The notes under the pieces are model-generated. The model worked only from the letters and a program-made list of their open reading frames with translations, did no database searches and had not been told where the DNA came from. Positions 1-64,000 of a stretch of DNA of 64,000 bases are shown one piece after another; positions within the stretch are counted from its first letter, which is position 1, and every line of letters begins with the position of its first letter. This DNA comes from Calditrichota bacterium (GTDB lineage Bacteria; Zhuqueibacterota; Zhuqueibacteria; Zhuqueibacterales; Geothermadaptataceae). Location: the NCBI GenBank assembly GCA_008501765.1, contig QQUE01000007.1, forward strand, positions 732,186-796,185. The letters are read 5' to 3'. Both the position numbers and the translations under genes were made by a program.

Positions 1-385
1 CAAAATAGGTATATTTTCTGTTGATCGCCGTTCGAACCTTGGAAATCCGGTATAAATATTCACGTGCCGTAGCCGTCCACCGCGAATGAAAATCATCATC
101 AACAATTGCGACATCATGAATTATAACATCGCGATCCGAGATGCCGTTGAGAGCCTTTTTTAATCGCTGGAGATCGACGACCTGATCCACTTTAAAATTG
201 GCCACCATTCCCTTCGCATGCACGCCTGCATCGGTTCTGCCGGCAGGGTGCAGCCGGATATGTTGATGAAAAAAAACCGAGGCAGATCGTTCCAATTCGC
301 CCTGGACCGTCCGTTGGTCGGGCTGAATTTGCCAGCCACTGAAGTCGGTGCCGTCGTACTCGACAAGCAATTTATAATTAGGCAT
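1..385 (-). CDS. truA: tRNA pseudouridine synthase A, N-terminal part (cut by window edge)
   Basis: TruA converts uridines 38-40 of the tRNA anticodon arm to pseudouridine in the cytoplasm. The 128 visible residues begin MPNYKLLVEYDGTDFSGWQI, a classic TruA opening, and contain GRTDAGVHA at about residues 49-57. The Asp there (about 52) is the family's catalytic nucleophile. The C-terminal half lies beyond base 1. The start is the ATG at 385, three bases after the ecfT stop, so the two genes are probably co-transcribed. In many bacteria the order is ecfT-truA-rplM-rpsI, so ribosomal protein genes may follow outside the window (inference). Confidence 0.95.
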   Translation of the reverse strand, partial: MPNYKLLVEYDGTDFSGWQIQPDQRTVQGELERSASVFFHQHIRLHPAGRTDAGVHAKGMVANFKVDQVVDLQRLKKALNGISDRDVIIHDVAIVDDDFHSRWTATAREYLYRISKVRTAINRKYTYF

Positions 386-388
386 CAA

Positions 389-1198
389 TTAACTCAAATG
401 ATCAATACTAACGACTACTATCGCAAGCACACAGCCAATAAGCAGAACGACTGCATCTTGCAAATTCCACTTTAATCTATTAAAATTTGTACGTTGCGCC
501 TGATTATCATAGCAGCGCGCTTCCATCGCCAGGGCCAGATCTTCGGCTCGCTGAAACGTATTTGTCAGCAAGGGCACTGTCAACGCAAGCAGCGCTGACA
601 ATCGTTCGTTTAGCGCGCCGGTAAATTTGGCTCCCCGGTTACTTTGAGCCTGGTATAATTTCTCAGCTTCATCAAGAATTGTTGGGATAAAACGAATGGC
701 AATGGCGGTCATTAAAGCAAATTCATGAACAGGAATTTTTATCTTTTTTAACGGAGCCAGAGTTATCTCAATCGCGTCGGTTAATTCAAGGGGTGCTGTC
801 GTCAGAGTTAGCAAGGATGAAAATAGGATAAAAAGTGCTATTCGCAGACAGTAAAAAATTGCTGTACTAATAGCGGGTCCCGTGATTTTAAAAGAGCCAA
901 CCTGAAAGAACACCTCTCCACTTGCAGGCAAAAACACGATATGCCAGACAAATGTAAAAAGAAAAATGAAAAAAAATGGACGCAGATTCTTTATTAAGAT
1001 GGCGCCCGGTATGCCTGACGTGCGATAAATGACTATAATTAATATCCCCCATAATGCGAATCCTGGCCAGGACTGGGCAGCAAAAACAGTAGCAAGAATA
1101 ATTATTGTACTGAAAATTTTTGTTCTGGGATCAAGTCTGTGAACAAAGGAATTGCCGGGGAAAAATTTGCCTAAAGTTATATCTTTTGTTATTCTCAT
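389..1198 (-). CDS. ecfT: Energy-coupling factor transporter transmembrane protein EcfT
   Basis: EcfT is the membrane scaffold of ECF-type vitamin and metal importers; it joins two ABC ATPases to a substrate-binding S component. The protein opens with GKFFPGNSFVHRLDPRTK, the typical EcfT N-terminus, followed by several hydrophobic helices and a cytoplasmic region with the A-R-G-like coupling motifs near SNRGAKF and AMEARCY. I chose the ATG at 1198 (269 residues) over a TTG at 1234, because the protein then begins MRITKDITLGK, close to homologues. No ATPase or S-component gene lies upstream in this window, so this is a solitary ecfT that must use partners encoded elsewhere. truA follows after 3 bp. 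Confidence 0.9.
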   Translation of the reverse strand: MRITKDITLGKFFPGNSFVHRLDPRTKIFSTIIILATVFAAQSWPGFALWGILIIVIYRTSGIPGAILIKNLRPFFFIFLFTFVWHIVFLPASGEVFFQVGSFKITGPAISTAIFYCLRIALFILFSSLLTLTTAPLELTDAIEITLAPLKKIKIPVHEFALMTAIAIRFIPTILDEAEKLYQAQSNRGAKFTGALNERLSALLALTVPLLTNTFQRAEDLALAMEARCYDNQAQRTNFNRLKWNLQDAVVLLIGCVLAIVVVSIDHLS

Positions 1199-1821
1199 TT
1201 CGCCTATCGCATAAAGCTCATAAATATACTCCAAAGCGAAGGCAATATCAATAGAAAACTCTTTTCATTTTTTCTTGACTTTTTCAATCAGGAATGATAT
1301 GTTCATTTCCGGTTTCATATGAGGATGAAGTTCCTGCCCCACAACCGCGATGCAGAAATTAAGAGCCAACGTACGGCTCATGTATTTATAGTTTTTCCCA
1401 ATATGCATTTTTAATTTTTTTCTTTTTATTTTCCAGAGAATTTTTCGAACATTCTGGTCAAATCAACTTTTCCCTTCGGTAATCCAGCTTTAACGCTGAA
1501 GATTTGCATCCGGGTAGTCATTGTTCTATTTCAGGAATCACTAAATCCATTTTACCAGAAACACAGACATTCAATTTTAATTACCAATTCTTTTATACCT
1601 TTTTAGATCGATTTTCCAGAACAAGGATTTACGATTGACACCGTGATTATAATAAAGCATCTTTCTTGTTAATTTGAAAAGGAGTAGAAAAACAATTTGG
1701 CATAGTGGCATCGGCGAAGTTTACATCAATTTGGGAATGCCAATGAGATCACGAATTTTAGCACCGAGGTATTTTCGATGTACATTCTTCAAAAAAAATT
1801 CACCAGACAAACGGGGGCGTA
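1199..1821. other. Gene-poor gap with short minus-strand ORFs of coding-like composition
   Basis: This 620-bp gap has no gene I can name. On minus there are two consecutive short ORFs: 1426-1521 (31 residues, begins MTTRMQIFSVKAGLPKGK) and 1265-1408 (47 residues, begins MHIGKNYKYM and ends IEKVKKK). A third segment ends in ...VIPEIEQ at about 1519 and overlaps the first by ATGA. Their composition looks protein-like, and they lie on the same strand as ecfT. They could be small genes or relics of one frameshifted gene. No strong ribosome-binding site precedes them, and ORFs of this size occur by chance. Confidence 0.25.
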
Positions 1822-2769
1822 ATGAAAAATATTGATTTAGTGCATTCAGCAACGCAAATACTTAAGCAATGCAGCCCGAAAATAAAAGATGAAAAGATCA
1901 CAATTTTTTGCGGAGAAAGTTCACAGCACACTGGACAACTCATCTATCAGGCAGCAAAAACAATAAGTAAAAATGTACTTCTTTTACAGATGGATCTGAG
2001 CTCGTTGTTTCGCAATCAAAAACCGGAACCCCTTAATTATTTAATAAATGACAGCGGACTCATCGTTATCACGGACAAAAACATCACGCCGCAAAAATTA
2101 AAACGTGCGTTTACAAACGAACCTGAAGCACACGTTCTCTGTATTAATGCGCCCAACGAACAAACGATGAATCGTTGGATGATGGCCAACCACCCACGCA
2201 TTGCGTTGCGCACGCACAAAATTGCTGACATTTTCTCTATCGGCCGCCGGATGAAGCTAAACACACCAGACGGAACCGCACTTGACATGTCTATCCAATC
2301 ATCCGTCATCGTAGCAGACGCCCCGATGATTAACGGCTCCGGGCATATTTGTCTGCTGCCGTCCGGAGAAGTCAAAATATTTCCGGACCCGGAATCAATT
2401 AATGGTAAAATGGCCGTCAATTTTTTGGCCGGCACAACAAACCAGAATGATCCGGCAACGCTTATTGTTAAAAACGGACTTGTTCACCAAATACGCGGTA
2501 AAAGCATGACAGCGGCCCTTCTGCGTAAACAATTAAAGCGCTGCAAACCGCAATATCGAAAAATTGTAAATTTTAGCATTGGAACCAACGATACCGCCTC
2601 ATTTGGGAACTCACACTTCGAAGATCAAAAAGTGCTCGGCAGCGCCTGTGTTTTTATCGGTGAAAAAGCTGAGGTGAAACCAATGCTCACGAGCGGTGTC
2701 ATGCTCTCTCCTTCGATTTATATCGATGGTCGAAAAATTCTCGAAAAGGGATATCTTGCACTAAATTAA
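1822..2769 (+). CDS. M29 aminopeptidase-like protein, probably catalytically degenerate
   Basis: The 315-residue product resembles the C-terminal catalytic half of M29 (AmpS/AmpT-like) metallo-aminopeptidases. LLPSGEVKIFPDP (about 178-190) matches the metal-binding GE(V/A) motif, and the FSIGTNDTASFGNSHFEDQK region (about 251-270) matches the following IGTN and ED(E/Q)K motifs. Other family ligands seem replaced: Asn250 where a Glu precedes the IGTN motif, Cys276 where His is usual, and LTSGVML (289-295) in place of the H-x-D-G motif. It is therefore likely a pseudo-enzyme or binds a different ligand. A more complete relative lies at 4247-5395. The ATG follows a weak purine-rich stretch (GGGGG). 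It converges on the receiver-kinase gene 11 bp downstream. Confidence 0.7.
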   Translation: MKNIDLVHSATQILKQCSPKIKDEKITIFCGESSQHTGQLIYQAAKTISKNVLLLQMDLSSLFRNQKPEPLNYLINDSGLIVITDKNITPQKLKRAFTNEPEAHVLCINAPNEQTMNRWMMANHPRIALRTHKIADIFSIGRRMKLNTPDGTALDMSIQSSVIVADAPMINGSGHICLLPSGEVKIFPDPESINGKMAVNFLAGTTNQNDPATLIVKNGLVHQIRGKSMTAALLRKQLKRCKPQYRKIVNFSIGTNDTASFGNSHFEDQKVLGSACVFIGEKAEVKPMLTSGVMLSPSIYIDGRKILEKGYLALN

Positions 2770-2780
2770 AATGGAAAGAA

Positions 2781-3848
2781 TTAATCAGGTTGGATATTTT
2801 TGAGCGGAAAAGAGAGATTAAACGTCGTCTCCTTGCCCGGAACGACGGAAACATCAATTTTTCCCCCATGAATATTCATCACGTGGCGGACTATCGCTAA
2901 ACTGAGTCCTTGTCCCCTTTGATGATGGTCGAGATCATTGACAGAAAATTCGTTAAAAATATCTTCTTTTTGTTCATCATCCAGCTTCCCGCCGGCATCG
3001 ATGATTTGAACCGTACATAATTTATCATTCACATTTTGCCGAATCTGCACTTCGGTTGCATCTGGCGCAAATTTCACAGCATTGTCAAGCACATATTCGA
3101 AAACTTTATCAACCAGTGGCCAGTCAAGTGCCAAATTCAAATTTTCCCCGATATCATTCACGACAGAAATCCGTTTCTCTCCCGCATGCTTTTCAACCTT
3201 TTTAATACTGCGTGACACATGTTCTTTCAACTGGGCCAACTCACGTGAAAGAGCCTGCCCACTTTTTAAGTTTAGCAGCAGTTTTGCCTTTTCAACGAAA
3301 TCCAATAACCGGCGCCCATTGGCAATTATTATTTCCAAAAGTTCAGTTGAGGGTTCTGGCAAATCCGGGGTATCCCGGAGCAGGTCTGCAGCGCCAATAA
3401 TACCGCTTATCGGCGTGCGTGTTTCATGGGAAAACAATGTCAGCAAATCTCCTTTTAGTTGCTCCATTTCCTCTACGTGTTTAAGTCGTAGAAAGACTTT
3501 CACTTTAGCCAACAATTCGTCATCGACAAAGGGCTTGGTGATATAATCATCAGCGCCACATTCATAGCCCAGCAACCGCTCTTCCAGGCTTGTTTTCCCC
3601 GAAACAAGCACTATTTTGATGTTGCGAAAGTTTCTGTCCTGCCTGATTTGATGACAAACTTTGTAGCCATCAATTCCTGGCATCATTATATCAAGCAGGA
3701 TCAAATCCGGAGTGAAATCAGACAAAATCCGGAGGGCCGCTTCACCACAACTGGCTTCTTTGCAGTCATACTCATTTTCAAGAATTTCGCGCAAAATATC
3801 CAGATTCAATGGATCATCATCCACCAAAAGAATTTTTTTCTTCTGCAA
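2781..3848 (-). CDS. Receiver-histidine kinase hybrid (REC-HisKA-HATPase)
   Basis: A soluble 355-residue signalling protein. Residues 5-120 are a receiver domain, with the acidic pair at 10-12, phospho-acceptor Asp53 (in LLDIMMPG) and Lys105 (in ITKPF). A HisKA dimerisation helix follows with His141 in LFSHETRTPISG, then a HATPase domain with an N box near 230-240 (VFEYVLDNAVKFA), a G1-like DAGGK, and GQGLSLAIV. There is no transmembrane segment or other sensor, so the receiver probably gates the kinase after phosphorylation by another protein. Known REC-HK proteins act as intermediate nodes of phosphorelays. It lies convergently between the two M29-like genes but on the opposite strand; a functional link is unproven. 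Confidence 0.9.
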   Translation of the reverse strand: MQKKKILLVDDDPLNLDILREILENEYDCKEASCGEAALRILSDFTPDLILLDIMMPGIDGYKVCHQIRQDRNFRNIKIVLVSGKTSLEERLLGYECGADDYITKPFVDDELLAKVKVFLRLKHVEEMEQLKGDLLTLFSHETRTPISGIIGAADLLRDTPDLPEPSTELLEIIIANGRRLLDFVEKAKLLLNLKSGQALSRELAQLKEHVSRSIKKVEKHAGEKRISVVNDIGENLNLALDWPLVDKVFEYVLDNAVKFAPDATEVQIRQNVNDKLCTVQIIDAGGKLDDEQKEDIFNEFSVNDLDHHQRGQGLSLAIVRHVMNIHGGKIDVSVVPGKETTFNLSFPLKNIQPD

Positions 3849-3948
3849 AACCGGACTCCCCGAATCGGCATATCGAATACCAGATTCGAATTATATAGTT
3901 AACAACCTGCAGAACAGGATTCTTAAAACTAAATCCTGATTAAATAGA

Positions 3949-4099
3949 GTCCATCCGAGATTCCCTGGTTGTGTCATTCCGGTCGCCCTCTTTTTGGCGT
4001 ACCGGAATCTCCTTGAGCCTACATCAGTATGGGATTCCGGGATTCGATAAAATATATCAAACCCGGAATGACAAAAAAAGGGGACATTTCCGGATGGAC
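3949..4099. repeat. Nested palindromic repeat element
   Basis: The gap 3849-4246 holds a nested inverted repeat. The outer arms are GTCCATCCG (3949-3957) and CGGATGGAC (4091-4099). The inner arms are TGTCATTCCGG (3972-3982) and CCGGAATGACA (4063-4073), both perfect. Between them are further partly paired ATTCCGG/CCGGAAT tracts. This is the build of a small palindromic or MITE-like dispersed repeat; no transposase is present. It may also fold in mRNA. The remainder of the gap holds only the upstream region of the M29-like gene at 4247. Confidence 0.7.
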
Positions 4100-4246
4100 A
4101 CTAAATAGGATTGATTTTCCGCATTATATTTTTACTTTTAAATTCGGCTGAGATATTGAAAGCTGTATCATATTTACATGTTTTAACTGGAAATAGATAT
4201 CTCTCAAACAAAGTAAAAAATCATACAAACCAGGAGGAATTCCAAG

Positions 4247-5395
4247 ATGAAAGATCAGCATTTAAGCGGCAAGCAAATCGATAAACTGCTAAATGCCTGT
4301 TTTAAAATGGATGATAATGATAAAAATATCGTTCTTTTAGTGGACGTGCCTGACGCAAAAATGCCTGATTGTGATGACTGGCGATTTCGCCGCAATTTTG
4401 CACTACAATGGCTGCAATCGTTGACCAAAGAATATGGCAAAAAGAGAAGTGTTCAAATTTATTATTATCCAAATGTTGGTGCCAATAATGGTGATTTGCC
4501 TGAAACAATGTATAAAATAAATGGAAGTACTGTAGAAATTGACACCGAATTTCTTAATGCCCATGGCCAGGAATTATCGACGGCTGAAATTTTGACAGGA
4601 GCACAAATAGTCATCGCAATGACACAGCTTTCTGCTACTGCTCCACTAAAAGTTCTGGCGAAAATCCACCATTTTCGTGGCGCAACAATGCCAAACTTCA
4701 CCGAACCTATGATCCCCGCGCTTGCCCTTGATTACAACAAAGTGGACGAACGCGTTATGTATATTAAAAAGCGGCTCGACAAAGCTGTGAGTGTGGATTA
4801 CTACTTCACAACACCGGGTGACAAGTTTCATTTCAAAGCCGACGTTCGTAACCGTCAGGCGCATGCATCCAGCGGTTTGATGCATGGCAAGTATCAAGTT
4901 GGCAACTTACCCTCCGGGGAAGCCTACATCGTTCCTTACGAAGGCGAGATCGAAGGGGATCCCAGCCAATCAGCAGGCACCATTCCTGTGCAGTTTGGCG
5001 ATGAAATTGTGCTCTACAAAGTCGAAGGCAATCGGGCAATCAAGGTGCTCAGCGAGGGGCCATTCTCCACCGCTGAAAAAAACATGCTATGGGATGAACC
5101 GGCTTATGGCAACATTTCCGAGCTCGGATTTGGTGTGTTGGATGCATTCGGGGTAAAGGCGGTTGGCAGTATATTACTGGATGAGAAATTGGGAGTACAT
5201 ATCGCCTTCGGCCGCAGCGAACATTTTGGTGGAATCGTCAGTCCGGATTCCTTCAATAAGAAAGAAAATGTGGTCCATATTGACCGCGTATATATTCCGG
5301 AGTGCCAAAAAGATATTCGAATTAAATCGGTGATTTTCACTTATGAAGATGGTACGAATGAGGCGATCGTCGCGGATGATAACTATTTGTTTTAA
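4247..5395 (+). CDS. M29-family metallopeptidase-like protein (thermophilic aminopeptidase group)
   Basis: A 382-residue cytoplasmic protein with the full M29-like motif set: LPSGEAYIVP (Glu225), ISELGFGVLD (Glu292), LLDEKLGVHIAFG (Glu313, His318) and VVHIDRVYI (His344, Asp346). These correspond to the metal-binding Glu, Glu, His and His-x-Asp of known M29 aminopeptidases, so a two-metal peptidase or related hydrolase is likely. The N-terminal half is less conserved. A strong ribosome-binding site (AGGAGG, 9 bp before the ATG) fixes the start. Its closest relative nearby is the shorter, motif-poor protein at 1822-2769. The substrate is unknown. Confidence 0.78.
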   Translation: MKDQHLSGKQIDKLLNACFKMDDNDKNIVLLVDVPDAKMPDCDDWRFRRNFALQWLQSLTKEYGKKRSVQIYYYPNVGANNGDLPETMYKINGSTVEIDTEFLNAHGQELSTAEILTGAQIVIAMTQLSATAPLKVLAKIHHFRGATMPNFTEPMIPALALDYNKVDERVMYIKKRLDKAVSVDYYFTTPGDKFHFKADVRNRQAHASSGLMHGKYQVGNLPSGEAYIVPYEGEIEGDPSQSAGTIPVQFGDEIVLYKVEGNRAIKVLSEGPFSTAEKNMLWDEPAYGNISELGFGVLDAFGVKAVGSILLDEKLGVHIAFGRSEHFGGIVSPDSFNKKENVVHIDRVYIPECQKDIRIKSVIFTYEDGTNEAIVADDNYLF

Positions 5396-5401
5396 TAGCT
5401 G

Positions 5402-5444
5402 TTTTCAGGCTAAAGCGAAACGCAAAACCACTTTAGCTGAAAAT
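5402..5444 (+). terminator. Hairpin after the M29-like gene, possible terminator
   Basis: TTTTCAGGCTAAAG (5402-5415) pairs with CTTTAGCTGAAAAT (5431-5444) with one bulged base, 7 bp after the stop codon. There is no clear U-run, so this may be a weak terminator or an mRNA 3' stabilising hairpin. Confidence 0.45.
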
Positions 5445-5792
5445 ATTCGAGAACCTATTCGTCATGCTCAAATGTCTTAATCGGTGCATTCATTAATTGA
5501 ACTGTGCTGACGATTATAATCAGCAATATCATCGTATAAGCTGAACTAAATATAGATTTCAAAAGTATCTCCCAAAACCTTGAGTACAGATTCGAATCAA
5601 GATAAATTTCTCAGAAAAAATTAGATTTCGCTGACAAATATTTATTGCCTATAAATCCGCTTTTGGATTATTTTCTTCCCGGTTTATCAAAGCAACCGAA
5701 TTTTTTAAAAATCTACGGGTAGACGAAGGGAAAAAGATAATGCTCAAGTCGATTGCAAAATGACGGCTGGAGGGAACTGGAAGTATATTATT

Positions 5793-5959
5793 TAACGTGA
5801 GATCGGTATTAGAAGAATTGGGGAATAACGAATTAATTATAGGATCTAGTCCGAAGGCGTCCCGCCGAGGATAACACACGAAACGCTCGGCGAGACGCCT
5901 TCGCTCTATTTTAATTATGCTTGGTAAAGAATGTTACAGCTTACATCGAACTCACGTTA
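5793..5959. mobile_element. MITE-like element, copy 1
   Basis: An approximately 165-bp non-coding element in the 5396-5984 gap. Its ends are imperfect terminal inverted repeats: ACGTGAGATCGGTATT at the left, ATCGAACTCACGT at the right. It contains a strong internal palindrome, CGAAGGCGTCCCGCCGAG (5852-5869) and CTCGGCGAGACGCCTTCG (5886-5903), with a 16-base loop. A second copy lies at 48862-49028; bases 5851-5958 differ from 48921-49028 at only three positions. TA dinucleotides border this copy, as expected of IS630/Tc1-type MITEs, but copy 2 does not keep both. No transposase is nearby. The rest of the gap shows nothing definite. Confidence 0.8.
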
Positions 5960-5984
5960 TTCACCATTTTTAACAGAAAAAATC

Positions 5985-8900
5985 TTAGGATTTGGTAAAT
6001 AATTTACTGGAATCGCCCGTGTGAAATTTGGGAATTGGTGCGGGTAATCGTTTATCCGATGGCTCAATTATTGGCGCATTCGCAACATCGGGCAGCGCTG
6101 ATTGAACTTTAAGCGCCAGCTCGATCGGGCGGTAAGGTTTTTGAATAAAACCTGTTAATCCCTTTCCAGCAAATTTATTGGTCGCCTCTTGCTCGCTAAA
6201 TCCGCTGGACAAAATAACTTTCAGATTGGGATCGTATTTGCGCATTTCACGAAATGTAGCTTCACCATCGAGACCGGGCATGGTCATATCAAGAATAACG
6301 AGGGAAATTTTATCATTTTGAGATTTGATTTGTTCCACAGCTTCGTAGCCATCCTGAGCTGAAATAACACGAAAGCCGTATTGTTTTAAAATTCTGCAGG
6401 TAACGTTGAGCACTGTTTCTTCATCGTCAACGACGAGAATGGTCGTGTTTGTGTACAAGTTATTATAAGTTAACGACACTTCTTTCCTGTTGAGTACAAC
6501 CTTTTTCGAGCATGGAAAAATAGCGCGAAATGTCGTGCCATTGATTACATCCGATTCGACTTTAATTGTGCCTTTGTGACCACGAACGATTCCCAAAACA
6601 GCAGCCAGCCCCAGTCCGCGGCCGGTAAATTTTGTCGTATAAAATGGATCGAATATTTTCTTTAAAGTGGCGCTTGACATTCCGCAACCGGTATCACGCA
6701 CTTCGATGTAGCAATAATCTTTGTTTTCGGGTTCTTCAGCGATAAAATATTGCGAGATATCTTCACCTGCAAAGCTGTGCATGCCTGTCGTAACATGAAT
6801 TCTACCCCATTTTTTGCCAATAGCCTCGGAGGCATTTGTAATCAAATTCATCACAATTTGCCGAATCTGAGTCGGATCCGCCTCGATGGGCGGCATCTCT
6901 TTTTTAAAATCATAAATTAATGTGATATCTTTTGAGATAGAAATTTCCAGCAAATGCGCCATCTCTTCAACGAGCTTGGACAGATTGACGATTTCTAAAA
7001 CGAACTTACCTTTTCCGGAATATGCCAACAGTTGCTTTGTTAAATCGGCTGCACGTTGGCTCGCTATTTCAATTTGTTTTATCGATTCAGCAACAGGAGA
7101 TTCGTGGTTCAATTCCATCAGGGCAAGGCCGGCATTTCCAAGAATACTGACGAGCAAATTATTGAAATCATGGGCTATTCCACCAGCGAGAATATAGAGA
7201 CTCTCGTGTTTTTGTGCCTTTTGAATTTTCTTTTCGAGCTGCAGTTGCTTGCGCTGGTCTTTCTTTATTTTTGTTACATCGCGGGCGATTGTAACGAGAG
7301 CCCACCGGCTGCCGTCATCGGCAAAAGATGGGACTTTGACCACATCGAAATACATGGGATCGTCGCTTTTGTGCAAAACAGCTTCATAGCGAATCAAATC
7401 GTGACGCCGCCAGGTGATTTCATCGAATTTCTTTGAAACCTCGAAAAAGTCTTTATTTTGCGGGATGAGCCGCGTCAATTCGTCGTCATTTTTGCCGACA
7501 AAATCAACACTTTCGAGTCCAAACCGGGACTCTGCGGCAGAATTAGCGACAAGCCACTTTCCTTCCGCATCTTTGAGAATGATCAAATCCGGGGATGAAT
7601 TTATGACGGCTTTTAATTGTTTTTCGTTTCGTTCGAGTTCAGCTTGAACCTCGATTTTTTCCGTGACATCGACCAGCGTTCCCTCGTAATAAAGAAACTG
7701 GCCGTTCTGATCCCGCACGGCACGATCATTCATTATGACAGTTATAACGCTGCCGTCTTTCTTTTTCAGCTGCAATTGCCGATCATGCAAAAATCCCTGC
7801 TCATCAACTTCTGAGGCCAATTGATGCCGTACTTCCGGGTCGAGATAAATATCCACGGGCAAATTGAGCGCCATCACCTCTTTTTCCGACCCATAGCCCA
7901 ACATTTTAATCAAGGCATTATTTACGGTGATAAACTTGCCAGATTTTGTACTCTGATAAATTCCTTCAACGACATGATCAAAAATACTTTGATATTTTAG
8001 CTCTGATTTTTGGAATTGCGTGTGGGAATAAATTCGCCGAATTGTCGTAGAAAGATTGTGCGTAAGTGCCCGGCCAAGCTTGATTTCTTCCTGTGATAGA
8101 GCGTGGATTTTGGTGAAATAAACGATTAAAGCGCCGATGATCCTCTTTTCACCAACCAACGGGAAATATACACAGGATCGAACCCCATCCTCGGCAAGTA
8201 GCATTTTCTCAAACTGCGGCAAGTCTGAAGACTCGACATTTAAATAACTCACCGGATACGCATCTGTGTCCGACACATCCCATGGGCAAAAAGGCAGGCT
8301 TTGATTTTTATAATTTTCTGTTAAGCCGGTAATAAATGAGAGTGAACGTGGTTGATCGTATCGATCTACAGCACAAATATCAGTCGTAAACAAATCCTTG
8401 ACGCACAGCGCTGTATCTTCATAAACTTCATCAAAAGTGTTGGTTCTATTTAATTTTTCTACAAAATTCAGCAACAATTGCGAACCGGTATGATCGGAGT
8501 TCAGATTATGATAAATTTGCGAGGCATGCACTGACGAAAATATGAGGGCGAAGTGGACACTTTGTTCTTTATCGCGTAAACAACGAATATTGAGCAATAA
8601 CTTTTCCGGGGTATCCGTCTTTGTTTGAACAAGAATATTCTCAAAATGCAGGGAACAATCTTTAGGTGAAGAATTGGCAATCTGTTCAGTGATTTTTTGG
8701 GAAATTTCACTATCCTCAATCGTAACTATATCAGTCCACAAATAACCGAGCAAATTTTCCAACGGATCGCCAAACAGCGTATCATCTTTAATCTCGCCAC
8801 TGATAATTTTACCGTCAGGACGCAAGAGCAGCATCGCCCTGTCGTTGAATTGGGCTACTTTATTTAGCAACACGGAACGCGACTGTTTTAGCATCAATTT

Positions 8901-9311
8901 TGCCTGTGGAAGCATGTATTTTAAAATCGAATACAGTGAGGTTTCAGCTTCCGCGCGGAGGACAAATTGCACCATTACTTCATGAAACTCATATTGGAAG
9001 TCAAATTGAATATCATTTTCGGTGAGTAAAATAACGGGGATGTGATATCGGTCGACAACTTTTAATGCCAGATCCAATATTGGCTTTGCGAAGGCTTCCG
9101 AATATTCAAGGATTAATAGATCGCAGTCAATTTCACACTGAATCAATACCTGCGATGACTCTGTTTGATCAATAAAAACAGTAGTATAGCTTTGGGATCG
9201 ACATATATGTTCAATTGTTTTCCGCTGGCCGGAATCACCAATTGCAGTGACTATAGTTCCCTGTTTTATATCAACCGTATTTTTATCATCCTGATTCCTA
9301 CGACGAGACAT
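5985..9311 (-). CDS. Hybrid sensor histidine kinase (pseudo-REC, GAF, two PAS, HisKA, HATPase, REC)
   Basis: A soluble 1108-residue hybrid kinase. The first 150 residues have a receiver-like fold without a clear phospho-acceptor. A weak PAS-like stretch follows at about 150-260 and a GAF domain at about 270-420. PAS domains lie at about 435-555 and 570-685. HisKA carries GGIAHDFNNLL (about residue 715), of the class usual in PAS hybrid kinases. HATPase has NLITNASEAIG, DTGCGM and GRGLGLAAV. The C-terminal receiver has ILVVDDEE and ILDMTMPGLDG. No membrane segment is seen, so it should sense a cytoplasmic cue through GAF/PAS. The gene stands alone, with repeats on both sides, so its partner cannot be named. 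Confidence 0.92.
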   Translation of the reverse strand: MSRRRNQDDKNTVDIKQGTIVTAIGDSGQRKTIEHICRSQSYTTVFIDQTESSQVLIQCEIDCDLLILEYSEAFAKPILDLALKVVDRYHIPVILLTENDIQFDFQYEFHEVMVQFVLRAEAETSLYSILKYMLPQAKLMLKQSRSVLLNKVAQFNDRAMLLLRPDGKIISGEIKDDTLFGDPLENLLGYLWTDIVTIEDSEISQKITEQIANSSPKDCSLHFENILVQTKTDTPEKLLLNIRCLRDKEQSVHFALIFSSVHASQIYHNLNSDHTGSQLLLNFVEKLNRTNTFDEVYEDTALCVKDLFTTDICAVDRYDQPRSLSFITGLTENYKNQSLPFCPWDVSDTDAYPVSYLNVESSDLPQFEKMLLAEDGVRSCVYFPLVGEKRIIGALIVYFTKIHALSQEEIKLGRALTHNLSTTIRRIYSHTQFQKSELKYQSIFDHVVEGIYQSTKSGKFITVNNALIKMLGYGSEKEVMALNLPVDIYLDPEVRHQLASEVDEQGFLHDRQLQLKKKDGSVITVIMNDRAVRDQNGQFLYYEGTLVDVTEKIEVQAELERNEKQLKAVINSSPDLIILKDAEGKWLVANSAAESRFGLESVDFVGKNDDELTRLIPQNKDFFEVSKKFDEITWRRHDLIRYEAVLHKSDDPMYFDVVKVPSFADDGSRWALVTIARDVTKIKKDQRKQLQLEKKIQKAQKHESLYILAGGIAHDFNNLLVSILGNAGLALMELNHESPVAESIKQIEIASQRAADLTKQLLAYSGKGKFVLEIVNLSKLVEEMAHLLEISISKDITLIYDFKKEMPPIEADPTQIRQIVMNLITNASEAIGKKWGRIHVTTGMHSFAGEDISQYFIAEEPENKDYCYIEVRDTGCGMSSATLKKIFDPFYTTKFTGRGLGLAAVLGIVRGHKGTIKVESDVINGTTFRAIFPCSKKVVLNRKEVSLTYNNLYTNTTILVVDDEETVLNVTCRILKQYGFRVISAQDGYEAVEQIKSQNDKISLVILDMTMPGLDGEATFREMRKYDPNLKVILSSGFSEQEATNKFAGKGLTGFIQKPYRPIELALKVQSALPDVANAPIIEPSDKRLPAPIPKFHTGDSSKLFTKS

Positions 9312-9643
9312 AAAAACCTTAAATTTCTATGTTGGAGAAAGTACTGTTGATTTACAAAGATGCAGTTCAGAGTGATTAGCAAGAAATGATTAGAATTTAA
9401 AAAAATTTAATGACTTCTACCAGATAATAAATATAATATGAACCAGGCTTGTTCAAATTGGATTCTTCTAAAATAAAGATGTTATCTCTTACAGGCAAGA
9501 CAACCATATTAAAGAAAAAAGATACAATCATTTAATACTTTGGAATATGAATCTAATCCAAAGCACTTTATTTAGATAATTTGAATTGTAAATTACCCGG
9601 TTCAAAATTATTTCGCTCTGTTAAAGGAACGGTATGAATTATC

Positions 9644-9853
9644 CAGCGATCGCTTCTAAATTCCCATCCTTGAAAAGGAGGGGAAATCAACCGGAGCGTT
9701 AAGCGATGGTTGGAGGGGTGGTTGCTGAGATGAGCCTGGAAATTGATAAAAAAGTAGCTGATCGCATAAAACCACCCCTGATTTTTCCGCTGAACGCTCC
9801 AAAATCTGTCCCCTCCTTTTTCAAGGATGGGAATTGCTAAAGCGCTTCACGCT
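9644..9853. repeat. Long palindromic repeat
   Basis: Inside the 9312-9922 gap is a palindrome about 200 bp long. Its arms pair in blocks: the CCATCCTT...GGAGGGG arm (9659-9683) with CCCCTCC...AAGGATGG (9810-9835); GGAGCGTT (9693-9700) with AACGCTCC (9793-9800); AGGGGTGGTT (9714-9723) with AACCACCCCT (9770-9779); and more weakly AGCG/CGCT tracts outside. It has the look of a MITE or a dispersed palindromic repeat. The 330 bp before it (9312-9643) are AT-rich and hold nothing I can identify beyond the upstream region of the kinase gene. Confidence 0.75.
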
Positions 9854-9922
9854 TCAAATGGCTTGGTATATGACCTGACTGGAGACAGTATAATAATCAA
9901 CTTGTTTCTTAAACAGAGCCAA

Positions 9923-12748
9923 TTATTTCAACAATAACATTTTCATACTTTGATTGAATTCCGGCGTTTCCAGGTTATAAACATAAAAACCGCTCGCAGC
10001 AGGCAGACCGAACTCATTTTTACCATCCCAGGTACTGTTGTAAAATCCAGCTTCCTGGAACCCGGCAAACAGCGTTTTTACATGCTTGCCTAAAATATTA
10101 TGAACCGTGAGCCGCACATTTCCAGCTTCCGGGAGAGCGTAACGAATATTAGTTTCCGGGTTAAATGGATTCGGTGAATTTTGCAGCAATGCATATTCAG
10201 TCGGGATAGCTGAATGCGTTTTTTCAAGTCTATTTTCGGTGGATGGTGTTTTGCGCGTCATTAGAATTTTATCCCCAACTGAATTATTGGCGTTCAAACC
10301 AACCACTTTAAAATTATCACTTTCAATATTTGCAGTCCCTTTCGCCACTTGAAAAACAAACCGGGCAGCGACACCATCTCTTTGGCTTCCCTTATTTCCA
10401 TTCTTACGGCTCAAGCCCATCCACGCAATTTTGCTTTCTGAGTCGTGCTTGCTAAAATTCAGCACATCACCCTGAAAAAGCTCACCCTGCAGGACAGAGA
10501 GCAGACGCAGTTCAGGCAATGCCTTATAATCCAATCCTAATGAAAATCCAAACAAATCGCGGGCATCCTCAATATATACTTCAAGAACAACTTCGTTTGG
10601 TTTGTCAGAATTTAAAGATTTCCTCAAATGCACTATGGCTGGATTCGCTTGTGCGAGCCCGGCTTTTCTCTTGCCGGAATAAAGTGGCTGGGTTGCATCT
10701 GTTTTCTTTTGCCAATTCAAACCAATAGCATTAATATCACCCTGATCAACAAATCCATTTCCATCGGCATCAGCGAATGTTATTTTTAAGTTTTCCCAGG
10801 GAATGGCATTTTTTCGGTTCCAAATTATATCCGACTCCGATCGGGCATAGCCACTTTTTCCCCAAAATTGTCCCAAACGCAGCATGTCGGCCTCATCGAC
10901 AACACCGTCATTATTTGTATCTCCGGGCCAGACTGGCAATCCGACAAATTTAATCGAATCACATTCTGCACGCAGGTAAATCGGATTCCCATCGATATCA
11001 CGGGCGTAAAGATTTCGCAGCGCATATTGTACGTCCGTATCAAAGGGAACTGTGCTCAACGAGCGGCATTTTATTTTTACAACTTCACCGCGTCCGGAAG
11101 CACCGGCTATGGCATTTTTAGCTCGAATTGTGACATTTATGCCCCTGTTATTTTCGAGTAACTGGCCTTTTAAAACTGGTTCAGCTCCCAAAAACGAGCC
11201 TGGTAGCAAGCTGGTTTGGACTTCACCGGCAAGCTCGATTTGTTCTCCCTCAGAAAATATAAGTTCAAACCTGGTTTCATAGACATTTGAGACTGAATCG
11301 AGGACGATGCTTACATCAAATTCGTGAGTGACCAGCGCTGACTCGTCTACGACGGGAGAAATCATACCTTCAAGTTTTGGCTCCCGGAATTTCGCAATAA
11401 AAATATCAGAACTGCCGCGTGATATTAATTGATTTTTACCGAAGGTTGATTCCATTCGAAATTGACCCGTGTTGTAAACGCTGCCCGTCGAAGAGGCTGC
11501 CACGCTCCAGCCGAGATCATTGTCCGGGCCGCCCATCGCATTCGCCCAAATCACATTGCCATCATTATCGAATTTGGCGATAAAGGCATCCATTTGGCCG
11601 TTTACTTTAATTTCATGGTTACCAAATTCTGCGATGTGGCCAAAACCACCGGTCAAATATATAAATCCACGGCTATCGCACGTGACATCGTAGGCATAAT
11701 CGTTATCGCGGCCACCACCAGATTTTGCCCACAGCAACTGGCCTGCAGAGGAATACTTCGCCAGGATAACATCCCAGCCACCAACTGAGGAAATTGTGAC
11801 TCCATCTTGCTTAATCGTGCTGCCAAAGCGCCCCGCGATGACTGGATTTCCATCGGAAGCGACTGCTACGGAAAACGCTCTATCGCTGCTGTAGCTTCCC
11901 AGGGTTTGCACCCATTTTGTCTCGCCGGAATTGTCAAAAGCTGCCAGAAAAATTTGAGACGCATGGCTTGTATCATATGTTGTTGCATGATTTCCAGCCA
12001 TCAATTTCCCATTTGTAAAACCAGTCACATAAATTCGACCGTTATCATCCGTGGCGATTCCGTAGGCTCGATTCTCGGCATCACCGGAGATTGTTTTCAC
12101 CCAGCGCAACTCACCGGATGGCGCGTACTTTACCACAAAAACATCGGAACTGCCAGCCGATTGTACACTGTCGTTGTCAAAAAATGCCTTCCCCCAAAAC
12201 CACCCCGTCGCGACATAATCACCATCTGAGGAAACAGCGACATCGTACCCCTGATCAAATCCATGGCTGCCACTGTTTTTTGCCCACAGCAAGTTACCAT
12301 GCGGGCCAAATTTTGCGATAAAAAAATCGTTATTAGTGCCGCTTCTGGCAATCAATTTTGTTCCCGAAATTTTCAGTTCTTTATCGACTGCACCCACGAG
12401 AATACTATTTCCAAAAGCATCGGTTGCCACGCCGTAGGGTCGGTCATTGCCAATTCCGCCGCCATAATTCATCCATTTAAGAACACCATTGGAATCCAGT
12501 TTCGCGATAAAAATATCCTTGTCCCCCTGGCTGGTTATTCCGTAATTCTCGATCAGAAATTCATTGGCATATCGCCCGGTGATAATAATATCCCCGTACT
12601 TGTCAACTACCAAACAATTCCCGATATCCTCACCCGTGCTCGCAGCTTGCTTTACCCAGACATCATTGGCAGTTTGTGCAAAAGAAAGGCTTGTACACAA
12701 GGCGATTGAATAAGCCACCATGACAATTTTAATTATTTTTCTATCCAT
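9923..12748 (-). CDS. Secreted SBBP beta-propeller/cohesin/dockerin protein with T9SS type A sorting domain
   Basis: A 941-residue exported protein. It has a signal peptide (about 1-25). Residues 30-450 hold seven or eight repeats of the W...G(G/S)...(N/D)(D/R)(A/G)Y pattern, each with an AKF/AKY strand, typical of SBBP beta-propeller repeats. A cohesin-like domain follows at about 460-605. Two calcium-loop motifs of dockerin type come next: DTNNDGVVDEAD and DADGNGFVDQGD. A second cohesin-like domain lies at about 700-810. The C-terminal 85 residues begin NSPNPFNPETNIRYALPE and contain GFYVYNLET, a type A T9SS sorting domain. It is the last gene of the cluster, 2 bp after the SprF-like gene. 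It is probably displayed on or released from the surface; the binding target is unknown. Confidence 0.88.
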   Translation of the reverse strand: MDRKIIKIVMVAYSIALCTSLSFAQTANDVWVKQAASTGEDIGNCLVVDKYGDIIITGRYANEFLIENYGITSQGDKDIFIAKLDSNGVLKWMNYGGGIGNDRPYGVATDAFGNSILVGAVDKELKISGTKLIARSGTNNDFFIAKFGPHGNLLWAKNSGSHGFDQGYDVAVSSDGDYVATGWFWGKAFFDNDSVQSAGSSDVFVVKYAPSGELRWVKTISGDAENRAYGIATDDNGRIYVTGFTNGKLMAGNHATTYDTSHASQIFLAAFDNSGETKWVQTLGSYSSDRAFSVAVASDGNPVIAGRFGSTIKQDGVTISSVGGWDVILAKYSSAGQLLWAKSGGGRDNDYAYDVTCDSRGFIYLTGGFGHIAEFGNHEIKVNGQMDAFIAKFDNDGNVIWANAMGGPDNDLGWSVAASSTGSVYNTGQFRMESTFGKNQLISRGSSDIFIAKFREPKLEGMISPVVDESALVTHEFDVSIVLDSVSNVYETRFELIFSEGEQIELAGEVQTSLLPGSFLGAEPVLKGQLLENNRGINVTIRAKNAIAGASGRGEVVKIKCRSLSTVPFDTDVQYALRNLYARDIDGNPIYLRAECDSIKFVGLPVWPGDTNNDGVVDEADMLRLGQFWGKSGYARSESDIIWNRKNAIPWENLKITFADADGNGFVDQGDINAIGLNWQKKTDATQPLYSGKRKAGLAQANPAIVHLRKSLNSDKPNEVVLEVYIEDARDLFGFSLGLDYKALPELRLLSVLQGELFQGDVLNFSKHDSESKIAWMGLSRKNGNKGSQRDGVAARFVFQVAKGTANIESDNFKVVGLNANNSVGDKILMTRKTPSTENRLEKTHSAIPTEYALLQNSPNPFNPETNIRYALPEAGNVRLTVHNILGKHVKTLFAGFQEAGFYNSTWDGKNEFGLPAASGFYVYNLETPEFNQSMKMLLLK

Positions 12749-12750
12749 AA

Positions 12751-14454
12751 TTACAACCCTAAAACTAAATCAATACGGTGAGATGCGCTATTCATAACTG
12801 GTTCTACTCTATTTACTTTGATATTCACTTCACGTTTAAATTTGGAAACGTGCAGTTTTTGATAGGGTGAACGATGTAAGTTTCCCCGCTTACCTCGCCA
12901 CTCCAAATAATAAAAATAATTACCGGCGTCCAGCAGTTTTCCGGAGTTTGATTTCCAATCCCAATGAATATACTCCGGCAAATCATACTGGCCGCGAAAC
13001 TCTTTCAAAACGGTTCCGTCGCTGGCCATAATATTTAACTGCCAATCCGAAAGAGCGACAATCCTGTTGTATTTGCGTTTTATTCTCGGTTCAATAACGA
13101 ATTTATTGTTGTTCTGCGACAACGAAAATGCTGATGAAGCGTGTCCATTGGTTTCTGCTCTTACATATTTTTCTGCGTAGCCGTACTCCAAACGATTTTT
13201 CGCGATGCCGTAAACTGCATTTAAATGATGTACAAAAGCGCTGGCAACGCGTTTCTTCTTCTGGCGCACGATGACGCGCAATGTCAAAAGGTTATCCTCA
13301 TTAAGGTGCGTCGTCAGATTTTTTATCAAACCGCCATAATTGACAAGGTAAGCATTAAAATCGATTTCAGGAATTGGTGGTACACTATCCAAAACGACAA
13401 ATCGATAATAAGCCTCATCCGGTCGTGTATCAAATCGTGCTTGCTCAATCAGCTCCTTCGGCTCCGTTGAATCGGCTTCAGAAAGAACGTTTTCAAAAAA
13501 ATGTTGCACACGGCGCTCAGAAATACGCAGTGAATCATAGACAGCATTTACAGCATATTCAATTTGCGGTATTTTACCAAACCGATAAACAAAACTAACC
13601 CGGTGGGAGCCGCTGCTAAACTGATTTAATTCAGTGAGTGCATAGGCAAACTGATAATCCACGCTCATTTTGTTGGAAATATACAACTGGCCACCAACAA
13701 GATACCGGCCACCGTGAAAGCCCGTGCGCAGCAATCCAACGCCCTGATATCCCGATGCGATTTCCAAAACAGGCTCGAACTGCTGCCCTGTCATTCGAAA
13801 TCCCAGCGTCGACTCAAAAAGTCTATGTTTATAAAGAACAGCGCCATTTGTAATGAGCGGCAGGTTTTCACCGGAATTTGACAATGAAACATCCGGTTGG
13901 TTTAATTGATCAAATGACAATCCATAGCGCCACTGATCACTATGCTGATATATAAATCCAACGCCTAAATTCGGCACGAAAACAGAGTTTCCGGAAGAAA
14001 AAACCGGATCATTCTCATCGATCAATTGAAATTTGGATCGATCAAAACTCTCGTTGATAAATCCAATATTTACCCCCCAGGCAAAACTGTCAAATACTCG
14101 AAATGAAGCCGTGATACCCAGTCGACTCTGGGTAAAAATCGGTGTTTTCAGGTAATCACCCTGCAATCCAAAACCAATATTCAATCCCCGAACTTCCGGA
14201 ACTGATATTTGAAACATATCATGTCGCAAACCGAATGCATTATTTTTCAAAAAACCGGAATGCAATGCATGTGTACCGACAATTAGCTGTTCATCCTGAA
14301 AATTAATTATCGCCGGATTGACCGATGCGCTGCCGGGATGATAAAAATCAACTGACGTTGAGGTATTCACATCCTGGCTGCGGGCTACGGCCAGCCAGCC
14401 GATGGTAAAAAATCCAATAATTACAAATAGAAATCGATTGAAAAACACTGACAT
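12751..14454 (-). CDS. PorP/SprF-like outer-membrane barrel with C-terminal FlgD-like region
   Basis: SprF/PorP proteins are outer-membrane barrels that accompany T9SS cargo with type B sorting domains. This product opens with a signal peptide, then DFYHPGSASVNPAI, the family's usual motif of a lipid-exposed start, and alternating strands to about residue 300 that end in HRVSFVYRFGK. It is nearly twice the usual PorP length. Residues 300-440 hold a helical region spaced like a degenerate OmpA domain, and residues 460-540 resemble a FlgD Ig-like domain (LLDAGNYFYYLEW). I start it at the ATG at 14454, after GGGAATTG, not at the TTG six bases earlier. It lies between two sorting-domain proteins, which fits a role in their export or anchoring. 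Confidence 0.78.
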   Translation of the reverse strand: MSVFFNRFLFVIIGFFTIGWLAVARSQDVNTSTSVDFYHPGSASVNPAIINFQDEQLIVGTHALHSGFLKNNAFGLRHDMFQISVPEVRGLNIGFGLQGDYLKTPIFTQSRLGITASFRVFDSFAWGVNIGFINESFDRSKFQLIDENDPVFSSGNSVFVPNLGVGFIYQHSDQWRYGLSFDQLNQPDVSLSNSGENLPLITNGAVLYKHRLFESTLGFRMTGQQFEPVLEIASGYQGVGLLRTGFHGGRYLVGGQLYISNKMSVDYQFAYALTELNQFSSGSHRVSFVYRFGKIPQIEYAVNAVYDSLRISERRVQHFFENVLSEADSTEPKELIEQARFDTRPDEAYYRFVVLDSVPPIPEIDFNAYLVNYGGLIKNLTTHLNEDNLLTLRVIVRQKKKRVASAFVHHLNAVYGIAKNRLEYGYAEKYVRAETNGHASSAFSLSQNNNKFVIEPRIKRKYNRIVALSDWQLNIMASDGTVLKEFRGQYDLPEYIHWDWKSNSGKLLDAGNYFYYLEWRGKRGNLHRSPYQKLHVSKFKREVNIKVNRVEPVMNSASHRIDLVLGL

Positions 14455-14564
14455 GTACAATTCCCATGTTCACCTTTTTGCTATCATCACTACTCCACAT
14501 CGTGCACAGTATTCCTTGTTGAGAGCAAAATTTTTAAAAACAGCACGACTAAATTAAATAAATT

Positions 14565-16754
14565 TCATTTGGCCAGTCCAATCACACCTGTGGCCAGGGT
14601 TTTATCTTTCGTTTTAACGACATATAAATAAGCCCCGGGTTTAAGTTCATTTCCGTCATCATCGCGGCCATACCAAATCAATGGATTTGCAAGTTTTGCT
14701 ATTTGCCGCCCGGCGATATCGAAAATAAAAACAGTGCCTGCCTGTGTTTTAAATTCCGGAAAATCGAACAGGACCTGATCATTGAAACCATCCCCATTGG
14801 GTGTAAACGGATTTGGCATTACCGGGGGCGGCGGCTGTAAAATTTTCAATTTCACCTCAGCCATCCGCTGGATATTATAAACTTGTGCAAGAACTTGAAA
14901 ACTGAACTCGCCAACGCGAACCCCGGTGGCAGTACGGATGTTTAAAACAGCTTCTTCGCCCAAATTCAATTGCTGTGGATTCAGAGAATATTCGAGGTCA
15001 GTGATTCCTGCAAGTCCGTTGATTTGCAAATGCACCGACTCCTCCGGTGCATTGTCTGCAGAAATTGAAATATAAAACCGGGTAGAGTCACCACGGTGTA
15101 TTTCTGCATAAATCGGTGAAACGAGCAAGGAAAAATCATGATAAGCCTGAACATTAAGCCGAAATGGTTTGCTATCCTGGAAATCAGTTGCTGTAGCGAC
15201 AATATCAAAATCATAGTCCCCGTATTTCAACGCACTATCTGCCGCAAAAACGATCCCTATCTCACCCTGCCCCGAAAGAGATGCAGGCGTAAATTGAGCC
15301 GTTACAAGTGAGGGATGGTTACGCAACGTTAACTGAATCGAATTCGAATACGCGGGATTGGTCAATATCCTGGCATTAGCGTGGACAGTTTTTCCGGCGG
15401 TAACCGTTGCAGAATCGGCTGCCAGCTCGAGATAAAATTGATTCTTCTCTTTGATACCAATTTCGTGTGACCCCGGTAAAAGCCATATTTTGTTACCCTG
15501 GCTGTCCTTCGCCGCGAGTTCCTGCAGCTGAAAAGTAATTCTGGTACCTTCCGGTGTCGCGAGACGGGTATTAAAAAGCAGCCGCACCATGTCTCCGGAA
15601 CCACCAAAACCGGCTGTATTATTCTTGTTTTGCAATTGAATTTTCAACGCGCCATTTTCCAATCGTTCAAATTTGTCCAGCAGGAACATATCAGAAAAAG
15701 GTGGTAGCAGGCTAACATCATTTAACTGCGGTTGAATTACAAAATCATTGTTCAAAGTATTGAGAGTAAATTCTAAATACACGAGGTCTTCGACAATTTT
15801 ACTGGCCTCTCCGATAGCAATATTTACGGCAAAAGGTTCGGTTGAATAATAATCCGAAGAGTCTGTGCGGACAGTTATTGGAACCATCGCAACAGAAATA
15901 TGGGACGTTACTGTATGCGATAAATTTCCCGAGCTGCCGGTAAAATTAACCTCGTATTGCGCTGGCGAAATCTGTTCACTCGCGCTCACAGTGACTATCG
16001 CCGTGTCCCCCGGGAGAATTTCGATCGGCTGAATGTTCACATTCAGCCCCGCAATAAATGGTGAATAATTTAATTTAACCGGATTATAAAATCCGCCAAC
16101 GCTCGTTGCTGTTAAAATGAACTCAACTGTTTGTTCCTTATTCAATTCAACAGCATCGGGCGTGACCTTCAAAACAAAATTCTCAGGCTGAACTGCGATT
16201 ACTTCTGTTACCGGACTGATAAACAGCTCGATCGACTCAGCATCTTTGGTTTCCGCTTTGACATCGTAAAGCTCAAATAAGACCAGCGTGCTATCCGCGA
16301 GTAAGGTTGTGGCAGTGAATGGCAGACGCGCCACGATTCCGGCGCCGCTTACACCTTCCGCAGGATATTTTCGTGAATGCGCGATACTCACAACTCCCTG
16401 CGATTGGGCGGGAACACTCAAGAAGAGTGTTGTGTCAGGGTGCACGAGGAGATCACCCCGCATGGAATCGATATCTGTTTTCTCATTAAAAATTATTAAG
16501 TCTGTATGTGAAAAACGAAATTTGAAACTTATGCCAAAGAGCTCTGTCACTGGTTTTTCAGTAGATCCAACATGCACTTCGACCCAAAAAGGAGAGCCGG
16601 CCACAATTTTTTCCGGGGAAAGTGAAATCCACATCGGGGCAGCGAGGGAATCAGCCGTTTGCGCGGATAGGTGGAAATTAGCCAAGCTCATAAAGCTGAT
16701 TAAGCCAAATACCAGGCATTTAATAATTCGAGCTTTTATAAAAAAAGAGAGCAT
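14565..16754 (-). CDS. Secreted cohesin-like/Ig-like protein with type B-like (gliding-associated) C-terminal domain
   Basis: A 729-residue exported protein with a signal peptide (about 1-31). Two cohesin-like domains lie at about 38-190 and 295-425. Two further Ig-like segments, at about 195-290 and 430-640, use pairs such as PDAVELNKEQTVEFIL, common in bacterial surface adhesins. The C-terminus begins PNPFTPNGDGFNDQVLF and ends in a GxYLYVVKT-like strand. This is the CHU_C/FlgD-like type B T9SS signal, whose export usually needs an SprF partner; an SprF-like gene follows 110 bp downstream. It has no catalytic motif. It probably has an adhesive or structural role on the cell surface. It belongs to the same minus-strand cluster as the ExbB/ExbD genes. 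Confidence 0.82.
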   Translation of the reverse strand: MLSFFIKARIIKCLVFGLISFMSLANFHLSAQTADSLAAPMWISLSPEKIVAGSPFWVEVHVGSTEKPVTELFGISFKFRFSHTDLIIFNEKTDIDSMRGDLLVHPDTTLFLSVPAQSQGVVSIAHSRKYPAEGVSGAGIVARLPFTATTLLADSTLVLFELYDVKAETKDAESIELFISPVTEVIAVQPENFVLKVTPDAVELNKEQTVEFILTATSVGGFYNPVKLNYSPFIAGLNVNIQPIEILPGDTAIVTVSASEQISPAQYEVNFTGSSGNLSHTVTSHISVAMVPITVRTDSSDYYSTEPFAVNIAIGEASKIVEDLVYLEFTLNTLNNDFVIQPQLNDVSLLPPFSDMFLLDKFERLENGALKIQLQNKNNTAGFGGSGDMVRLLFNTRLATPEGTRITFQLQELAAKDSQGNKIWLLPGSHEIGIKEKNQFYLELAADSATVTAGKTVHANARILTNPAYSNSIQLTLRNHPSLVTAQFTPASLSGQGEIGIVFAADSALKYGDYDFDIVATATDFQDSKPFRLNVQAYHDFSLLVSPIYAEIHRGDSTRFYISISADNAPEESVHLQINGLAGITDLEYSLNPQQLNLGEEAVLNIRTATGVRVGEFSFQVLAQVYNIQRMAEVKLKILQPPPPVMPNPFTPNGDGFNDQVLFDFPEFKTQAGTVFIFDIAGRQIAKLANPLIWYGRDDDGNELKPGAYLYVVKTKDKTLATGVIGLAK

Positions 16755-16865
16755 GCTGATTTGGCTCGCTGATTAAAATTTATAACAATAAATTGTGGAA
16801 AATAGTGGCTTGCATTGCACAAATTATGGAATTCATGATCTGGATTTAATTTGAAATCCGGATTT

Positions 16866-17474
16866 CTATTTTTCAAGAAAAAGTGTGTCTTTAACAGTCG
16901 TGTAGATATATACAAAATCACGGCCACCCGGTATCATCGCCGGTTCGTATTTTAATTTCGATTTCTCATATCCCCACATTTCAAAAACCGTCCCGTGATG
17001 CCCACGCTCAAACCAAAGTTTTATGGGCACACCTTTGTAGTTGCGGTTCAAGGTTTTTAAAAAGCCACTGAAGATACTATTTGCGGCCCGGTCGGATTCG
17101 AGCAGTTGATAAACATCAGGATCAACGTTTTCGCCGACAATTTGAAAATTGGGAGTAAATTTCCATTCATTCATCAGTCCCTGCGCTTTTGCAGAGGGAA
17201 AAATGAAATAAATGTCTTCCGACGGGTGGGTGATTGCGATATCTTTTTCTCCAAAACCATTTCCGGTCGCGTCGATTATATCAAGCTGTGTTACCAGTGT
17301 TTCCGGGATAAAAAACTCAGTTATAAAAAATTTGATGAGAGGGGCATCGACGAGAGAAACTTTCGGAACATTTATCTGCTCTATGGTGATATCGGTATCG
17401 CTCTGCGCCAGCAATGGCGTGAGTAATCCACTAAATATAAGTACAAAAATAGTTCTTTTAATATGACGCGGCAC
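16866..17474 (-). CDS. Small secreted protein of unknown function
   Basis: A 202-residue protein with a signal peptide (MPRHIKRTIFVLIFSGLL, cleavage near LLAQ). The remainder is a mixed alpha/beta domain without a motif I recognise; notable stretches are PSEDIYFIFPSAKAQG and GGRDFVYIYTTVKDTLFLE at the end. The start is a GTG at 17474 preceded by GGAG. That site overlaps the stop of the TPR lipoprotein gene 4 bp away, so the two are translationally coupled. It is probably a periplasmic or outer-membrane partner of the lipoprotein. Confidence 0.72.
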   Translation of the reverse strand: MPRHIKRTIFVLIFSGLLTPLLAQSDTDITIEQINVPKVSLVDAPLIKFFITEFFIPETLVTQLDIIDATGNGFGEKDIAITHPSEDIYFIFPSAKAQGLMNEWKFTPNFQIVGENVDPDVYQLLESDRAANSIFSGFLKTLNRNYKGVPIKLWFERGHHGTVFEMWGYEKSKLKYEPAMIPGGRDFVYIYTTVKDTLFLEK

Positions 17475-17478
17475 CGAT

Positions 17479-18996
17479 CTACTCCTTCATCGCCTTGAAT
17501 TTTAATCGCTGATAGCGGGCGTGCATTGCATCTTTATTTTTACCCAATTTCAGGTAAGCGATCGATAACAAACTATAAAGTTGGTCATGCTCGCGAATAT
17601 CGAGGGTGTTCTCATTTTTTTGAGCTAACTTGCAATGCTTCAAAACCAGCTCCGGGTTGTTCTGGACAATTTTGGCAATTTCCAGATGGCTTTTTGCTGA
17701 GCCACGCCACTGCACTGTCGTCGCCTGCAAAAAATACGCGTATGCTGCCTGCCAATCTCTGTCCTGAACTTCCTCGAGACCAAGGTTGTGGCACATAATT
17801 GCATAATCATCAAAATAGCGTGCATAAGTACTGTCGAGCGCACCCTTGTATGCGTTTCTTTTTTGATAGCGATCGATCAATTCGTGCAAGCCTTTCACAC
17901 CTTTTTCTTTATCGCCGACCCGTTGATAAGTCAGCACGCTTGCCCGCCATTCGATTTCATCGCGGGCACGTTCTGTACGCAATTTTTTCGCCAGTTTCCA
18001 GAATCCAGAAGCGGATTCTTTATAATTACCCTGGGCTTGCATTGCCAACAACTCGTCCCTTCTTTCGGAGCCGTGGATATTGCCATCGTCCCAATTTATC
18101 CAGTCAATATAACTTTGGACACTTTTTTGATTACTCTCATCCGGCGCCAGGCGCATCGCCCGATCGAGGATTGCCAGCGATGAATCGGCATTATACAACT
18201 TTGATTGCGTAACTCCCTGGTAAAAAACATAGTTGAAAAGCCGCGATGAATCGATAGCGGCCTGCGACAAATCTTCCAGAGCTGCGCCGGGTTTGTCGAT
18301 GTTTAGAAAACCGGTTTCAGTCAAAACCCGTTCAGCTTCGCAAAAGACATCATAGGCTGCTTTCCAGGCTTCAATGGCGTAGTAATTTTCTGCGAGACGC
18401 GCATAAATTGAATGATTGCCTTTATCAAGTCGAATAAGTTCTTCCAATACATAAGTTGCTTTTTCAAAATCCTTTTTCTCTTCGAACCGGGATGCACGCG
18501 AGGTGTAAACATGGGCAAGCCAGCTATGTGTTTCCGAATCAAATGGATTGAAATACAATGCTTTCTGAAAATTTTTAATGGCATCAATTAATAGTTTATC
18601 AATTCTCTCTGAAACCTTGGTTTCATCAACGTGCATGGCCGACATTTTCTGCAGTTCAGCATATGATTTTATGATTTTTGCACCGTTGTTAAACGCTTCA
18701 ATTGCAGCCAGGGAATCCCTTTTGTTCGCTGCCCGGCGCAGCTCAATGAGCTGCCACAAAGAATCGCCTTCAGCAACCCGACTGCGGCCGCGCTGCTTCA
18801 GGACCTCAGATTCCTGCTCTGCTTTCGGTTTAATAAAAAGAATCGAAGCCAGAGAATCCGCCTCCCGTGCGATGACACTATCGATGCCTGCATGAACCTT
18901 GTATTTGTTATTCCGTTTTACGGAACTGCCACCTGCACATGCCCAAAATGCAATAATTCCTATGAGGAATATTAATATGTTAATCCTATAATTCAC
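17479..18996 (-). CDS. TPR-repeat outer-membrane lipoprotein
   Basis: A 505-residue protein with a lipoprotein signal: a hydrophobic stretch IFLIGIIAFWACAGG with the lipidated Cys near residue 20. The mature protein is helical, with tetratricopeptide-type repeats in several blocks (for example at about 145-215, 255-290 and 420-500), and charged, coiled-coil-like segments at 45-110. TPR lipoproteins serve as scaffolds in outer-membrane and T9SS machines (SprE/PorW, BamD). It starts at a GTG, 18 bp after the preceding ExbD-like gene, and is followed by the small secreted protein. Its place between inner-membrane motor genes and outer-membrane genes suggests a periplasm-spanning link (inference). 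Confidence 0.82.
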   Translation of the reverse strand: MNYRINILIFLIGIIAFWACAGGSSVKRNNKYKVHAGIDSVIAREADSLASILFIKPKAEQESEVLKQRGRSRVAEGDSLWQLIELRRAANKRDSLAAIEAFNNGAKIIKSYAELQKMSAMHVDETKVSERIDKLLIDAIKNFQKALYFNPFDSETHSWLAHVYTSRASRFEEKKDFEKATYVLEELIRLDKGNHSIYARLAENYYAIEAWKAAYDVFCEAERVLTETGFLNIDKPGAALEDLSQAAIDSSRLFNYVFYQGVTQSKLYNADSSLAILDRAMRLAPDESNQKSVQSYIDWINWDDGNIHGSERRDELLAMQAQGNYKESASGFWKLAKKLRTERARDEIEWRASVLTYQRVGDKEKGVKGLHELIDRYQKRNAYKGALDSTYARYFDDYAIMCHNLGLEEVQDRDWQAAYAYFLQATTVQWRGSAKSHLEIAKIVQNNPELVLKHCKLAQKNENTLDIREHDQLYSLLSIAYLKLGKNKDAMHARYQRLKFKAMKE

Positions 18997-19014
18997 AGCT
19001 TGTTAAAATCCTTC

Positions 19015-20076
19015 TCATTTACCCGTTCGTGTATTTTCCCACCAGGATAGAAATACCTGATAAAATTCGGTTGTTCGTGAATCCGAAGGTGATTCCTGGG
19101 AAGTACCAAAAGAAAAAATTCGGTTATCCTCACCCCGGTGGATGGTCCCAATGCGAAAAAAATTGCTCTGTTTTTTAAAATCTTTGTCGATGAGCAAAGT
19201 TGTCTGATTCCCTTCAATCAAACAAATCCGGATTTCAAACTGCTGCTCATGGCACGCTATATAAATTTCGAAATTCCGGTCACCAGCACGGAATCGGACA
19301 CCCGTTGTTAAATGTTCATCCGAAGCGCCCATGAACTGGCGTACGACGCCAGAAAAATCATTTGGATTTTTCTTCAACCAGGCGATTAGTTCCGGATAAA
19401 TCGGTGCAATCTTTCGAATTTGTGGCTTGATGACTATTTCTGGTGTTACCATTGGAGTCGCCGGAACATCTGGCTTAAATACTTTTTTTTTCGGTATATT
19501 TAAAGGCTTTGTCCCCGACAACTCACCTGTATTCATTATTCCCAGGCCACTTGTTTTATCAATATCCAAAATTTCATCTTCCCGGGTTGCCTGTCTTCCG
19601 GAGTTGGACTTTGGCACAATAATGCGATTACTTGATTGATTGTCGTGCGCCAGGTGTTGAAAAATCTGACCATTGTTAGAAGAACCAATTTCCAGGACTG
19701 GTGGTGCATCGATTTTCGGCAGTATCGACTGGGGTCGGCTTGGCCTGGCAAAGTGTGGTTGTTTGCGCCCGGCAAGTTGATTTTTTAAATCTGAAATATC
19801 AACTTTCTTCTCCGGAACTTGTGGAAGCAATTTATTGTCCATTACGATTTCCTTTTTGATCACCGGCTCAATGTCCATTTCTTCCGGTAAAAAGGCCAGA
19901 ATAACATCTGTTTTTACAATCGTTACATCTTCCTTAACAAGCAAATTTGTGACATTCTGTTCCGGCACTGGTGTTCCTGCCAACGCCTTATACATGAGCA
20001 GCATGATAAAAATCGTCAAACAAAAATTGACGAAATCGCTGAATCTCGAACGCGTTTTATAATTAAAGAGCGGCAT
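19015..20076 (-). CDS. Single-pass anchored periplasmic protein with ExbD/TonB-like layout
   Basis: A 353-residue protein. A short cytoplasmic N-terminus is followed by one membrane helix whose sequence SDFVNFCLTIFIMLLMY (about 13-29) mimics the ExbD/TolR helix, including an Asp near its start. A long proline-, lysine- and glutamine-rich periplasmic linker (about 50-215) follows. A folded C-terminal domain at about 220-350 shows no TonB or OmpA motif. Its start overlaps the end of the ExbD gene upstream by 14 bp, so coupling is likely. It may be a third rotor/stator-type component or a TonB-like energy transducer with a novel end domain. Confidence 0.75.
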   Translation of the reverse strand: MPLFNYKTRSRFSDFVNFCLTIFIMLLMYKALAGTPVPEQNVTNLLVKEDVTIVKTDVILAFLPEEMDIEPVIKKEIVMDNKLLPQVPEKKVDISDLKNQLAGRKQPHFARPSRPQSILPKIDAPPVLEIGSSNNGQIFQHLAHDNQSSNRIIVPKSNSGRQATREDEILDIDKTSGLGIMNTGELSGTKPLNIPKKKVFKPDVPATPMVTPEIVIKPQIRKIAPIYPELIAWLKKNPNDFSGVVRQFMGASDEHLTTGVRFRAGDRNFEIYIACHEQQFEIRICLIEGNQTTLLIDKDFKKQSNFFRIGTIHRGEDNRIFSFGTSQESPSDSRTTEFYQVFLSWWENTRTGK

Positions 20077-20467
20077 AATCGAATGCTAAATTTCTTATTA
20101 ATTCAAATTTACGACAGATGTCTATAACAGCGACCGTCGTTTGCACGGATGACTCAATATCCGGCTGGATGAAAACGAGAGTTTTGTTTTTTTGCCCGGG
20201 ATTTTTTGCCAAATATGCCTCGAAATATACTTCTAACTCCTTAAGGGATTCTGCTTTTTTCGATTTTCTGTTTTCAATGAATTCAAAACTTTCATTATTT
20301 GCGATTTTTACAACCAGGGGTGTAATTTTTTGTTTTGCAGCATCTCCTTCAACCACCGATGGCAATTTTATCAAAGCTTGCACTTTTAAATCACTTATTG
20401 AAATGAAGCCAAACAAAATGATCAACGTAATATCAATTAACCGAATTATGAATCCGCCGTTATTCAT
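20063..20467 (-). CDS. ExbD/TolR-family protein (second)
   Basis: A 134-residue protein with the ExbD layout: a short N-terminus, one membrane helix RLIDITLIILFGFISI (about 9-24) carrying the family's essential Asp near its start, and a periplasmic domain. Family members of the proton-driven Exb/Tol motors normally have this length (about 130-150). It lies 21 bp downstream of another ExbD gene and overlaps the next gene. The paired copies suggest a heteromeric ExbD dimer in the channel (inference). Confidence 0.85.
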   Translation of the reverse strand: MNNGGFIIRLIDITLIILFGFISISDLKVQALIKLPSVVEGDAAKQKITPLVVKIANNESFEFIENRKSKKAESLKELEVYFEAYLAKNPGQKNKTLVFIQPDIESSVQTTVAVIDICRKFELIRNLAFDYAAL

Positions 20468-20488
20468 TTATAACCTGTTTAAAATACA

Positions 20489-20875
20489 TTATTTATCAAC
20501 TTTTTTAACATCGATCCCCTTGGGGATGTGCAACTTGTCACAAATTGCAGCAACCTGCATCGTGTAGCGAATTGGTGTATCTCTGTGCGGGCGTACTCTT
20601 ACGCGGAAATTACTACCTAACGAGGCAGCTTTCTCGGTGAGCTGAAAGAGGTATTGTTGCAATTGCTGGGTTGTATCAAGGTAAAGCCGGCCACTTCTCA
20701 GTCTGTAACGACCATCCAGAGTTATGCCAACAATAACCACTTCTTCCTGAGCCGGTGGTTGAATTGGTGTCAACTTGCTTGTTGGAAGATGAATGTCGGT
20801 TTTATCGCTCACTTCAGAAATTGAAATAAATCCAAAAAGCAGGATAAGTACCACATCAATCAACCTAATCATCAT
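20489..20875 (-). CDS. exbD: ExbD/TolR-family protein (first)
   Basis: A 128-residue ExbD-type protein. RLIDVVLILLFGFISI is the membrane helix with the conserved Asp, followed by a periplasmic domain. ExbD forms a dimer inside the ExbB pentamer and passes proton-motive force to an energy transducer. I start it at the ATG at 20875, which overlaps the ExbB stop in ATGATGATTAG. A longer reading from 20926 would add a basic stretch encoded over ExbB codons and is less likely. The overlap implies translational coupling and a fixed ratio to ExbB. Confidence 0.88.
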   Translation of the reverse strand: MMIRLIDVVLILLFGFISISEVSDKTDIHLPTSKLTPIQPPAQEEVVIVGITLDGRYRLRSGRLYLDTTQQLQQYLFQLTEKAASLGSNFRVRVRPHRDTPIRYTMQVAAICDKLHIPKGIDVKKVDK

Positions 20876-22460
20876 ACCGCCGCCGACCACGCCGTCTCTC
20901 CTCTTCTGGTGTTGCCATTGCATCAAAAATGAGTGGCATTTTTCCTAATCCCTTTGCCACGGCTGTTACTTGATTAAAACCGGGTTTTGTGCCCAGAATA
21001 TAATTGACTTCAGCAATTCCGTCCTCATCGGTCAAGGCTTCATAACGGATCTTTTCCGCAACGATAGTTGACTTCAAACGTCCCAAAAGACCATTCGTTG
21101 GAGTGCCATTTTGACTTTCAGTTATATTGCCAAATTTGCCATCACCTTTTGTTACCACAAAAGAAACTTCATGTTTGGGGATTGGATTATTAAAGGAATC
21201 GTAAACACGCATCGAAAACGGGTGCTCCAAGGCTTCCCCGATTATGTCTGACTGGTGATTTCCACCAATTTGTTCAACCCGCGCAGGCGGACCCGCAGTG
21301 CCGTGAACGACAAAGGTTAATTTATCGTCTTCCTTTTCCAATACGAATGCCTGAATTCGTCGCTCACCGATATTTGAGTCAAGTTGAAAATGCGCTGTAG
21401 CTTCTCCTTTTTTGTTTGATACAGTCTGAAACCGGTTTTTTCTTCCGGGAAAATGGCCGCCATTTCCTTCCAGTTCAAACATGACATCAATCCCCTCAAG
21501 AGGGATGCCGTTCACATTGTTAATTTGCAGGGTTAGCGGCTTAATCAATGGCAATCCAACAACTGATTCCTGGTCGGTTGAACTGACTGCTTTACAATTC
21601 ATCCCTTCTTTGCTGACAGCATTGCTGTTTGGTTCGTATTTTAAGGCTGCGGCTGCCAGTGCCATGTGCATTTCATGTTCCTTATTTCCAATCATGCGCA
21701 TGCGCAGGTAATCAACAGTGTCCACAATCGCTTCGATTCGTTTGTTGAAATAATTTCCAATTTCTGTGCTGGCAAAATTAATAATTATGCTGACGATTAA
21801 GCCTAGGAGAGTGGTTATCAGGGCTATGCCCATGCCGTTCAAAATATGCTGGCTGTCCATATCGCCGCCGAAAAATGTAACGAACATACCCCATACGGTC
21901 CCGATTAGTCCTAAAGCCCCGGCAGTATCTCCTAAAAATGACATTCGGTTTTTAAATCGGCTAAAAGTATCCTCTTGTACTTTTCGAAAGCTGATTATTT
22001 CTTCCTGAAGCACTTCAACACGACCGGTGCTGTAATAAATCTCAAATAATTTCTCCATCAGGTACCCGATCAGGCATGCTTTTCGTCGTTTTAACAATTC
22101 TTGCAGATCTTCAAAACTGATTTCGTTTATGGATACATTGCCAAGATCACGTCCCGCTCTTGCGTCAAGCAAAAGCTCCGTTATTTTTTTTAGGCCCAAA
22201 AACAGAGCGGCTGCAAATATTAAAAATATGGCCCAGCGAATATTGCCACCGAGTTCGGTCAGTTCCCAAAATGATTCTATATCCTTAATTTCAAACAATT
22301 CATTTACGCTGGTTACGGCTTCATCCTTTACCGGCTGTGGTTCGACCACTTGCGTCTCAGGGGAAGTTGTTTGTGGCGCTTCAGATTGTTGAAAACCAAA
22401 AGCGTTCGAAATAAAAATTCCTATGCTTAGAATTATAACTTTATAAAATAGCCGATTCAT
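20865..22460 (-). CDS. exbB: ExbB/TolQ/MotA-type proton channel fused to two Ig-like domains
   Basis: A 531-residue protein. It has a signal-like N-terminus (1-22), a Pro/Gln/Glu-rich segment, TM1 at about 73-91, a long cytoplasmic loop, TM2 at 178-198 (GALGLIGTVWGMF) and TM3 at 209-230 (GIALITTLLGLIVSI). The paired Thr and Gly residues of the latter match ExbB/TolQ channels. Normal ExbB proteins end soon after TM3. This one continues with two Big_1/invasin-like Ig domains at about 305-390 and 395-517, and an Arg-rich tail (RRRGRRRYDD). GGAG lies 8 bp before the ATG. It is the first gene of the nine-gene minus-strand cluster. Confidence 0.9.
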   Translation of the reverse strand: MNRLFYKVIILSIGIFISNAFGFQQSEAPQTTSPETQVVEPQPVKDEAVTSVNELFEIKDIESFWELTELGGNIRWAIFLIFAAALFLGLKKITELLLDARAGRDLGNVSINEISFEDLQELLKRRKACLIGYLMEKLFEIYYSTGRVEVLQEEIISFRKVQEDTFSRFKNRMSFLGDTAGALGLIGTVWGMFVTFFGGDMDSQHILNGMGIALITTLLGLIVSIIINFASTEIGNYFNKRIEAIVDTVDYLRMRMIGNKEHEMHMALAAAALKYEPNSNAVSKEGMNCKAVSSTDQESVVGLPLIKPLTLQINNVNGIPLEGIDVMFELEGNGGHFPGRKNRFQTVSNKKGEATAHFQLDSNIGERRIQAFVLEKEDDKLTFVVHGTAGPPARVEQIGGNHQSDIIGEALEHPFSMRVYDSFNNPIPKHEVSFVVTKGDGKFGNITESQNGTPTNGLLGRLKSTIVAEKIRYEALTDEDGIAEVNYILGTKPGFNQVTAVAKGLGKMPLIFDAMATPEEERRRGRRRYDD

Positions 22461-23419
22461 TAATTATGCTCCACATTCCATATTTTTGATGACCGGTAAC
22501 TCCGCCTGCTAATTGACCAGCAAAATGCAAATTATTTAAACTAAATTTCCTGCGAGCCAAGGTTTTTCAGCGGAACTCCATCCTCTTCAAAAAAATTAAA
22601 GTCGCGCTGCAATATGCCCATAAATCGTTGTGATGCATCCATCCCCACCACACCATTGATTATTTTTACGATCAAAATTTACATGAATAACTTCGAAAAA
22701 AATATTTTGCACTTCAAGGTAGGGGCCTTATAACCACACCTAACTTAATTACACACAACCGGTGTGTTTTGCAGTTCAAGATTCTCGGAAAAGATTGGAA
22801 TTAGTGAATCCAAAAATAATCGGACAAGAAATCAGAAAACCATTTTGGATAATGTGAGAACAGGCTTCGTTTTTAAGCTTATTAAATCAGATTAAAAACA
22901 GATAGTTCAATCGAATGCAATATCCATTGATTTTCATAGTACATCTCACGCAATTGGTCGAATATCCCGGTCAGGTCATTATTCCAAAACTGCCGGTGGT
23001 TTGCAGATACGCAAAGAGTATACCAAGGTTTTTATCGCAAAAAATCAATATTTTTTATTGTATCTCCCAGATGCTTTTTTCCTCGTTGTCGACGAAATCT
23101 ACCGTCAGCCCAATAAAAATAACGCATAAACCAGCTCCTCATGCGATAATAATCCCAGGATTTTTACGCAATTTCACGCAAACTTTAAGCTCAAAAAAAT
23201 GAAAAAGGAAATTTTTGTCGCGAAAATATACAAAACACTTCACGGCATAAATTTAACAACTTCAATTATGAGATAAATTTTAGACCGCGAAATTATAGGA
23301 AAAAAATGGGCAAATAGTGTTAGATGGAAAAATGAAGGGTAGGTGGGTAAATACAATATTGAAAGATATATCTTAAAAATGAGACAGTTCGTCAAAAAAA
23401 AATGAAATGATTTCAAGAC
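22461..23419. other. Long gene-poor stretch upstream of the ExbB cluster
   Basis: No complete gene is recognised here. On minus, a 33-residue ORF at 22541-22642 (MDASQRFMGILQRDFNFFEE...) has protein-like composition, and a reading frame at 22882-23031 without an early start (KPWYTLCVSANHRQFWNNDL...) also looks coding-like. Stops and frame changes between them suggest relics of decayed genes or chance. The promoter of the ExbB cluster should lie in the last few hundred bases before 22460, but I see no clear -35/-10 pair. A short ACACA/TGTGT hairpin followed by TTTT lies at about 22754-22773. Confidence 0.3.
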
Positions 23420-23510
23420 AAAAAAAAGGCGTGACTGCTATCGATAACCCGGTTCAAGCCTTGAGACTGGGGGGGCACCTCAAAACTTGTATCAATCAGC
23501 AGCACACGCC
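23420..23510 (-). ncRNA. Structured RNA candidate with terminal stem and U-run
   Basis: Read on minus, 23510-23428 starts GGCGTG and ends CACGCC, forming a closing stem extended by TGCT/AGCA pairs. Inside is a second stem, CAAG..TTGAG against CTCAA..CTTG, with a C-rich 13-base loop. Next to it is a bulge holding CCGGG that could pair with the loop as a pseudoknot. Eight U residues follow immediately (23427-23420), as after a rho-independent terminator that closes a small RNA. It is not a tRNA, and the SRP RNA loop is absent. It lies alone, about 290 bp downstream of a lipoprotein gene. It could instead be only an elaborate terminator. Confidence 0.5.
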
Positions 23511-23799
23511 ATTTTTAAAATCGTTATAACAAAGATAAAAAGAACAAATTAAAATACAACACTTTTCAAATTAACATAAAAAAATTTCAGCATTAAATAC
23601 AATAACGATGTCAAAATAGGTAGTATTTTCAACTGAAATTTGTCGATCATCAGATATTGTTATTGGTTAACAAGAATCGAAATTAATGTATTCCAGTAAT
23701 CAACATAATTTTATATTTTGCCGGTGTCAATCCCTGTTCCCATGCGGATGAAAGATTTAGATGCCCAGGATTTTATTTCTATAGTCCCACTCGATTATG

Positions 23800-24663
23800 T
23801 CAATTTTCGGGAACAAACCTGATTTGTACCACTGGCATAAATTTCCCGGCAGAATAATCGGATAAATTGAGTAGAATTGGATCAAGCTGGCCATTATAAT
23901 AAGATTGATAAAGTTCTGCTATCGGTGATAAATCAAAAACCAGCGATTTGCGCTTCAATGCCTTACATGCATCGCCACTGCCATTGTGCTGTAAAAAAAT
24001 TACTGCCTGCACCGGCCACGATTCCAAAAAAGAATTTGGCGCCATGTAGAGATCAAAATAATGTCTGGCACAACCACCACTATATTCAACTGTTAAATGA
24101 AGTTTGTTTCCTATAATTTCAGATTCGACAATTTTGTATTCATCGCGGATGAGTTCCTGCGGTTGTTTGGAACTTATAATTGTCCTGGGATTATTCACTA
24201 ACGTGTCTGCTTTGCTGCGCAAAGACCGCAAGATTGCCATTATTGCAGAAATTTCCGGAATCTCGGCTCCGTATTCGAAACTCACTTTTTTTGTTTTCCC
24301 GGATTGCTCAATTGATATCCACTCGGCTCCACCGTCGGCACAATCGGGGCAGCCGATGACTGCGTCCAAAGTAGAAATATCAGTCAAGTTAAGCACTGAA
24401 TTCAATCCATCATATTCGGCATCATCCAGTTCAAATTCCAATTTTCGTTCCGGAAATTCGGTTGCGTTCCATGAGTAAGATTTATAAACAACCGACGTGC
24501 CCGCAATTTCCATCGTCGTGCTGCAATAGCCAATGCATTCACCAAAGGAGGTGCCCGTTTCAATCCGTATCTGGTTTTTGTCATCGTCATTATTTAAAAC
24601 ACAGGCTGAAGTTGACAGGAGTAAAACCAATGATGTTAACTTGAAAATATTAAATTTAAGCAT
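23800..24663 (-). CDS. Lipoprotein of unknown function
   Basis: A 287-residue protein with a lipoprotein signal (LLLSTSACVL, Cys at about 21). The C-terminal half carries a conserved-looking block with YSGGCARHYFDLYMAP, then HNGSGDACKALKRKSLVFDL. Similar GGC..H..LY...H...D.C motifs occur in uncharacterised FCB lipoproteins (recalled, not searched). Cysteines at about 102 and 105 (CPDC) and in the two later motifs could form disulfides. The previous gene on the same strand is another lipoprotein, 18 bp upstream, so both are probably one transcript. Confidence 0.75.
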   Translation of the reverse strand: MLKFNIFKLTSLVLLLSTSACVLNNDDDKNQIRIETGTSFGECIGYCSTTMEIAGTSVVYKSYSWNATEFPERKLEFELDDAEYDGLNSVLNLTDISTLDAVIGCPDCADGGAEWISIEQSGKTKKVSFEYGAEIPEISAIMAILRSLRSKADTLVNNPRTIISSKQPQELIRDEYKIVESEIIGNKLHLTVEYSGGCARHYFDLYMAPNSFLESWPVQAVIFLQHNGSGDACKALKRKSLVFDLSPIAELYQSYYNGQLDPILLNLSDYSAGKFMPVVQIRFVPEN

Positions 24664-24681
24664 CGTCTTTTATACCTTGAA

Positions 24682-25581
24682 TTAGTTGATTTTAATTGGA
24701 ATTGTCGGCGATCGCCCACCCGGCGTCGAAACCAGTTCCCCGACCACCGCTACCCAGCCTTTGACCATCGTTTTTTCATCAGTTTGAACATTCCAGGTAA
24801 TTTCCTCAAATTCGGTGAATTGATGCGCGGCAATTTTCAACCGTTTCTCAACAGGATTTACACTGAAATTGAGTGACCAGCGCCAGAGTTCATTATCCGG
24901 TTCCAGCGTGTTAAATTGATTATCATTAATTTGATAGACAACATAATCAACTGCCCTGCCCTGCGTATACACCAATTCCAACTCGCTATCTGACTGATTT
25001 TCAACTTTCATTACGAGACGCAAAAAACGGGCAGTTGTTATTTCAGTTTTGTCCGTTATGAGTTCAATTTTTAAACTCGATCGCAGGTTGGTGAAATGAA
25101 GCAGGAGCGCATCGATAATTATACGCGCCCGAACAGATGCCGTGTTATAGTCTGCGATGATAGTATGGACCAGATCATCCTGCTTGAATGTCACTTCGTA
25201 AAGGATATTTTTTCCGGCATCACTCGCAGCCAATTCATTTTGCAATGAAAAAAAATTATTCTCGCTGAAAAGCGAACGCAGGTCATTCATTTCAATTTGT
25301 GTTAAAACTTTATTCAGCGACCCATTGTCGGGATAGTTATCGTAAATCATTAAAACACGATTATTCAAAACAAACAAATCATGGTCAAAACCTTCAGGGC
25401 CTCCTTTAATTTTCAGGTGAATAATGACTTCATCGGAGTTGACTTCAGGGATGGAAGTGACAGGTTCCGGCTCCGTATGATTAAAGACACCAGGCCGTTC
25501 ACAAGACTGGATCGAAAGTACCAGGAGAGAAACGAGTATCACTGAAATCCAACTATAGTATTTATTTTTCCATGTGTCCAT
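24682..25581 (-). CDS. Lipoprotein with BsuPI-type domain
   Basis: A 299-residue lipoprotein: a hydrophobic leader ending VLSIQSC, with Cys near residue 27. The N-terminal domain (about 50-165) is of unknown type. The C-terminal domain (about 175-290) has the BsuPI layout: VENQSDSELELVYTQGRAVDY, then LWRWSLNFS, then FTEFEEITWNV. BsuPI is an intracellular proteinase inhibitor of Bacillus; in lipoproteins the fold is probably a beta-sandwich binding module, not proven to inhibit. I start it at the ATG at 25581; an upstream TTG at 25599 is less likely. It is the first gene of a two-lipoprotein unit. Confidence 0.78.
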   Translation of the reverse strand: MDTWKNKYYSWISVILVSLLVLSIQSCERPGVFNHTEPEPVTSIPEVNSDEVIIHLKIKGGPEGFDHDLFVLNNRVLMIYDNYPDNGSLNKVLTQIEMNDLRSLFSENNFFSLQNELAASDAGKNILYEVTFKQDDLVHTIIADYNTASVRARIIIDALLLHFTNLRSSLKIELITDKTEITTARFLRLVMKVENQSDSELELVYTQGRAVDYVVYQINDNQFNTLEPDNELWRWSLNFSVNPVEKRLKIAAHQFTEFEEITWNVQTDEKTMVKGWVAVVGELVSTPGGRSPTIPIKIN

Positions 25582-25787
25582 GAGATAATCCAGTTCCAAT
25601 TGGAGGGAAAAATGCTATTTCTGGTTGCATTTACAGGCAAGATAGATGCCAAAAAAGGAAGCACTATTTAACCCTGAATTCTGATAATCCAAGCTCAAAT
25701 TTATTTAGAAACCGATGTTTGAAAATACTTGAGTTCAGAAATCTGGCTCAATATTCAACTATCTGCAATTGGCCTGCTTTTTAATTC

Positions 25788-26840
25788 TCAAAACCGATAT
25801 TCCATTCCAAGAAAAATCAAGTCTTTTTCATAAAATCGGCCACGAAGCCCCGACTCATTTTTATAAAATGAAAATCTCGCTAAAACAGAAAGATCAACTC
25901 GAAAATCGTAACTTAAATCAAAAACAGCCGAGTTTGTTTCGCTGCGTTCAAGGTCGAATTCCAGCAAATTCACCGGATTGATAGCTTCTTTGTATTTTTT
26001 ATCCTGCAGAATGACGGCCATCCTTATCAGCCACTTTTCCTGAAAATGAACGGCGCCAATGCCGGAAAATCGAAATCCTGAGTAGGCATATCCAATACTA
26101 TTTGAGCTATTTTGAATGTATTCGCTCGTCAATCGAAAAATGTATTTCTTCCCAAAAGTGCCGCGCAAAAAGAAGGTGTTTTGCTCATCCTGCTGAGGTT
26201 CGGGTTTTTCTAAAAAGAATCCGTCCCCGGTTTCCAAATAAGCCGGCCGCTGAAAATTCGCTCTTGCAAATAAATATCCGGATTCCATAAGCAGCCTGTT
26301 CCCTATTCGCCGCTGCAGTGAAGCACGAAAATTTCGATTAAAATAATCAAACTGATCCGTTTCGGCGTACTCGAGTTGCGTGCCCTCAACTTCCGCAGTA
26401 GCAATTATTTTATAGGGAAAAAAATACTGAATTCGAACCGATGAATGGGAATAAATAAAATCAAACGGAGCATTGAGAAAAAACTTGGCTGTACCACCCG
26501 CTGCAGCATTTATCTGTAATTTGCGATAAACCGGCCATATTGCCTCGGCATTGATAATTTGTGTAACTTTATGTTCTTCACCATGTTGCTGATAAAATTG
26601 CAGTCCGTTCGAGTAGCTATAATTGAACCGGAGTTTGTTAAATTGCCGCCGGCCTTGCGTTTGAAAAATCGCGCTTGAAACCATGGAGTTTTCGACATTT
26701 TGAACCGACTCAAAGATGTTGTTGTCGTGGAATGCACCAACCTGAATGCGGTTATTGAAACGCCAGTTTTCCTGCGCCGGCGATGCCTTAACTATCAGCA
26801 ATCCAAACACAACAAAAATAACCAATTTCATTCCAGACAT
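25788..26840 (-). CDS. Outer-membrane beta-barrel protein
   Basis: A 350-residue protein with a signal peptide ending near VKASPAQ, followed by alternating amphipathic strands throughout and a C-terminal aromatic residue (GMEYRF), the usual mark of an outer-membrane barrel recognised by the BAM complex. No ligand motif is visible. Its start overlaps the stop of the coiled-coil gene upstream (26843), and it ends the operon that begins with the sensor kinase at 30725, so its amount is probably controlled by that two-component pair. I use the ATG at 26840; a TTG at 26846 and an ATG at 26831 are alternatives. Confidence 0.8.
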   Translation of the reverse strand: MSGMKLVIFVVFGLLIVKASPAQENWRFNNRIQVGAFHDNNIFESVQNVENSMVSSAIFQTQGRRQFNKLRFNYSYSNGLQFYQQHGEEHKVTQIINAEAIWPVYRKLQINAAAGGTAKFFLNAPFDFIYSHSSVRIQYFFPYKIIATAEVEGTQLEYAETDQFDYFNRNFRASLQRRIGNRLLMESGYLFARANFQRPAYLETGDGFFLEKPEPQQDEQNTFFLRGTFGKKYIFRLTSEYIQNSSNSIGYAYSGFRFSGIGAVHFQEKWLIRMAVILQDKKYKEAINPVNLLEFDLERSETNSAVFDLSYDFRVDLSVLARFSFYKNESGLRGRFYEKDLIFLGMEYRF

Positions 26841-26842
26841 TC

Positions 26843-27844
26843 TCAAAACTGTTCTCTCTGAAATTTAATTAAATTCTGCAGCACTTCCGCCCTGTTTTCC
26901 AGGCTATCTGCCTGCACGAGCCATGTCGCCTGCTGGTTATCAATTATTTCAATCCATCTCTCAATTTGACCGGATTCCAAATTCTCAATATTGGAAAACC
27001 ACTTCATATCATCAACGCTCTGCATGCTGCTGCCGAGAAATGAAAACGAATCATTTAGATTGTTGCCGACTTCCGATCTTGTCTTATCGAAATCGCCGCC
27101 AAACGTTACATTCTCCTGCGTGCGGCCCTGATCGGTATTGGCCACTTCTCTTTGGGGATCGGTTAAAGCGAGGTCATCAAAAAAGTTGGCTATGCGATTT
27201 CGCATTCGCAGTTCGCCCTGCAAAGATTTTTGTTTTTCAAGCAATTTGGCGGTCTGCCGCCGTAACCGGTCGGCCTGGTCAAGAATAAAATCGGATTTTT
27301 GCCGCAAAGATTCGGGCGTATCGGTGGAGTCAATGCTGACAGCCATCAGTCCTTGAAAAACCAGCGAACGCGTTGTGTATTGCCGGCAGCGTTGCAGCAA
27401 TTGCCGCGCTTGCCGCAAGCTTGAGATTATCGTTTGTTGCGCATTTGCATCCTTGCGATTTTCAGCTTCGAGGAGGCGAAATGAAAGTTGCGAACTGAAT
27501 TTTTCAACGTTCTCCTGAAGGAGCTGTGAACCAGAGGTGAGACGGATCAATTTGAGACGGGTGGTATCCCGGGAAGCCGCAAGCTGATTCGCAACATTGT
27601 GAGATCGTGCGAGAAGTTGAGCCAGCACTCTTTCGTTGAGAAATCCTGATTTTTTCTTTAGATTATTTATTGCCAGCCCGAGGCTATCTACCTTGTCGGA
27701 GAGCAGATTAGTCTGACGGGCCGAATTAAAATAATCGGCTTCCAGATTATTTAACTGCGTTTCCCACTCAAGCAATTTTTCCGATTGGAAGAATGCTGTG
27801 AAAAAGAGAAACAGGAAAGAAATTTTTAAACAAGCTCTAAACAT
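26843..27844 (-). CDS. Exported coiled-coil protein
   Basis: A 333-residue protein with a hydrophobic N-terminus (about 5-20, KISFLFLFFTAFF) and then almost entirely long helices with heptad spacing (about 25-230), followed by a less regular end. It has no recognised domain. The composition suits a periplasmic coiled-coil adaptor working with the barrel protein encoded next, whose start overlaps its end by a few bases. Upstream, 35 bp away, is the NtrC-type regulator gene. Confidence 0.75.
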   Translation of the reverse strand: MFRACLKISFLFLFFTAFFQSEKLLEWETQLNNLEADYFNSARQTNLLSDKVDSLGLAINNLKKKSGFLNERVLAQLLARSHNVANQLAASRDTTRLKLIRLTSGSQLLQENVEKFSSQLSFRLLEAENRKDANAQQTIISSLRQARQLLQRCRQYTTRSLVFQGLMAVSIDSTDTPESLRQKSDFILDQADRLRRQTAKLLEKQKSLQGELRMRNRIANFFDDLALTDPQREVANTDQGRTQENVTFGGDFDKTRSEVGNNLNDSFSFLGSSMQSVDDMKWFSNIENLESGQIERWIEIIDNQQATWLVQADSLENRAEVLQNLIKFQREQF

Positions 27845-27879
27845 AAGAATTTTAAAATCATCTCTTCTGAATACGATAG

Positions 27880-29262
27880 CTAATCCATGCCGAGGCGCGA
27901 TAATTTATAGAGCAGCGTTGTTGTTTTAATGCCCAACAGCCGCGCCGCTTCGGCTTTCACGCCATGAGCGGTTTGCATCGCCCGTTCAATGAGGTTTTTT
28001 TCAACCTGGTCTAAAGTGTGATTTAAATCCAGATTATCATCTAAAAATGAGAAAACAGATTTTTTATTGTTCAGCAGCGGAGGCAAATCAGCAAGACTGA
28101 CCAAAGAATTCTCACATAAAACCGAGGCTCGTTCGAGTACATTTTCCAATTCACGAATATTACCCGGCCAATTATAATTCTGCAAAGTTTCGGCAACACC
28201 GGTGTCCAATTCCAGTTTTTCATGCCCGAAACGGCGAGCAAATCGCTTTATAAAATGTTGAGTTAACAAAGCAATATCTGCTTCTCGATCGCGCAACGCC
28301 GGCAATGTGATTGGCACTACATGCAATCGATAATAAAGATCCTCACGAAAATCTCCTTTATCGACCAATTCCTGCAGCGATTTATTCGTCGCCGCGATGA
28401 CACGCACATCCACCTGCAAGGTTTCTTCGCCCCCGACACGTTCGAACTCCTTTTCCTGTAAAACACGCAACAGTTTAACTTGCATCGCCGTAGAAATTTC
28501 ACTGACTTCATCGAGGAAAATAGTGCCTGCATCAGCCAATTCAAACCGTCCGGCTTTGCGTTTGAGCGCTCCGGTAAATGCGCCTTTTTCATGACCAAAA
28601 AGTTCAGATTCCAGAATCGTTTCCGCCAGGGCGCCGCAATTAATTCGAATGAACGGCTGATCCGCCCGCGAGCTGTTTTGATGCAGCGCCCGGGCGATCA
28701 ACTCTTTTCCTGTACCTGTTTCGCCGTAGATAATAACCGCTGCATCGGTTATTGCCACTTTCTGCACCGTTCGAAAAACCTGCTGCATCTTCGATGATTC
28801 CCCGATAATCTCACCGTTGTTAAACTCCCGCTTTTCTTCATCGCGCAAGTATTGATTTTCTGCGCTGAGTCGTGAAATTTTTTCGTTACTGGCGATGAGT
28901 TTGCAGATCCGCTCAATTTTCACCCCGATTTCATCAGCGGAAAACGGCTTCGAAATAAAATCAGCCGCACCGGCTTGCATCGCCTGCACAGCGAGATCAA
29001 TGGAACTGAACGCGGTGATCAAAACGGTTTCGATGCCGGGGTATTTTTCTTTAATTTCTCGTATCAATTCCAGCCCGGTTTTGCCGGGCATTTTAAAATC
29101 AGCGATAACAATATGCGGTTGTTCCGTTGCTAAATTTTGCAGACAGCTTTCAGCGTCTGCGTAAGCATTTACCGGAAATCCGAGCAAGTTTATCACCTGC
29201 TCGAGCCCGTCGCGCATAGTTTCATTATCGTCTACTATAGCAACGCGATACTCTTTATTCAT
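27880..29262 (-). CDS. NtrC-family sigma-54-dependent response regulator
   Basis: A 460-residue activator. The receiver domain (about 5-120) has Asp55 in IADFKMPG. A sigma-54 interaction AAA+ domain follows (about 145-380), with GETGTGKE as Walker A, the GAFTGA loop that contacts sigma-54, and DEVSE as Walker B. A Fis-type helix-turn-helix ends the protein (about 415-458, AARLLGIKTTTLLYKLSRLG). Such proteins switch on sigma-54 promoters after phosphorylation by their kinase, here the gene overlapping by 4 bp upstream (29259-29262). The target promoters cannot be named. The downstream coiled-coil and barrel genes suggest a link with the envelope. Confidence 0.95.
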   Translation of the reverse strand: MNKEYRVAIVDDNETMRDGLEQVINLLGFPVNAYADAESCLQNLATEQPHIVIADFKMPGKTGLELIREIKEKYPGIETVLITAFSSIDLAVQAMQAGAADFISKPFSADEIGVKIERICKLIASNEKISRLSAENQYLRDEEKREFNNGEIIGESSKMQQVFRTVQKVAITDAAVIIYGETGTGKELIARALHQNSSRADQPFIRINCGALAETILESELFGHEKGAFTGALKRKAGRFELADAGTIFLDEVSEISTAMQVKLLRVLQEKEFERVGGEETLQVDVRVIAATNKSLQELVDKGDFREDLYYRLHVVPITLPALRDREADIALLTQHFIKRFARRFGHEKLELDTGVAETLQNYNWPGNIRELENVLERASVLCENSLVSLADLPPLLNNKKSVFSFLDDNLDLNHTLDQVEKNLIERAMQTAHGVKAEAARLLGIKTTTLLYKLSRLGMD

Positions 29263-30725
29263 TTGTTTTCCACTTCAAAAATTGGAACTATCAATCGAAA
29301 TTTTGCACCGGATTCGCTCTGCTGCAACGCAAGAAGACTGTTGTTTTCTTCTGCCAGCAGACGGGCAAGTGCAAGCCCGAGACCAGTGCCTTCATTTCTC
29401 GTTGTAAAAAATGGTTGAAATATTTTATCCCTGACTTCAGATGCAACTCCCGGACCATTATCGGATATTATCAGTTGTGCATGATTCCTCTTTTTTTCAC
29501 CCAGAATAGCAACTATCGGGTTTTCACTTTCGCGCACTGCCAGTACGGCATTTTGCAGGAGATTTGACAAGATTTGTCGAATATGGCCGGGATCGATAAA
29601 AACTGTTAAATCATCGGCAATTTGAAGATCCCATCGCAGTCCCCTGTTCTGTGTTTCGAGAACAGCGTGAATTTCGGCAACAACCTGGTTAATATTTACC
29701 ATTTCCGGATTGGCCTGAACGGGTTTGGCATAACTCAAAAAATCGGTAATAATTTCATTCAAATGGTTGACTTCTTTTGTAATCTTGACTATATGTGGTT
29801 GCAACTCTTCGTTTGCTGTTTTTTGCAAAACACTGGCAAATAATTTTATCCCGCCGAGCGGATTGCGTACTTCATGTGCAACGCCGGCAAGCATCATTTG
29901 TTGCCGCTGCTGCCGATCATCGATTGCCTGCCGCATTTCTTCGATTGTTTGGGCTAAAAAAACTATTTCCGAACTCCCGGTTTGTTCAAGGGGTGTATCA
30001 AATTTTCCCCGGCCGACGGCTTCGGCCGCTTTTTCAAGATTTTCCAGCGGCCGGGTCACTTGCCTTGCGATAATTCCCGCCGAGAGCACAGCGCCAATTA
30101 TGGCAAGAATTCCAATTGTGAGCAATACTTTTCGCATGGTATAAATCGCCGCTAATCCTCCTGCGCTGGCTTCAAGGCAGAGCACTGCGGCATTTTTTTG
30201 CTGATCAATTTCCACGGGTATATAGACAGACTTAAACGGTTTATTATTTTGATCGAAAAAAAATCGTGATGTGGAAGGTTGACCTGCAAAGGCTGAATCG
30301 ATTTCCTGCGCATCCAATCGGGCACGATAATACTCAACTCCAATCGGGATCTGCCTGTCGCTATCAAAATAGCAGGCACGGTTCGAATCGAGCAACAAAA
30401 TTCGGGCTATAATTTGGCTACTTAAAACAGGTGCAAAACGGTTGTGCATACCCTGCAATGTTCGGGAATTTTCTTCGCCGGGAACGAGCTGCAGGGCACG
30501 GGTATTTTTAATCTGTTCAGCCGCAACATGGCCGATAACCAGCAGCTTTTGCCCCAGTTCATCTTCCACCGCTTTTCTCACCTGCCAATCGACATAAATT
30601 CCGGAAACGCCAAGAATAATGCCACTTTGAATCAACAGGAAAATAATGAACTGGCTGCGTAGTTTAAGCCGGTTACGAATTCGTGATAGAAAATCAGGCG
30701 CCGAAAGATTGAATTTGTTTTTCAT
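29259..30725 (-). CDS. Membrane sensor histidine kinase with HAMP domain
   Basis: A 488-residue kinase. It has TM1 at about 25-45, a periplasmic sensor segment to about 190, TM2 at about 195-217, and HAMP (TRPLENLEKAAEAVGRG). HisKA carries the phospho-acceptor His in GVAHEVRNPLGG (about 283). HATPase has NLLQNAVLAV, DNGPGV and GTGLGLALA. It is the first gene of a four-gene operon (kinase, NtrC regulator, coiled-coil protein, barrel) and probably passes phosphate to the regulator whose gene overlaps its end. The periplasmic part is unlike any ligand-binding module I can name. Confidence 0.94.
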   Translation of the reverse strand: MKNKFNLSAPDFLSRIRNRLKLRSQFIIFLLIQSGIILGVSGIYVDWQVRKAVEDELGQKLLVIGHVAAEQIKNTRALQLVPGEENSRTLQGMHNRFAPVLSSQIIARILLLDSNRACYFDSDRQIPIGVEYYRARLDAQEIDSAFAGQPSTSRFFFDQNNKPFKSVYIPVEIDQQKNAAVLCLEASAGGLAAIYTMRKVLLTIGILAIIGAVLSAGIIARQVTRPLENLEKAAEAVGRGKFDTPLEQTGSSEIVFLAQTIEEMRQAIDDRQQRQQMMLAGVAHEVRNPLGGIKLFASVLQKTANEELQPHIVKITKEVNHLNEIITDFLSYAKPVQANPEMVNINQVVAEIHAVLETQNRGLRWDLQIADDLTVFIDPGHIRQILSNLLQNAVLAVRESENPIVAILGEKKRNHAQLIISDNGPGVASEVRDKIFQPFFTTRNEGTGLGLALARLLAEENNSLLALQQSESGAKFRLIVPIFEVENK

Positions 30726-31245
30726 AGTTTTAAAAAACTGGATTGATTTTAAATTGGAAGATGTTATTTCATTAACAACTGGCGTTAAAATACAGTATTT
30801 TCAAGATAATAAAAAGGAATGATCGTGGAAATGCTTTATTTTGAAGTTAATTCCCTGTTGCAATTATGATTATTTTTATGAATACTACTTTGGTAGATTA
30901 AATGGGACTGAAGCGAGCTTAACTCTACCAGGGCTGAATTTTCCTATTCCCTGCCTTATTTTGGAAAATTCGAATTTGCCAAAGTAGTGGATTGTCAAGT
31001 CTTAATTTGGAGCGCAATGCCTTTATGCACTGCGCAGCAATCCATGCAGGGATTGCACTCCGGGCGCACCGAGCTGGATTAAAGGCGCTGTGTAATAAAG
31101 ATTTTCTACACGGATAGCCATTCACAGGGTTAGACTTGACAAAACAGTAGTATTATAAATTAATTGCTGGATTAATTTATCTGTTTTAATTTCGCGGTGA
31201 GAGGTAGACTACCGTGTGGCTGGCACTAATTATTAATCCTTTTTT
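30726..31245. other. Gap between divergent genes, with a small palindrome
   Basis: This 520-bp stretch separates the sensor kinase operon (minus) from the SirB1/TPR gene (plus), so promoters for both directions should be here. I see an inverted repeat GGAGCGCAAT (31009-31018) and ATTGCACTCC (31052-31061), one mismatch, with a GC-richer interior than the flanks. A TTGACA at about 31135 lies upstream of the plus-strand gene, but no -10 is correctly spaced. No RNA gene was recognised. Confidence 0.35.
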
Positions 31246-33183
31246 ATGATAAAATTTGCTCAAAAAAAAATCCGGCTTCATTTTATCCTGTGCGGAATTG
31301 TTTTTTTGTGGAGTGCCTTGTTTGCCTCCCCAAACCTGAAGAATGAAGCCAAATGGCAAACGATCGCCGATATTGTTAAAGCCACGGATGATAATTTTGA
31401 TCTTGCCTATGTTTTGCTTCATATTTCGAAAAAAAGTTCCAACGAAATCCTTGGCATCGACGTGGATACCGAGCATTATCTGCACCGTATCGACAGCCTC
31501 ACTGCCGAGTTAAATGTCCGCCTCGATGGTGTGGACGAACCCGTGGAAACTATCCGGATATTAAACCATTTTATTTTTGAGGATTTGGGATTTACCAATG
31601 ATTCCAGCGACACCACCGGTCGTGATCCGCGTAATTTATTCATTAATGACGTACTCGACAGAAAAAAAGGGTACTGCCTGTCTTTATCTATCCCTTATTT
31701 AATTTTTGCCGAACGCTTAAACCTGCCTATTTTCGGCGTGCCCGCCCCGGGTCATTTTTTTGTCCGTTATGACGATGGTAAAAATCCATCGATAAATATT
31801 GAGGCAACCGCATCAGGGCAGCGACTGGAAAATGCCTATTATGAAAGCAAATACAAGATTGAAGATGACCACAGTTTTTATCTTCAAAACCTCTCAAAAC
31901 GGCAGATTATCGGGATATTCTTAAATAACCTCGGCAATTGTTATCGCCGGGCCCATAATTCACGAGAAGCGCTCAGGCTTTTACAAGCAGCGATAAAATT
32001 AAATCCGGACCACCCCGAAGCCAACACCAATCTCGGCAATGTTTACATGGAAAAAAACAACGCCGATGCTGCCATTCACCAGCATAAAAAAGCGCTGCAA
32101 CTCTACCCGTTTTTAGCCGAGGCCTATACCAACCTGGGTAGCGCCTACACCGCTAAAGAAATGTACAACGAGGCACAAAGAGCGCATTTGCAAGCGCTTG
32201 AAATCAAACCGGATTTGACCGGCGCGTATATAAATCTTGGCAATATTTTTCTTAAAAAAGGAGAGTTTAATGCCGCATTGAACAGATATCAAACGGCACT
32301 ATCTTATGACAGCACATTGGCAATAGCCCACGCAAATATCGGCAGTGTCTACGATAAAATGGGCATATTTTCCAAAGCCTTAATTTCCTATAAACAGGCA
32401 ATTGCACTCAATCCTGTATTAACGGAAGCATTTTTAAATTTGGGCAATTTATACAAGCAACTCGGTGCATTTCAAAATGCGGTGAATACCTACCTGCAAG
32501 CGCTTGATTTCGATCCGGAAACCTTTGAGCTGCATTTAAATCTGGCCAATGCTTATCGCGATTTAAATGAAGACAAAAAAGCGATTGAGGCTTATCAGGC
32601 TGTCATCGAGCTCAAACCGGAATACGCTTTGGCTTACTACAATCTTGGTTTACTGTACAGTAAACGCAAAACAACGATTCAACAGGCTATAAATGCTTAT
32701 GAATCTGCAATCAAATATGACGCCGATTTCGCGGAGGCTTATCTCAATTTAGGCTCCCTCTATCAGATTGAGTCACGAAACATGAAGAGCGCTGAACACT
32801 ATTTTAAAAAGGCGCTGGCCTTGCGACCGGATTTCGCAGAAGCGAATTATAACATGGGTGTGGTGTATCTCAAAACCGGTCGAGCCGATTCTGCTGTATT
32901 TTCCTTTAGAAAAGTTATTGAGAAGCAAAAATCGACTATCGATGCATATTTCAATCTTGGCGTGGCATACCACACAATCGACATGGTGCCTCAGGAAATT
33001 GAAGCGTTTGAAAACACCATTCGCCTCGCCCCGAAACGTGGTGACGCGCACCACTATCTGGCCATCGCATTTTACAAAACCAAAAAGTTTGAACGGGCGC
33101 TTTACCATTTCGATCAGGCGCGCAGCCTCGGTTTTCCGGTTGACCGGCAATTTGCCCGCGTCCTGAACCAGTACCGCGATTAA
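31246..33183 (+). CDS. Exported SirB1/transglutaminase-like protein with TPR array
   Basis: A 645-residue protein with an N-terminal signal or anchor helix (about 10-27). Residues 35-215 match the SirB1_N/Transglut_core2 domain: DPRNLFINDVLDRKKGYCLS supplies Cys, PAPGHFFVRYDDG supplies His, and INIEAT may supply the acidic third residue of the transglutaminase/cysteine-protease triad. From about 228 to the end there are about 11 TPR motifs, many with the A.YNLG..Y pattern. The fusion suggests a periplasmic enzyme or pseudo-enzyme that docks on protein partners. The next plus-strand gene is 142 bp away, with no clear operon link. Confidence 0.82.
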   Translation: MIKFAQKKIRLHFILCGIVFLWSALFASPNLKNEAKWQTIADIVKATDDNFDLAYVLLHISKKSSNEILGIDVDTEHYLHRIDSLTAELNVRLDGVDEPVETIRILNHFIFEDLGFTNDSSDTTGRDPRNLFINDVLDRKKGYCLSLSIPYLIFAERLNLPIFGVPAPGHFFVRYDDGKNPSINIEATASGQRLENAYYESKYKIEDDHSFYLQNLSKRQIIGIFLNNLGNCYRRAHNSREALRLLQAAIKLNPDHPEANTNLGNVYMEKNNADAAIHQHKKALQLYPFLAEAYTNLGSAYTAKEMYNEAQRAHLQALEIKPDLTGAYINLGNIFLKKGEFNAALNRYQTALSYDSTLAIAHANIGSVYDKMGIFSKALISYKQAIALNPVLTEAFLNLGNLYKQLGAFQNAVNTYLQALDFDPETFELHLNLANAYRDLNEDKKAIEAYQAVIELKPEYALAYYNLGLLYSKRKTTIQQAINAYESAIKYDADFAEAYLNLGSLYQIESRNMKSAEHYFKKALALRPDFAEANYNMGVVYLKTGRADSAVFSFRKVIEKQKSTIDAYFNLGVAYHTIDMVPQEIEAFENTIRLAPKRGDAHHYLAIAFYKTKKFERALYHFDQARSLGFPVDRQFARVLNQYRD

Positions 33184-33325
33184 CTTCAAATACGGGCACC
33201 GGTTTCGAAATGAAAAAGACTGTCACAACCGCGTCGTTTCACAAAATCCAATTGCAAACATTCGGAATAATCTTTACATTAATTCCGTCAATAAAAGAAT
33301 CATTTCATATTAATCTGGAGCTTGC

Positions 33326-33721
33326 ATGCACTCGCTCAACAAAAAGAAACTCATCGTTATCGGTGACCGTGTTCTCATCGAGCCGGATGATAAAGAACAA
33401 CGCACACAGGTTGGTCTTTATTTGCCGCAGAGCGTGACCGAAAAGGAGCAGGTCCACGGTGGTTGGATCGTCAGCGTGGGCCCCGGAATTCCCCTTGCCG
33501 ATCCCGGAAGTTCCGGGGAGGAACCCTGGCAGAGCTCACAAAATGACCCGAAATTTCTACCAATGCAAGTCGAAGAAGGCGATTATGCCCTGTTTCTAAA
33601 AAAATCATCCGTGGAAATTAAATGGGAAGAAAAAAAATACCTGATCCTGCCGCAATCAGCGATTCTTGTAATTATGCGCGATTCGTTTTCAGTATCGAAC
33701 GATGATTTGGATATTTTATAG
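33326..33721 (+). CDS. GroES/Cpn10-like protein, diverged
   Basis: A 131-residue protein whose first 60 residues match the GroES fold: GDRVLIEPDDKEQRTQVGLYLPQ, then VHGGWIVSVGPG. True GroES is about 95 residues and is co-encoded with groEL; this one has about 25 extra residues (ADPGSSGEEPWQSSQNDPKF) and stands alone. The mobile GroEL-binding loop is replaced by TQVGLYLPQSVTEKEQV, still with GLYLP, so binding to GroEL is possible. A chaperonin lid paralogue, or a regulator using the same fold, are the options. GGAG lies a few bases before the ATG. Confidence 0.75.
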   Translation: MHSLNKKKLIVIGDRVLIEPDDKEQRTQVGLYLPQSVTEKEQVHGGWIVSVGPGIPLADPGSSGEEPWQSSQNDPKFLPMQVEEGDYALFLKKSSVEIKWEEKKYLILPQSAILVIMRDSFSVSNDDLDIL

Positions 33722-33753
33722 ATCACCATCTGAATTTTTTTTAAGGAGAAAAA

Positions 33754-33960
33754 ATGCAGTACGGGACAGTTAAAATGTGGGACAGTACGAAAAACTTCGG
33801 ATTCATCGAAGGAGATGATATGCAGGATTACTTTGTTCAGCCGGGTGATATTGAACCCACCGTGCCGGGAAAACGCCTGCGTGAAGGCCAGCGTGTCGGT
33901 TTTGATGCGAAGAGAGAAATGCGTGGCGATCGTGCTGTTAACGTCCGGCTTGCCAAATAA
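33754..33960 (+). CDS. Cold-shock domain protein
   Basis: A 68-residue cold-shock protein: MQYGTVKMWDSTKNFGFIEG carries RNP1 in the form KNFGFIE, and DYFVQPGDI stands in for the usual RNP2 (VFVH), so the second motif is changed. Cold-shock proteins bind single-stranded RNA and melt structure. A strong Shine-Dalgarno (AAGGAG, 5-6 bp before the ATG) fixes the start. It follows the GroES-like gene by 32 bp and may be co-transcribed. Confidence 0.9.
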   Translation: MQYGTVKMWDSTKNFGFIEGDDMQDYFVQPGDIEPTVPGKRLREGQRVGFDAKREMRGDRAVNVRLAK

Positions 33961-34428
33961 ATTCACATTAAATGAATCCCTTGGAGATTGTGCAGTATTT
34001 CAATTAACGAAATATGCATCAAATCCCTGCCCGGTTTCCTGATTCTAAAATCCGAAATAAACAGTTTTTATTAAAATCAATTGATTGCCATTTCCCCTTT
34101 CCGTTCTGAAATAATTTCTTCCGCATCGCACTATGAATCATGGTACTATCTCGCCAGAGGTTCAGATTTAAATACAAATAAAAAAATACAATTAACCGCA
34201 GAATTAAATCCGCATCAGTTGCCATGTTTTTCTTCTTTTTCACCATGCATAAATTATGAATTTCCCTCTACTTTTTCAAATTCACACAATATGGGACATA
34301 ATGCTTTGAACAGCATATTTTAGGTGCAAAAAAGGATTGAAACACAGGCTGAACAGTTTTAATTATTAACCGATAATTTTATTATCAACTAAGTAATGTA
34401 CCGGGATTCAAAATACAGGAGCACCCCT
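33961..34428. other. AT-rich gap upstream of the methyltransferase gene
   Basis: A 468-bp stretch of low GC. Overlapping ORFs of about 75-80 codons exist on both strands (for example 34019-34246 on minus), but none has a ribosome-binding site or recognised domain. I see no RNA gene or repeat. The promoter of the methyltransferase gene probably lies within it. Confidence 0.35.
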
Positions 34429-35271
34429 TTGAAAACGGCAATCGCATCCGAAGAAGTAAACGCAAACGGAAAAACGGCAGCAACACCGACACCCATGCAG
34501 CTAAACGGAAAACTTGAAGAAGTGCGTGTTTATTGGAACGACCATATCCATGACCTTGAGTTGGCTAAAAATCCTGTTGGCTCTCTCGGTTTTTTTGATG
34601 ACCTCGATGAGTACAGATTTGACAAATTGAATTATCTCCCGAAACTCGTTGATTTTGAAAATGGATTTAAAGGTAAAAAAATACTCGAAATTGGTTGTGG
34701 TGTTGGCATTGATTTGGCACGTTTTGCAGCCGGTGGCGCCAAAGTCACCGGGATTGATCTTTCGGAAACGGCCATCGATTTAGCCCGAAAAAATTTCGCT
34801 GCCCGCAATCTTACGGGAAATTTTCTCCTGATGAATGGCGAAGATTTGGACTTCCCACCCGATTCATTTGACGTCGTCTACGTCCACGGCGTATTGCAAT
34901 ACACCTCCAATCCGCAGCAGATGGCGAAAGAAATGTATCGCATTCTCAAACCCGGCGGCCAGGCAATTTCCATGGTTTACAACCGGATTTCATGGTTGAA
35001 CGCCCTCTCAAAGATTATGAAAGTTGATCTCGAGCATGAAGATGCACCAGTGCTCGAAAAATATACCATCAGCGAACTCAAAGACATTCTGAAACCATTT
35101 GATGCGACTAAAATTGTACCCGAGCGATTTCCGGTTAAAAGCCGGCTGCACCGCGGCTGGAAAGGTGCTTTGTTCAACGGGATTTTCGTTCCGGCTTTCA
35201 AAATTCTGCCATCTTTTCTTGTAAAACCGTTGGGTTGGCACATCATGGCTTTTTCAACTAAAACTTCTTAA
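34429..35271 (+). CDS. Class I SAM-dependent methyltransferase
   Basis: A 280-residue methyltransferase of the Rossmann class. KKILEIGCGVGIDLARFA is motif I (SAM binding), VTGIDLSETAIDLA is motif II with the acidic residue, and DVVYVHGVLQYTSNP and LKPGGQAISMVYN are later motifs. The C-terminal 80 residues (LHRGWKGALFNG...) may choose the substrate. I start at the TTG at 34429, preceded by AGGAG with 7 bp spacing, rather than at an ATG at 34396 that has no site. It lies 19 bp upstream of glpD, so the two are probably an operon. The substrate is unknown. Confidence 0.85.
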   Translation: MKTAIASEEVNANGKTAATPTPMQLNGKLEEVRVYWNDHIHDLELAKNPVGSLGFFDDLDEYRFDKLNYLPKLVDFENGFKGKKILEIGCGVGIDLARFAAGGAKVTGIDLSETAIDLARKNFAARNLTGNFLLMNGEDLDFPPDSFDVVYVHGVLQYTSNPQQMAKEMYRILKPGGQAISMVYNRISWLNALSKIMKVDLEHEDAPVLEKYTISELKDILKPFDATKIVPERFPVKSRLHRGWKGALFNGIFVPAFKILPSFLVKPLGWHIMAFSTKTS

Positions 35272-35290
35272 TTTTAATTTTAGAGCACCA

Positions 35291-36973
35291 ATGAAAAGAG
35301 ATATCGAAAAAATCGCATCAAGGGCCTACGATGTTGTAATTATCGGGGGCGGCATTTATGGCGCCTGGGCGCTGTGGGATGCGACGCTACGCGGCTTATC
35401 AGCCCTGTTGATTGACAAAAGTGATTTTGGTGGCGCCACATCTTCAAACAGCCTGAAAATAATTCACGGCGGACTCCGTTATCTGCAACATTTGGATATA
35501 AAACGCATGCGTGAATCCATTCACGAACGCAAGGTACTGATGAGTATTGCGCCGCAATTCGTCCATCCGCTGCCCTGCGTGATGCCGACTTATGGACACG
35601 GCATCAAAGGCAAAGAAGTAATGGGCATGGCTATGCTCATGAATGATATAATTGGATTTGACCGCAACAAAGGCTGCGATCCGCAAAAAAAGTTACCCGC
35701 AGGTAAAGCGATTTCCAAAGATGAATTGCTAAAAATCTTGCCGGGCCTTGATGAAACCAATCTGACGGGTGGTGCAATCTGGTATGATTGCCAGGTTTAT
35801 AATTCTGAAAGGTTACTCATCTCTGTCATAAAATCGGCTGTCAAAAAAGGAGCATCTGCGGCTAATTACGCTCAGGTTACCGAATTTATCACGACCAAAG
35901 ACAAAGTCGTCGGCGTTAAAATTCGTGATGAACTTACCGGAAAACAATTTGAAATTCGCAGCAAAATTGTGCTGAATACCAGCGGGCCGTGGATAAATAA
36001 TATGCTCGGACAATTAAACGGTCACCAGCCGGCTGAAAAATTTCAACTTTCCAAAGCGATGAATCTGGTGGTAAATAAACGGATTACCCAAACGCACGCC
36101 GCTGGAATTCCGAGCAAATTTGAGTTCAAAGACTCGGATGCCGTTATCAACAAAGGGTCGCGACTGCTTTTTTTCACGCCATGGCGCGATTACACACTCA
36201 TCGGCACGACCCACGTGCCCTTCCCCGGTGATCCAAACGACTTTGCCATCACCGAAGACGATGTGACAACATTTCTCGATGAATTTAACCAGGCCTATCC
36301 GGCTATGGCGGTGAAACGCGAGGAAGTCGTTTATTACTACGGTGGTTTGCTGCCTATGGACGATACCGGAGAGCGCGCATCCGAGCATGATGTCAAGTTG
36401 ACAAAACACTATAAATTACTCGATCACCAGGCCGAAAATGGCTTGGATGGACTCGTGAGTGTGCTGGGAGTCAAATATACGACAGCACGTGATGTGGCCA
36501 CAAAAGCCGTCAACATTCTCATGAAAAAATTAAACCGGCAGGGCAAAACTGAAACAGAAAACACCGTTATTTCCGGTGGCGAAATTCCTGATTTTGAAAG
36601 CTACCTGCAGGATGAAAACAAGAAACGTCCCTGGGGTTTGAATGCGGATATAATCGAGCATCTGATTCTCAATTTCGGCAAAGACTACCCGGAAGTGTTG
36701 GAATTTTTAAGCGAAAATGAACAATGGAAAGAAAAAGTGGTCAGCGATTCCGACGTCCTTTTTGCAGAAATCGTGCATGGCATTCGCGATGAAATGGCAG
36801 TGAGATTGGTTGACGTCGTCAAACGGCGGACTGAGCTCGGCTCAGGGGGTTATCCCGGAGACACAGCCGCGAAAAATTGCGCCGATTTGATGGCCAATGA
36901 ACTTGGCTGGGATGAGGAAAAGAAACAGACAGAACTTGAATTTCTCCAGCGATCCTATTTAACGGCAAAATAA
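35291..36973 (+). CDS. glpD: FAD-dependent glycerol-3-phosphate dehydrogenase
   Basis: GlpD oxidises glycerol-3-phosphate to dihydroxyacetone phosphate at the inner membrane and feeds electrons to quinones. The 560-residue product has the FAD-binding motif VVIIGGGIYGAWAL (about 15-28), the family signature GGATSSNSLKIIHGGLRYLQ (about 48-67), and a C-terminal DAO_C-type domain (VVKRRTELGSGGYPGDTAAK). The length is normal for the family. No glpK or glpF is adjacent. The gene is followed by a bidirectional terminator. Confidence 0.94.
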   Translation: MKRDIEKIASRAYDVVIIGGGIYGAWALWDATLRGLSALLIDKSDFGGATSSNSLKIIHGGLRYLQHLDIKRMRESIHERKVLMSIAPQFVHPLPCVMPTYGHGIKGKEVMGMAMLMNDIIGFDRNKGCDPQKKLPAGKAISKDELLKILPGLDETNLTGGAIWYDCQVYNSERLLISVIKSAVKKGASAANYAQVTEFITTKDKVVGVKIRDELTGKQFEIRSKIVLNTSGPWINNMLGQLNGHQPAEKFQLSKAMNLVVNKRITQTHAAGIPSKFEFKDSDAVINKGSRLLFFTPWRDYTLIGTTHVPFPGDPNDFAITEDDVTTFLDEFNQAYPAMAVKREEVVYYYGGLLPMDDTGERASEHDVKLTKHYKLLDHQAENGLDGLVSVLGVKYTTARDVATKAVNILMKKLNRQGKTETENTVISGGEIPDFESYLQDENKKRPWGLNADIIEHLILNFGKDYPEVLEFLSENEQWKEKVVSDSDVLFAEIVHGIRDEMAVRLVDVVKRRTELGSGGYPGDTAAKNCADLMANELGWDEEKKQTELEFLQRSYLTAK

Positions 36974-37020
36974 AAAAACACTATGTCATGTCTTAAAATT
37001 GAGCCGGGCATGGTGTTTTT
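36974..37020. terminator. Bidirectional terminator between glpD and the receiver/RsbW-like gene
   Basis: AAAAACACTATG (36974-36985) pairs with CATGGTGTTTTT (37009-37020) with one G-U type mismatch. It has T-runs on both strands and sits between two convergent genes that end at 36973 and 37029. Confidence 0.7.
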
Positions 37021-37028
37021 CTCTGCAT

Positions 37029-37937
37029 TTATTGAATATTCGGTTTCCGCACAACAAACGCCTTCTGCATCCGAATGCGATTCCCCTTTTTGTTGAATTT
37101 AATCGAATCCATAATATTATCAATAATCGACAAACCGCGTCCATAAACCCGATGGTTAGCCTCCTGACCGATACACGGTTTCTCAAAACCGGGTCCTTCA
37201 TCTTCAATTGTAATTTCCAGATTACCGTTGTCAACGAGAACATCCATAGTTATTTTCCGTGAAGAAAATTTGGGATCAGCCAAGCGATTTTTGCGTATTT
37301 CTTCAAACTTGGAAAACTCAGAGCCATCTGACAACTCATCTTTCCATTGAGATTTCAACTCCAAATTTCCGTGTTCAAGGGCATTTAACAACGCTTCTTC
37401 CACGCCAAGCCAAATATTTAAAAAATCATCAGCAGAAATTTTTGAGTAATCGAGTAAAATATCTTGAAAGACTTTCTGAATTTCTTCAAGCTGGAATTCA
37501 TCAGAAGAAAAGGCAATTTGAACCGACATATTTTTCACTAAATTTGGATATTCGGATTTTAAGCGTTGCGACTGGTAGAGATATTCCGCCCTTTTGATGG
37601 TTTGTAAAATATCATCTTTGCGCAGCGGCTCGACCAAAAAATCAAATACGCCAAGTTTGATGGCGCGCAGTACAGTTTCGTCATAATGTTTGCGAACGAT
37701 TAGAATGACTGGAATCGGTGGATGGATACCTTTCAAATGGCGCAGAATTTCAAATCCGGATTCACGTTCTCCCCGGATGTCGGCGATAACCAAATCCGGT
37801 GCACATTCTTCTAAAAGATTGCCGAACGGTTTTGTCCGATCTGAGCAGGTTATCTTATAATCATTTTCGCGCAGAATCTTAAAAACTGTTTCTCGAATTT
37901 TGCAGTCTTTTTCGACAAATAGAATATTTCTAATCAT
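37029..37937 (-). CDS. Receiver domain fused to RsbW-like serine kinase/anti-sigma ATPase
   Basis: A 302-residue protein. Residues 3-115 are a receiver domain with a normal phospho-acceptor Asp in IADIRGERESG (about 53). Residues 135-295 form an HATPase_c_2 (RsbW/SpoIIAB type) domain with the N box GVEEALLNALEHGN, the G1 box EDEGPGF and a G2-like YGRGLSIID. RsbW-like proteins bind sigma factors or phosphorylate STAS antagonists. Here the receiver may gate that activity. A STAS gene lies at 41594 on the same strand. I start at the ATG at 37937, behind GGGTGA; a GTG at 37949 is possible. Confidence 0.85.
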   Translation of the reverse strand: MIRNILFVEKDCKIRETVFKILRENDYKITCSDRTKPFGNLLEECAPDLVIADIRGERESGFEILRHLKGIHPPIPVILIVRKHYDETVLRAIKLGVFDFLVEPLRKDDILQTIKRAEYLYQSQRLKSEYPNLVKNMSVQIAFSSDEFQLEEIQKVFQDILLDYSKISADDFLNIWLGVEEALLNALEHGNLELKSQWKDELSDGSEFSKFEEIRKNRLADPKFSSRKITMDVLVDNGNLEITIEDEGPGFEKPCIGQEANHRVYGRGLSIIDNIMDSIKFNKKGNRIRMQKAFVVRKPNIQ

Positions 37938-38154
37938 CTCTAAAATCACCCGGTTTCAAGCCCAGGTATTCTTTCTTTTTTTAGAACACACATTGTCCGT
38001 CAGGTAATACTAAACCCGAAAATGATCTGTTTTAATCCAGGTTAAAAACATGCCAAGCATGATTTAACACAAATTTCAAAAAATGCAACAGAAAACAATT
38101 CTTTGCTTGCCTGCAATTTTGTTGAAATGTTCCTGATTCGCACAATAATTGTGG

Positions 38155-39072
38155 TTATCGAAGCACTGCGGTCGGAATTTCCGGTTCGATGAGTTTTTTT
38201 CGGAAGGTGATCTTGTTCCCCGTATCATTAAATTGCACGCTATCTGCAATGTTGCGAATCAACATAAGGCCCATGCCATATACTTTTCCTGAGGCAGCTT
38301 CCCGTATTTTAACTTTATAACCTGTCCCCTGGTCTTGAACCGAAATTTCCAGAATCCCCGCTTCAAGGGTGATTTGAATTAAAATTTTCCGGTTTTTGTA
38401 ATACGGTATTTCGAAACGTTGTCTTTTTACGGAATCAAACATCGTTTCGCCTTCCTCTTCGCCGGGAAGATCTTTCATCGAAGATTCCAGTTCGAGGCTA
38501 CCGTGGTCCAGCGCATTCTGTGCAGCTTCACCCAAGGCCAGCAAGATATTCTGGGTTAATTTACTATTAATCTGGGTATAATGAGAGAGAAAATCGTTTA
38601 CCGCCTGCCGCATTAAATCGATGCACCCATAGGCTGGATGAAATACGAGTTCAACGTGTATTTTGTTAATATAATTAACAGCGTTATTTTGAAATGCACG
38701 ATCATTAAGTCTTTTTTTAACCCGTGCCAGTACAATCGTAAGTTCATCCAACGAAACCGGTGATTTCAGAAAATCAAAAACACCGTTGCGGATGGCTCTA
38801 ACAAGCATAGCATGCTGAATAGTTGATGCGATAAATACCACATGCATTTCAGGATGGTTACATTGGCATATGTGTAAAAACTCCAGCCCATCTTCCGTTT
38901 CTTTATCACAACTGAAGAGTACGATACCAATATTTTGATCTGTATCTATCAGGCTCAAAGCTGCATCAGAATCTGCAACAACCACACAGGGGATTTCTTC
39001 TTTCCGGCAGTAATCCCGGATTGTTCTCAGGTTATTCTCCGATTTTTCAACGAGAAGAATCTTTTGTTTCAT
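38155..39072 (-). CDS. Second receiver-RsbW-like protein; receiver lacks phospho-acceptor
   Basis: A 305-residue paralogue of the preceding protein with the same order: receiver-like domain (about 3-120), then an RsbW-like ATPase (about 140-290) with ALGEAAQNALDHGSLEL, QDQGTGYK and YGMGLMLIRN. In the receiver, LFSCDKETEDG aligns with IADIRGERESG of the other copy, which puts Ser54 where the phospho-acceptor Asp is expected; the acidic pair at the N-terminus is also changed. It is therefore probably a pseudo-receiver or is regulated in another way. It is the second of the two genes that close the signalling island. Confidence 0.82.
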   Translation of the reverse strand: MKQKILLVEKSENNLRTIRDYCRKEEIPCVVVADSDAALSLIDTDQNIGIVLFSCDKETEDGLEFLHICQCNHPEMHVVFIASTIQHAMLVRAIRNGVFDFLKSPVSLDELTIVLARVKKRLNDRAFQNNAVNYINKIHVELVFHPAYGCIDLMRQAVNDFLSHYTQINSKLTQNILLALGEAAQNALDHGSLELESSMKDLPGEEEGETMFDSVKRQRFEIPYYKNRKILIQITLEAGILEISVQDQGTGYKVKIREAASGKVYGMGLMLIRNIADSVQFNDTGNKITFRKKLIEPEIPTAVLR

Positions 39073-39227
39073 GGTAAATATTCCTCAAACCCGTTGTATG
39101 CCGAAATACTGGCGCTCTGAGCAGAAGCAGGTTTTCTCTCAACCTGCGCTATCATTTTAAAAACCATATATTATCTCTATACCAATTTTATTGACTAAAT
39201 TTTTGGATGAAAACCAATTCTCGTTTT

Positions 39228-39311
39228 CTATCCGTTCACTGCAAACACCTCCCAGATTTCGTCAATGAGCATGCTCAAAAGTTCACCCGCACCGGCTGAG
39301 AAAATTTCCAT
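39228..39311 (-). CDS. Possible 27-residue small ORF
   Basis: In the 244-bp gap after the CheA-like gene, an ORF begins a few bases after its stop and encodes MEIFSAGAGELLSMLIDEIW followed by seven more residues. AGGTGG just before the ATG could serve as a ribosome-binding site. It is short and could be chance; nothing else is seen in the gap. Confidence 0.25.
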   Translation of the reverse strand: MEIFSAGAGELLSMLIDEIWEVFAVNG

Positions 39312-39316
39312 TCCAC

Positions 39317-41140
39317 CTATATTAGGCGGTCGCCGCCGGCCAGTGCTTCCAGCAATTTATCGCGAGATAATTTCTTCTCCAGCTCGCTATGATACGCATT
39401 CTGTGGCCACACACTTTCTTTTTCCTTCATTGGTGAAATAAAAATGGGCCATTCCCGTTCACTCTTATTTCCAGAGTTCGCTTCAGTCTTAACCCAATTG
39501 AATTCTTCCGGTATTTTATCATCTGAAATGACAAAATCGAATTGATGAAATTGTATCATTTTACCGGCATCCGCCCAGGTTTCAGCATCCGTAATTATAT
39601 AACCTTCCGGTTCAAGATAGCTGCGATAAATCGATCGCATGAACGGAGATTTATCGACCACAAGAATCCGGTTGTACATATTATCAATTTTCGGCTTTTG
39701 TACATAATTATCAAATAATTGCGGGAATTCATATTTTATTAACTCGATGGGATCGACAACGCGCACTGCGCTTCTATTGAGAAGCAAAGTGCCGGCAGTT
39801 CCCGGTTGCGTGATTTCTTCCTGAACCGGGCTATCGCCGGGAGTTATTACATCGATTACCTCATTTACGATGAACCCAATGTCATTTTGATTAATTCTAA
39901 ATACCACGACAAAAAGCGAATCCTGCCTGGGGCCTGGCACAGCCGAGAGGAATTTATCCAGCCATAAAACAGGCATTTCCTGGTTGCGATATCGCAGCCA
40001 CTCCATTCCGCCGGCTTCTTCCAGTGCTGTAGCAGAAAAAGTTTCGAATCGGGATATTTGGGCCAATGGCAGCGCATATAATTCATTTTTACCTGCAATA
40101 AACAAAAGCAGAGATTGCGGTTTGGAATTAAAAATTTCCGGCCGAAAGGTTTCCGTGCCCACTTTAGCTTTCATCATTTCCAGTTTTAAGGCGGCCGCTA
40201 AAGCCAGCCCGGCACTATCAAGAATGAGGTCAGCCTGGCCATCGGTTTGAAAAGCAACACGTTCATGGCTGTTTCTTGCCATCTCATGTGCAGGGATGTG
40301 CATTTGTTTCAATCCGCCACCTGCAGACTGCGTGCGGTTTTTCATCACACATTCCTGCAGATCGCGGGTAATCAGATTCAATCGCTGGCAAGCAGCCGCA
40401 AAACCGAGTTTGTCAATTTTAGGCACAAATTGCAGGATTTCATTCCGGGAACGGATGAGCTCCCCAACCAGATTTATCATGGTACCGGGCAGTTCCACAT
40501 CATCTCGATTGACAAATTCGGCATTCTCCAAATTTTGCGCGCCGGTCCTTTTTTTACCATCAGAAAGATGCTGTCCGACATCCGTCCTTACTTCCTCAGG
40601 GGGACGCCTCTTTTTCCAAGCGGTCATTTTTACCGTTGCAGATTTTCGGCGATCAACTTCAATATTCTCCGCAAACAAACCCCAGGCGCCATCTTCGGAG
40701 ATAAATTCAGTGGTATTTAAACACGCTTGTGTCGCAGTTTTTTCCGCGTGTTGGCAAAATGCCGTGGTCGATTTTTCATTCGCTATTTTTTGATGAATAA
40801 TTTCCGCAGCACCGGAGGCGATCGGCGTGATCTCGTTGTGCATCGTTTTTAGTTTGTCCAGCGCCTCCAGCATAAAAAGAATCAAATCGGGCGCTATCAC
40901 AACAGGTCCCTTATGCATATTTGCCAATATTTCTTCTGTCGTGTGAGCTACTTTTTCAAATTTATACAGCCCGACCAGGCCGGCATCATCCTTCAATGTG
41001 CGAAAAGCACACACCAGGTTTTCGAGTAAAAGTTTATTGTCCGGCTCCGCCTCAAATGCAACGATATCGTGCTCGAGATTATCGATCAATTCCCGGCTTT
41101 CCCGCAGAAAAACATGCATCAATTCTTCGTCTGGCTGCAT
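39317..41140 (-). CDS. CheA-like protein without HATPase: degenerate Hpt, dimer segment, CheW, receiver
   Basis: A 607-residue chemotaxis-type protein. Residues 1-110 resemble an Hpt helical bundle, but the phospho-acceptor motif F-R-x-x-H appears as FRTLKDDAG, with Lys in place of His. About 220-270 resembles the CheA dimerisation domain (MINLVGELIRSRNEILQF). The HATPase boxes are absent; only a short remnant precedes a CheW-like domain (about 340-465) and a receiver-like domain (about 487-600, with FVISDDKIPE). It cannot be a normal kinase and may act as a CheV/CheW-type scaffold. The ATG at 41140 follows AGAAGG; a TTG at 41164 is less likely. cheY is 31 bp upstream. Confidence 0.78.
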   Translation of the reverse strand: MQPDEELMHVFLRESRELIDNLEHDIVAFEAEPDNKLLLENLVCAFRTLKDDAGLVGLYKFEKVAHTTEEILANMHKGPVVIAPDLILFMLEALDKLKTMHNEITPIASGAAEIIHQKIANEKSTTAFCQHAEKTATQACLNTTEFISEDGAWGLFAENIEVDRRKSATVKMTAWKKRRPPEEVRTDVGQHLSDGKKRTGAQNLENAEFVNRDDVELPGTMINLVGELIRSRNEILQFVPKIDKLGFAAACQRLNLITRDLQECVMKNRTQSAGGGLKQMHIPAHEMARNSHERVAFQTDGQADLILDSAGLALAAALKLEMMKAKVGTETFRPEIFNSKPQSLLLFIAGKNELYALPLAQISRFETFSATALEEAGGMEWLRYRNQEMPVLWLDKFLSAVPGPRQDSLFVVVFRINQNDIGFIVNEVIDVITPGDSPVQEEITQPGTAGTLLLNRSAVRVVDPIELIKYEFPQLFDNYVQKPKIDNMYNRILVVDKSPFMRSIYRSYLEPEGYIITDAETWADAGKMIQFHQFDFVISDDKIPEEFNWVKTEANSGNKSEREWPIFISPMKEKESVWPQNAYHSELEKKLSRDKLLEALAGGDRLI

Positions 41141-41171
41141 GTGCCTTCTCTCCATGCTATTCAAAGTGAAG

Positions 41172-41552
41172 TCATTCCGTCAGTCTCTTCACGACCGCTA
41201 ACAATTGCGCGGGTTGAAATGGTTTCACCAGCCAGCCGGCTGCACCCGCTTTTCGGGCAGCCGGTTCACAGAATTTCATGGAATTTTTTATCAAAACAAG
41301 CACTGGAACGGCAGCATAACTTCCCTGTTTCACAGCCTGCATAAATCGAATTCCGTCACTTTTCGGCATTTGAATATCTGTAATTATCAGCACAATATCA
41401 TCCCCGGATTCAGCCAGTTCTTCAAATTTTCGCAGCCCATCAGCCCCATCGTTGGCCACTATAATTTCATATCCGGCTTGTGTTAAAACATATTTTACAG
41501 AGGCGCGTGTCGTCGCCGAATCTTCGGCCACAAGTATCTTATTTTCCATCAC
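41172..41552 (-). CDS. cheY: CheY-type single-domain response regulator
   Basis: A 126-residue lone receiver. It has VAEDSATTR (acidic pair), Asp59 in IITDIQMPKSDG, and Lys110 in LVKPF. The usual Thr/Ser of the switch appears as Ile/Lys in VLIKNS. It lies between the STAS gene and the CheA-like gene on the same strand. With no active CheA in the island, its phosphate must come from another kinase (inference). Confidence 0.88.
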   Translation of the reverse strand: MMENKILVAEDSATTRASVKYVLTQAGYEIIVANDGADGLRKFEELAESGDDIVLIITDIQMPKSDGIRFMQAVKQGSYAAVPVLVLIKNSMKFCEPAARKAGAAGWLVKPFQPAQLLAVVKRLTE

Positions 41553-41593
41553 TGCACCATTTAATTATGACCGGCAAAATCCAATTTTCATAT

Positions 41594-41899
41594 TTATATC
41601 GCAATCTTAAATAGCTTGTCGAGGTGAATCGAGGTAAATAATGAGGAGAGATTTTCATGTATGCCACCGATTTCAAATTCGCGATTCTGTTCCCTTAGTT
41701 GCCTGAATATTGCGATTAATATGCTGATTCCTGAACTGCAAATTGTCGGAACATAGGTTAAATCAAGCATCACTTTTTGACCTTCAGTTGCAAGCACCGC
41801 ATCAAATCCCTGTCGCAATTTATCAGAATCCGCTGCTGTGACCGAGCCGATCAGTTTTACATTTATCTCCTGGGCAATGGTTGTAATTTCAATATCCAT
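41594..41899 (-). CDS. STAS-domain anti-sigma factor antagonist
   Basis: A 101-residue STAS protein. KVMLDLTYVPTICSSGISIL (about 42-61) contains the Ser pair (S55/S56) where RsbW-type kinases phosphorylate SpoIIAA-like proteins. It is the first gene of the island, with cheY 41 bp downstream. It would be the natural substrate of the two RsbW-like proteins at 37-39 kb (inference). Confidence 0.9.
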   Translation of the reverse strand: MDIEITTIAQEINVKLIGSVTAADSDKLRQGFDAVLATEGQKVMLDLTYVPTICSSGISILIAIFRQLREQNREFEIGGIHENLSSLFTSIHLDKLFKIAI

Positions 41900-42303
41900 T
41901 TTGGAGCCTCATCTCTTTTTAGATTGATTTTTTTCTGCTATTTTGGTGACGGTGATAATTTACATTCAATTATTTATTCCCCGCCAGAACATATCATTTG
42001 ATAAATCGGCGTTTGAAAAAGGGAACTAAAGTTATGCGAGGGAGAATTAATTTGCTGTTTTCGGGATTTCAATGCAGTACGAATTGCTCAAATTTAAGCT
42101 GAAGAAGATGCCTAAATTAAATGCAATTGAGAATGGCACTTCAATATTGCATAGTCGTGAAAGAATCGACATTTACGAAAGCAATGCGGGATTTCAGAGC
42201 TTGAAAATAAGAGAAAAGGAAAAAGCCTTGCCAAGCTTTACAAAAAAACTAAATTAGCACAGTCAAATTCGAACAACTGAAAACAAAGATAAAGTGAATA
42301 CTG
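41900..42303. other. Gap between divergent genes, nothing definite
   Basis: A 404-bp region between the STAS gene (minus) and a methyltransferase (plus). It holds their promoters by position. A 61-codon ORF at 42072-42257 on plus shows no domain or ribosome-binding site. No repeat or RNA was recognised. Confidence 0.3.
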
Positions 42304-42861
42304 ATGGGCATAGAAAAACCGGAAAATTTTCTGACGGTTCAACCGCAGATTGGAAAACAAATTGCATGGCGGATGGATGCCACGTTAAAATTTTTGCACG
42401 GCCAAACACTCCAAACCCCATTTCTCGATGTCGGGACGTGGAGTCAGGCGACAGATATTTTAAAGAATAAATACGAGCAAAATATCGATTCAACCGATGA
42501 AACCGACTTCAATTTTACTGTCACTGCGCCGCAGAAATCCTACAAAACTATCTTTTGCTTCGAGGTCATCGAGCATTTGATGAACCCGCTGACTTTCATG
42601 AATGAACTGCATAATTTGCTCGCCGATGACGGAATTCTGGCGCTAAGCACACCAACGCGGAAACTGGCGGTGGAAAAAGTACACTTTACAGAATACAACA
42701 AACGCTCGCTGGATTTTTTATTTGCAGAGGCTGGCCTTAAAACCATAAAATACAAGGTTGGTCACGCATTTCCCTGGTGGTGGCATTTCACCGGGATTCG
42801 GCCGTTATACCGGATGTTTTTTCATCACTATCATTTTTATCTGCTTGAAAAGAAATCCTGA
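42304..42861 (+). CDS. Methyltransferase-like protein (short, class I)
   Basis: A 185-residue protein of the methyltransferase type found in polysaccharide loci. FLDVGTWSQATDILK stands where motif I is expected but lacks the GxGxG pattern. FCFEVIEHLMNPLTFMNELH and LADDGILALSTPTRK match the later motifs of class I enzymes, and a HFTEYNKRSL-like segment occurs in SAM-dependent enzymes of this group. It is probably a sugar or lipid methyltransferase with a weakened cofactor loop, or a nonfunctional relative. It is followed by a small repeat and the broken glycosyltransferase. Confidence 0.7.
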   Translation: MGIEKPENFLTVQPQIGKQIAWRMDATLKFLHGQTLQTPFLDVGTWSQATDILKNKYEQNIDSTDETDFNFTVTAPQKSYKTIFCFEVIEHLMNPLTFMNELHNLLADDGILALSTPTRKLAVEKVHFTEYNKRSLDFLFAEAGLKTIKYKVGHAFPWWWHFTGIRPLYRMFFHHYHFYLLEKKS

Positions 42862-42889
42862 CGAGACTGTTGAAAATCCAGAAAATTTG

Positions 42890-42960
42890 GACCCTGAGCT
42901 TGTCGAAGGGCCCAAATTTGGGGGTAATGCCGGGCGCTTCGGCAAGCTCAGCGACCGGTT
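42890..42960. repeat. Short dispersed-type palindrome
   Basis: TGAGCTTGTCGAAG (42895-42908) and CTTCGGCAAGCTCA (42937-42950) form an imperfect inverted repeat, with GGACCC and GCGACC flanks. The CCTGAGCTTGTCGAAGG motif is a dispersed repeat of many bacterial genomes (recalled). It is GC-richer than its surroundings. Confidence 0.65.
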
Positions 42961-43075
42961 CGCACACTTTTTCGACAGTATCGACAGGCCTCAGGAATCT
43001 ATAGGATAAAAAGTGACTCAAATAAAGTCGAACATTCCATGAAAGGAACTAAACCCCCGCCAGGGTTTACCTCAA

Positions 43076-44069
43076 ATGAAGATAATTTTCTTTGCCGAAG
43101 TGCAATGGAACTATATGCATCACCGCAAGCGCGGCATTTTAAGCCGGCTGCCGAATAATTGGGAAATCTATTACATCGAGCCATTCCGGCTCGGAACAAA
43201 ATGGTCTTGGTACGAGGATAAAAATGTTAAAGTACGCTCAATCTTTTGTTATAAAAAAGGACTGGACAAGTTATTTAATTTTGTGCTGGTTCGGCGTTTC
43301 GTTGCTGCAGCTAACGCTCTTTTTATTAAGTTTTTCGTTGTTCGATCCCTTGGCGGGCCTGCCGATGTCGCTATTGTCAGCAATTACGGCATTTTCCATC
43401 CTCGGGTCTTCGGAAAATTTGCACATAAACTGGTCGTGGATATCAATGATATTCCCGCTGGTTTTGGTGTGCCTGATTGGGTGGAAAATAATTTTAACCA
43501 AACAGTCAAAGCAGCGGACAAAGTAATCGTCTCCTCAAAAGAGTGGCAGCGCTACAGACAGGATGCTGTTTTTATTGGAAATGGAGTAGATTTTGAAGCG
43601 TTTAATATACATCGGCGCAATCTTTGACTGGATGGATATCGAGCTGGTGGAAAAGCTCTGCGAAAAACACGAAGTCATGATGGCCGGAGAAAAACGAATC
43701 GAACTTCCTGCTGGCGTTAACTATGTCGGGAAATTGGCTGTCGCAGATGTGCCAAAATTTATTGCAAAAAATGAAGTTGGCATAATTCCATTCCTGCGCA
43801 ATGCGCTCACCCTGGATATTAATAATTCAAAAATCTATCAATTTTACGCACTCGGCTTGCCGGTCGTTAGCACGCTCGATAATCATGCTTCCCGCGATGC
43901 TGAAGTACTGACCGGCAACAACCACAAATCCTTCCTTGCTAATATTGAAAAAACAGATAAAATCAACCGCGAAACGCTCGTGGAAATCGCCCGGCAAAAC
44001 GACTGGCAAAAGCAGGCAGATCGTTTTGCCCAGGAGCTATTAAATTTATCGAAAAATAGACTTGCATGA
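43076..44069 (+). pseudogene. Glycosyltransferase (GT-B fold, group 1 type) broken by a frameshift
   Basis: Two overlapping frames read as one protein. 43076-43627 gives the acceptor-side half (183 residues, starts MKIIFFAEVQWNYMHHRKRG, holds KLVVDINDIPAGFG and ends at VFIGNGVDFEAF). 43593-44069 gives the nucleotide-sugar half (158 residues, KRLIYIGAIFDWMD, then YALGLPVVSTLDN). In intact relatives a linker of 10-20 residues joins GNGVD.. to ..RLIYIG. Here the second frame is shifted by +1 relative to the first and the linker seems lost, so a small deletion is likely. A +1 ribosomal shift, or two separate chains, cannot be excluded. It probably built a surface glycan. Confidence 0.75.
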
Positions 44070-44127
44070 TTCCATCAGCTGTACTACATTTGATAATAAA
44101 TTTTGAGAAATAATAAGGAATATAAAA

Positions 44128-44412
44128 ATGGCCGGTACAATCTTAAATACCCGCGTCGATCCGGAAGTTCTTGAAAACGCGGAAAATATCTTAAAAACAC
44201 TCGGTATAAGTCGATCAGTAGCAATCAACATGTTTTACCGGATGGTTATTCTCAAGCAAGGCTTACCCTGGCGACCCAACCTTGACGAAACCGAATATGT
44301 GATGAATAACCCGAAACTCGTACAGCAAATCGAACAGGGGATTAAAGATTTTGAAGAAGGAAAATTCTTTCCGGCACCACAAAAGGTGGTAGATGAGATC
44401 AATAGCCTTTAA
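44128..44412 (+). CDS. relB: RelB/DinJ-family antitoxin
   Basis: A 94-residue protein whose N-terminal half, MAGTILNTRVDPEVLENAEN followed by LKTLGISRSVAINMFYRMVI, is a ribbon-helix-helix DNA-binding domain of the RelB/DinJ type. The C-terminal part (IKDFEEGKFFPAPQK) would wrap the toxin. AAGGAA precedes the ATG. Its last codons overlap the toxin gene by 20 bp, the usual antitoxin-toxin coupling. RelB-type antitoxins usually repress their own promoter; no operator was identified. Confidence 0.9.
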   Translation: MAGTILNTRVDPEVLENAENILKTLGISRSVAINMFYRMVILKQGLPWRPNLDETEYVMNNPKLVQQIEQGIKDFEEGKFFPAPQKVVDEINSL

Positions 44413-44662
44413 CAATCGGTCATTTGAAGAATACGAAAAGCTTCGTCGAAAGAATAAAACGCTGCACAAGAAATTGTTGAATTTACTAATCGAAATGCAG
44501 CGTGGAAAGCCTTGGGAAGGCATCGGTAAACCAGAATTATTGAAAGGGAATTATGCAGGTTTATGGTCAAGACGCATATCAGACAGGGATCGAGTTATTT
44601 ACCGTTTTGATGATAAAATGATTTATATTTACGCAATCGGCGGGCATTATGATGATCGATGA
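44393..44662 (+). CDS. yoeB: YoeB-family mRNA interferase toxin
   Basis: An 89-residue toxin of the Txe/YoeB family, which cleaves mRNA on the ribosome. GKPWEGIGKPELLKGNYAG and LWSRRISDRDRVIYR are the family signature, with the catalytic Glu and Arg in place. The C-terminus AIGGHYDDR keeps the His-Tyr pair that ends E. coli YoeB, with three extra residues. The N-terminus lacks the usual Trp-rich start. It forms an operon with relB. It sits just downstream of the broken glycosyltransferase. Confidence 0.9.
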   Translation: MRSIAFNNRSFEEYEKLRRKNKTLHKKLLNLLIEMQRGKPWEGIGKPELLKGNYAGLWSRRISDRDRVIYRFDDKMIYIYAIGGHYDDR

Positions 44663-44789
44663 AACTAAAATAACAGCCGCTCTCCCACCGCAATTAAATT
44701 TGAACCAGTGCTACTCAAAACAACAGTGGCATTTGCTTCCGATCCAGTGTTGACAGATTGTACCGATCTTTTTACTCAACAATTCAAAT

Positions 44790-47354
44790 TTATTTTTCTT
44801 CTACCCCCTCTTTTTTCAAGTTCCCTACCACTATTAATCCTATCACCAGTAAAAAACTGAATGTTGAAATCCATTTGCCTGTGCTATACGCCGGTGTTTT
44901 CACTTTAAAAGTAACTTCATTTTTACCGGCTGGCAATACAAGCGCACGAAAGGCGTGATTTGCCTGCAAAATTTTTGCGGGTTTATTATTTATATGCCCC
45001 TCCCAACCGGCTGGGTAAAATGGATCAGACAAAACAAGTAATTGCGGCTTTTCGGATTGTGTGGAAATTTCAATGGCATGCGGGTGATATTTGACCAATT
45101 CAAGCTGTGCCGAGGGATCCGCTTCAGGCGCTACTTCCGGTTTTTCGTACAGCCCAACACTTTCTGTGGGATTTAGTTTTCCGGTGGCCAAAGCGTTCAA
45201 AAGTACTTTTGGATCAGAAAACTCCTGATAATTATCCACCAAAAAAGCGCGCTGCAAAGCGCTTTTATTTTCAATGACCCGCAACGGCAGCATTTGGCCG
45301 CCATAATTTATCCCGACTTGTGCACGGTCAACCATGTGTGAATCAGGCACAGGGTAGGGCGAAATCACATATTTGACATTCAAAAAGTTTAGAATATTAT
45401 TCTGGGCTACCCTGATTATTTCGTGCGGCTGAACGGCTACCAGGCGATTTTGCCCACCCGTATTGGAAACAGAGTAATATTTATCCAGATAGGTGTTGCT
45501 AAACTGCGTGCCGTCAAGAAAATCCTGATAGGCGCGTAGTTTTGCTGCGTGATAACCGCCGATACTTTGTATCCCTTGCGCGGCCCAGCGGTTTTCACCA
45601 AATAAATTTAAGCGCGCAAAACCAACGTTAACTGGGAAAATGCGAAAAGTGGAGTTGTCTGTTTTGAGAAATTTTGCCAGTTGGTCTTCCTGTAAATAAT
45701 CATCCATGCGTTGGCCGGAAACCGGATTGTTTATTTTTCCGATCACCAGCCACAAATCAATCACCGCGACAGCACATAAAGCCAGGCACAATGCAGTCAT
45801 TTTAATTTTGTGAGTGAAAGCGGCATAAATTATAAATAATGATGCGCCAGAGATGAGACCGACTACCCATATATCTTTAAAGAATAAATCAAAGCGCATC
45901 TGATTGAGTTGCTGTTGCGTTGCCGGCGCATATTGAGTCGGATACAATGACTGAATAAAGCCTTGGAGAACACCTTTGCCAACTGTAAAAATGAGCAACA
46001 AAGTGCCGATGCCAATAGCTGAATACAAGATTTTCTTTGCAAAAACAGGATTTGCATTTTTCTGTTCTTTAATCAAATCTAAAATGGACTGCAGACCCAG
46101 GCCGGCAAGTACGACAATCCCAAATTGCACCAGAATCAAAATCATCACCGGGACACGAAATTTATTAAAATAGGGGAAATAATCGTAGAACAAGCCGTAG
46201 ACGATGGGCAGGTTTTTACCGAATGAAATCAATAACGTAAAAAATATTTCCAGCGTGAGAAAGAGCACCAGCCATTGTTTTCTGCGGTAAATCAAGCCAA
46301 ACAGAGCAAGTCCGAAAACGAGAATACCCATGTAATGAGGATAATCGGTGAAAGGCATCGTGCCCCAATACGTTTGCCCACCAAATCCGTAAAATGATGG
46401 AATAATAAATGTCATCATTTCGCCGGGGGAGAAAGACCACTGTGTGGCATATTCAATTCCGACGCCGGTGTCGTTCGTCGCTGTGGCAAAAACTGAAGCC
46501 GCGCCGCGGATGGAGTGCGGCATGTATTCCAAGACTGGCAGGTATAAAATTGCCGCCATTCCAAGTGCTAAAAGCAAAACAACTGCAAATTTTAGCAGCG
46601 GCTGGTAGAACTTTGCCGCGTTGCCGTCTTTAATTTCTTTGCCAATATAAAACAGCAAAAACAAGCCGAGCAGCATCCATGTGTAATAGACAATTTGCAC
46701 ATGCCCGCGCTGAAACTGGAAACCCAGAATCAATGCAGCCAGCCCGATATATTTAAGACCGCCTCTATTGAAAAGCCGCAGCATTGCCCAAAAAGCCAGC
46801 GGGATATAAACACTGGTCATCAACTTTGAGCCGTGGCCAAATGTTTCCATTGAAATTAAATGAGGTGTCAGCATAAATGCCAGTCCACCGAGAAAAGCGG
46901 GCAGGTATTCCACTTTTTGGTCCCGTAAAATAAGGTACACCCCGAGTCCGGCAAAAGGAAAATGCAGGATGGCCAGCACCGTTGATTGAAAATCAAAAAA
47001 TGTCAGTGCCAGGTAGGGAAAATATACAAACGGTGTAAAAATCAGGCTGCCGTAGGTTGGCAATCCACCGAAAATATAGGGAGACCAAAATGCGTGAATT
47101 CCCTCATCGTTGAGCATTTGCCACAGGGGTGCGTTTAGAGCTGCCGGAGCCTGTGAATCTGGCACAAAAAACAATTTTCCTTGAAAAACGACTTCTGAAA
47201 AGAAAATAAATATTATAATTGTATAAAAAAGGAAGGCAGAAAATATGTGATGCGTCGCCACCCAATTTGAAATGTGCGCGGCAATTGAAGGAGCGCCAGT
47301 CTTTGAAACGCCTTGCTTCTGATCACTTTTTTTGCTGTTCTTTTTCTTTGCCAT
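44790..47354 (-). CDS. YfhO-family membrane protein (glycosyltransferase-like)
   Basis: An 854-residue integral membrane protein with about 12 predicted helices (about 35-560 and one near the C-terminus) and a large extracytoplasmic region at about 575-820. The N-terminal loop has PDSQAPAALNAPLW, and AGWEGHINNKPAKILQANHA is typical of YfhO proteins, a GT-C-like family. Bacillus YfhO glycosylates lipoteichoic acid; here the target is unknown, perhaps a surface glycan. Adjacent to a flippase gene (24 bp upstream) on the same strand. Confidence 0.85.
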   Translation of the reverse strand: MAKKKNSKKSDQKQGVSKTGAPSIAAHISNWVATHHIFSAFLFYTIIIFIFFSEVVFQGKLFFVPDSQAPAALNAPLWQMLNDEGIHAFWSPYIFGGLPTYGSLIFTPFVYFPYLALTFFDFQSTVLAILHFPFAGLGVYLILRDQKVEYLPAFLGGLAFMLTPHLISMETFGHGSKLMTSVYIPLAFWAMLRLFNRGGLKYIGLAALILGFQFQRGHVQIVYYTWMLLGLFLLFYIGKEIKDGNAAKFYQPLLKFAVVLLLALGMAAILYLPVLEYMPHSIRGAASVFATATNDTGVGIEYATQWSFSPGEMMTFIIPSFYGFGGQTYWGTMPFTDYPHYMGILVFGLALFGLIYRRKQWLVLFLTLEIFFTLLISFGKNLPIVYGLFYDYFPYFNKFRVPVMILILVQFGIVVLAGLGLQSILDLIKEQKNANPVFAKKILYSAIGIGTLLLIFTVGKGVLQGFIQSLYPTQYAPATQQQLNQMRFDLFFKDIWVVGLISGASLFIIYAAFTHKIKMTALCLALCAVAVIDLWLVIGKINNPVSGQRMDDYLQEDQLAKFLKTDNSTFRIFPVNVGFARLNLFGENRWAAQGIQSIGGYHAAKLRAYQDFLDGTQFSNTYLDKYYSVSNTGGQNRLVAVQPHEIIRVAQNNILNFLNVKYVISPYPVPDSHMVDRAQVGINYGGQMLPLRVIENKSALQRAFLVDNYQEFSDPKVLLNALATGKLNPTESVGLYEKPEVAPEADPSAQLELVKYHPHAIEISTQSEKPQLLVLSDPFYPAGWEGHINNKPAKILQANHAFRALVLPAGKNEVTFKVKTPAYSTGKWISTFSFLLVIGLIVVGNLKKEGVEEK

Positions 47355-47378
47355 TGCGGGTTCCTTTTTAAATAATAA

Positions 47379-48686
47379 TCAGTTTTTTTTCAGAAAATCA
47401 TTGACGAAAAAATACAAGTCGCGGTGCTTGTTCCAAATTCCCCGGAAGGTAAATCCAATATTTTTTCGCACAAAATACGTCGTTGATAACATAAGCAAAA
47501 ACATTGTGATATTTGCTGTAATGATCGCCCCGGTGATGCCGTACATCGAAATGAGAATTACATTTAAAAATATGTTTAAAATCGAAACTGCCATACGGTT
47601 GTAGAAGACGACCTGGGGTTTACCAATGCCGTAAAGCAAATTATCACCAATCGTTTGCCAGCCAACCCAAAGTCCCAAAAGGATGAATATTTGCAGAAAA
47701 AATCCATTTCCCGCATAATTAGTCAGGATGGAGTCAAAAATAAAATTTGCAAATACAATAACAAGCAAAACGATACTGCCAAGCAAGAGCGAGGCGTAGT
47801 AAATTCCTTTTTCATACAAACTCTTCAAGTCTTTTTGCCTGCCTTCGCTGTGCAACCGCGAAAATGCCGGAAAACCGATAATGCCGACAACCTGGCGAAA
47901 CATGGTAAATATGCGTGTAAACAGCTTCAGGGCGCCGAAAAGCGCCAGCGCCGGTTTGTTCATAAAACTGGCCACGATGTAGGTATCCACGTGCTCAAAA
48001 ATGTTATTCGAGACACCGATAGCAAAAACGAAACGGTTGAAATGAATCGCCTGTTTCAGGTTAGTGAGCGAGAATTTAAATTTATAAATAATATAGTTTC
48101 TGGCAAGCCAAACGCCCAACAGTGAAGAGAGCACATAGGCAGCAACCATTGGACTCAATACATCTTCTGCTTTGTGAAGCCCCGAATTGAAATAAATAAT
48201 CACCAGCATGGTACTATGCGAGGCAAAAAACACCAGCTCGGTGAGAAAAAATGCTTTAATTTGATGGGTTGCTTTGAATACTTCATTGGTATACAATTTG
48301 GCGGCAGAGGCAAAATAAAGTGCCGGCACAAAGAGCAGTAAATCGTATTCAATATCCATATTGATTAGTTGACCCAAATATGGATAAATCAGCAAAAACA
48401 TCAAAAAGACAATAATAGATGTGCCCCAAAAGAGGAGAATCCCGCTACTCTGCAATTCGACACGGTCACTTTTTTCGTAGTAGAATTTGATGTAGGCTGA
48501 CAAGCTGAAGCTGGTTATCAGTTGGGCACAAATGAGATAAGTGGTTTGCACAATTAAAAAATTGGCGAATGCGCTCTTTGGAAAAACGACGATCAGCCAG
48601 AAAACAACGCCAAACCCATACAAAGCTTTGACGGCATTTGTAGCCGTGGCCCAAAAGCCTTTGTCAAGATGGCGACTCAGTTGCAT
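47379..48686 (-). CDS. Polysaccharide flippase (Wzx/MATE-like)
   Basis: A 435-residue membrane protein with 12 predicted helices in the MVF/polysaccharide-transporter arrangement; PAFSRLHSEGRQKDLKSLYE between helices and TNEVFKATHQIKAFFLTE are typical cytoplasmic loops. Wzx-type flippases move lipid-linked glycans across the inner membrane. It precedes the YfhO gene and is probably co-transcribed with it. Confidence 0.88.
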   Translation of the reverse strand: MQLSRHLDKGFWATATNAVKALYGFGVVFWLIVVFPKSAFANFLIVQTTYLICAQLITSFSLSAYIKFYYEKSDRVELQSSGILLFWGTSIIVFLMFLLIYPYLGQLINMDIEYDLLLFVPALYFASAAKLYTNEVFKATHQIKAFFLTELVFFASHSTMLVIIYFNSGLHKAEDVLSPMVAAYVLSSLLGVWLARNYIIYKFKFSLTNLKQAIHFNRFVFAIGVSNNIFEHVDTYIVASFMNKPALALFGALKLFTRIFTMFRQVVGIIGFPAFSRLHSEGRQKDLKSLYEKGIYYASLLLGSIVLLVIVFANFIFDSILTNYAGNGFFLQIFILLGLWVGWQTIGDNLLYGIGKPQVVFYNRMAVSILNIFLNVILISMYGITGAIITANITMFLLMLSTTYFVRKNIGFTFRGIWNKHRDLYFFVNDFLKKN

Positions 48687-48861
48687 TTATTTTTTTTCAT
48701 AATTTAGATTAGAAGGGCGCCATTGACCATGTCCAGCTTTATATCGGGCGCCATGTTTAAGTTACCCAAGAATAAATAAATTAACTACTTCAGTCTATCC
48801 ACAAAAGAATTGGCAAGCTAATCGAAAAACGAGATAAAATCAACGCTAATTTTACACTATT

Positions 48862-49028
48862 TACCGCGAGTTCGATATAATGAAGAATTGGGACAAAACG
48901 TATTAATTATCGGATATAGTCCGAAGGCGTCCCGCCGAGGATAACGCACGAAACGCTCGGCGAGACGCCTTCGCTCTATTTTTATTATGCTTGGTAAAAA
49001 ATGTTACAGCTTACATCGAACTCACGTT
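48862..49028. mobile_element. MITE-like element, copy 2
   Basis: The second copy of the element at 5793-5959, in the same orientation, in the 48687-49246 gap. It has the same internal palindrome (CGAAGGCGTCCCGCCGAG / CTCGGCGAGACGCCTTCG) and terminal inverted repeats CGAGTTCGATATAA (left) and TTACATCGAACTCACG (right). Bases 48921-49028 match copy 1 with three substitutions; the left 55 bp are more diverged. The remainder of the gap shows nothing else definite. Confidence 0.8.
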
Positions 49029-49246
49029 TATTAGAATGTGAAAAGATGATTCAGCCAGCACGGGAGGTCACTTTCGAGTCTGTCATTTTTATCCTTGACT
49101 CCAGCATTTCAATTCGTATCTTTGCACGTTCTTCAGGGTTCCTCACTACAGGTCCATTCGAAAACAGACCCGAATTTAGCACAATCAAAAAATAGTAGAT
49201 GATTTATAGCAGGTCATTTTAAATCTGCAAACCAACGGAGATTTTA

Positions 49247-50278
49247 ATGTATAATGTAACTCTCATTCCAGGCGATGGCATTGGGCCATCGGTCATCGAT
49301 GTTGCTGTCCACGTTTTGGAGGCAACAGGAATTCAATTCAACTGGGACAAACAAACTGCTGGCATGGCTGCGGTTTACGAACATGGCACGCCCATTCCCG
49401 ACCAGGTAATTGAGTCCATCCGCAAGAATAAACTCGTGCTCAAAGGCCCCCTCACCACGCCGGTTGGCGGTGGTTATCGCAGCGTCAATGTGGCTTTGCG
49501 GCAGGAATTCCAGCTCTACGCCAACCAGCGCCCGGCTGTCTCATTTACAGGCACGGAATCCACATTCAAAAATGTTGATATTACTTTAATCAGGGAAAAT
49601 ATCGAAGGACTGTACGCCGGAATTGAGCACGATATCATCGTTGAAAACGAAAAAATAGCGGCCGAAAGTATTGCGCTGATCACCAAAAAAGGCTCGGAAA
49701 GAATTTGCCGTTTTGCCTTTGAATATGCGAAGAAACATAAGCGGAAAAAAGTAACTGCAGTGCACAAGGCCAACATTCTAAAATGCACAACCGGCATGTT
49801 TCTGCAAGCAGCCCGCGATGTGGCAAAAGATTATCCGGATATTGAATTCGATGATAAAATAATCGATGCCTGCGCCATGCAACTTGTCATGGAACCCCAA
49901 AGCTATGATGTCATCGTCACGACCAATCTTTTTGGCGATATTCTATCCGATCTCACTGCAGGTTTGATTGGCGGACTCGGACTCACCGCCGGGGCCAATA
50001 TTGGCAAAGACGTCGCCCTTTTTGAGGCCGTCCACGGCAGCGCACCCGATATTACCGGGCAAAACAAAGCCAATCCCATTGCTGTCATCAAAGCGGCAGT
50101 CATGCTACTGCGGCATGTTGGCGAAAATAAGGCTGCAAAAGTTATCGATACAGCAATTCACGATATTGTCAGCGAAAGAAAATTTGTGACCCCTGATTTG
50201 AATCCACGCACGAAGTACGGTACCAGAGAGATGGGCGTTGAATTAATTTCACGGGTCAAAAAAGGGATGGGGAAATGA
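49247..50278 (+). CDS. NAD-dependent isocitrate/isopropylmalate-type dehydrogenase (probably isocitrate)
   Basis: A 343-residue member of the beta-decarboxylating dehydrogenase family. GDGIGPSV starts the protein, RENIEGLYAGIEH (about 116-128) is the substrate loop typical of NAD-type isocitrate dehydrogenase, VTAVHKANILKCTTGMF holds the catalytic Lys, and TNLFGDILSDLTAGLIGGLG is the metal-binding site. The final AVHGSAPDITGQNKANPIA is the family nucleotide-binding loop. It oxidises isocitrate to 2-oxoglutarate in the TCA cycle; isopropylmalate or homoisocitrate use is less likely but not excluded. GGAG precedes the ATG. Confidence 0.9.
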   Translation: MYNVTLIPGDGIGPSVIDVAVHVLEATGIQFNWDKQTAGMAAVYEHGTPIPDQVIESIRKNKLVLKGPLTTPVGGGYRSVNVALRQEFQLYANQRPAVSFTGTESTFKNVDITLIRENIEGLYAGIEHDIIVENEKIAAESIALITKKGSERICRFAFEYAKKHKRKKVTAVHKANILKCTTGMFLQAARDVAKDYPDIEFDDKIIDACAMQLVMEPQSYDVIVTTNLFGDILSDLTAGLIGGLGLTAGANIGKDVALFEAVHGSAPDITGQNKANPIAVIKAAVMLLRHVGENKAAKVIDTAIHDIVSERKFVTPDLNPRTKYGTREMGVELISRVKKGMGK

Positions 50279-50283
50279 TTTTA

Positions 50284-50323
50284 AATTACCGATTCCATAG
50301 CTTGAGGGATGGAATCGGTAATT
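50284..50323. terminator. Bidirectional terminator hairpin
   Basis: AATTACCGATTCCAT (50284-50298) pairs perfectly with ATGGAATCGGTAATT (50309-50323). It lies between the dehydrogenase gene and the convergent methyltransferase gene. T-runs are short, so termination strength is uncertain. Confidence 0.7.
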
Positions 50324-50326
50324 CGA

Positions 50327-51037
50327 TTACGCTTTCTGTAAAATATAAATCACGGTATCCGGAGTTGAAAATGTCAATGCCTTCACAAGCTCTTTTGCTT
50401 TGAAGGAGATGACCTGTTTCAACCATGTTTTTACCACGCCCCGACTTGTTTTTGTTCTAACTTTGAGGCCATGCTTTTTATAATATTTTTCAAGCCCTTT
50501 TTTTGTAAAAGAATAGGGATGGCCCTCGTCAATTTGAAAAAGCTCTGCCATGTAGCGGACGAACAATCCCCAGAAATTGTATAAATTCAACCGCAGATAA
50601 ACAACACCTGCGGGACTCAAAACGCGGTTCATTTCAGCAAAAACTTTCTCCACATCCTGGCAGTGGTCTAACACATTATCGATTATTATTAAATCAAATT
50701 TACCGTCATCGTAGGGTAAATTTTCACCCATGCCTTCGGTATACTCGACATTTTTATCGCGAATTTCTGCACATTTGGGGATTGCTGTAAAAAATGATTC
50801 CAAAGGTTCGATCGCATATTTTTGATCGGATTCGAGGAATGTCAACACACCGGCCGGCCCACTGCCAATTTCTAAAATTTTAGTCACTTTCGTTATTTTG
50901 AGGACTGGTGCAACATTCTCTTTGAGTTGCGTTGCATACTTTTGCAGATAATCGAGATCAATGCCGTTGATGCGGTCTTCCCACCAATCTTTTTCATAGG
51001 TTTGGGCCACGTGCCAGCGGTCCGTGTTCACAGCCAT
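50327..51037 (-). CDS. Class I SAM-dependent methyltransferase
   Basis: A 236-residue methyltransferase. KILEIGSGPAGVL is motif I, GMGENLPYDDGKFDLIIIDN links motifs II and III, and LSPAGVVYLRLNLYN is the later strand. Its start lies 60 bp downstream of the menC stop on the same strand. The substrate is unknown; the similarity is only in the cofactor fold. The C-terminal part (HPYSFTKKGLEKYYKKHGLK) looks like a substrate lid. Confidence 0.85.
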   Translation of the reverse strand: MAVNTDRWHVAQTYEKDWWEDRINGIDLDYLQKYATQLKENVAPVLKITKVTKILEIGSGPAGVLTFLESDQKYAIEPLESFFTAIPKCAEIRDKNVEYTEGMGENLPYDDGKFDLIIIDNVLDHCQDVEKVFAEMNRVLSPAGVVYLRLNLYNFWGLFVRYMAELFQIDEGHPYSFTKKGLEKYYKKHGLKVRTKTSRGVVKTWLKQVISFKAKELVKALTFSTPDTVIYILQKA

Positions 51038-51096
51038 TTTTCCCTCAATTTTAGATTTATTTTACACATTTTTTTTCGCGATTTACAGAATTCATT

Positions 51097-52215
51097 TTAC
51101 TTAAACTTGAATTTCCCAACGGTCACTTTTTCCAAATAATCAAGATTGACTTCGCAACCAATTCCTGTTTTCTCATAGGGAATAGCAATAAAGCCACTTT
51201 CATCCATCTGCCATTCGGGTGAGACAATATCGTTTCTGAAGTAATTCGTGCTGGGCGACAAATCGCCTGGCAAAGTAAATCCGGGCAACGAGGCGAGAGC
51301 AATATTAAATCCACGGCCAATTCCACTTTCGAGCATGCCGCCGCACCAAACCGGGATATCCTTTTTCACACATAAATCATGAATTTTAAGCGCTTCAACA
51401 AGTCCCCCGACGCGGCCGGGTTTAATGTTGACAATTTTCCCGCTCCCCATAGCAAGCATTGTCTGGCAATCGGCAAAAGAACAAATGGATTCGTCGAGAC
51501 AGATCGGTGTGTTGAGCACCTTTTGCAATTCAGCATGATGAAAATGATCATTCCAACCGAGAGGCTGCTCAATCATACTGAGATTGAAAGCATCAAATTT
51601 TTGCAAATGAGAAAAATCAGCGGAACTATAAGCACTATTGGCATCTGCAGCTAAATCAACATCTTGTCCAAGCGAGCTGCGCAAAGCGTGGAAATATGCG
51701 AGATCAGCATCCGGCATTATCTTGATTTTAAGCCGTTTGTACCCTTTTTCCACTGCAGCAATAGCTTTCTCAACGAGAATTTGCGGTGATTTTTGTAAAC
51801 CAATAACTTTGCCCACAGCAACTTTTTTGCGTGTACCCCCGAAAAGTTCGGCCAGCGATTTTTCCCGATCTTTTGCAAACAAATCCCAGCTTGCCATTTC
51901 CAGGGATGCCTTTGCAAAGTTAAATCCGCGAGCGATGCCAGCGATGAATTCTGCGAATTGCTTTGGGTGGGAAAAATTCATTTTGATAATGGCCGGAGCC
52001 AGCCAATTCTTTAAAGCAATAAGTGAAATATCGATGGTTTCAGGCAGGTATCCCGGCGTTTCAAGAGCGGCGCACTCGCCCCAACCCGAACGGTTCTCTT
52101 CATCTCGCATTTCAACAATTATTAAACGCCGCGTACGAATTTCCCCATGTGAGGCAGCAAAAACCTCACGTAATGGCAACTTTATTTCCCGCAAAGTTAT
52201 CTCACGAATCTGCAT
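51097..52215 (-). CDS. menC: o-Succinylbenzoate synthase (MenC/NSAR type, enolase superfamily)
   Basis: A 372-residue enolase-superfamily enzyme. RLKIKIMP holds the KxK acid-base lysine, DLAADANSAYS, SMIEQPLGWND and ICLDESICS supply the three metal ligands, and VNIKPGRVGG holds the second lysine. The pattern is that of the second MenC/N-succinylamino acid racemase subgroup, which makes o-succinylbenzoate for menaquinone or racemises N-acylamino acids. The start overlaps the end of the amidase gene upstream by 14 bp. No other men genes are in the window, so the racemase role stays possible. Confidence 0.85.
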   Translation of the reverse strand: MQIREITLREIKLPLREVFAASHGEIRTRRLIIVEMRDEENRSGWGECAALETPGYLPETIDISLIALKNWLAPAIIKMNFSHPKQFAEFIAGIARGFNFAKASLEMASWDLFAKDREKSLAELFGGTRKKVAVGKVIGLQKSPQILVEKAIAAVEKGYKRLKIKIMPDADLAYFHALRSSLGQDVDLAADANSAYSSADFSHLQKFDAFNLSMIEQPLGWNDHFHHAELQKVLNTPICLDESICSFADCQTMLAMGSGKIVNIKPGRVGGLVEALKIHDLCVKKDIPVWCGGMLESGIGRGFNIALASLPGFTLPGDLSPSTNYFRNDIVSPEWQMDESGFIAIPYEKTGIGCEVNLDYLEKVTVGKFKFK

Positions 52216-53002
52216 CCGGATCTGCTTTCAATTCAAAGTCGTCCGCGTCCTGCCATGCCGGAAAATTCTCACGGCTTTCCTGCAAAAGTTTATGTGAAAG
52301 CAGGTGTGTAAAAACACCGCTCACGTGGTGGTGCTGTGCTATTATTTCCCCATTTGGCGCGATGACGGTGGAATCACCACTGTATGAAAATCCATTGCCA
52401 TCTTTGCCGACACGATTTACCCCGATAACAAAAATTTGATTTTCAACAGCCCGCGCCGGCAATAACATTTTCCAAAAATGACTTCTTTTAGCCGGCCAAT
52501 TCGCAACAAATATGGCTGCGTCGTAGTTCATTTTTTTCGCTCGAATCCACACAGGAAAACGCAAATCGTAACAAATAAACGGGCAGATTTTCCAACCATT
52601 AACATGAACTATGAGCCGGCGATTCCCGGCAGCGTAAGTATGGTGTTCCCCGGCCATTCGAAAAAGATGGCGTTTGTCATAAATGTGCAATTTGCCGTCC
52701 GGTGTTGCCCAGAGAAGCCGGTTGTAATAATTTTTATTTTCCTGAATTATGATACTGCCACAAATATGCGTTTTGAGATGCTGTGCCTGAATTCGAATCC
52801 ATGCCACTGTTTGCCCATCCATCGTTTCAGCGCAGGTGGCTGCGTGCATTGTGAAGCCGGTTGTAAACATCTCCGGCAAGACCACCACATCCGTATCCGG
52901 CTCAATTTTCTGAAATAAGGTTTCAAACATGGCGCGGTTGGTTGCTGCTTTTTGCCAATGGAGCTCAGATTGAACAAGGGCAATTTTTAAATCTCTGTCC
53001 AT
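52202..53002 (-). CDS. Carbon-nitrogen hydrolase, omega-amidase (YafV) group
   Basis: A 266-residue nitrilase-superfamily enzyme with the E-K-C triad: LPEMF (Glu), YDKRHLFRM (Lys) and CPFICYDLRFPVW (Cys). The DKRHLF and CYDLRFP forms resemble omega-amidases, which hydrolyse 2-oxoglutaramate and related amides in glutamine metabolism and metabolite repair. I start at the ATG at 53002 (MDRDLKIALVQ); an ATG at 53038 would add 12 residues. It lies downstream of cdsA on the same strand, and menC overlaps its end. Confidence 0.85.
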   Translation of the reverse strand: MDRDLKIALVQSELHWQKAATNRAMFETLFQKIEPDTDVVVLPEMFTTGFTMHAATCAETMDGQTVAWIRIQAQHLKTHICGSIIIQENKNYYNRLLWATPDGKLHIYDKRHLFRMAGEHHTYAAGNRRLIVHVNGWKICPFICYDLRFPVWIRAKKMNYDAAIFVANWPAKRSHFWKMLLPARAVENQIFVIGVNRVGKDGNGFSYSGDSTVIAPNGEIIAQHHHVSGVFTHLLSHKLLQESRENFPAWQDADDFELKADPDADS

Positions 53003-53024
53003 GGGATAAATCTCATTTACAGGG

Positions 53025-53861
53025 TTAAATGGCTGCATAAATAAAGTATTTTATATAAATGTAAATTAAAGGAACAGACAACAACTCACTGTCAAACCGG
53101 TCCAAAATTCCGCCATGGCCAGGCAAAATAGCGGAGGAGTCTTTCACGCCCGCATCGCGTTTAAAAAGTGATTCGACAAGATCGCTCAATTGGCCGAAGA
53201 CACCGATAAGCAATGCGATAATTACAGCATGATGCATTTGCAAACTTGTATTAAAATAGTACTGACAGACAATTGCTGTGAGCAGCGCACCGGTAATTCC
53301 GCCGACAGCGCCTTCAATAGTTTTATTGGGGCTGATACGTGGCGCTAATTTGTGGCGGCCAAAATTTTTACCGGCCAGATAGGCTCCAGTGTCGCAAATC
53401 CACGTAGCGAGAAATACGAGAAATACCAGGACGGCACCCGTTCGCTCCGAAAACCCGAATTCAACCGGAAGATTGCGTAAATCCAATAAAAAGCCAAACA
53501 AAACACCGAGATAAACTGTTGTCAGCAACGCAGCAGAAACATTAAATATAGAGTTATTTTCTTTTCGCATCAGTTCGAACAAGAGCAATAAAACAGTATA
53601 TGCAGCGAAATATTCAAGCAAATAATGGGTGAGATTTAGAAAAATCAAGGTGAAAAGCGCGGGGAACGAAGCCAGCGTCAGAAGCCAATTGGGATCCATT
53701 CCTTTTTTTTTGGTAAAATTAATAAATTCATTGCCGCCGACCATAGTCAGCAGAAGCATGAGTCCAAAATAATACCAGCCGCCGAACCAAACACACGCGA
53801 TAATTAATGGCCCCCCAACAACGGCAACGATGACCCGGTTGGCAAGATTGCTCAAAGCCAA
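53025..53861 (-). CDS. cdsA: Phosphatidate cytidylyltransferase
   Basis: A 278-residue membrane enzyme with about eight helices that makes CDP-diacylglycerol from phosphatidate and CTP. The C-terminal signature is present: CDTGAYLAGKNFGRHKLAPR and then SPNKTIEGAVGG, KDSSAILPGHGGILDRFDSE. It is the first gene of a minus-strand run cdsA, amidase, menC, methyltransferase. Unlike in many genomes, no uppS or dxr lies upstream; the preceding region carries the terminator of the next operon. Confidence 0.95.
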   Translation of the reverse strand: MALSNLANRVIVAVVGGPLIIACVWFGGWYYFGLMLLLTMVGGNEFINFTKKKGMDPNWLLTLASFPALFTLIFLNLTHYLLEYFAAYTVLLLLFELMRKENNSIFNVSAALLTTVYLGVLFGFLLDLRNLPVEFGFSERTGAVLVFLVFLATWICDTGAYLAGKNFGRHKLAPRISPNKTIEGAVGGITGALLTAIVCQYYFNTSLQMHHAVIIALLIGVFGQLSDLVESLFKRDAGVKDSSAILPGHGGILDRFDSELLSVPLIYIYIKYFIYAAI

Positions 53862-53931
53862 TTTTCCTCCTCCTCCTCAAAAAAATGTGCGTACCTGAAC
53901 CGAAGTTTTATTCACACAAAAATATAACTTA

Positions 53932-53966
53932 TAAAAAAAAAGCCCAATTCAAAATGAATTGAGCTT
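53932..53966 (-). terminator. Rho-independent terminator
   Basis: On minus, AAGCTCAATTC and GAATTGGGCTT form a stem with a short loop, followed by about ten U residues (complement of the A-run at 53932-53941). It lies 40 bp after the TPR lipoprotein gene and ends that operon. Confidence 0.85.
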
Positions 53967-54007
53967 GAAATTTAATTCCCATCAGGGCAGGTAATAGTTT
54001 TTTTATA

Positions 54008-56044
54008 TTAGATATCGCGGTCCGAGTCAGGCACTGTTGTTCGCTTCTTGGAACGGCGCCTTTTATCACGCGGTGGTGGTGGGAGTTTTTCATCATCCGA
54101 ATTTGGTTTGGGTGAGATTATTTTTTTATCATCGGCTTCTTTTGCCTTTGCTTCCGGATTTTCGGCTGCCTTTTTTGCCTGCTCATCTTCCCGTTGCTTA
54201 TCTTCCACGCCTTTTACACGTCTTTTGACATTTTTCGCATATTCGGAGTTCGGGTGTTTTTCAATCAAATCCTTATAAACATCATATGCTTTTTCTGGTT
54301 TTTTAAAATGGGTCTCATAAATCCAGCCCATGGAATACATCGCTTTGGGCTGCAATTCTGTATCCGGAAAATCATGGATAAATTTCTCAAGATTATGCAA
54401 AGTCTCTTGTGCCTGTTTTTCATGAAATAGCCTATCCTCGAGGGCCTGGAAACGCTGCATATCAGCCGTAATTTCAACGCGGTTTACTTGCAGCCCAAGG
54501 CGTTTTGCAGCCGCCCGCCCCTGCGTTGTTCCGGCATAATTTTTTGCTAATATATGATAAAGACTATCTCGCATGGTAATTTTTTTATCGTATTCATCAA
54601 AAATATACGCGAGCGCAAAAAAAGCCAAAGCACGCTGCGCATCACCCGTTTCTGTGCCCAGAATATCCAAATATTGAACAAACGCTGAATCTGGTTTTTC
54701 ATATTGAAAAAGAAAGAGTTCCGCCAACGCTACTTTTTGATCCACCAGTACGCTATTTAAACTATCGAGATCTGCAGCAGTTAGTCGCTTCTGATTTTTC
54801 TTTATGGAGCGACGGCTTTTTGCTGGTCTGTTTGAATCAACCCTATCAAATTCTGCATCTTCATTTTTTTCTTCAGCAAATTCAACAGAATCCACCGCGC
54901 TTGAGTCAGCAGCATCTGCATTCGCAATAACTGAGGCAATTTGTGCGTTGAGTTGAGCAATCTGTTTTTGATATTTTATCAACAGCTTGAGATCTTCAAG
55001 CCGCTTGCCGACTTCGATTACTGCTTCCCCTGTGCTCGATTGGGTTTTCGCTTTCGTGTAGTGCTCCTGCGCTTTATCGTAGTCAAACCGCACTGTTTCC
55101 TCATACATTCCCAGCTCAAGATAGGCACCGACTGCGGCTTCAGTACGCGGGTGATCTTCAATTATGACTTTGTACCACTCAAGTGCATTTTCTCTCTCAC
55201 CTTTTGCATAATAAGTCCGGGCCAATTCCAATTTTGCGGAACCGACCTCTTTGTGAGAGTAGAATTTATCGATTAAGTTTAAAAATATGCGCGCGGCACG
55301 ATCGTAATCTTTTGCTTGTTTAAATGCTTTTCCGAATTGTAACATTGCATCAAATTGCACGTTTGCATCCTTTGTTGTCTCCGATGCATCCTGGTAAAAC
55401 TCAGCCGAACTCTCGTACTTGCCAAGCTGACCGTTAATTTCGCCAAGCCGCAGATATGATTTAACCTTTAATCTTCTATCTTTTAATTGGTTCACGCCAT
55501 CTCTGTAAGTTTTCCCAGCTTGCGCCCATTTTTCCTGGGCATAGTTGCATTCCGCCAACCAGTACCTGGCTTCGTTGCGAATATTCTTTTTTTTCTCTTT
55601 TTCGATAATAACCTTCAATTTAACTTCAGCCTGATCGTAATTTTTCAGCATCAGTTGTGTTTTCGCCAGCCACAGTTTTGTTTGCGGCACGAACTCACTC
55701 GTGGGGAAATTTTCCAGTAATTCATTAAATGTCCGGTTCGCTTTATGATAATCGTGCATGTAAAAAAAACTTTGCCCGATCATCAGCAAAGAATCATCAA
55801 CGTATTTGGAGTCCGGATAAAACTGCAATACTTTACTCGCCTGTTTTACAGTTTTATTAAATTCATTGCGCACGTTGGACGAGACTTTTTCAGTTTCTTC
55901 CTCGTTTTTCAGTGTTTTCATGGCATCGTTGAAATACTTCTTCGTGTTATAAAAAGTATTGTAATACGCACATGAATTGAGGCCGATTAAAAGAGATAAC
56001 AGAAACAGTATTGTGAGTATTTTAGACCATTTTAACATTTTCAC
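54008..56044 (-). CDS. TPR lipoprotein, PorW/SprE- or BamD-like
   Basis: A 678-residue lipoprotein: leader LLSLLIGLNSC with Cys near 25, followed by AYYNTFYNTKKYFNDAMK, a start common to TPR lipoproteins of the FCB group. About twelve TPR units follow (about 70-340 and 430-600), then a Lys/Glu/Pro-rich tail ending in PPPPRDKRRRSKKR. Such proteins scaffold outer-membrane assembly (BamD) or T9SS regulation (SprE/PorW). It is the last gene of the operon 60203 to 54008, 8 bp after the PorV-like/TPR gene. Confidence 0.82.
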   Translation of the reverse strand: MKMLKWSKILTILFLLSLLIGLNSCAYYNTFYNTKKYFNDAMKTLKNEEETEKVSSNVRNEFNKTVKQASKVLQFYPDSKYVDDSLLMIGQSFFYMHDYHKANRTFNELLENFPTSEFVPQTKLWLAKTQLMLKNYDQAEVKLKVIIEKEKKKNIRNEARYWLAECNYAQEKWAQAGKTYRDGVNQLKDRRLKVKSYLRLGEINGQLGKYESSAEFYQDASETTKDANVQFDAMLQFGKAFKQAKDYDRAARIFLNLIDKFYSHKEVGSAKLELARTYYAKGERENALEWYKVIIEDHPRTEAAVGAYLELGMYEETVRFDYDKAQEHYTKAKTQSSTGEAVIEVGKRLEDLKLLIKYQKQIAQLNAQIASVIANADAADSSAVDSVEFAEEKNEDAEFDRVDSNRPAKSRRSIKKNQKRLTAADLDSLNSVLVDQKVALAELFLFQYEKPDSAFVQYLDILGTETGDAQRALAFFALAYIFDEYDKKITMRDSLYHILAKNYAGTTQGRAAAKRLGLQVNRVEITADMQRFQALEDRLFHEKQAQETLHNLEKFIHDFPDTELQPKAMYSMGWIYETHFKKPEKAYDVYKDLIEKHPNSEYAKNVKRRVKGVEDKQREDEQAKKAAENPEAKAKEADDKKIISPKPNSDDEKLPPPPRDKRRRSKKRTTVPDSDRDI

Positions 56045-56052
56045 TACCTGAA

Positions 56053-58320
56053 TTATAGCCGGTTTAACGCTTTCAATCGCTGCTCGGCTTTTTTCTTGTA
56101 TTCTTTTGATTTCGCATGGTTGGGATCAATGCGCAACGCAGCATCCCATTCTTTTATAGCATTCTCATAATTTTCACCCGCAAAAAAACTGATTCCCGAA
56201 TTAAAAAACAGCTCAACTTCCTCATGCAGGTATAGCCGGCACGTATCTACTTGCGCTTGAATGTAAGTATTGTTGGAATCACGCTCCTGCAAGGCAGTGT
56301 AGAGTTCGTACGCTTCAAAATAATTGCTGTTTTCTATTTTTTCATCCGCACTTTTTAGCAACTCATCGAAATCGCTATTTTGATAGGCTTGCTTCCTTTT
56401 GTTCCGGGAGGCCGTGTGCGTTTCATCCTGCTGCAGAACTCTATTATAAAACGAAATGGCCTTTTGCCAATTTTTCTCTGAAAATGCTGTTTCCGCTTTG
56501 TTGAAATCACTGTCAAGGCGGTTACGTCTGACTTCGATAATTTTGGTAAGATAATAATTCGCCTCCCGGGATTGATCCAGCGCATTTGCCTTTTCAAAAT
56601 AATCTTTTGCCAAATCATAATCTTTATTTTCGAAAGCAGTTTTCCCCTGCAAAATCAGACGACTGATATACCGCTTCAACTTTGGTTTTAAGATCCGAAG
56701 TTCATTCTTTGCAACTTGATTTTGTGGATCGAGTTCCAATATTTTTTGATAAAGTTCGCTTGCTTTCTTGAAGTTATCCTTACGCACAAACCGGTTAGCT
56801 TGCGCTAAAATGCTTTTTGTCTCCCGTGTTTGCCACGCTAACATTGATCGGGATTTTTCGAGATATTTTACAGACTCTGCATGGTTTTGCGATTTTTCCA
56901 ACGCTTCTTCGAAAGAGACCACAGCCATTTTATAATTTTTCTGATTATAATATCCGAGGCCGCGTAAAAATAATTTTTCCGCTTCGTTGTAATAAAATTC
57001 TTTAATTTTATGTAAATAGAGTTTTGCCTCTGCGTGCTCAGGGCGGACTTGTTTTATGGCAAAAAAAGCACGTTCCGCTGCGGCATAGTTGCTGTTTTTG
57101 TAAGCGTTCTTACCAATTATAGCTATTTTCAAAACATTCAGGTTGACGAGTGACTTAATTTCTTCAATCCCTTGAAGAGCTTGTTTGTTTTTTTTATCAA
57201 TCGCCAATATTTCAAGATAGCATAAGTCAGCTTTCAAATATTTTTCGTCTTCAATGTAACGCTGGGCTTGTGCTAATAAACTATTAATTTTATCTTCATG
57301 CGCAGCCACTTTCACATGCAGCCACTTTTCCAGTTGCAGTCCTTTGGGATCATGTGGATTATAAGTTCGATATTTATGGATTTCTTTTAAAGCAATTTTA
57401 TAGGATCCCCGGCGTGACAAGCTCACACCTGATTTCCAGAATTTTTTCGCATTTTCGGCAGGTGCAGCCCCTATTCGCAGAGCAAAATCAGCAATGATTT
57501 TTTTCGCCTCATTTGAGTAGCCCAGGCTGAATACCTGGTGTCCAAATATAAACGCCCCCCCTGCCGTCATATTTGATAAATCATCGTAAGTTGAAAACAA
57601 TGATAATTTATCGTTTAAAGCCATACCTAAGCCTATATTTATTTTTTCATCATGACCTGTTGTACGAATTGTGGAATAAATATATGGCATATTTTTTTTA
57701 TATCGGAAATGGAACCCAAATTCAGAAAAACCGGTGAGATTTTTTTTATTGAACGAAAAATCGTGGTAAGAATATGAAAACGAATATTTCTGGTTGTTTC
57801 TGAGGGAGTTGATAAAAAGCAACGGTTTATTATAAAGTTCTGAAACAAAATTATCTTTTGACTCGAGCACCATAAAACTAATATTAGCTGTCCCAAAATC
57901 TTTATTATTCATACGGTTAGCATGCAGAGAAGCCCCCAGTGTCCAGCGATTACCGAATGCGCGTCCGAAAGCAGCGGTGGCACGTTCCAAAAGTTCGCTA
58001 CTATCCGTTAATGAATCCGGAAATATCGTCTTCTTCGCGATTTGAAATCGGGACAAACTAAATGAAAGCGTGCCGATGAGGGGAGAATATTGCGATGCAC
58101 CAATAAAGTCCATTTGAAAGGGATTTTGGGCAACGAGTAAAAAATTTGCATCACGGGTGAGTCCGAGAGCCGCCGGATTATTCAAATTGGTGATGGGAGA
58201 TAAATCACCCAGACCGGCAGCCGAGCCTACCCCCGGATAGGAATGCTCATAAAGACTCTGAGCAAAAGCTGGGGAGAGAATCAACTTGAGAAATAGAAAT
58301 AAAAAGAAAATATATCGCAT
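56053..58320 (-). CDS. PorV-like barrel fused to a TPR array
   Basis: A 755-residue exported protein. After a signal peptide (about 1-20), residues 21-275 resemble a PorV-type outer-membrane barrel: YPGVGSAAGLGDLSPITNL and NNPAALGLTRD match the family start, followed by strands. Residues 285-750 are about eleven TPR motifs (YNQKNYKMAVVSFEEALE and similar), with several degenerate. PorV is the shuttle of T9SS; the fusion to TPRs would place repeats in the periplasm or on the surface. It is encoded 8 bp before the TPR lipoprotein gene, and 60 bp after the cyclase gene. Confidence 0.82.
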   Translation of the reverse strand: MRYIFFLFLFLKLILSPAFAQSLYEHSYPGVGSAAGLGDLSPITNLNNPAALGLTRDANFLLVAQNPFQMDFIGASQYSPLIGTLSFSLSRFQIAKKTIFPDSLTDSSELLERATAAFGRAFGNRWTLGASLHANRMNNKDFGTANISFMVLESKDNFVSELYNKPLLFINSLRNNQKYSFSYSYHDFSFNKKNLTGFSEFGFHFRYKKNMPYIYSTIRTTGHDEKINIGLGMALNDKLSLFSTYDDLSNMTAGGAFIFGHQVFSLGYSNEAKKIIADFALRIGAAPAENAKKFWKSGVSLSRRGSYKIALKEIHKYRTYNPHDPKGLQLEKWLHVKVAAHEDKINSLLAQAQRYIEDEKYLKADLCYLEILAIDKKNKQALQGIEEIKSLVNLNVLKIAIIGKNAYKNSNYAAAERAFFAIKQVRPEHAEAKLYLHKIKEFYYNEAEKLFLRGLGYYNQKNYKMAVVSFEEALEKSQNHAESVKYLEKSRSMLAWQTRETKSILAQANRFVRKDNFKKASELYQKILELDPQNQVAKNELRILKPKLKRYISRLILQGKTAFENKDYDLAKDYFEKANALDQSREANYYLTKIIEVRRNRLDSDFNKAETAFSEKNWQKAISFYNRVLQQDETHTASRNKRKQAYQNSDFDELLKSADEKIENSNYFEAYELYTALQERDSNNTYIQAQVDTCRLYLHEEVELFFNSGISFFAGENYENAIKEWDAALRIDPNHAKSKEYKKKAEQRLKALNRL

Positions 58321-58380
58321 ATTTTATAATAATCTCATATAACACAACGCAGGCAGATCGTCGTTTAAGCTCATTTCAGA

Positions 58381-59844
58381 TCATGCAAAAGCCGCAGTAT
58401 CCCGATATTCGATCTGGCAAATCTCAACAGGGGTTGTGCGGCCTTTCACAATAATGGGCTCAAGCCGGGTAGTTCTGTATCGGCTGTTCATTGATTTGAG
58501 TGGTGTCGCCTCGACAATAATCTGCCCGGCGCGTGCAATGGAACATAGCCTGGAAGCTACATTGACGATGTCTCCAATAACTGTATAATCCATCCGGTTC
58601 CGGGAGCCCATATTTCCCAAAACAGCGGCTCCATGATTAATACCTATGCCGATATCCAGAGTAACTTCATTTTTTTCCGCTCTTTCTTTGTTCAAAACCG
58701 CTACTCTTTTTTGAATTTCTATCGCCGCGGAAAGTGCGCTTTGCAACATCATTCCAGTCGGAAAGATGGCCATAATCTGGTCACCCATAAATTTATCCAC
58801 CACACCACTGTATTTCTCAATCACTTCTGTTTGCAACTGGAAATAAACATTAATCAAATTAACAATTTGCTCCGGCTCCAATCTTTCAGCGATCATTGTA
58901 AAGTTACGCACATCAGAGAAGAATATCGTCACATCGTGACGCTCCCCCTCTGTCAGTTTCATCCGCGAGCCGCCACGTTCCTGGATCATTTGTACGGTCA
59001 GGCTCGAAACGAATTTCTGCATTTGCAGCTTCTCGCGCAAATGTTTTACCATCCTGTTAAATTCTGTGGCCAATTGCCCAAGCTCGTCCTCGCTGCGTGG
59101 GTGCAATTCAAAATCAAGATTGCCGTCACGGACATGCCGCACGGCTTTAAAAATATCGGTGATTTGCGTTACCATAATCTGTGACAAAAAAAAGATGCCC
59201 ATAACTGCTACAAGAATTACGATAAATGCTGTATAAAAAATCAATTTTTTGGTTGCAGCGATCGGCTTTAAAATCATCGACTTTGAAAATACAATCCCCA
59301 CTACACCGATTGTTATTGGCTCCCCATTTTTCTTGACCTGGACCGGATGATAATAGGCAATAACTTCATCGTTGGTTTGTGCTGTAAACTCCCCGAGCCC
59401 CATTAATTCCTGAACACGCGTTGAATCAAAAGAGAGATCAGCACGAAAAGAATCCGGTTTTACAATCAATTTTCCTTTTTTATTGAGCGTAAATGCGAAT
59501 TCCAATCCTGCCACGTCGCTCTGCGACAGCAACTCAAGCTGCTCTTCCACAGATCCTCCGGGATCATCGACGCCGGTCAATTCATACAACAATATATTTT
59601 TAACATCCTGGCTTAATTTCATGGCGATGAATCGACTGCTATCTTCCACTTTTTCCTGCAGCACTTCTTCCTGTTGCATAAGAACGGGCATGCTAAAAAA
59701 AACAATGGCAGTCACCACAACAGCGACAAATATGATGCTCAATTTCAGGCGGATTTCAAGCGACTTAAAAGCATTAATCAAGAGACTAATTACCCTGGGT
59801 GTCGAAATTTTGAACCGATATTTTCCAATTTTAATGTGCGGCAT
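58381..59844 (-). CDS. Class III adenylate/guanylate cyclase with HAMP domain
   Basis: A 487-residue membrane cyclase. It has a cytoplasmic start, TM1 at about 40-58, a periplasmic sensor domain (about 60-205), TM2 at about 210-235, HAMP (VRHVRDGNLDFELHPRSEDE) and a class III catalytic domain (about 300-480). The latter contains VTIFFSDVRNFT with the metal-binding Asp, DKFMGDQIMAIFP with the second, and YTVIGDIVNVASRL. It makes cAMP or cGMP in response to an envelope signal. I start at the ATG at 59844; a TTG at 59889 would add 15 residues. Confidence 0.9.
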   Translation of the reverse strand: MPHIKIGKYRFKISTPRVISLLINAFKSLEIRLKLSIIFVAVVVTAIVFFSMPVLMQQEEVLQEKVEDSSRFIAMKLSQDVKNILLYELTGVDDPGGSVEEQLELLSQSDVAGLEFAFTLNKKGKLIVKPDSFRADLSFDSTRVQELMGLGEFTAQTNDEVIAYYHPVQVKKNGEPITIGVVGIVFSKSMILKPIAATKKLIFYTAFIVILVAVMGIFFLSQIMVTQITDIFKAVRHVRDGNLDFELHPRSEDELGQLATEFNRMVKHLREKLQMQKFVSSLTVQMIQERGGSRMKLTEGERHDVTIFFSDVRNFTMIAERLEPEQIVNLINVYFQLQTEVIEKYSGVVDKFMGDQIMAIFPTGMMLQSALSAAIEIQKRVAVLNKERAEKNEVTLDIGIGINHGAAVLGNMGSRNRMDYTVIGDIVNVASRLCSIARAGQIIVEATPLKSMNSRYRTTRLEPIIVKGRTTPVEICQIEYRDTAAFA

Positions 59845-59933
59845 TCCGAAACAACGATGCTCCTCAGTTAATTTCTTATTCCCAGTCAAACGAGTTTAAT
59901 TGAGATCTTCTTAAAGTATAAATGTCCAATAAT

Positions 59934-60203
59934 TTAATCACCATCTGAAATATCTTCTACCTGAATCATTTCAACTTGAATTGGTGCTTGTTGCGCCTTG
60001 TATTGCAAATACCAAAAAATAAATCCGATGCCAATAAGGAGAATTACTGCCCGCCGTACAGGTTTTCTTTCAGGCCTTTTGGAAAGGGCCATTCGTTTAA
60101 AACGTATCCGCGGGAGGCCATAAACTTCTGCTTCATCTTTTTCTTTATCATAATAATAAGGTGTGATTTTAAATCGCCTGGACTGTGGTTGTTTAAAAAA
60201 CAT
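59934..60203 (-). CDS. Small single-pass membrane protein
   Basis: An 89-residue protein: a charged cytoplasmic half (MFFKQPQSRRFKITPYYYDK...), a helix at about 52-67 (AVILLIGIGFIFWYLQ) and a short acidic end (EDISDGD). RRF-K-P-YYD near the start resembles small FCB proteins (recalled). AAGGAAG lies 7 bp before the ATG. It is the first gene of the operon with the cyclase; a partner or regulator role is possible, but nothing proves it. Confidence 0.7.
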   Translation of the reverse strand: MFFKQPQSRRFKITPYYYDKEKDEAEVYGLPRIRFKRMALSKRPERKPVRRAVILLIGIGFIFWYLQYKAQQAPIQVEMIQVEDISDGD

Positions 60204-60710
60204 TTCTGGCTTCCTTCAAAGTATTGAGGGAAATCGCACAATCTCGTTTTATCATATCAAGCACCGAAGTATGCAATTTTTTGTTGCCAGCCAGCTCCAA
60301 ATCATTTGAACACAATTCTACATAATTGAGTGTGATTTAAAAATCTACTGCATCCTGAGTTGATTTTCGCTGTTTTCTATCTTCAAAAAAAGTGCAGATT
60401 AGTATTGTCAAACGAGGTGCAAATTGCGCAAAATTATAATTATCAATTTGAATGACTCACGCTTCATCATTTTAGGCTGAGGTGAGCATCTTACCATTAT
60501 TTGTTGCTGTTTTTGCGGAGATGATATCATCCCTGAGTTTTAAAAACAGCAACAAAAGCTACGTGCAAAATTTAAAAAAATTAAACAACTGTGGCCTAAT
60601 AAGCAAGGAGTTTCTATTTGAGACAGATTACAAAAATGTTCAGTTTATGATTGCACTTACCTCAAACGATAGTTACTTTTCACGCCTGAAAAACTGCAAA
60701 AGGAGAACAG
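60204..60710. other. Gap between divergent genes
   Basis: A 507-bp region between the small membrane protein gene (minus) and mazG (plus). It must hold the promoters for both. An 80-codon ORF at 60482-60724 on plus runs into mazG but has no domain. No RNA or repeat was recognised. Confidence 0.3.
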
Positions 60711-61484
60711 ATGAATACCGGTAAAAAATTTGAGAAACTTATTAAAATCATGGCAGAACTACGCTCAGAAAATGGTTGCCCCTGGGATAAAGAACAGACG
60801 CACGCAAGCCTCAGACCTTATCTCATTGAAGAAGCTTACGAAGTTTTAGAAGTTTTGGATGATCAAAATTTCAGCGAATTACCAAAGGAGCTGGGGGATT
60901 TGTTGTTGCAAATCGTTTTTCATGCACAAATAGCAGACGAAAAAAACAATTTCGATATTAACACAATTTTAGACGGCATCATCGAAAAACTCATTTCTCG
61001 ACACCCGCATGTTTTTGGTGATGTTCAAATAAATTCCGCCAGCGAGCAAACCGTCCACTGGGAAAAAATCAAAAAAAAGGAGGGCAAGGATTCTGTGCTG
61101 GATGGTGTACCACGGAAAATGCCAGCCCTGGGGCGTGCGCAACGGTTGCAACAAAAAGCAGCGACTGTCGGATTTGACTGGCCGTCAATCGAGGGTGTGT
61201 GGGAGAAGTTGGACGAAGAAATTCAGGAGTTAAAAGAAGCCATCATTAAAGGCAAGGATGCTGAAATAGAAGATGAATTTGGCGATGTGTTATTCGCCAC
61301 AGTCAATCTCGGCAGGTTCATAAATGCAAATGCAGAAGACAGTTTGCGCAAAACGATTGACAAATTTATCGCACGATTCCACAAAGTCGAAGCGCATTTC
61401 GAAAAAATGGATCACACTATAAACTCCGCGACCCTGGAAGAAATGGAAGCGATTTGGCAAGCATCGAAGAAAGAGGTAAAATAA
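60711..61484 (+). CDS. mazG: Nucleoside triphosphate pyrophosphohydrolase MazG
   Basis: A 257-residue two-domain MazG. The N-terminal MazG domain has LRSENGCPWDKEQTHASLRP and EEAYEVLEVLDD, whose ExxE..., together with ELGDLLLQIVFHA (ExxD), form the magnesium site. The second domain (about 160-250) repeats the pattern (EEIQELKEA, EDEFGDVLFATVN). It hydrolyses NTPs to NMP and pyrophosphate, clearing altered nucleotides. A clear AAGGAG precedes the ATG by 7 bp. It converges on the EF-G-like gene across a terminator. Confidence 0.95.
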   Translation: MNTGKKFEKLIKIMAELRSENGCPWDKEQTHASLRPYLIEEAYEVLEVLDDQNFSELPKELGDLLLQIVFHAQIADEKNNFDINTILDGIIEKLISRHPHVFGDVQINSASEQTVHWEKIKKKEGKDSVLDGVPRKMPALGRAQRLQQKAATVGFDWPSIEGVWEKLDEEIQELKEAIIKGKDAEIEDEFGDVLFATVNLGRFINANAEDSLRKTIDKFIARFHKVEAHFEKMDHTINSATLEEMEAIWQASKKEVK

Positions 61485-61486
61485 AA

Positions 61487-61507
61487 AAGCCCCGATAATC
61501 GGGGCTC
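61487..61507. terminator. Bidirectional terminator
   Basis: AGCCCCGAT/ATCGGGGCT (61488-61506) form a GC-rich hairpin with a 1-base loop. The minus reading is followed by U6 (strong end for the EF-G-like gene at 61515); the plus reading by a weaker CCAUUUU (end of mazG). Confidence 0.85.
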
Positions 61508-61514
61508 CATTTTC

Positions 61515-63617
61515 TTAATTATTTTCTCTTTCTGCTTCGTAGGCGTCGGTGACCTTCTTTTGAACGTCACGCGGCGTTTCTTCGTAATGCGAGAATTCCC
61601 GGCTATGAATACCGCGACCGTGGGTAATTGACCGTAAAGTTGTGGAATATTTATAAAGTTCAGCTAACGGAACCTGCGCTTTAATAACTTGAAATTTTCC
61701 TTCAGCATCCATACCGGCAATTTTTCCACGACGGCTGGAAATATCACCCATCACGTCACCCATATATTCTTCCGGTACCCGAATTTCAACGTTGTAAATC
61801 GGTTCCAGAAGTACCGGATCCGCTTCTTTAAACAGTTTGCGGAATCCCATGGAAGCAGCAATTTTAAAGGCCATATCCGAAGAATCGACATTATGGTAGC
61901 TACCGTAAAACAAAGCAACTTTGACATCAACAACCGGGCATCCCGAGATAACACCGGCAACGGTGGCTTCCACAACTCCCTTTTCAACAGCCGGAATAAA
62001 TTTGCCCGGAACGACACCACCAACGATTTCATTGAGAAATTCGAAGCCATCCCCGCGTTTCATTGGTTCGAGGCGAAGATGAACATCTCCATATTGCCCG
62101 CGGCCACCACTCTGTTTTTTGTATTTACTTTGGCCTTCAGCTTTCTTGCGGATCGTTTCCCGGTAAGGAATTTTGGGCTCGATGAGTTCAACTTCGACGT
62201 GGTATTTTTCTGTAAGCTTGCGGATGATAACATCGAGATGCAATTCCCCTTGTCCCGATAAAATCGTTTGGTGAAGTTCGGGATCAACAGTCACAATAAA
62301 AGTTGGGTCTTCTTCGTGCAATGTTGCCAAACCGGTCGCTATTTTATCTTCTTCCCCTTTTTTCTTCGGCTCGATTGCGGTTCTGATAACCGGTTGTGGA
62401 AACTCGATTTCAGGCAGGAGAAGTTGTTTGGTTTTTAAGCATAGCGTATTCCCGGTGTGTGTATCTTTCAGTTTCACTGCTGCGCCAATATCCCCCGCTG
62501 CAATAGCGGTAACGTCCGTACGTTTTTTACCGTTCATCACATATAACTGCCCGATTTTTTCTCCCTTGTTTCGGCTGGAATTATACACCTCGGAGCTTGC
62601 CTGCATGCGGCCAGAATATACACGAAAATAGGTTAATTCACCAAGGTGTTGTTCTGAAATTGTTTTAAAAACTTGCACCGCGAGAGGGCTGTCGGAAGTG
62701 GCCGGAAAATTTACCTCGCCTTCGCCGTTCGTCTCCGTTCCCTTCACCTCGGCATTTTTACCCGGTGATGGGCAATATGTGGCTATAAAATCTAATAACT
62801 GTTCCGAGCCCATGGCCTGCGCCGCAGCTCCAGCCAAAATTGGAGAGATCGTGCCGCTGATAATTCCTTTTTGCAATCCACTGGTGATATCTTCGTCCGA
62901 AAGTTCGCCTTCGTCAAAGAATTTTTCCAGCAAAGCATCGTCTGCCTCTGCAATGGCTTCAACAAGGGTTTCACGTGCTGCGTTAGCCTGATCTTTTAAA
63001 TTATCCGGTATTTCACCAATCGATGCTTTTCCATCGCTATCAAAAGTAATCAATTTCATCTGCAATAAATCAATTATTTTATTAAATACCTCGCCACAAT
63101 TTACCGCAATTTGTACAGGAATTGCTTTTGCGCCAAACGACTCCTGAATACTTGAGACAGCGTTTTCAAAACTGGAATGCTCTTTGTCACACAGATTTAC
63201 AAAAAACACACTGGATACATTTTTCTTGGTCACATATTTAAATGTTGTCTCGGTTCCAACTTCAACTCCAGCGACGGCATTTATGAGCACAACCGCGGTC
63301 TCAACCACCCCGAGTGCCCCAACCACTTCACCGATAAAATCCGAATATCCCGGTGTGTCGACTATATTAATTTTGCTATCGTTCCAAATGCAATGCAGCA
63401 AGGAAGTTGAGATTGAAAACTTGCGATTTATTTCGTCAACATGATAGTCAGAGACTGTGGATCCGTCATCAATTGTCCCCATACGGTTAATCGCTTTGGC
63501 CGAATAGAGCATAGCTTCAGCAAGCGATGATTTTCCAACAGTCGCATGTGAGATTAGAGCAACGTTCCTGATCTTTTCTGTTGAATACTCTTTCAAAATT
63601 GCCTCCCCTGTTTTCAC
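61515..63617 (-). CDS. Elongation factor G-like translational GTPase (EF-G2 type)
   Basis: A 700-residue GTPase with the five-domain EF-G layout. G1 is SHATVGKSSL (about 23-32), G3 is DTPGYSDF (87-94), and G4, normally NKxD, reads NLCD (141-144) with the Lys lost. The C-terminal domains have GQGELHLDVIIRKL and SRRGKIAGMDAEG, which match domains III and V. The sequence DTPGYSDFIGEV with AGVEVGTE resembles the EF-G2 subfamily that coexists with true fusA. Its role, in translocation or ribosome recycling, is not known. The gene is ended by a strong terminator; its start is near that of the acyl-CoA synthetase upstream (235 bp). Confidence 0.85.
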   Translation of the reverse strand: MKTGEAILKEYSTEKIRNVALISHATVGKSSLAEAMLYSAKAINRMGTIDDGSTVSDYHVDEINRKFSISTSLLHCIWNDSKINIVDTPGYSDFIGEVVGALGVVETAVVLINAVAGVEVGTETTFKYVTKKNVSSVFFVNLCDKEHSSFENAVSSIQESFGAKAIPVQIAVNCGEVFNKIIDLLQMKLITFDSDGKASIGEIPDNLKDQANAARETLVEAIAEADDALLEKFFDEGELSDEDITSGLQKGIISGTISPILAGAAAQAMGSEQLLDFIATYCPSPGKNAEVKGTETNGEGEVNFPATSDSPLAVQVFKTISEQHLGELTYFRVYSGRMQASSEVYNSSRNKGEKIGQLYVMNGKKRTDVTAIAAGDIGAAVKLKDTHTGNTLCLKTKQLLLPEIEFPQPVIRTAIEPKKKGEEDKIATGLATLHEEDPTFIVTVDPELHQTILSGQGELHLDVIIRKLTEKYHVEVELIEPKIPYRETIRKKAEGQSKYKKQSGGRGQYGDVHLRLEPMKRGDGFEFLNEIVGGVVPGKFIPAVEKGVVEATVAGVISGCPVVDVKVALFYGSYHNVDSSDMAFKIAASMGFRKLFKEADPVLLEPIYNVEIRVPEEYMGDVMGDISSRRGKIAGMDAEGKFQVIKAQVPLAELYKYSTTLRSITHGRGIHSREFSHYEETPRDVQKKVTDAYEAERENN

Positions 63618-63851
63618 AGGCTTTAAAACTTCAGAAATTTAGTTATCTGTTTTTGGATACATTGCAATACTTTATCTTTTACCGTAAAATCTGTTCGAAT
63701 GGGGAAATTTGTTGCCGCTAAAGTTTGTACTTTCAAACGAACGACGATTAATAAAGCACTGCAATGCAGCCATACTATCTTGTAAACCTATATGAAAATG
63801 GATTCCAGACTGACGAAGAAATCCGAGGTTTCTAAATCATGAAAATATTGT

Positions 63852-64000
63852 TCACTTTTCTCGCAATGCCCTTTTTAAAATTTTGCCCGAACTGCTTCTT
63901 GGCAATTGATCGAGAAAATCAAATTTTTCGGGACATTTATAAGCAGCCATTTTATCTGTGCAATATTCTTTCAGTTCATCTGCGGTGGCTTTCTCACCTG
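63852..64000 (-). CDS. Acyl-CoA synthetase (AMP-binding), C-terminal end
   Basis: Only the last 48 residues are in the window: GEKATADELKEYCTDKMAAY, then KCPEKFDFLDQLPRSSSGKI, LKRALREK. The PRSSSGKILKR motif holds the catalytic Lys of ANL-family acyl-CoA synthetases (the A10 motif, in which Lys activates the carboxylate). The rest lies beyond base 64000. The stop is at 63852. A long-chain or other acyl substrate cannot be told from this end. Confidence 0.85.
   Translation of the reverse strand, partial: GEKATADELKEYCTDKMAAYKCPEKFDFLDQLPRSSSGKILKRALREK

Follow-up and report, generated by a model that had tools for sequence, protein, structure and literature searches.

Known envelope transducers are few and comprise TonB, TolA, GldM and a group of predicted vWA proteins. 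In the ExbB-ExbD-TonB and TolQ-TolR-TolA systems, motor proteins of the 5:2 type with conserved Thr and Asp residues are accompanied by an adjacent gene for a transducer that combines one transmembrane (TM) helix, a linker and a C-terminal domain. In Flavobacterium, GldLM moves a surface protein along the cell surface. The proton-driven GldLM/PorLM motor serves SprA, PorP/SprF and the type B surface proteins of type IX secretion (PMC8986121), and in characterized Bacteroidota PorP/SprF-like proteins bind, hold and export proteins of the latter type (PMC9143113, PMC12618676), twin cysteines tying SprF to GldK (PMC12635249). The AglRQS motor of Myxococcus xanthus, composed of one TolQ-type and two ExbD/TolR-type proteins, powers the envelope-spanning AglRQS-Glt gliding machine, whose outer-membrane partners are the Glt proteins (PMC3169522). 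The vWA transducers, encoded with a TPR protein, one TolQ and two different TolRs, have a TonB layout with a non-TonB C-terminal domain, which adopts a vWA fold with two Rossmann folds, and their TM helix carries the SHLS motif (PMC12204202).

The gene cluster described here lies in a window of 64,000 nucleotides (the whole stretch of DNA that was analyzed) from a Calditrichota genome and encodes an ExbB, two ExbDs and a third membrane protein, which we propose to be a force transducer. The conserved motor residues and the adjacent, single-helix transducer gene are shared with ExbB-ExbD-TonB and TolQ-TolR-TolA; in contrast to both, the module has two distinct ExbDs, a C-terminal domain with no sequence relationship to TonB_C, third proteins that mostly lack the His of SHLS, and a linkage to genes for PorP/SprF, a TPR protein and an exported protein of 202 aa (U202). 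The vWA transducer group provides the nearest published arrangement, but the third protein carries a small domain (two helices, six strands and a helix) and, in most members, no SHLS motif. Likewise, the PorP/SprF link, which by inference makes the module a GldLM-like servant of SprA and type B proteins, is combined with motor proteins different from GldL and GldM, and in contrast to AglRQS-Glt the outer-membrane partners would be of the PorP/SprF type. The linkage of a barrel gene to a CHU_C surface protein gene is as described for PorP/SprF-type B anchoring (PMC9143113, PMC12618676, PMC12635249), but the barrels of the module have a ~270-aa extension, lack the twin Cys of the SprF C-tail and are accompanied by a dedicated ExbBD motor.

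Organization of the Gene Cluster

Nine genes follow each other on the minus strand with overlaps or short gaps and, therefore, likely form a single operon. It starts with a gene for an ExbB/TolQ/MotA-type pentamer subunit of 531 aa (20865..22460; PF01618 5.1e-13, PF02369 1e-9), which overlaps by 11 bp with the gene for ExbD1 (128 aa, 20489..20875; PF02472 1.9e-9), a protein starting at the helix MMIRLIDVVLILLFGFISIS. After a gap of 21 bp comes the gene for ExbD2 (134 aa, 20063..20467; PF02472 2.1e-9) with the helix MNNGGFIIRLIDITLIILFGFISIS, and this gene overlaps by 14 bp with that of the third protein (353 aa, 19015..20076). The original prediction had placed two ExbD genes within 19015..20467; both are real (PF02472, 2e-9 each), but the first of them (20489..20875) falls outside that interval.

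Downstream of the third gene, the operon continues with a TPR protein of 505 aa (17479..18996, minus strand, after 18 bp) with a lipoprotein-like N-terminus (FWAC) and weak TPR matches, and with U202 (16866..17474, minus strand, after 4 bp), an exported protein without a Pfam or NCBIfam family. The next gene (14565..16754, minus strand, after 111 bp) encodes an exported protein with a C-terminal CHU_C domain, i.e., the type B sorting domain of type IX secretion (PF13585 2.4e-8, above cut-off; TIGR04131 7e-7, under its cut-off). It is followed after 104 bp by a gene for an outer-membrane barrel with a C-terminal extension of ~270 aa (12751..14460, minus strand), assigned to the PorP/SprF type by PF11751 (2.3e-11) and matching TIGR03519 at 3.7e-16, which is under the cut-off of that model. 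The probable last gene of the operon (9923..12748, minus strand, 2 bp past porP) encodes a probable surface protein with an SBBP repeat, a dockerin and an FlgD_ig C-terminus. The TPR lipoprotein, U202, CHU_C and PorP/SprF genes, which did not figure in the original prediction, suggest a target for the motor.

Motor Subunits

The window ExbB has a signal peptide, TM1 (~74-92), TM2/TM3 (~173-235) and, toward the C-terminus, two Big_1-like Ig domains. In addition to the PF01618 match, it contains the pore-lining Thr residues of TM2 and TM3 expected of a MotA/TolQ/ExbB protein; the corresponding motifs, GLxGTVWGM and ALxTT, are kept among homologues and read GLIGTVWGM and ALITTLLG in the window. 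The weak similarity of this ExbB to ZorA (5.6e-5) is the one observation in favor of a Zorya-type defence system, which we consider extremely improbable: neither a ZorB-like OmpA protein nor a nuclease or helicase was recognized in the operon, and the other seven proteins had no PADLOC match, so that the combination of ZorA, ZorB and an effector was not found.

By standard ExbB topology the C-terminus would be cytoplasmic, an unusual site for the two Big_1-like Ig domains that end the window ExbB (20865..22460). In five Balneolales loci (L110:7073, L111:3001, L107:4553, L108:5337 and L105:5093), exbB stops just past 10 or 11 consecutive A residues, and the Ig domains resume in the -1 frame, which is open from upstream of the A run and encodes an Ig ORF without a signal peptide; exbB and the Ig domains are fused and unbroken in L101, L102 and L104. 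The split Balneolales genes are a candidate case of programmed slippage or frameshift, with assembly error as the alternative.

ExbD1 and ExbD2 both combine PF02472 with the TM Asp of the ExbD/TolR family, and an Arg-x-x-Asp motif precedes the helix in all 97 homologues (47/47 for ExbD1 and 50/50 for ExbD2), including two outside the search pattern that read RF[IV]DL and were counted as carriers. In a phylogenetic tree the two proteins separate across phyla by their position in the operon, with 46 of 47 sequences in the ExbD1 group (support 0.997) and 48 of 50 in the ExbD2 group (support 0.514). Given these two positional groups and the pairing wherever the motor is linked, one ExbD1 and one ExbD2 per motor would be the natural reading. 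Paired ExbDs in themselves are not new, as they are encoded by the same genome, by AglRQS (PMC3169522) and by the motors beside vWA transducers (PMC12204202). The source genome contains eight TonB_C matches, several of them directly after exbD pairs, as well as exbB-exbD-exbD-tonB operons; ExbD pairs are, therefore, ordinary in this genome, and the third protein fills the TonB slot.

The Third Protein

By hydropathy and composition, the third protein consists of a single N-terminal TM helix (hydrophobic core aa 15-33, 19978..20034, minus strand), a charged, Pro-containing linker (9.8% Pro, in accord with the original prediction) and a C-terminal domain, which is the TonB/TolA layout. The membrane helix strings quoted in that prediction are all present in the sequence; the proposal that the channel Asp is kept in all three did not survive a comparison of homologues. 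In the window, Asp14 immediately precedes the hydrophobic core, and it is kept in the same-genus genome G001, but N, R, K, Q or S occupies this position in most other relatives. Among 56 third-protein homologues, an acid is found within the 19-aa core in one, an RxxD-like arrangement near the core start in five (including the window protein and the same-genus L042), and an acid at most 3 residues ahead of the core in 21. The third protein also lacks any Pfam match along with the conserved TM Asp expected of ExbD/TolR proteins, and its assignment as an ExbD paralogue was rejected on the counts of 1/56 (core acid) and 5/56 (RxxD-like).

These data bear directly on the possibility that the third protein supplies a third ExbD-like channel helix inside the ExbB ring, much as a second vWA family has been proposed to take a place there (PMC12204202). 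The R-x-x-D ahead of the helix in the window protein and a few homologues (5/56) would fit such a role; with the Asp not kept across the family and an acid in the core of 1/56 homologues, conservation argues that the third helix is not a channel helix, and two complete ExbDs are already encoded alongside. We thus regard a third channel helix as very unlikely.

The SHLS His of TonB and TolA is absent from the window helix and from most third proteins, and several TonB_C proteins of the source genome lack it as well. In three loci of one genus (L048, L049 and L086), the third gene follows immediately on porP, neither exbB nor exbD being adjacent, and the helix encoded here contains a mid-helix His like that of TonB (e.g., ASVLHGTMLVAL); these three related sequences fit a TonB-like transducer using a general motor. 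Many homologues have a short conserved stretch at the linker start (EINWTRF, QINLTRF, EVRELMKLSF and similar), where the motor box of TonB and TolA is situated (PMC12204202), the likeness being one of position only. A PDB sequence match to DotF (E 0.067) was discarded, as it covers profile positions 9-126, i.e., the helix and linker, outside the C-terminal domain.

The C-terminal domain of ~130 aa (aa 212-353 as modelled, 19018..19443, minus strand) is marked by invariant W, D, G, FY, F and SWW positions and by the signature EFYQ[IV]FLSWW. It forms a family of its own by sequence: Pfam gave no accepted match, TonB_C included, in 20 third-protein members, no NCBIfam model came near its cut-off in 33 members of the domain, and a PDB sequence search found no relative. 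Weak NCBIfam matches of single domains to unrelated enzymes (best 1.8e-4, in 3/33) were taken as chance. An AlphaFold2 model of the domain (142 residues, 33 sequences) is confident (pLDDT 87.7, pTM 0.84) and predicts two helices (H13-25 and H32-38), six consecutive strands and a long C-terminal helix (H121-140), without the helix-strand alternation of a Rossmann-type vWA domain. A Foldseek search of the PDB with this model returned nothing significant (best E 0.2), and the best VIA-align scores (Z up to 5.5; rmsd 3.3 over 88 residues) involve the unrelated folds p32, capping protein and VtrC. Z values of this size are to be expected even when no true relative exists, and the model is not taken as evidence of a new fold.

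An ordinary TonB with a diverged C-terminal domain, in an operon that would then be a TonB system for a TonB-dependent transporter, would explain why the layout and operon slot are the same as for TonB and why exbD pairs precede TonB_C proteins elsewhere in the source genome. It is nevertheless distinctly unlikely. The absence of a TonB_C match in the 20 members and the hhalign probability of 0.05% against seven TonB_C domains of the same genome led us to reject a TonB_C assignment by sequence, as the original prediction had anticipated. The predicted order of secondary structure also appears to differ from that of the TonB C-terminal domain, and instead of a TonB-dependent receptor, which was not recognized in the operon, the linked genes are those of PorP, TPR and U202 proteins.

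Conservation Across Phyla

Homologues were gathered from relatives and GTDB genomes (35 loci from KSB1, Calditrichota/Caldithrix, Balneolales, Rhodothermales and Gemmatimonadota), and a total of 58 distinct loci were compared, with denominators varying by item. Of 82 genomes of the phylum, 31 encode the third protein, which is also present in other phyla, and loci with the order exbB-exbD1-exbD2-third-TPR-U202 were found in KSB1, Calditrichota, Balneolales, Rhodothermales and Gemmatimonadota. The exbD1-exbD2-third genes are contiguous in 52 of 57 loci, ExbB is encoded upstream in 17 of the 18 with enough sequence, a TPR gene directly follows the third gene in 47/50, and U202 is found downstream in 38/41. 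The module adjoins genes for a PorP/SprF barrel and a type B (CHU_C) protein in the majority of loci from KSB1, Calditrichota and Balneolales (overall, same-strand PorP in 35/43 loci and CHU_C in 30/43). Compared over 38 loci, the six core proteins have tree distances that are correlated at r 0.74-0.92 (permutations <=0.29), a correlation that partly reflects species descent. The module occurs in several copies in some genomes (the source genome has a second one at C18, L041) and is absent from many relatives.

Some variation accompanies this core. In L070, L060, L072, L077 and L078, the third gene and U202 are separated by at least three tandem TPR paralogues. The Gemmatimonadota homologues of U202 are ~600 aa long and contain EF-hand-like repeats (L103:12689-14536). 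Fold searches with U202 itself were unconvincing (Foldseek best E 0.8; VIA-align best Z 4.8, for 51 residues aligned to a phage protein). One Rhodothermales copy (L115:48-1853) lies within a few kb of a T4SS coupling protein of the TraG/TraD type and DUF4402 proteins, in what is perhaps a mobile region.

No PorP or CHU_C protein was recognized close to the examined Gemmatimonadota and Rhodothermales copies; the core stays together without PorP in Gemmatimonadota and, less completely, in Rhodothermales. This persistence, and the fact that TPR genes adjoin the motors with vWA transducers too (PMC12204202), would be expected of a Tol-Pal- or PorE-like motor stabilizing the envelope, with the TPR lipoprotein as the analogue of CpoB or PorE and with PorP and CHU_C as mere frequent neighbours. 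Such a motor is an unlikely, though still substantial, alternative, as Pal and TolB were not recognized in the operon, the presence of several copies per genome and the absence from many relatives tell against a housekeeping role, and PorP and CHU_C are strongly linked to the module in KSB1, Calditrichota and Balneolales. PorP and CHU_C cannot be the only targets of the motor, given the Gemmatimonadota and Rhodothermales copies without them nearby, and another role at the outer membrane is possible.

Type IX Secretion Context

SprA_N was found in 59 of 60 genomes (the source genome and 59 relatives), including 28/28 carriers of the third protein, and SprA in 13/13 further carriers, i.e., in all 41 carrier genomes checked. 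GldM (PF12081) was not found above cut-off in the source genome and its 59 relatives, nor in 12 carriers outside the class, and was undetected in any of the 41 carrier genomes. The same model detected GldM in 36 of 148 Bacteroidota genomes, with the two third-protein carriers of this sample not among them. One GldM candidate (genome G052, E 4.7e-4) was rejected because its ORF is unlike GldM and located beside ribosomal protein genes. Across the class of the source genome, SprA (59/60) and the lack of GldM above cut-off (0/60) are observed with or without the module; as non-carriers too have SprA and lack GldM, the module is not a general replacement of GldLM.

A long-frame PorP is encoded by 26 of 28 carriers vs. 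2 of 32 non-carriers (60 genomes, p 2e-12), an association that is partly circular because porP sits inside the same gene cluster. A twin Cys at the C-tail, through which SprF forms a disulfide to GldK (PMC12635249), was not observed in 40 PorP sequences. Among open-access journal articles, our literature search found none on type IX secretion in connection with KSB1 or Calditrichota.

Discussion

The module is real and widely conserved, and from its composition we infer that the third protein represents a new type of transducer. In this respect the main lines of the original prediction, a heterodimer of ExbDs plus a new energy transducer, have stood (two ExbD groups, the TonB slot and an unclassified domain), with the exception of a third helix sharing the channel Asp. 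The explanation that we consider fairly probable is that these genes encode a proton-driven ExbB/ExbD trans-envelope motor with a dedicated, unclassified transducer, whose likely target is surface proteins anchored by PorP/SprF. Motors of this kind are known; neither the transducer domain nor its PorP/SprF link appears to have been described.

A possible mechanism can be outlined by analogy to known ExbBD/TolQR structures, which are the basis for both the subunit ratio (5:1:1) and the docking proposed here. Five ExbB subunits would probably surround one ExbD1 and one ExbD2, the Asp residues of which would carry protons past the ExbB threonines. The single helix of the third protein may dock on ExbB in a TonB- or TolA-like manner, with its linker contacting the ExbDs, spanning the periplasm and allowing the C-terminal domain to hand force to outer-membrane partners. 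The likeliest partners would be products of the same operon, namely the TPR lipoprotein, U202 and, in loci that encode it, the PorP/SprF barrel. The barrel presumably anchors a type B (CHU_C) surface protein that has left the cell by way of SprA, and the motor could serve to load and display this protein or, as with GldLM, to move it along the surface.

Overall, the small repertoire of envelope transducers gains a proposed member with an unclassified C-terminal domain, which is conserved in several phyla and has its set place next to two ExbDs. Combined with the undetected GldM, the PorP/SprF link raises the question of what powers type IX surface proteins outside the well-studied Bacteroidota. 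A tentative answer, which we regard as possible rather than probable, is that type B adhesins held by PorP/SprF are moved or exported, in the SprA-containing, GldLM-less KSB1, Calditrichota and Balneolales, by an ExbB/ExbD1/ExbD2 motor acting through a new transducer domain. If true, this would mean an independent way of energizing type IX surface proteins and, possibly, a further gliding motor.

Follow-up and report, generated by a model that had tools for sequence, protein, structure and literature searches.

A reduced chemosensory gene cluster retaining candidate partner-switch components in a Calditrichota bacterium

Genes and features of the locus

Five signalling genes lie together on the minus strand at positions 37029-41899 of the window, the 64,000-nucleotide stretch of Calditrichota DNA analysed here, each where the first-pass annotation had placed it. 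Pfam recognises every domain of their products above cut-off save the receiver of the CheA-like protein (28.4 versus 30.2 bits). At one end is a single-domain STAS protein of 101 aa (41594-41899, minus strand; PF01740, E = 7.3e-11), a candidate anti-sigma-factor antagonist that scores 38.6 bits against the ant_ant_sig family TIGR00377, for which the cut-off is 53.45. It is 56% identical to the copy in the same-genus genome G001 and carries a phosphorylatable serine, Ser55, at a position where all 11 STAS proteins in the alignment have serine. The neighbouring gene (41172-41552, minus strand; PF00072, E = 1.5e-19) encodes a CheY-like single receiver that retains the Asp and Lys and has Ile for the conserved Thr in an alignment with four relatives. 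A CheR-like match in the 41-base gap between these genes (score 30 over 10 residues) was ignored as one of about 64 comparisons, and no MCP-like remnants were found upstream of STAS in the window.

The next gene (39317-41164, minus strand; 615 aa), likely to start at the ATG at 41140 judging from the G001 alignment, had been described as CheA-like. The description holds for the HPt (PF01627, 26.7 versus a cut-off of 24.6 bits), the dimerisation domain P3 (PF02895, E = 1.9e-7) and the second CheW domain (PF01584, E = 1e-12), which accompany a linker and a partial receiver, but Pfam finds no match to HATPase_c, the P4 domain of a CheA kinase. Orthologues in G001, G004, G024 and G034 are 896-934 aa long, and P4 is found by Pfam in those of G001 and G024. 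Global alignment against the G001 protein places a clean, in-frame deletion junction at 40243-40244 (minus strand), where G001 residues 311-588, which span P4 and the greater part of the first CheW domain, are missing. The phospho-accepting His of the HPt domain, present in 10 of 10 CheA relatives, is replaced in the window by Arg55 (codon at 41000-41002, minus strand), so the second hallmark of a CheA kinase is lacking as well. The remnant shares HPt, P3, CheW and receiver domains with the CheA proteins of a published survey (PMC10542144), the available text of which gives HATPase_c as present in every CheA, unlike here. An AlphaFold model of the remnant (mean pLDDT 48.7, from an eight-sequence alignment) is poor outside the HPt domain and the start of the receiver, and was set aside as evidence of folding.

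In the linker lies the motif SEDGAWGLFAENIE (40658-40699, minus strand). Its general form, [E/D]DGxWGLFxENI, is present in all seven readable cluster CheAs from genomes bearing RsbW proteins, the window included, and in none of eight other CheA sequences read, one of which (from G005) is a fragment starting inside the linker, where absence is weak evidence. This distribution makes the motif a candidate docking peptide. Just 3' of the remnant, a stretch of 27 residues (39234-39314, minus strand) is a possible but weak cheW fossil: 9 of 5000 shuffles, and 1 of 1000 real windows of equal length, attain its BLOSUM62 score of 44, and when the CheW of G004 and G024 was used instead, 56 and 355 of 5000 shuffles scored as high. 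In relatives, an intact cheW follows cheA at this position.

The two remaining genes encode receiver-RsbW proteins, B (38155-39072, minus strand; 305 aa; PF13581, HATPase_c_2, E = 1.1e-16) and A (37029-37949, minus strand; 306 aa; PF13581, E = 3.2e-17). Protein A, which is 71% identical to its G001 copy, probably starts at the ATG at 37937, again judging from alignment. A model of B (pLDDT 84.8) matches LvrC and SpoIIAB, the latter fold (1th8) with a TM-score of 0.81 by target length; against the NCBIfam profile spIIAB, B scores just 21.5 bits, far short of the cut-off of 135. The ATP-site Glu, Asn, DxGxG and GxG are invariant in 14 of 14 receiver-RsbW proteins, and both A and B thus have the HATPase_c_2 domain with intact ATP site that characterises RsbW/SpoIIAB-type kinases.

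Their receivers are a different matter. A phospho-acceptor receiver pocket consists of an acid pair, an Asp, a Thr or Ser and a Lys. The receiver of B has lost the phospho-accepting Asp, and that of A keeps it, with Glu-Lys, Val and Glu at the acid-pair, Thr/Ser and Lys places, so neither qualifies as a phospho-acceptor response regulator. This bears on the first-pass annotation, under which receivers, once phosphorylated, could control the RsbW kinases below the CheA-like protein in a pathway that would be both novel and intact. With neither pocket complete, and with a CheA that has neither ATPase domain nor phospho-His, such gating is very improbable for the window copy. Canonical receivers are found on the RsbW proteins of G024 and G031 and on copy B of G004, and the idea may hold for complete clusters.

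The reported lack of a sigma factor gene nearby was upheld by a Pfam scan of 44 window ORFs, which left out 35291-36973, read as a glycerol-3-phosphate-dehydrogenase-like gene. PP2C, HPt and flgM genes were likewise not found at the window locus. The gene for a sigma-54-type response regulator lies some 8 kb away, at 27880-29262. A promoter and terminator scan gave 21 promoter-like sites, versus 12.2 in shuffles, and was not used as evidence.

Complete clusters in relatives

The same-genus genome G001 has the same flanking genes and, at this very place, a full cluster encoding an MCP-like protein, STAS, CheY, a complete CheA, CheW, MCP, a further CheY, CheB, CheR and two receiver-RsbW proteins. 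More widely in KSB1, the lineage of the window's genome (G000) and its relatives, the genes for STAS, CheY, CheA, CheW, MCP, CheB, CheR and receiver-RsbW follow the same order on single contigs of G001, G004 and G024. The proposal that chemosensory and partner-switch genes belong together is borne out by this conserved order, and the scattering of homologues that had been named as its refutation is not seen. Because G001, with the same flanks, carries the full cluster, comparison of the sequences indicates that the co-location is real and ancestral and that the window copy, a state seen in one genome of one strain, is a reduced derivative. That the locus derives by deletion from a complete che cluster had been overlooked in the first reading. 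"Island" is not to be taken in the sense of foreign DNA, a reading rejected on the strength of GC content per codon position close to that of the flanks and of the synteny with G001.

A scan of genome contigs with one 9-residue pattern, biased to close relatives, found 35 loci, in five of which STAS lies directly beside receiver-RsbW without che genes; three of these five records are titled Deltaproteobacteria. Receiver-PP2C and HPt genes adjoin RsbW in G024 and G034. The window's genome retains a receiver-PP2C orthologue away from the locus (C3:488290-489498), and G001 has a syntenic one. In G034, the HPt, receiver-PP2C, RsbW and cheR genes sit beside a FlgM-like gene (E = 3.7e-4, below the Pfam cut-off). 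Pfam detects FlgM in none of 12 genomes, and beyond G034 itself clear relatives of this FlgM-like protein occur in G024 and G037 alone, so there is no case for a FlgM output in G000.

These comparisons somewhat favour a model in which the locus descends by reduction from a chemosensory cluster that signalled through a protein partner switch. Where the cluster is complete (G001, G004, G024), receptors, CheW and CheA would make up a sensory unit, CheA would phosphorylate receivers, and receiver-RsbW, opposed by the receiver-PP2C phosphatase, would set the serine phosphorylation of STAS, the state of which would choose its binding partner. In G000, the sensory half (MCP-like protein, CheW, MCP, second CheY, CheB, CheR and the CheA kinase domain) has been deleted. 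What remains is STAS and two RsbW-type kinases, A and B, which most likely still phosphorylate the window STAS protein, with their pseudo-receivers presumably serving as docking or dimer modules. The CheA remnant might be a non-catalytic dimeric scaffold held by the conserved WGLF motif of its linker, or else a protein in the course of being lost. A scaffold had been proposed before and is possible only: the dimer and CheW domains and the linker motif are kept, but the kinase and phospho-site are gone.

Could the STAS protein be a CheA accessory rather than an RsbW substrate? The che clusters of alphaproteobacteria encode CheS, a protein with STAS as its only domain; in rhizobia it binds CheA and directs how phosphate is shared between two CheYs (PMC12654446). 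The position of the window STAS gene fits CheS, STAS directly precedes cheY and cheA in complete clusters, and the conserved linker motif could be a STAS binding site; the RsbW-type proteins would then act elsewhere. However, the phosphorylatable serine does not vary, the five che-less loci pair STAS with receiver-RsbW, and STAS is retained though CheA is no longer a kinase. Moreover, G003 has two che clusters without RsbW, and neither shows a STAS gene next to CheA, as read from the ORF list. A CheS-like role is therefore somewhat unlikely.

Rates of change in the retained genes

Relative-rate counts reveal uneven evolution across the locus. CheA has 170 changes unique to G000 versus 32 unique to G001, about fivefold (p = 6e-24), with its frame still open, and CheY has 26 versus 7; the flanking genes give 27 versus 25, 14 versus 10, 9 versus 8 and 14 versus 9. 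Protein B is also faster in G000 (31 versus 14, p = 0.016; 20 versus 5 in the HATPase part), as is STAS, with 24 versus 8 when G002 is the outgroup (p = 0.007) and 13 versus 9 when it is G004. Protein A has no significant acceleration (18 versus 10, p = 0.18). Since B and STAS are accelerated, the partner-switch half has not been left untouched.

Is the whole locus then functionless and decaying, its open frames remnants not yet broken? The loss of six genes, of the CheA kinase domain and of phospho-sites speaks for decay, as do the strong acceleration of CheA and CheY and the milder one of STAS and B. Yet five of five frames are open, and protein A evolves at no significantly higher rate. A neutral expectation of about 0.05 nonsense per missense change predicts about 8 stop codons alongside the 170 changes specific to the window CheA; none is seen, and its indels keep the frame. 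A codon model rejects omega = 1 on the G000 branch of CheA (2dlnL 15.4), with synonymous sites saturated and several branches held at the length bound of 12; because of this saturation, the relative-rate counts were relied on instead. On the other hand, an open CheA frame could also be favoured because a broken one would have polar effects on the genes downstream. Given the open frame and the expected stops, a neutral pseudogene is not favoured for the window CheA, and decay of the whole locus is unlikely.

Relation to known systems

A few proteobacteria are known to couple His-Asp phosphorelays to partner switches. The HptB/HsbR/HsbA system of Pseudomonas aeruginosa, as presented in the available text of two reports, shares HPt, receiver, RsbW-type kinase, PP2C and STAS parts with the KSB1 genes, and lies next to cheR, cheW and flgM (PMC5085249, PMC6482189), an arrangement similar to that of G034 with its FlgM-like gene. 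HsbR is one protein, whereas kinase and phosphatase are separate in KSB1 genomes, and the KSB1 relatives have an entire che cluster in addition. The Pseudomonas combination, in which linked HPt and STAS genes accompany a single receiver-PP2C-kinase protein, is absent from the window locus. SypE of Vibrio fischeri is likewise a receiver-bearing RsbW-type kinase acting on a STAS protein, SypA; it also carries a phosphatase, and che genes are apparently not part of the system in the available account (PMC3610818). CheS resembles the window protein in being STAS-only and encoded in a che cluster, but it binds an active CheA, and no RsbW-type proteins are named with it in the available text (PMC12654446). 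LvrC (SenB) of Leptospira (PDB 9qih) has the same receiver-RsbW architecture over its full length (phmmer E = 2.4e-16 with protein A; profile E = 5e-39), but its overall domain arrangement and that of the B model superpose poorly (TM 0.44).

A full che cluster that includes STAS and receiver-RsbW genes would extend the phosphorelay/partner-switch link to chemosensory arrays. Some relatives add receiver-PP2C and HPt, and a globin-PAS receptor is the likely input in two relatives. No description of such a combined cluster was found in the literature searched, which does not prove its absence. The window copy can be regarded as a natural deletion experiment, suggesting that receptors, CheW and the CheA kinase can be lost. 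The genomes show directly the domain make-up, the deletions, which phospho-sites were lost, the preservation of the ATP sites and of the STAS serine, the synteny and the unlinked receiver-PP2C orthologue. A bolder and still doubtful conjecture is that KSB1 wired a chemosensory array to a STAS/RsbW switch via [E/D]DGxWGLFxENI, and that G000 discarded array and kinase but kept the CheA dimer as a kinase-dead scaffold that still offers the peptide for binding by STAS or by the pseudo-receiver-RsbW proteins. The parts that have been retained, namely both RsbW ATP sites, the STAS serine and the linker motif, point to those that may interact.

The reduced locus and its complete counterpart

Open reading frames and Pfam matches confirm the five genes where the first-pass annotation had placed them. 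All lie on the minus strand and follow one another in transcription as STAS (41594-41899), CheY (41172-41552), a CheA-like protein (39317-41164) and two receiver-HATPase_c_2 proteins of RsbW type, B (38155-39072) and A (37029-37949). Their coordinates leave gaps of 41, 7, 244 and 205 bases in this order, so that a single transcript is plausible, on gene order and spacing, for the STAS, CheY and CheA-like genes, a reading that stops short of B and A. The window corresponds to G000:C14:732186-796185, in a genome (G000) of 5.9 Mb, 21 contigs and 98.9% completeness.

The locus has the same flanks in the same-genus genome G001: a methyltransferase and a glycosyltransferase-like gene on one side, a glycerol-3-phosphate-dehydrogenase-like gene and a second methyltransferase on the other (names partly by reading, partly from Pfam). 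Between these flanks G001 has eleven genes (MCP-like, STAS, CheY, CheA, CheW, PAS-MCP, CheY, CheB, CheR, receiver-RsbW B and receiver-RsbW A) against five in the window, so that six genes have been lost from the window copy. The most likely history would be that a che-type sensor was once coupled to a STAS/RsbW/PP2C switch, and that the sensor half was afterwards lost in G000. Exactly at the end of synteny with G001 lies a RelB/YoeB-type toxin-antitoxin pair (44128-44662, plus strand); neither this pair nor the gene after it was found in the fetched G001 stretch.

Unequal change within the locus

The CheA of G001 comprises HPt, dimerisation (P3), ATPase (P4), two CheW and receiver domains. In global alignment, the window protein differs by a single in-frame gap spanning G001 residues 311-588, which takes away the ATPase domain (326-466 by Pfam) together with the greater part of the first CheW domain (472-604). 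At the HPt phospho-site this CheA remnant has Arg where 10 of 10 relatives have His, and its receiver is partial in Pfam (profile positions 1-54 of 111).

Amino-acid changes unique to G000 or to G001 were counted, polarised by an outgroup. With G004 as outgroup, the counts (G000 against G001) are 170 and 32 for CheA, 26 and 7 for CheY, 31 and 14 for B, 18 and 10 for A, and 13 and 9 for STAS; two flanking genes give 27 and 25, and 14 and 10. Outgroup G002 gives 24 and 8 for STAS, 40 and 2 for CheY, and 9 and 8, and 14 and 9, for two other flanking genes; outgroup G024 gives 137 and 42 for CheA, 24 and 5 for CheY, and 16 and 6 for STAS. By these counts CheA and CheY are clearly accelerated in G000, B mildly so and perhaps STAS as well, and A not significantly (18 against 10, outgroup G004). 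Had the 170 missense changes been neutral, some 8 nonsense changes should accompany them (0.050 per missense). The CheA remnant has none, so that its frame has been preserved during most of this change, whether for its own product or for the sake of the downstream genes.

A and B retain every ATP-site residue invariant across 14 aligned proteins, and SpoIIAB is among the structural matches to the model of B. Their receivers do not look phosphorylatable: that of B lacks the acceptor Asp, and that of A keeps the Asp, with Glu-Lys replacing the acid pair and neither the Thr/Ser nor the Lys. Between B and its G001 counterpart the HATPase part is better preserved (54.9% identity) than the receiver (33.6%). 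Because the G001 copies of both proteins show the same degeneration of the receivers, it is older than the loss of the sensory genes. Canonical receivers occur in G024, G031 and G004 copy B.

Distribution and a candidate docking motif

Searching 60 genomes with A returned clear relatives whose match extends into the RsbW part (E at most 2e-38) in nine: G000, G001, G002 (a fragment), G004, G006, G019, G024, G031 and G034 (receiver mostly missing). Among the matches listed, those in the other 51 are much weaker, at best E 6e-16, and mainly in the receiver. For the MCP-like protein, 7 of 63 genomes of the class hold a clear relative at E below 1e-40 (G001, G002, G004, G006, G024, G031 and G037). 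The entire set stands on one contig in G001, G004 and G024, so the first-pass reading of a signalling island was right in joining chemosensory and partner-switch genes; its further proposal, that the receivers gate the RsbW-type activity, sits poorly with the state of the receivers in A and B.

Elsewhere the set is divided by contig ends (G006, G002), or STAS and the start of CheA lie at one contig end with receiver-RsbW on another contig lacking che genes (G031). G034 has RsbW, receiver-PP2C, HPt and CheR together and its motif-bearing CheA on a separate contig, with no STAS gene seen beside that CheA. The two similar CheA clusters of G003 both lack STAS and RsbW.

The motif, [E/D]DGxWGLFxENI, sits in the otherwise variable HPt-P3 linker and is retained in the CheA remnant. 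Where a genome has the RsbW protein and its cluster CheA is readable, the motif is present in 7 of 7 (the set being G000, G001, G002 in part, G004 twice, G006 twice, G024 and G034; those of G002 and G034 deviate slightly). It occurs in 0 of 8 other CheA sequences read (G003 twice, G005 in part, the truncated protein of G019, and the second CheAs in G024, G034, G019 and G031). The G031 cluster CheA reaches the contig end before the linker. This pattern makes the motif a candidate for docking. The exception is G019, whose receiver-RsbW adjoins a second che cluster, yet whose truncated CheA has no motif. That CheA (L050 4232-6330) breaks off once the dimerisation domain has begun, and a several-receiver protein follows in another frame; here a related CheA was broken independently, in a genome that retains receiver-RsbW.

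A scan of 84,980 species genomes with one peptide pattern matched 61 stretches, of which 35 loci were confirmed, several of them in the genomes named above. In five others (L090-L094) che genes are absent and STAS immediately precedes receiver-RsbW. These are two-gene pairs of STAS and pseudo-receiver-RsbW, three of the five records being titled Deltaproteobacteria. For the window STAS protein, the main rival reading is a protein of the rhizobial CheS type. In a Thermodesulfovibrio record (L110 719-6937), a CheB/CheR fusion and a CheA-P4-like protein stand next to RsbW and a PP2C-type protein, a further case of chemosensory and partner-switch genes side by side.

Phosphatase, input and likeness to known systems

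Receiver-PP2C and HPt genes adjoin RsbW in G024 and G034. The G000 receiver-PP2C orthologue lies at C3:488290-489498 (45% identity, E 1.7e-111), and G001 has its own in a syntenic place. Since G000 has 19 SpoIIE-type and 18 HATPase_c_2 matches in total, other partner switches may share parts. Globin and PAS domains in the cluster receptors of G004 (L039 9359-11530) and G024 (L040 11039-13549) suggest a gas or redox signal as input of the complete form, and these chemoreceptors are likely gas sensors; a separate globin gene adjoins the G004 receptor (L039 11996-12424). Loss of the array at this locus need not mean loss of chemotaxis, as G000 retains flagellin genes and another CheA-like gene.

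The closest likeness for the pathway is HptB/HsbR/HsbA, although by architecture the window system is not a member. A FlgM-like gene of G034 (L044 2950-3300) adjoins HPt, receiver-PP2C, RsbW and CheR, in a setting that resembles the P. aeruginosa hsb/flgM neighbourhood; only G024 and G037 have clear relatives of its product. Elsewhere in the window, both on the minus strand, a HAMP sensor histidine kinase adjoins a sigma-54-type response regulator (27880-30725), and Type IX secretion-like genes encode a PorP/SprF protein and a CHU_C sorting-domain protein (12751-16754).
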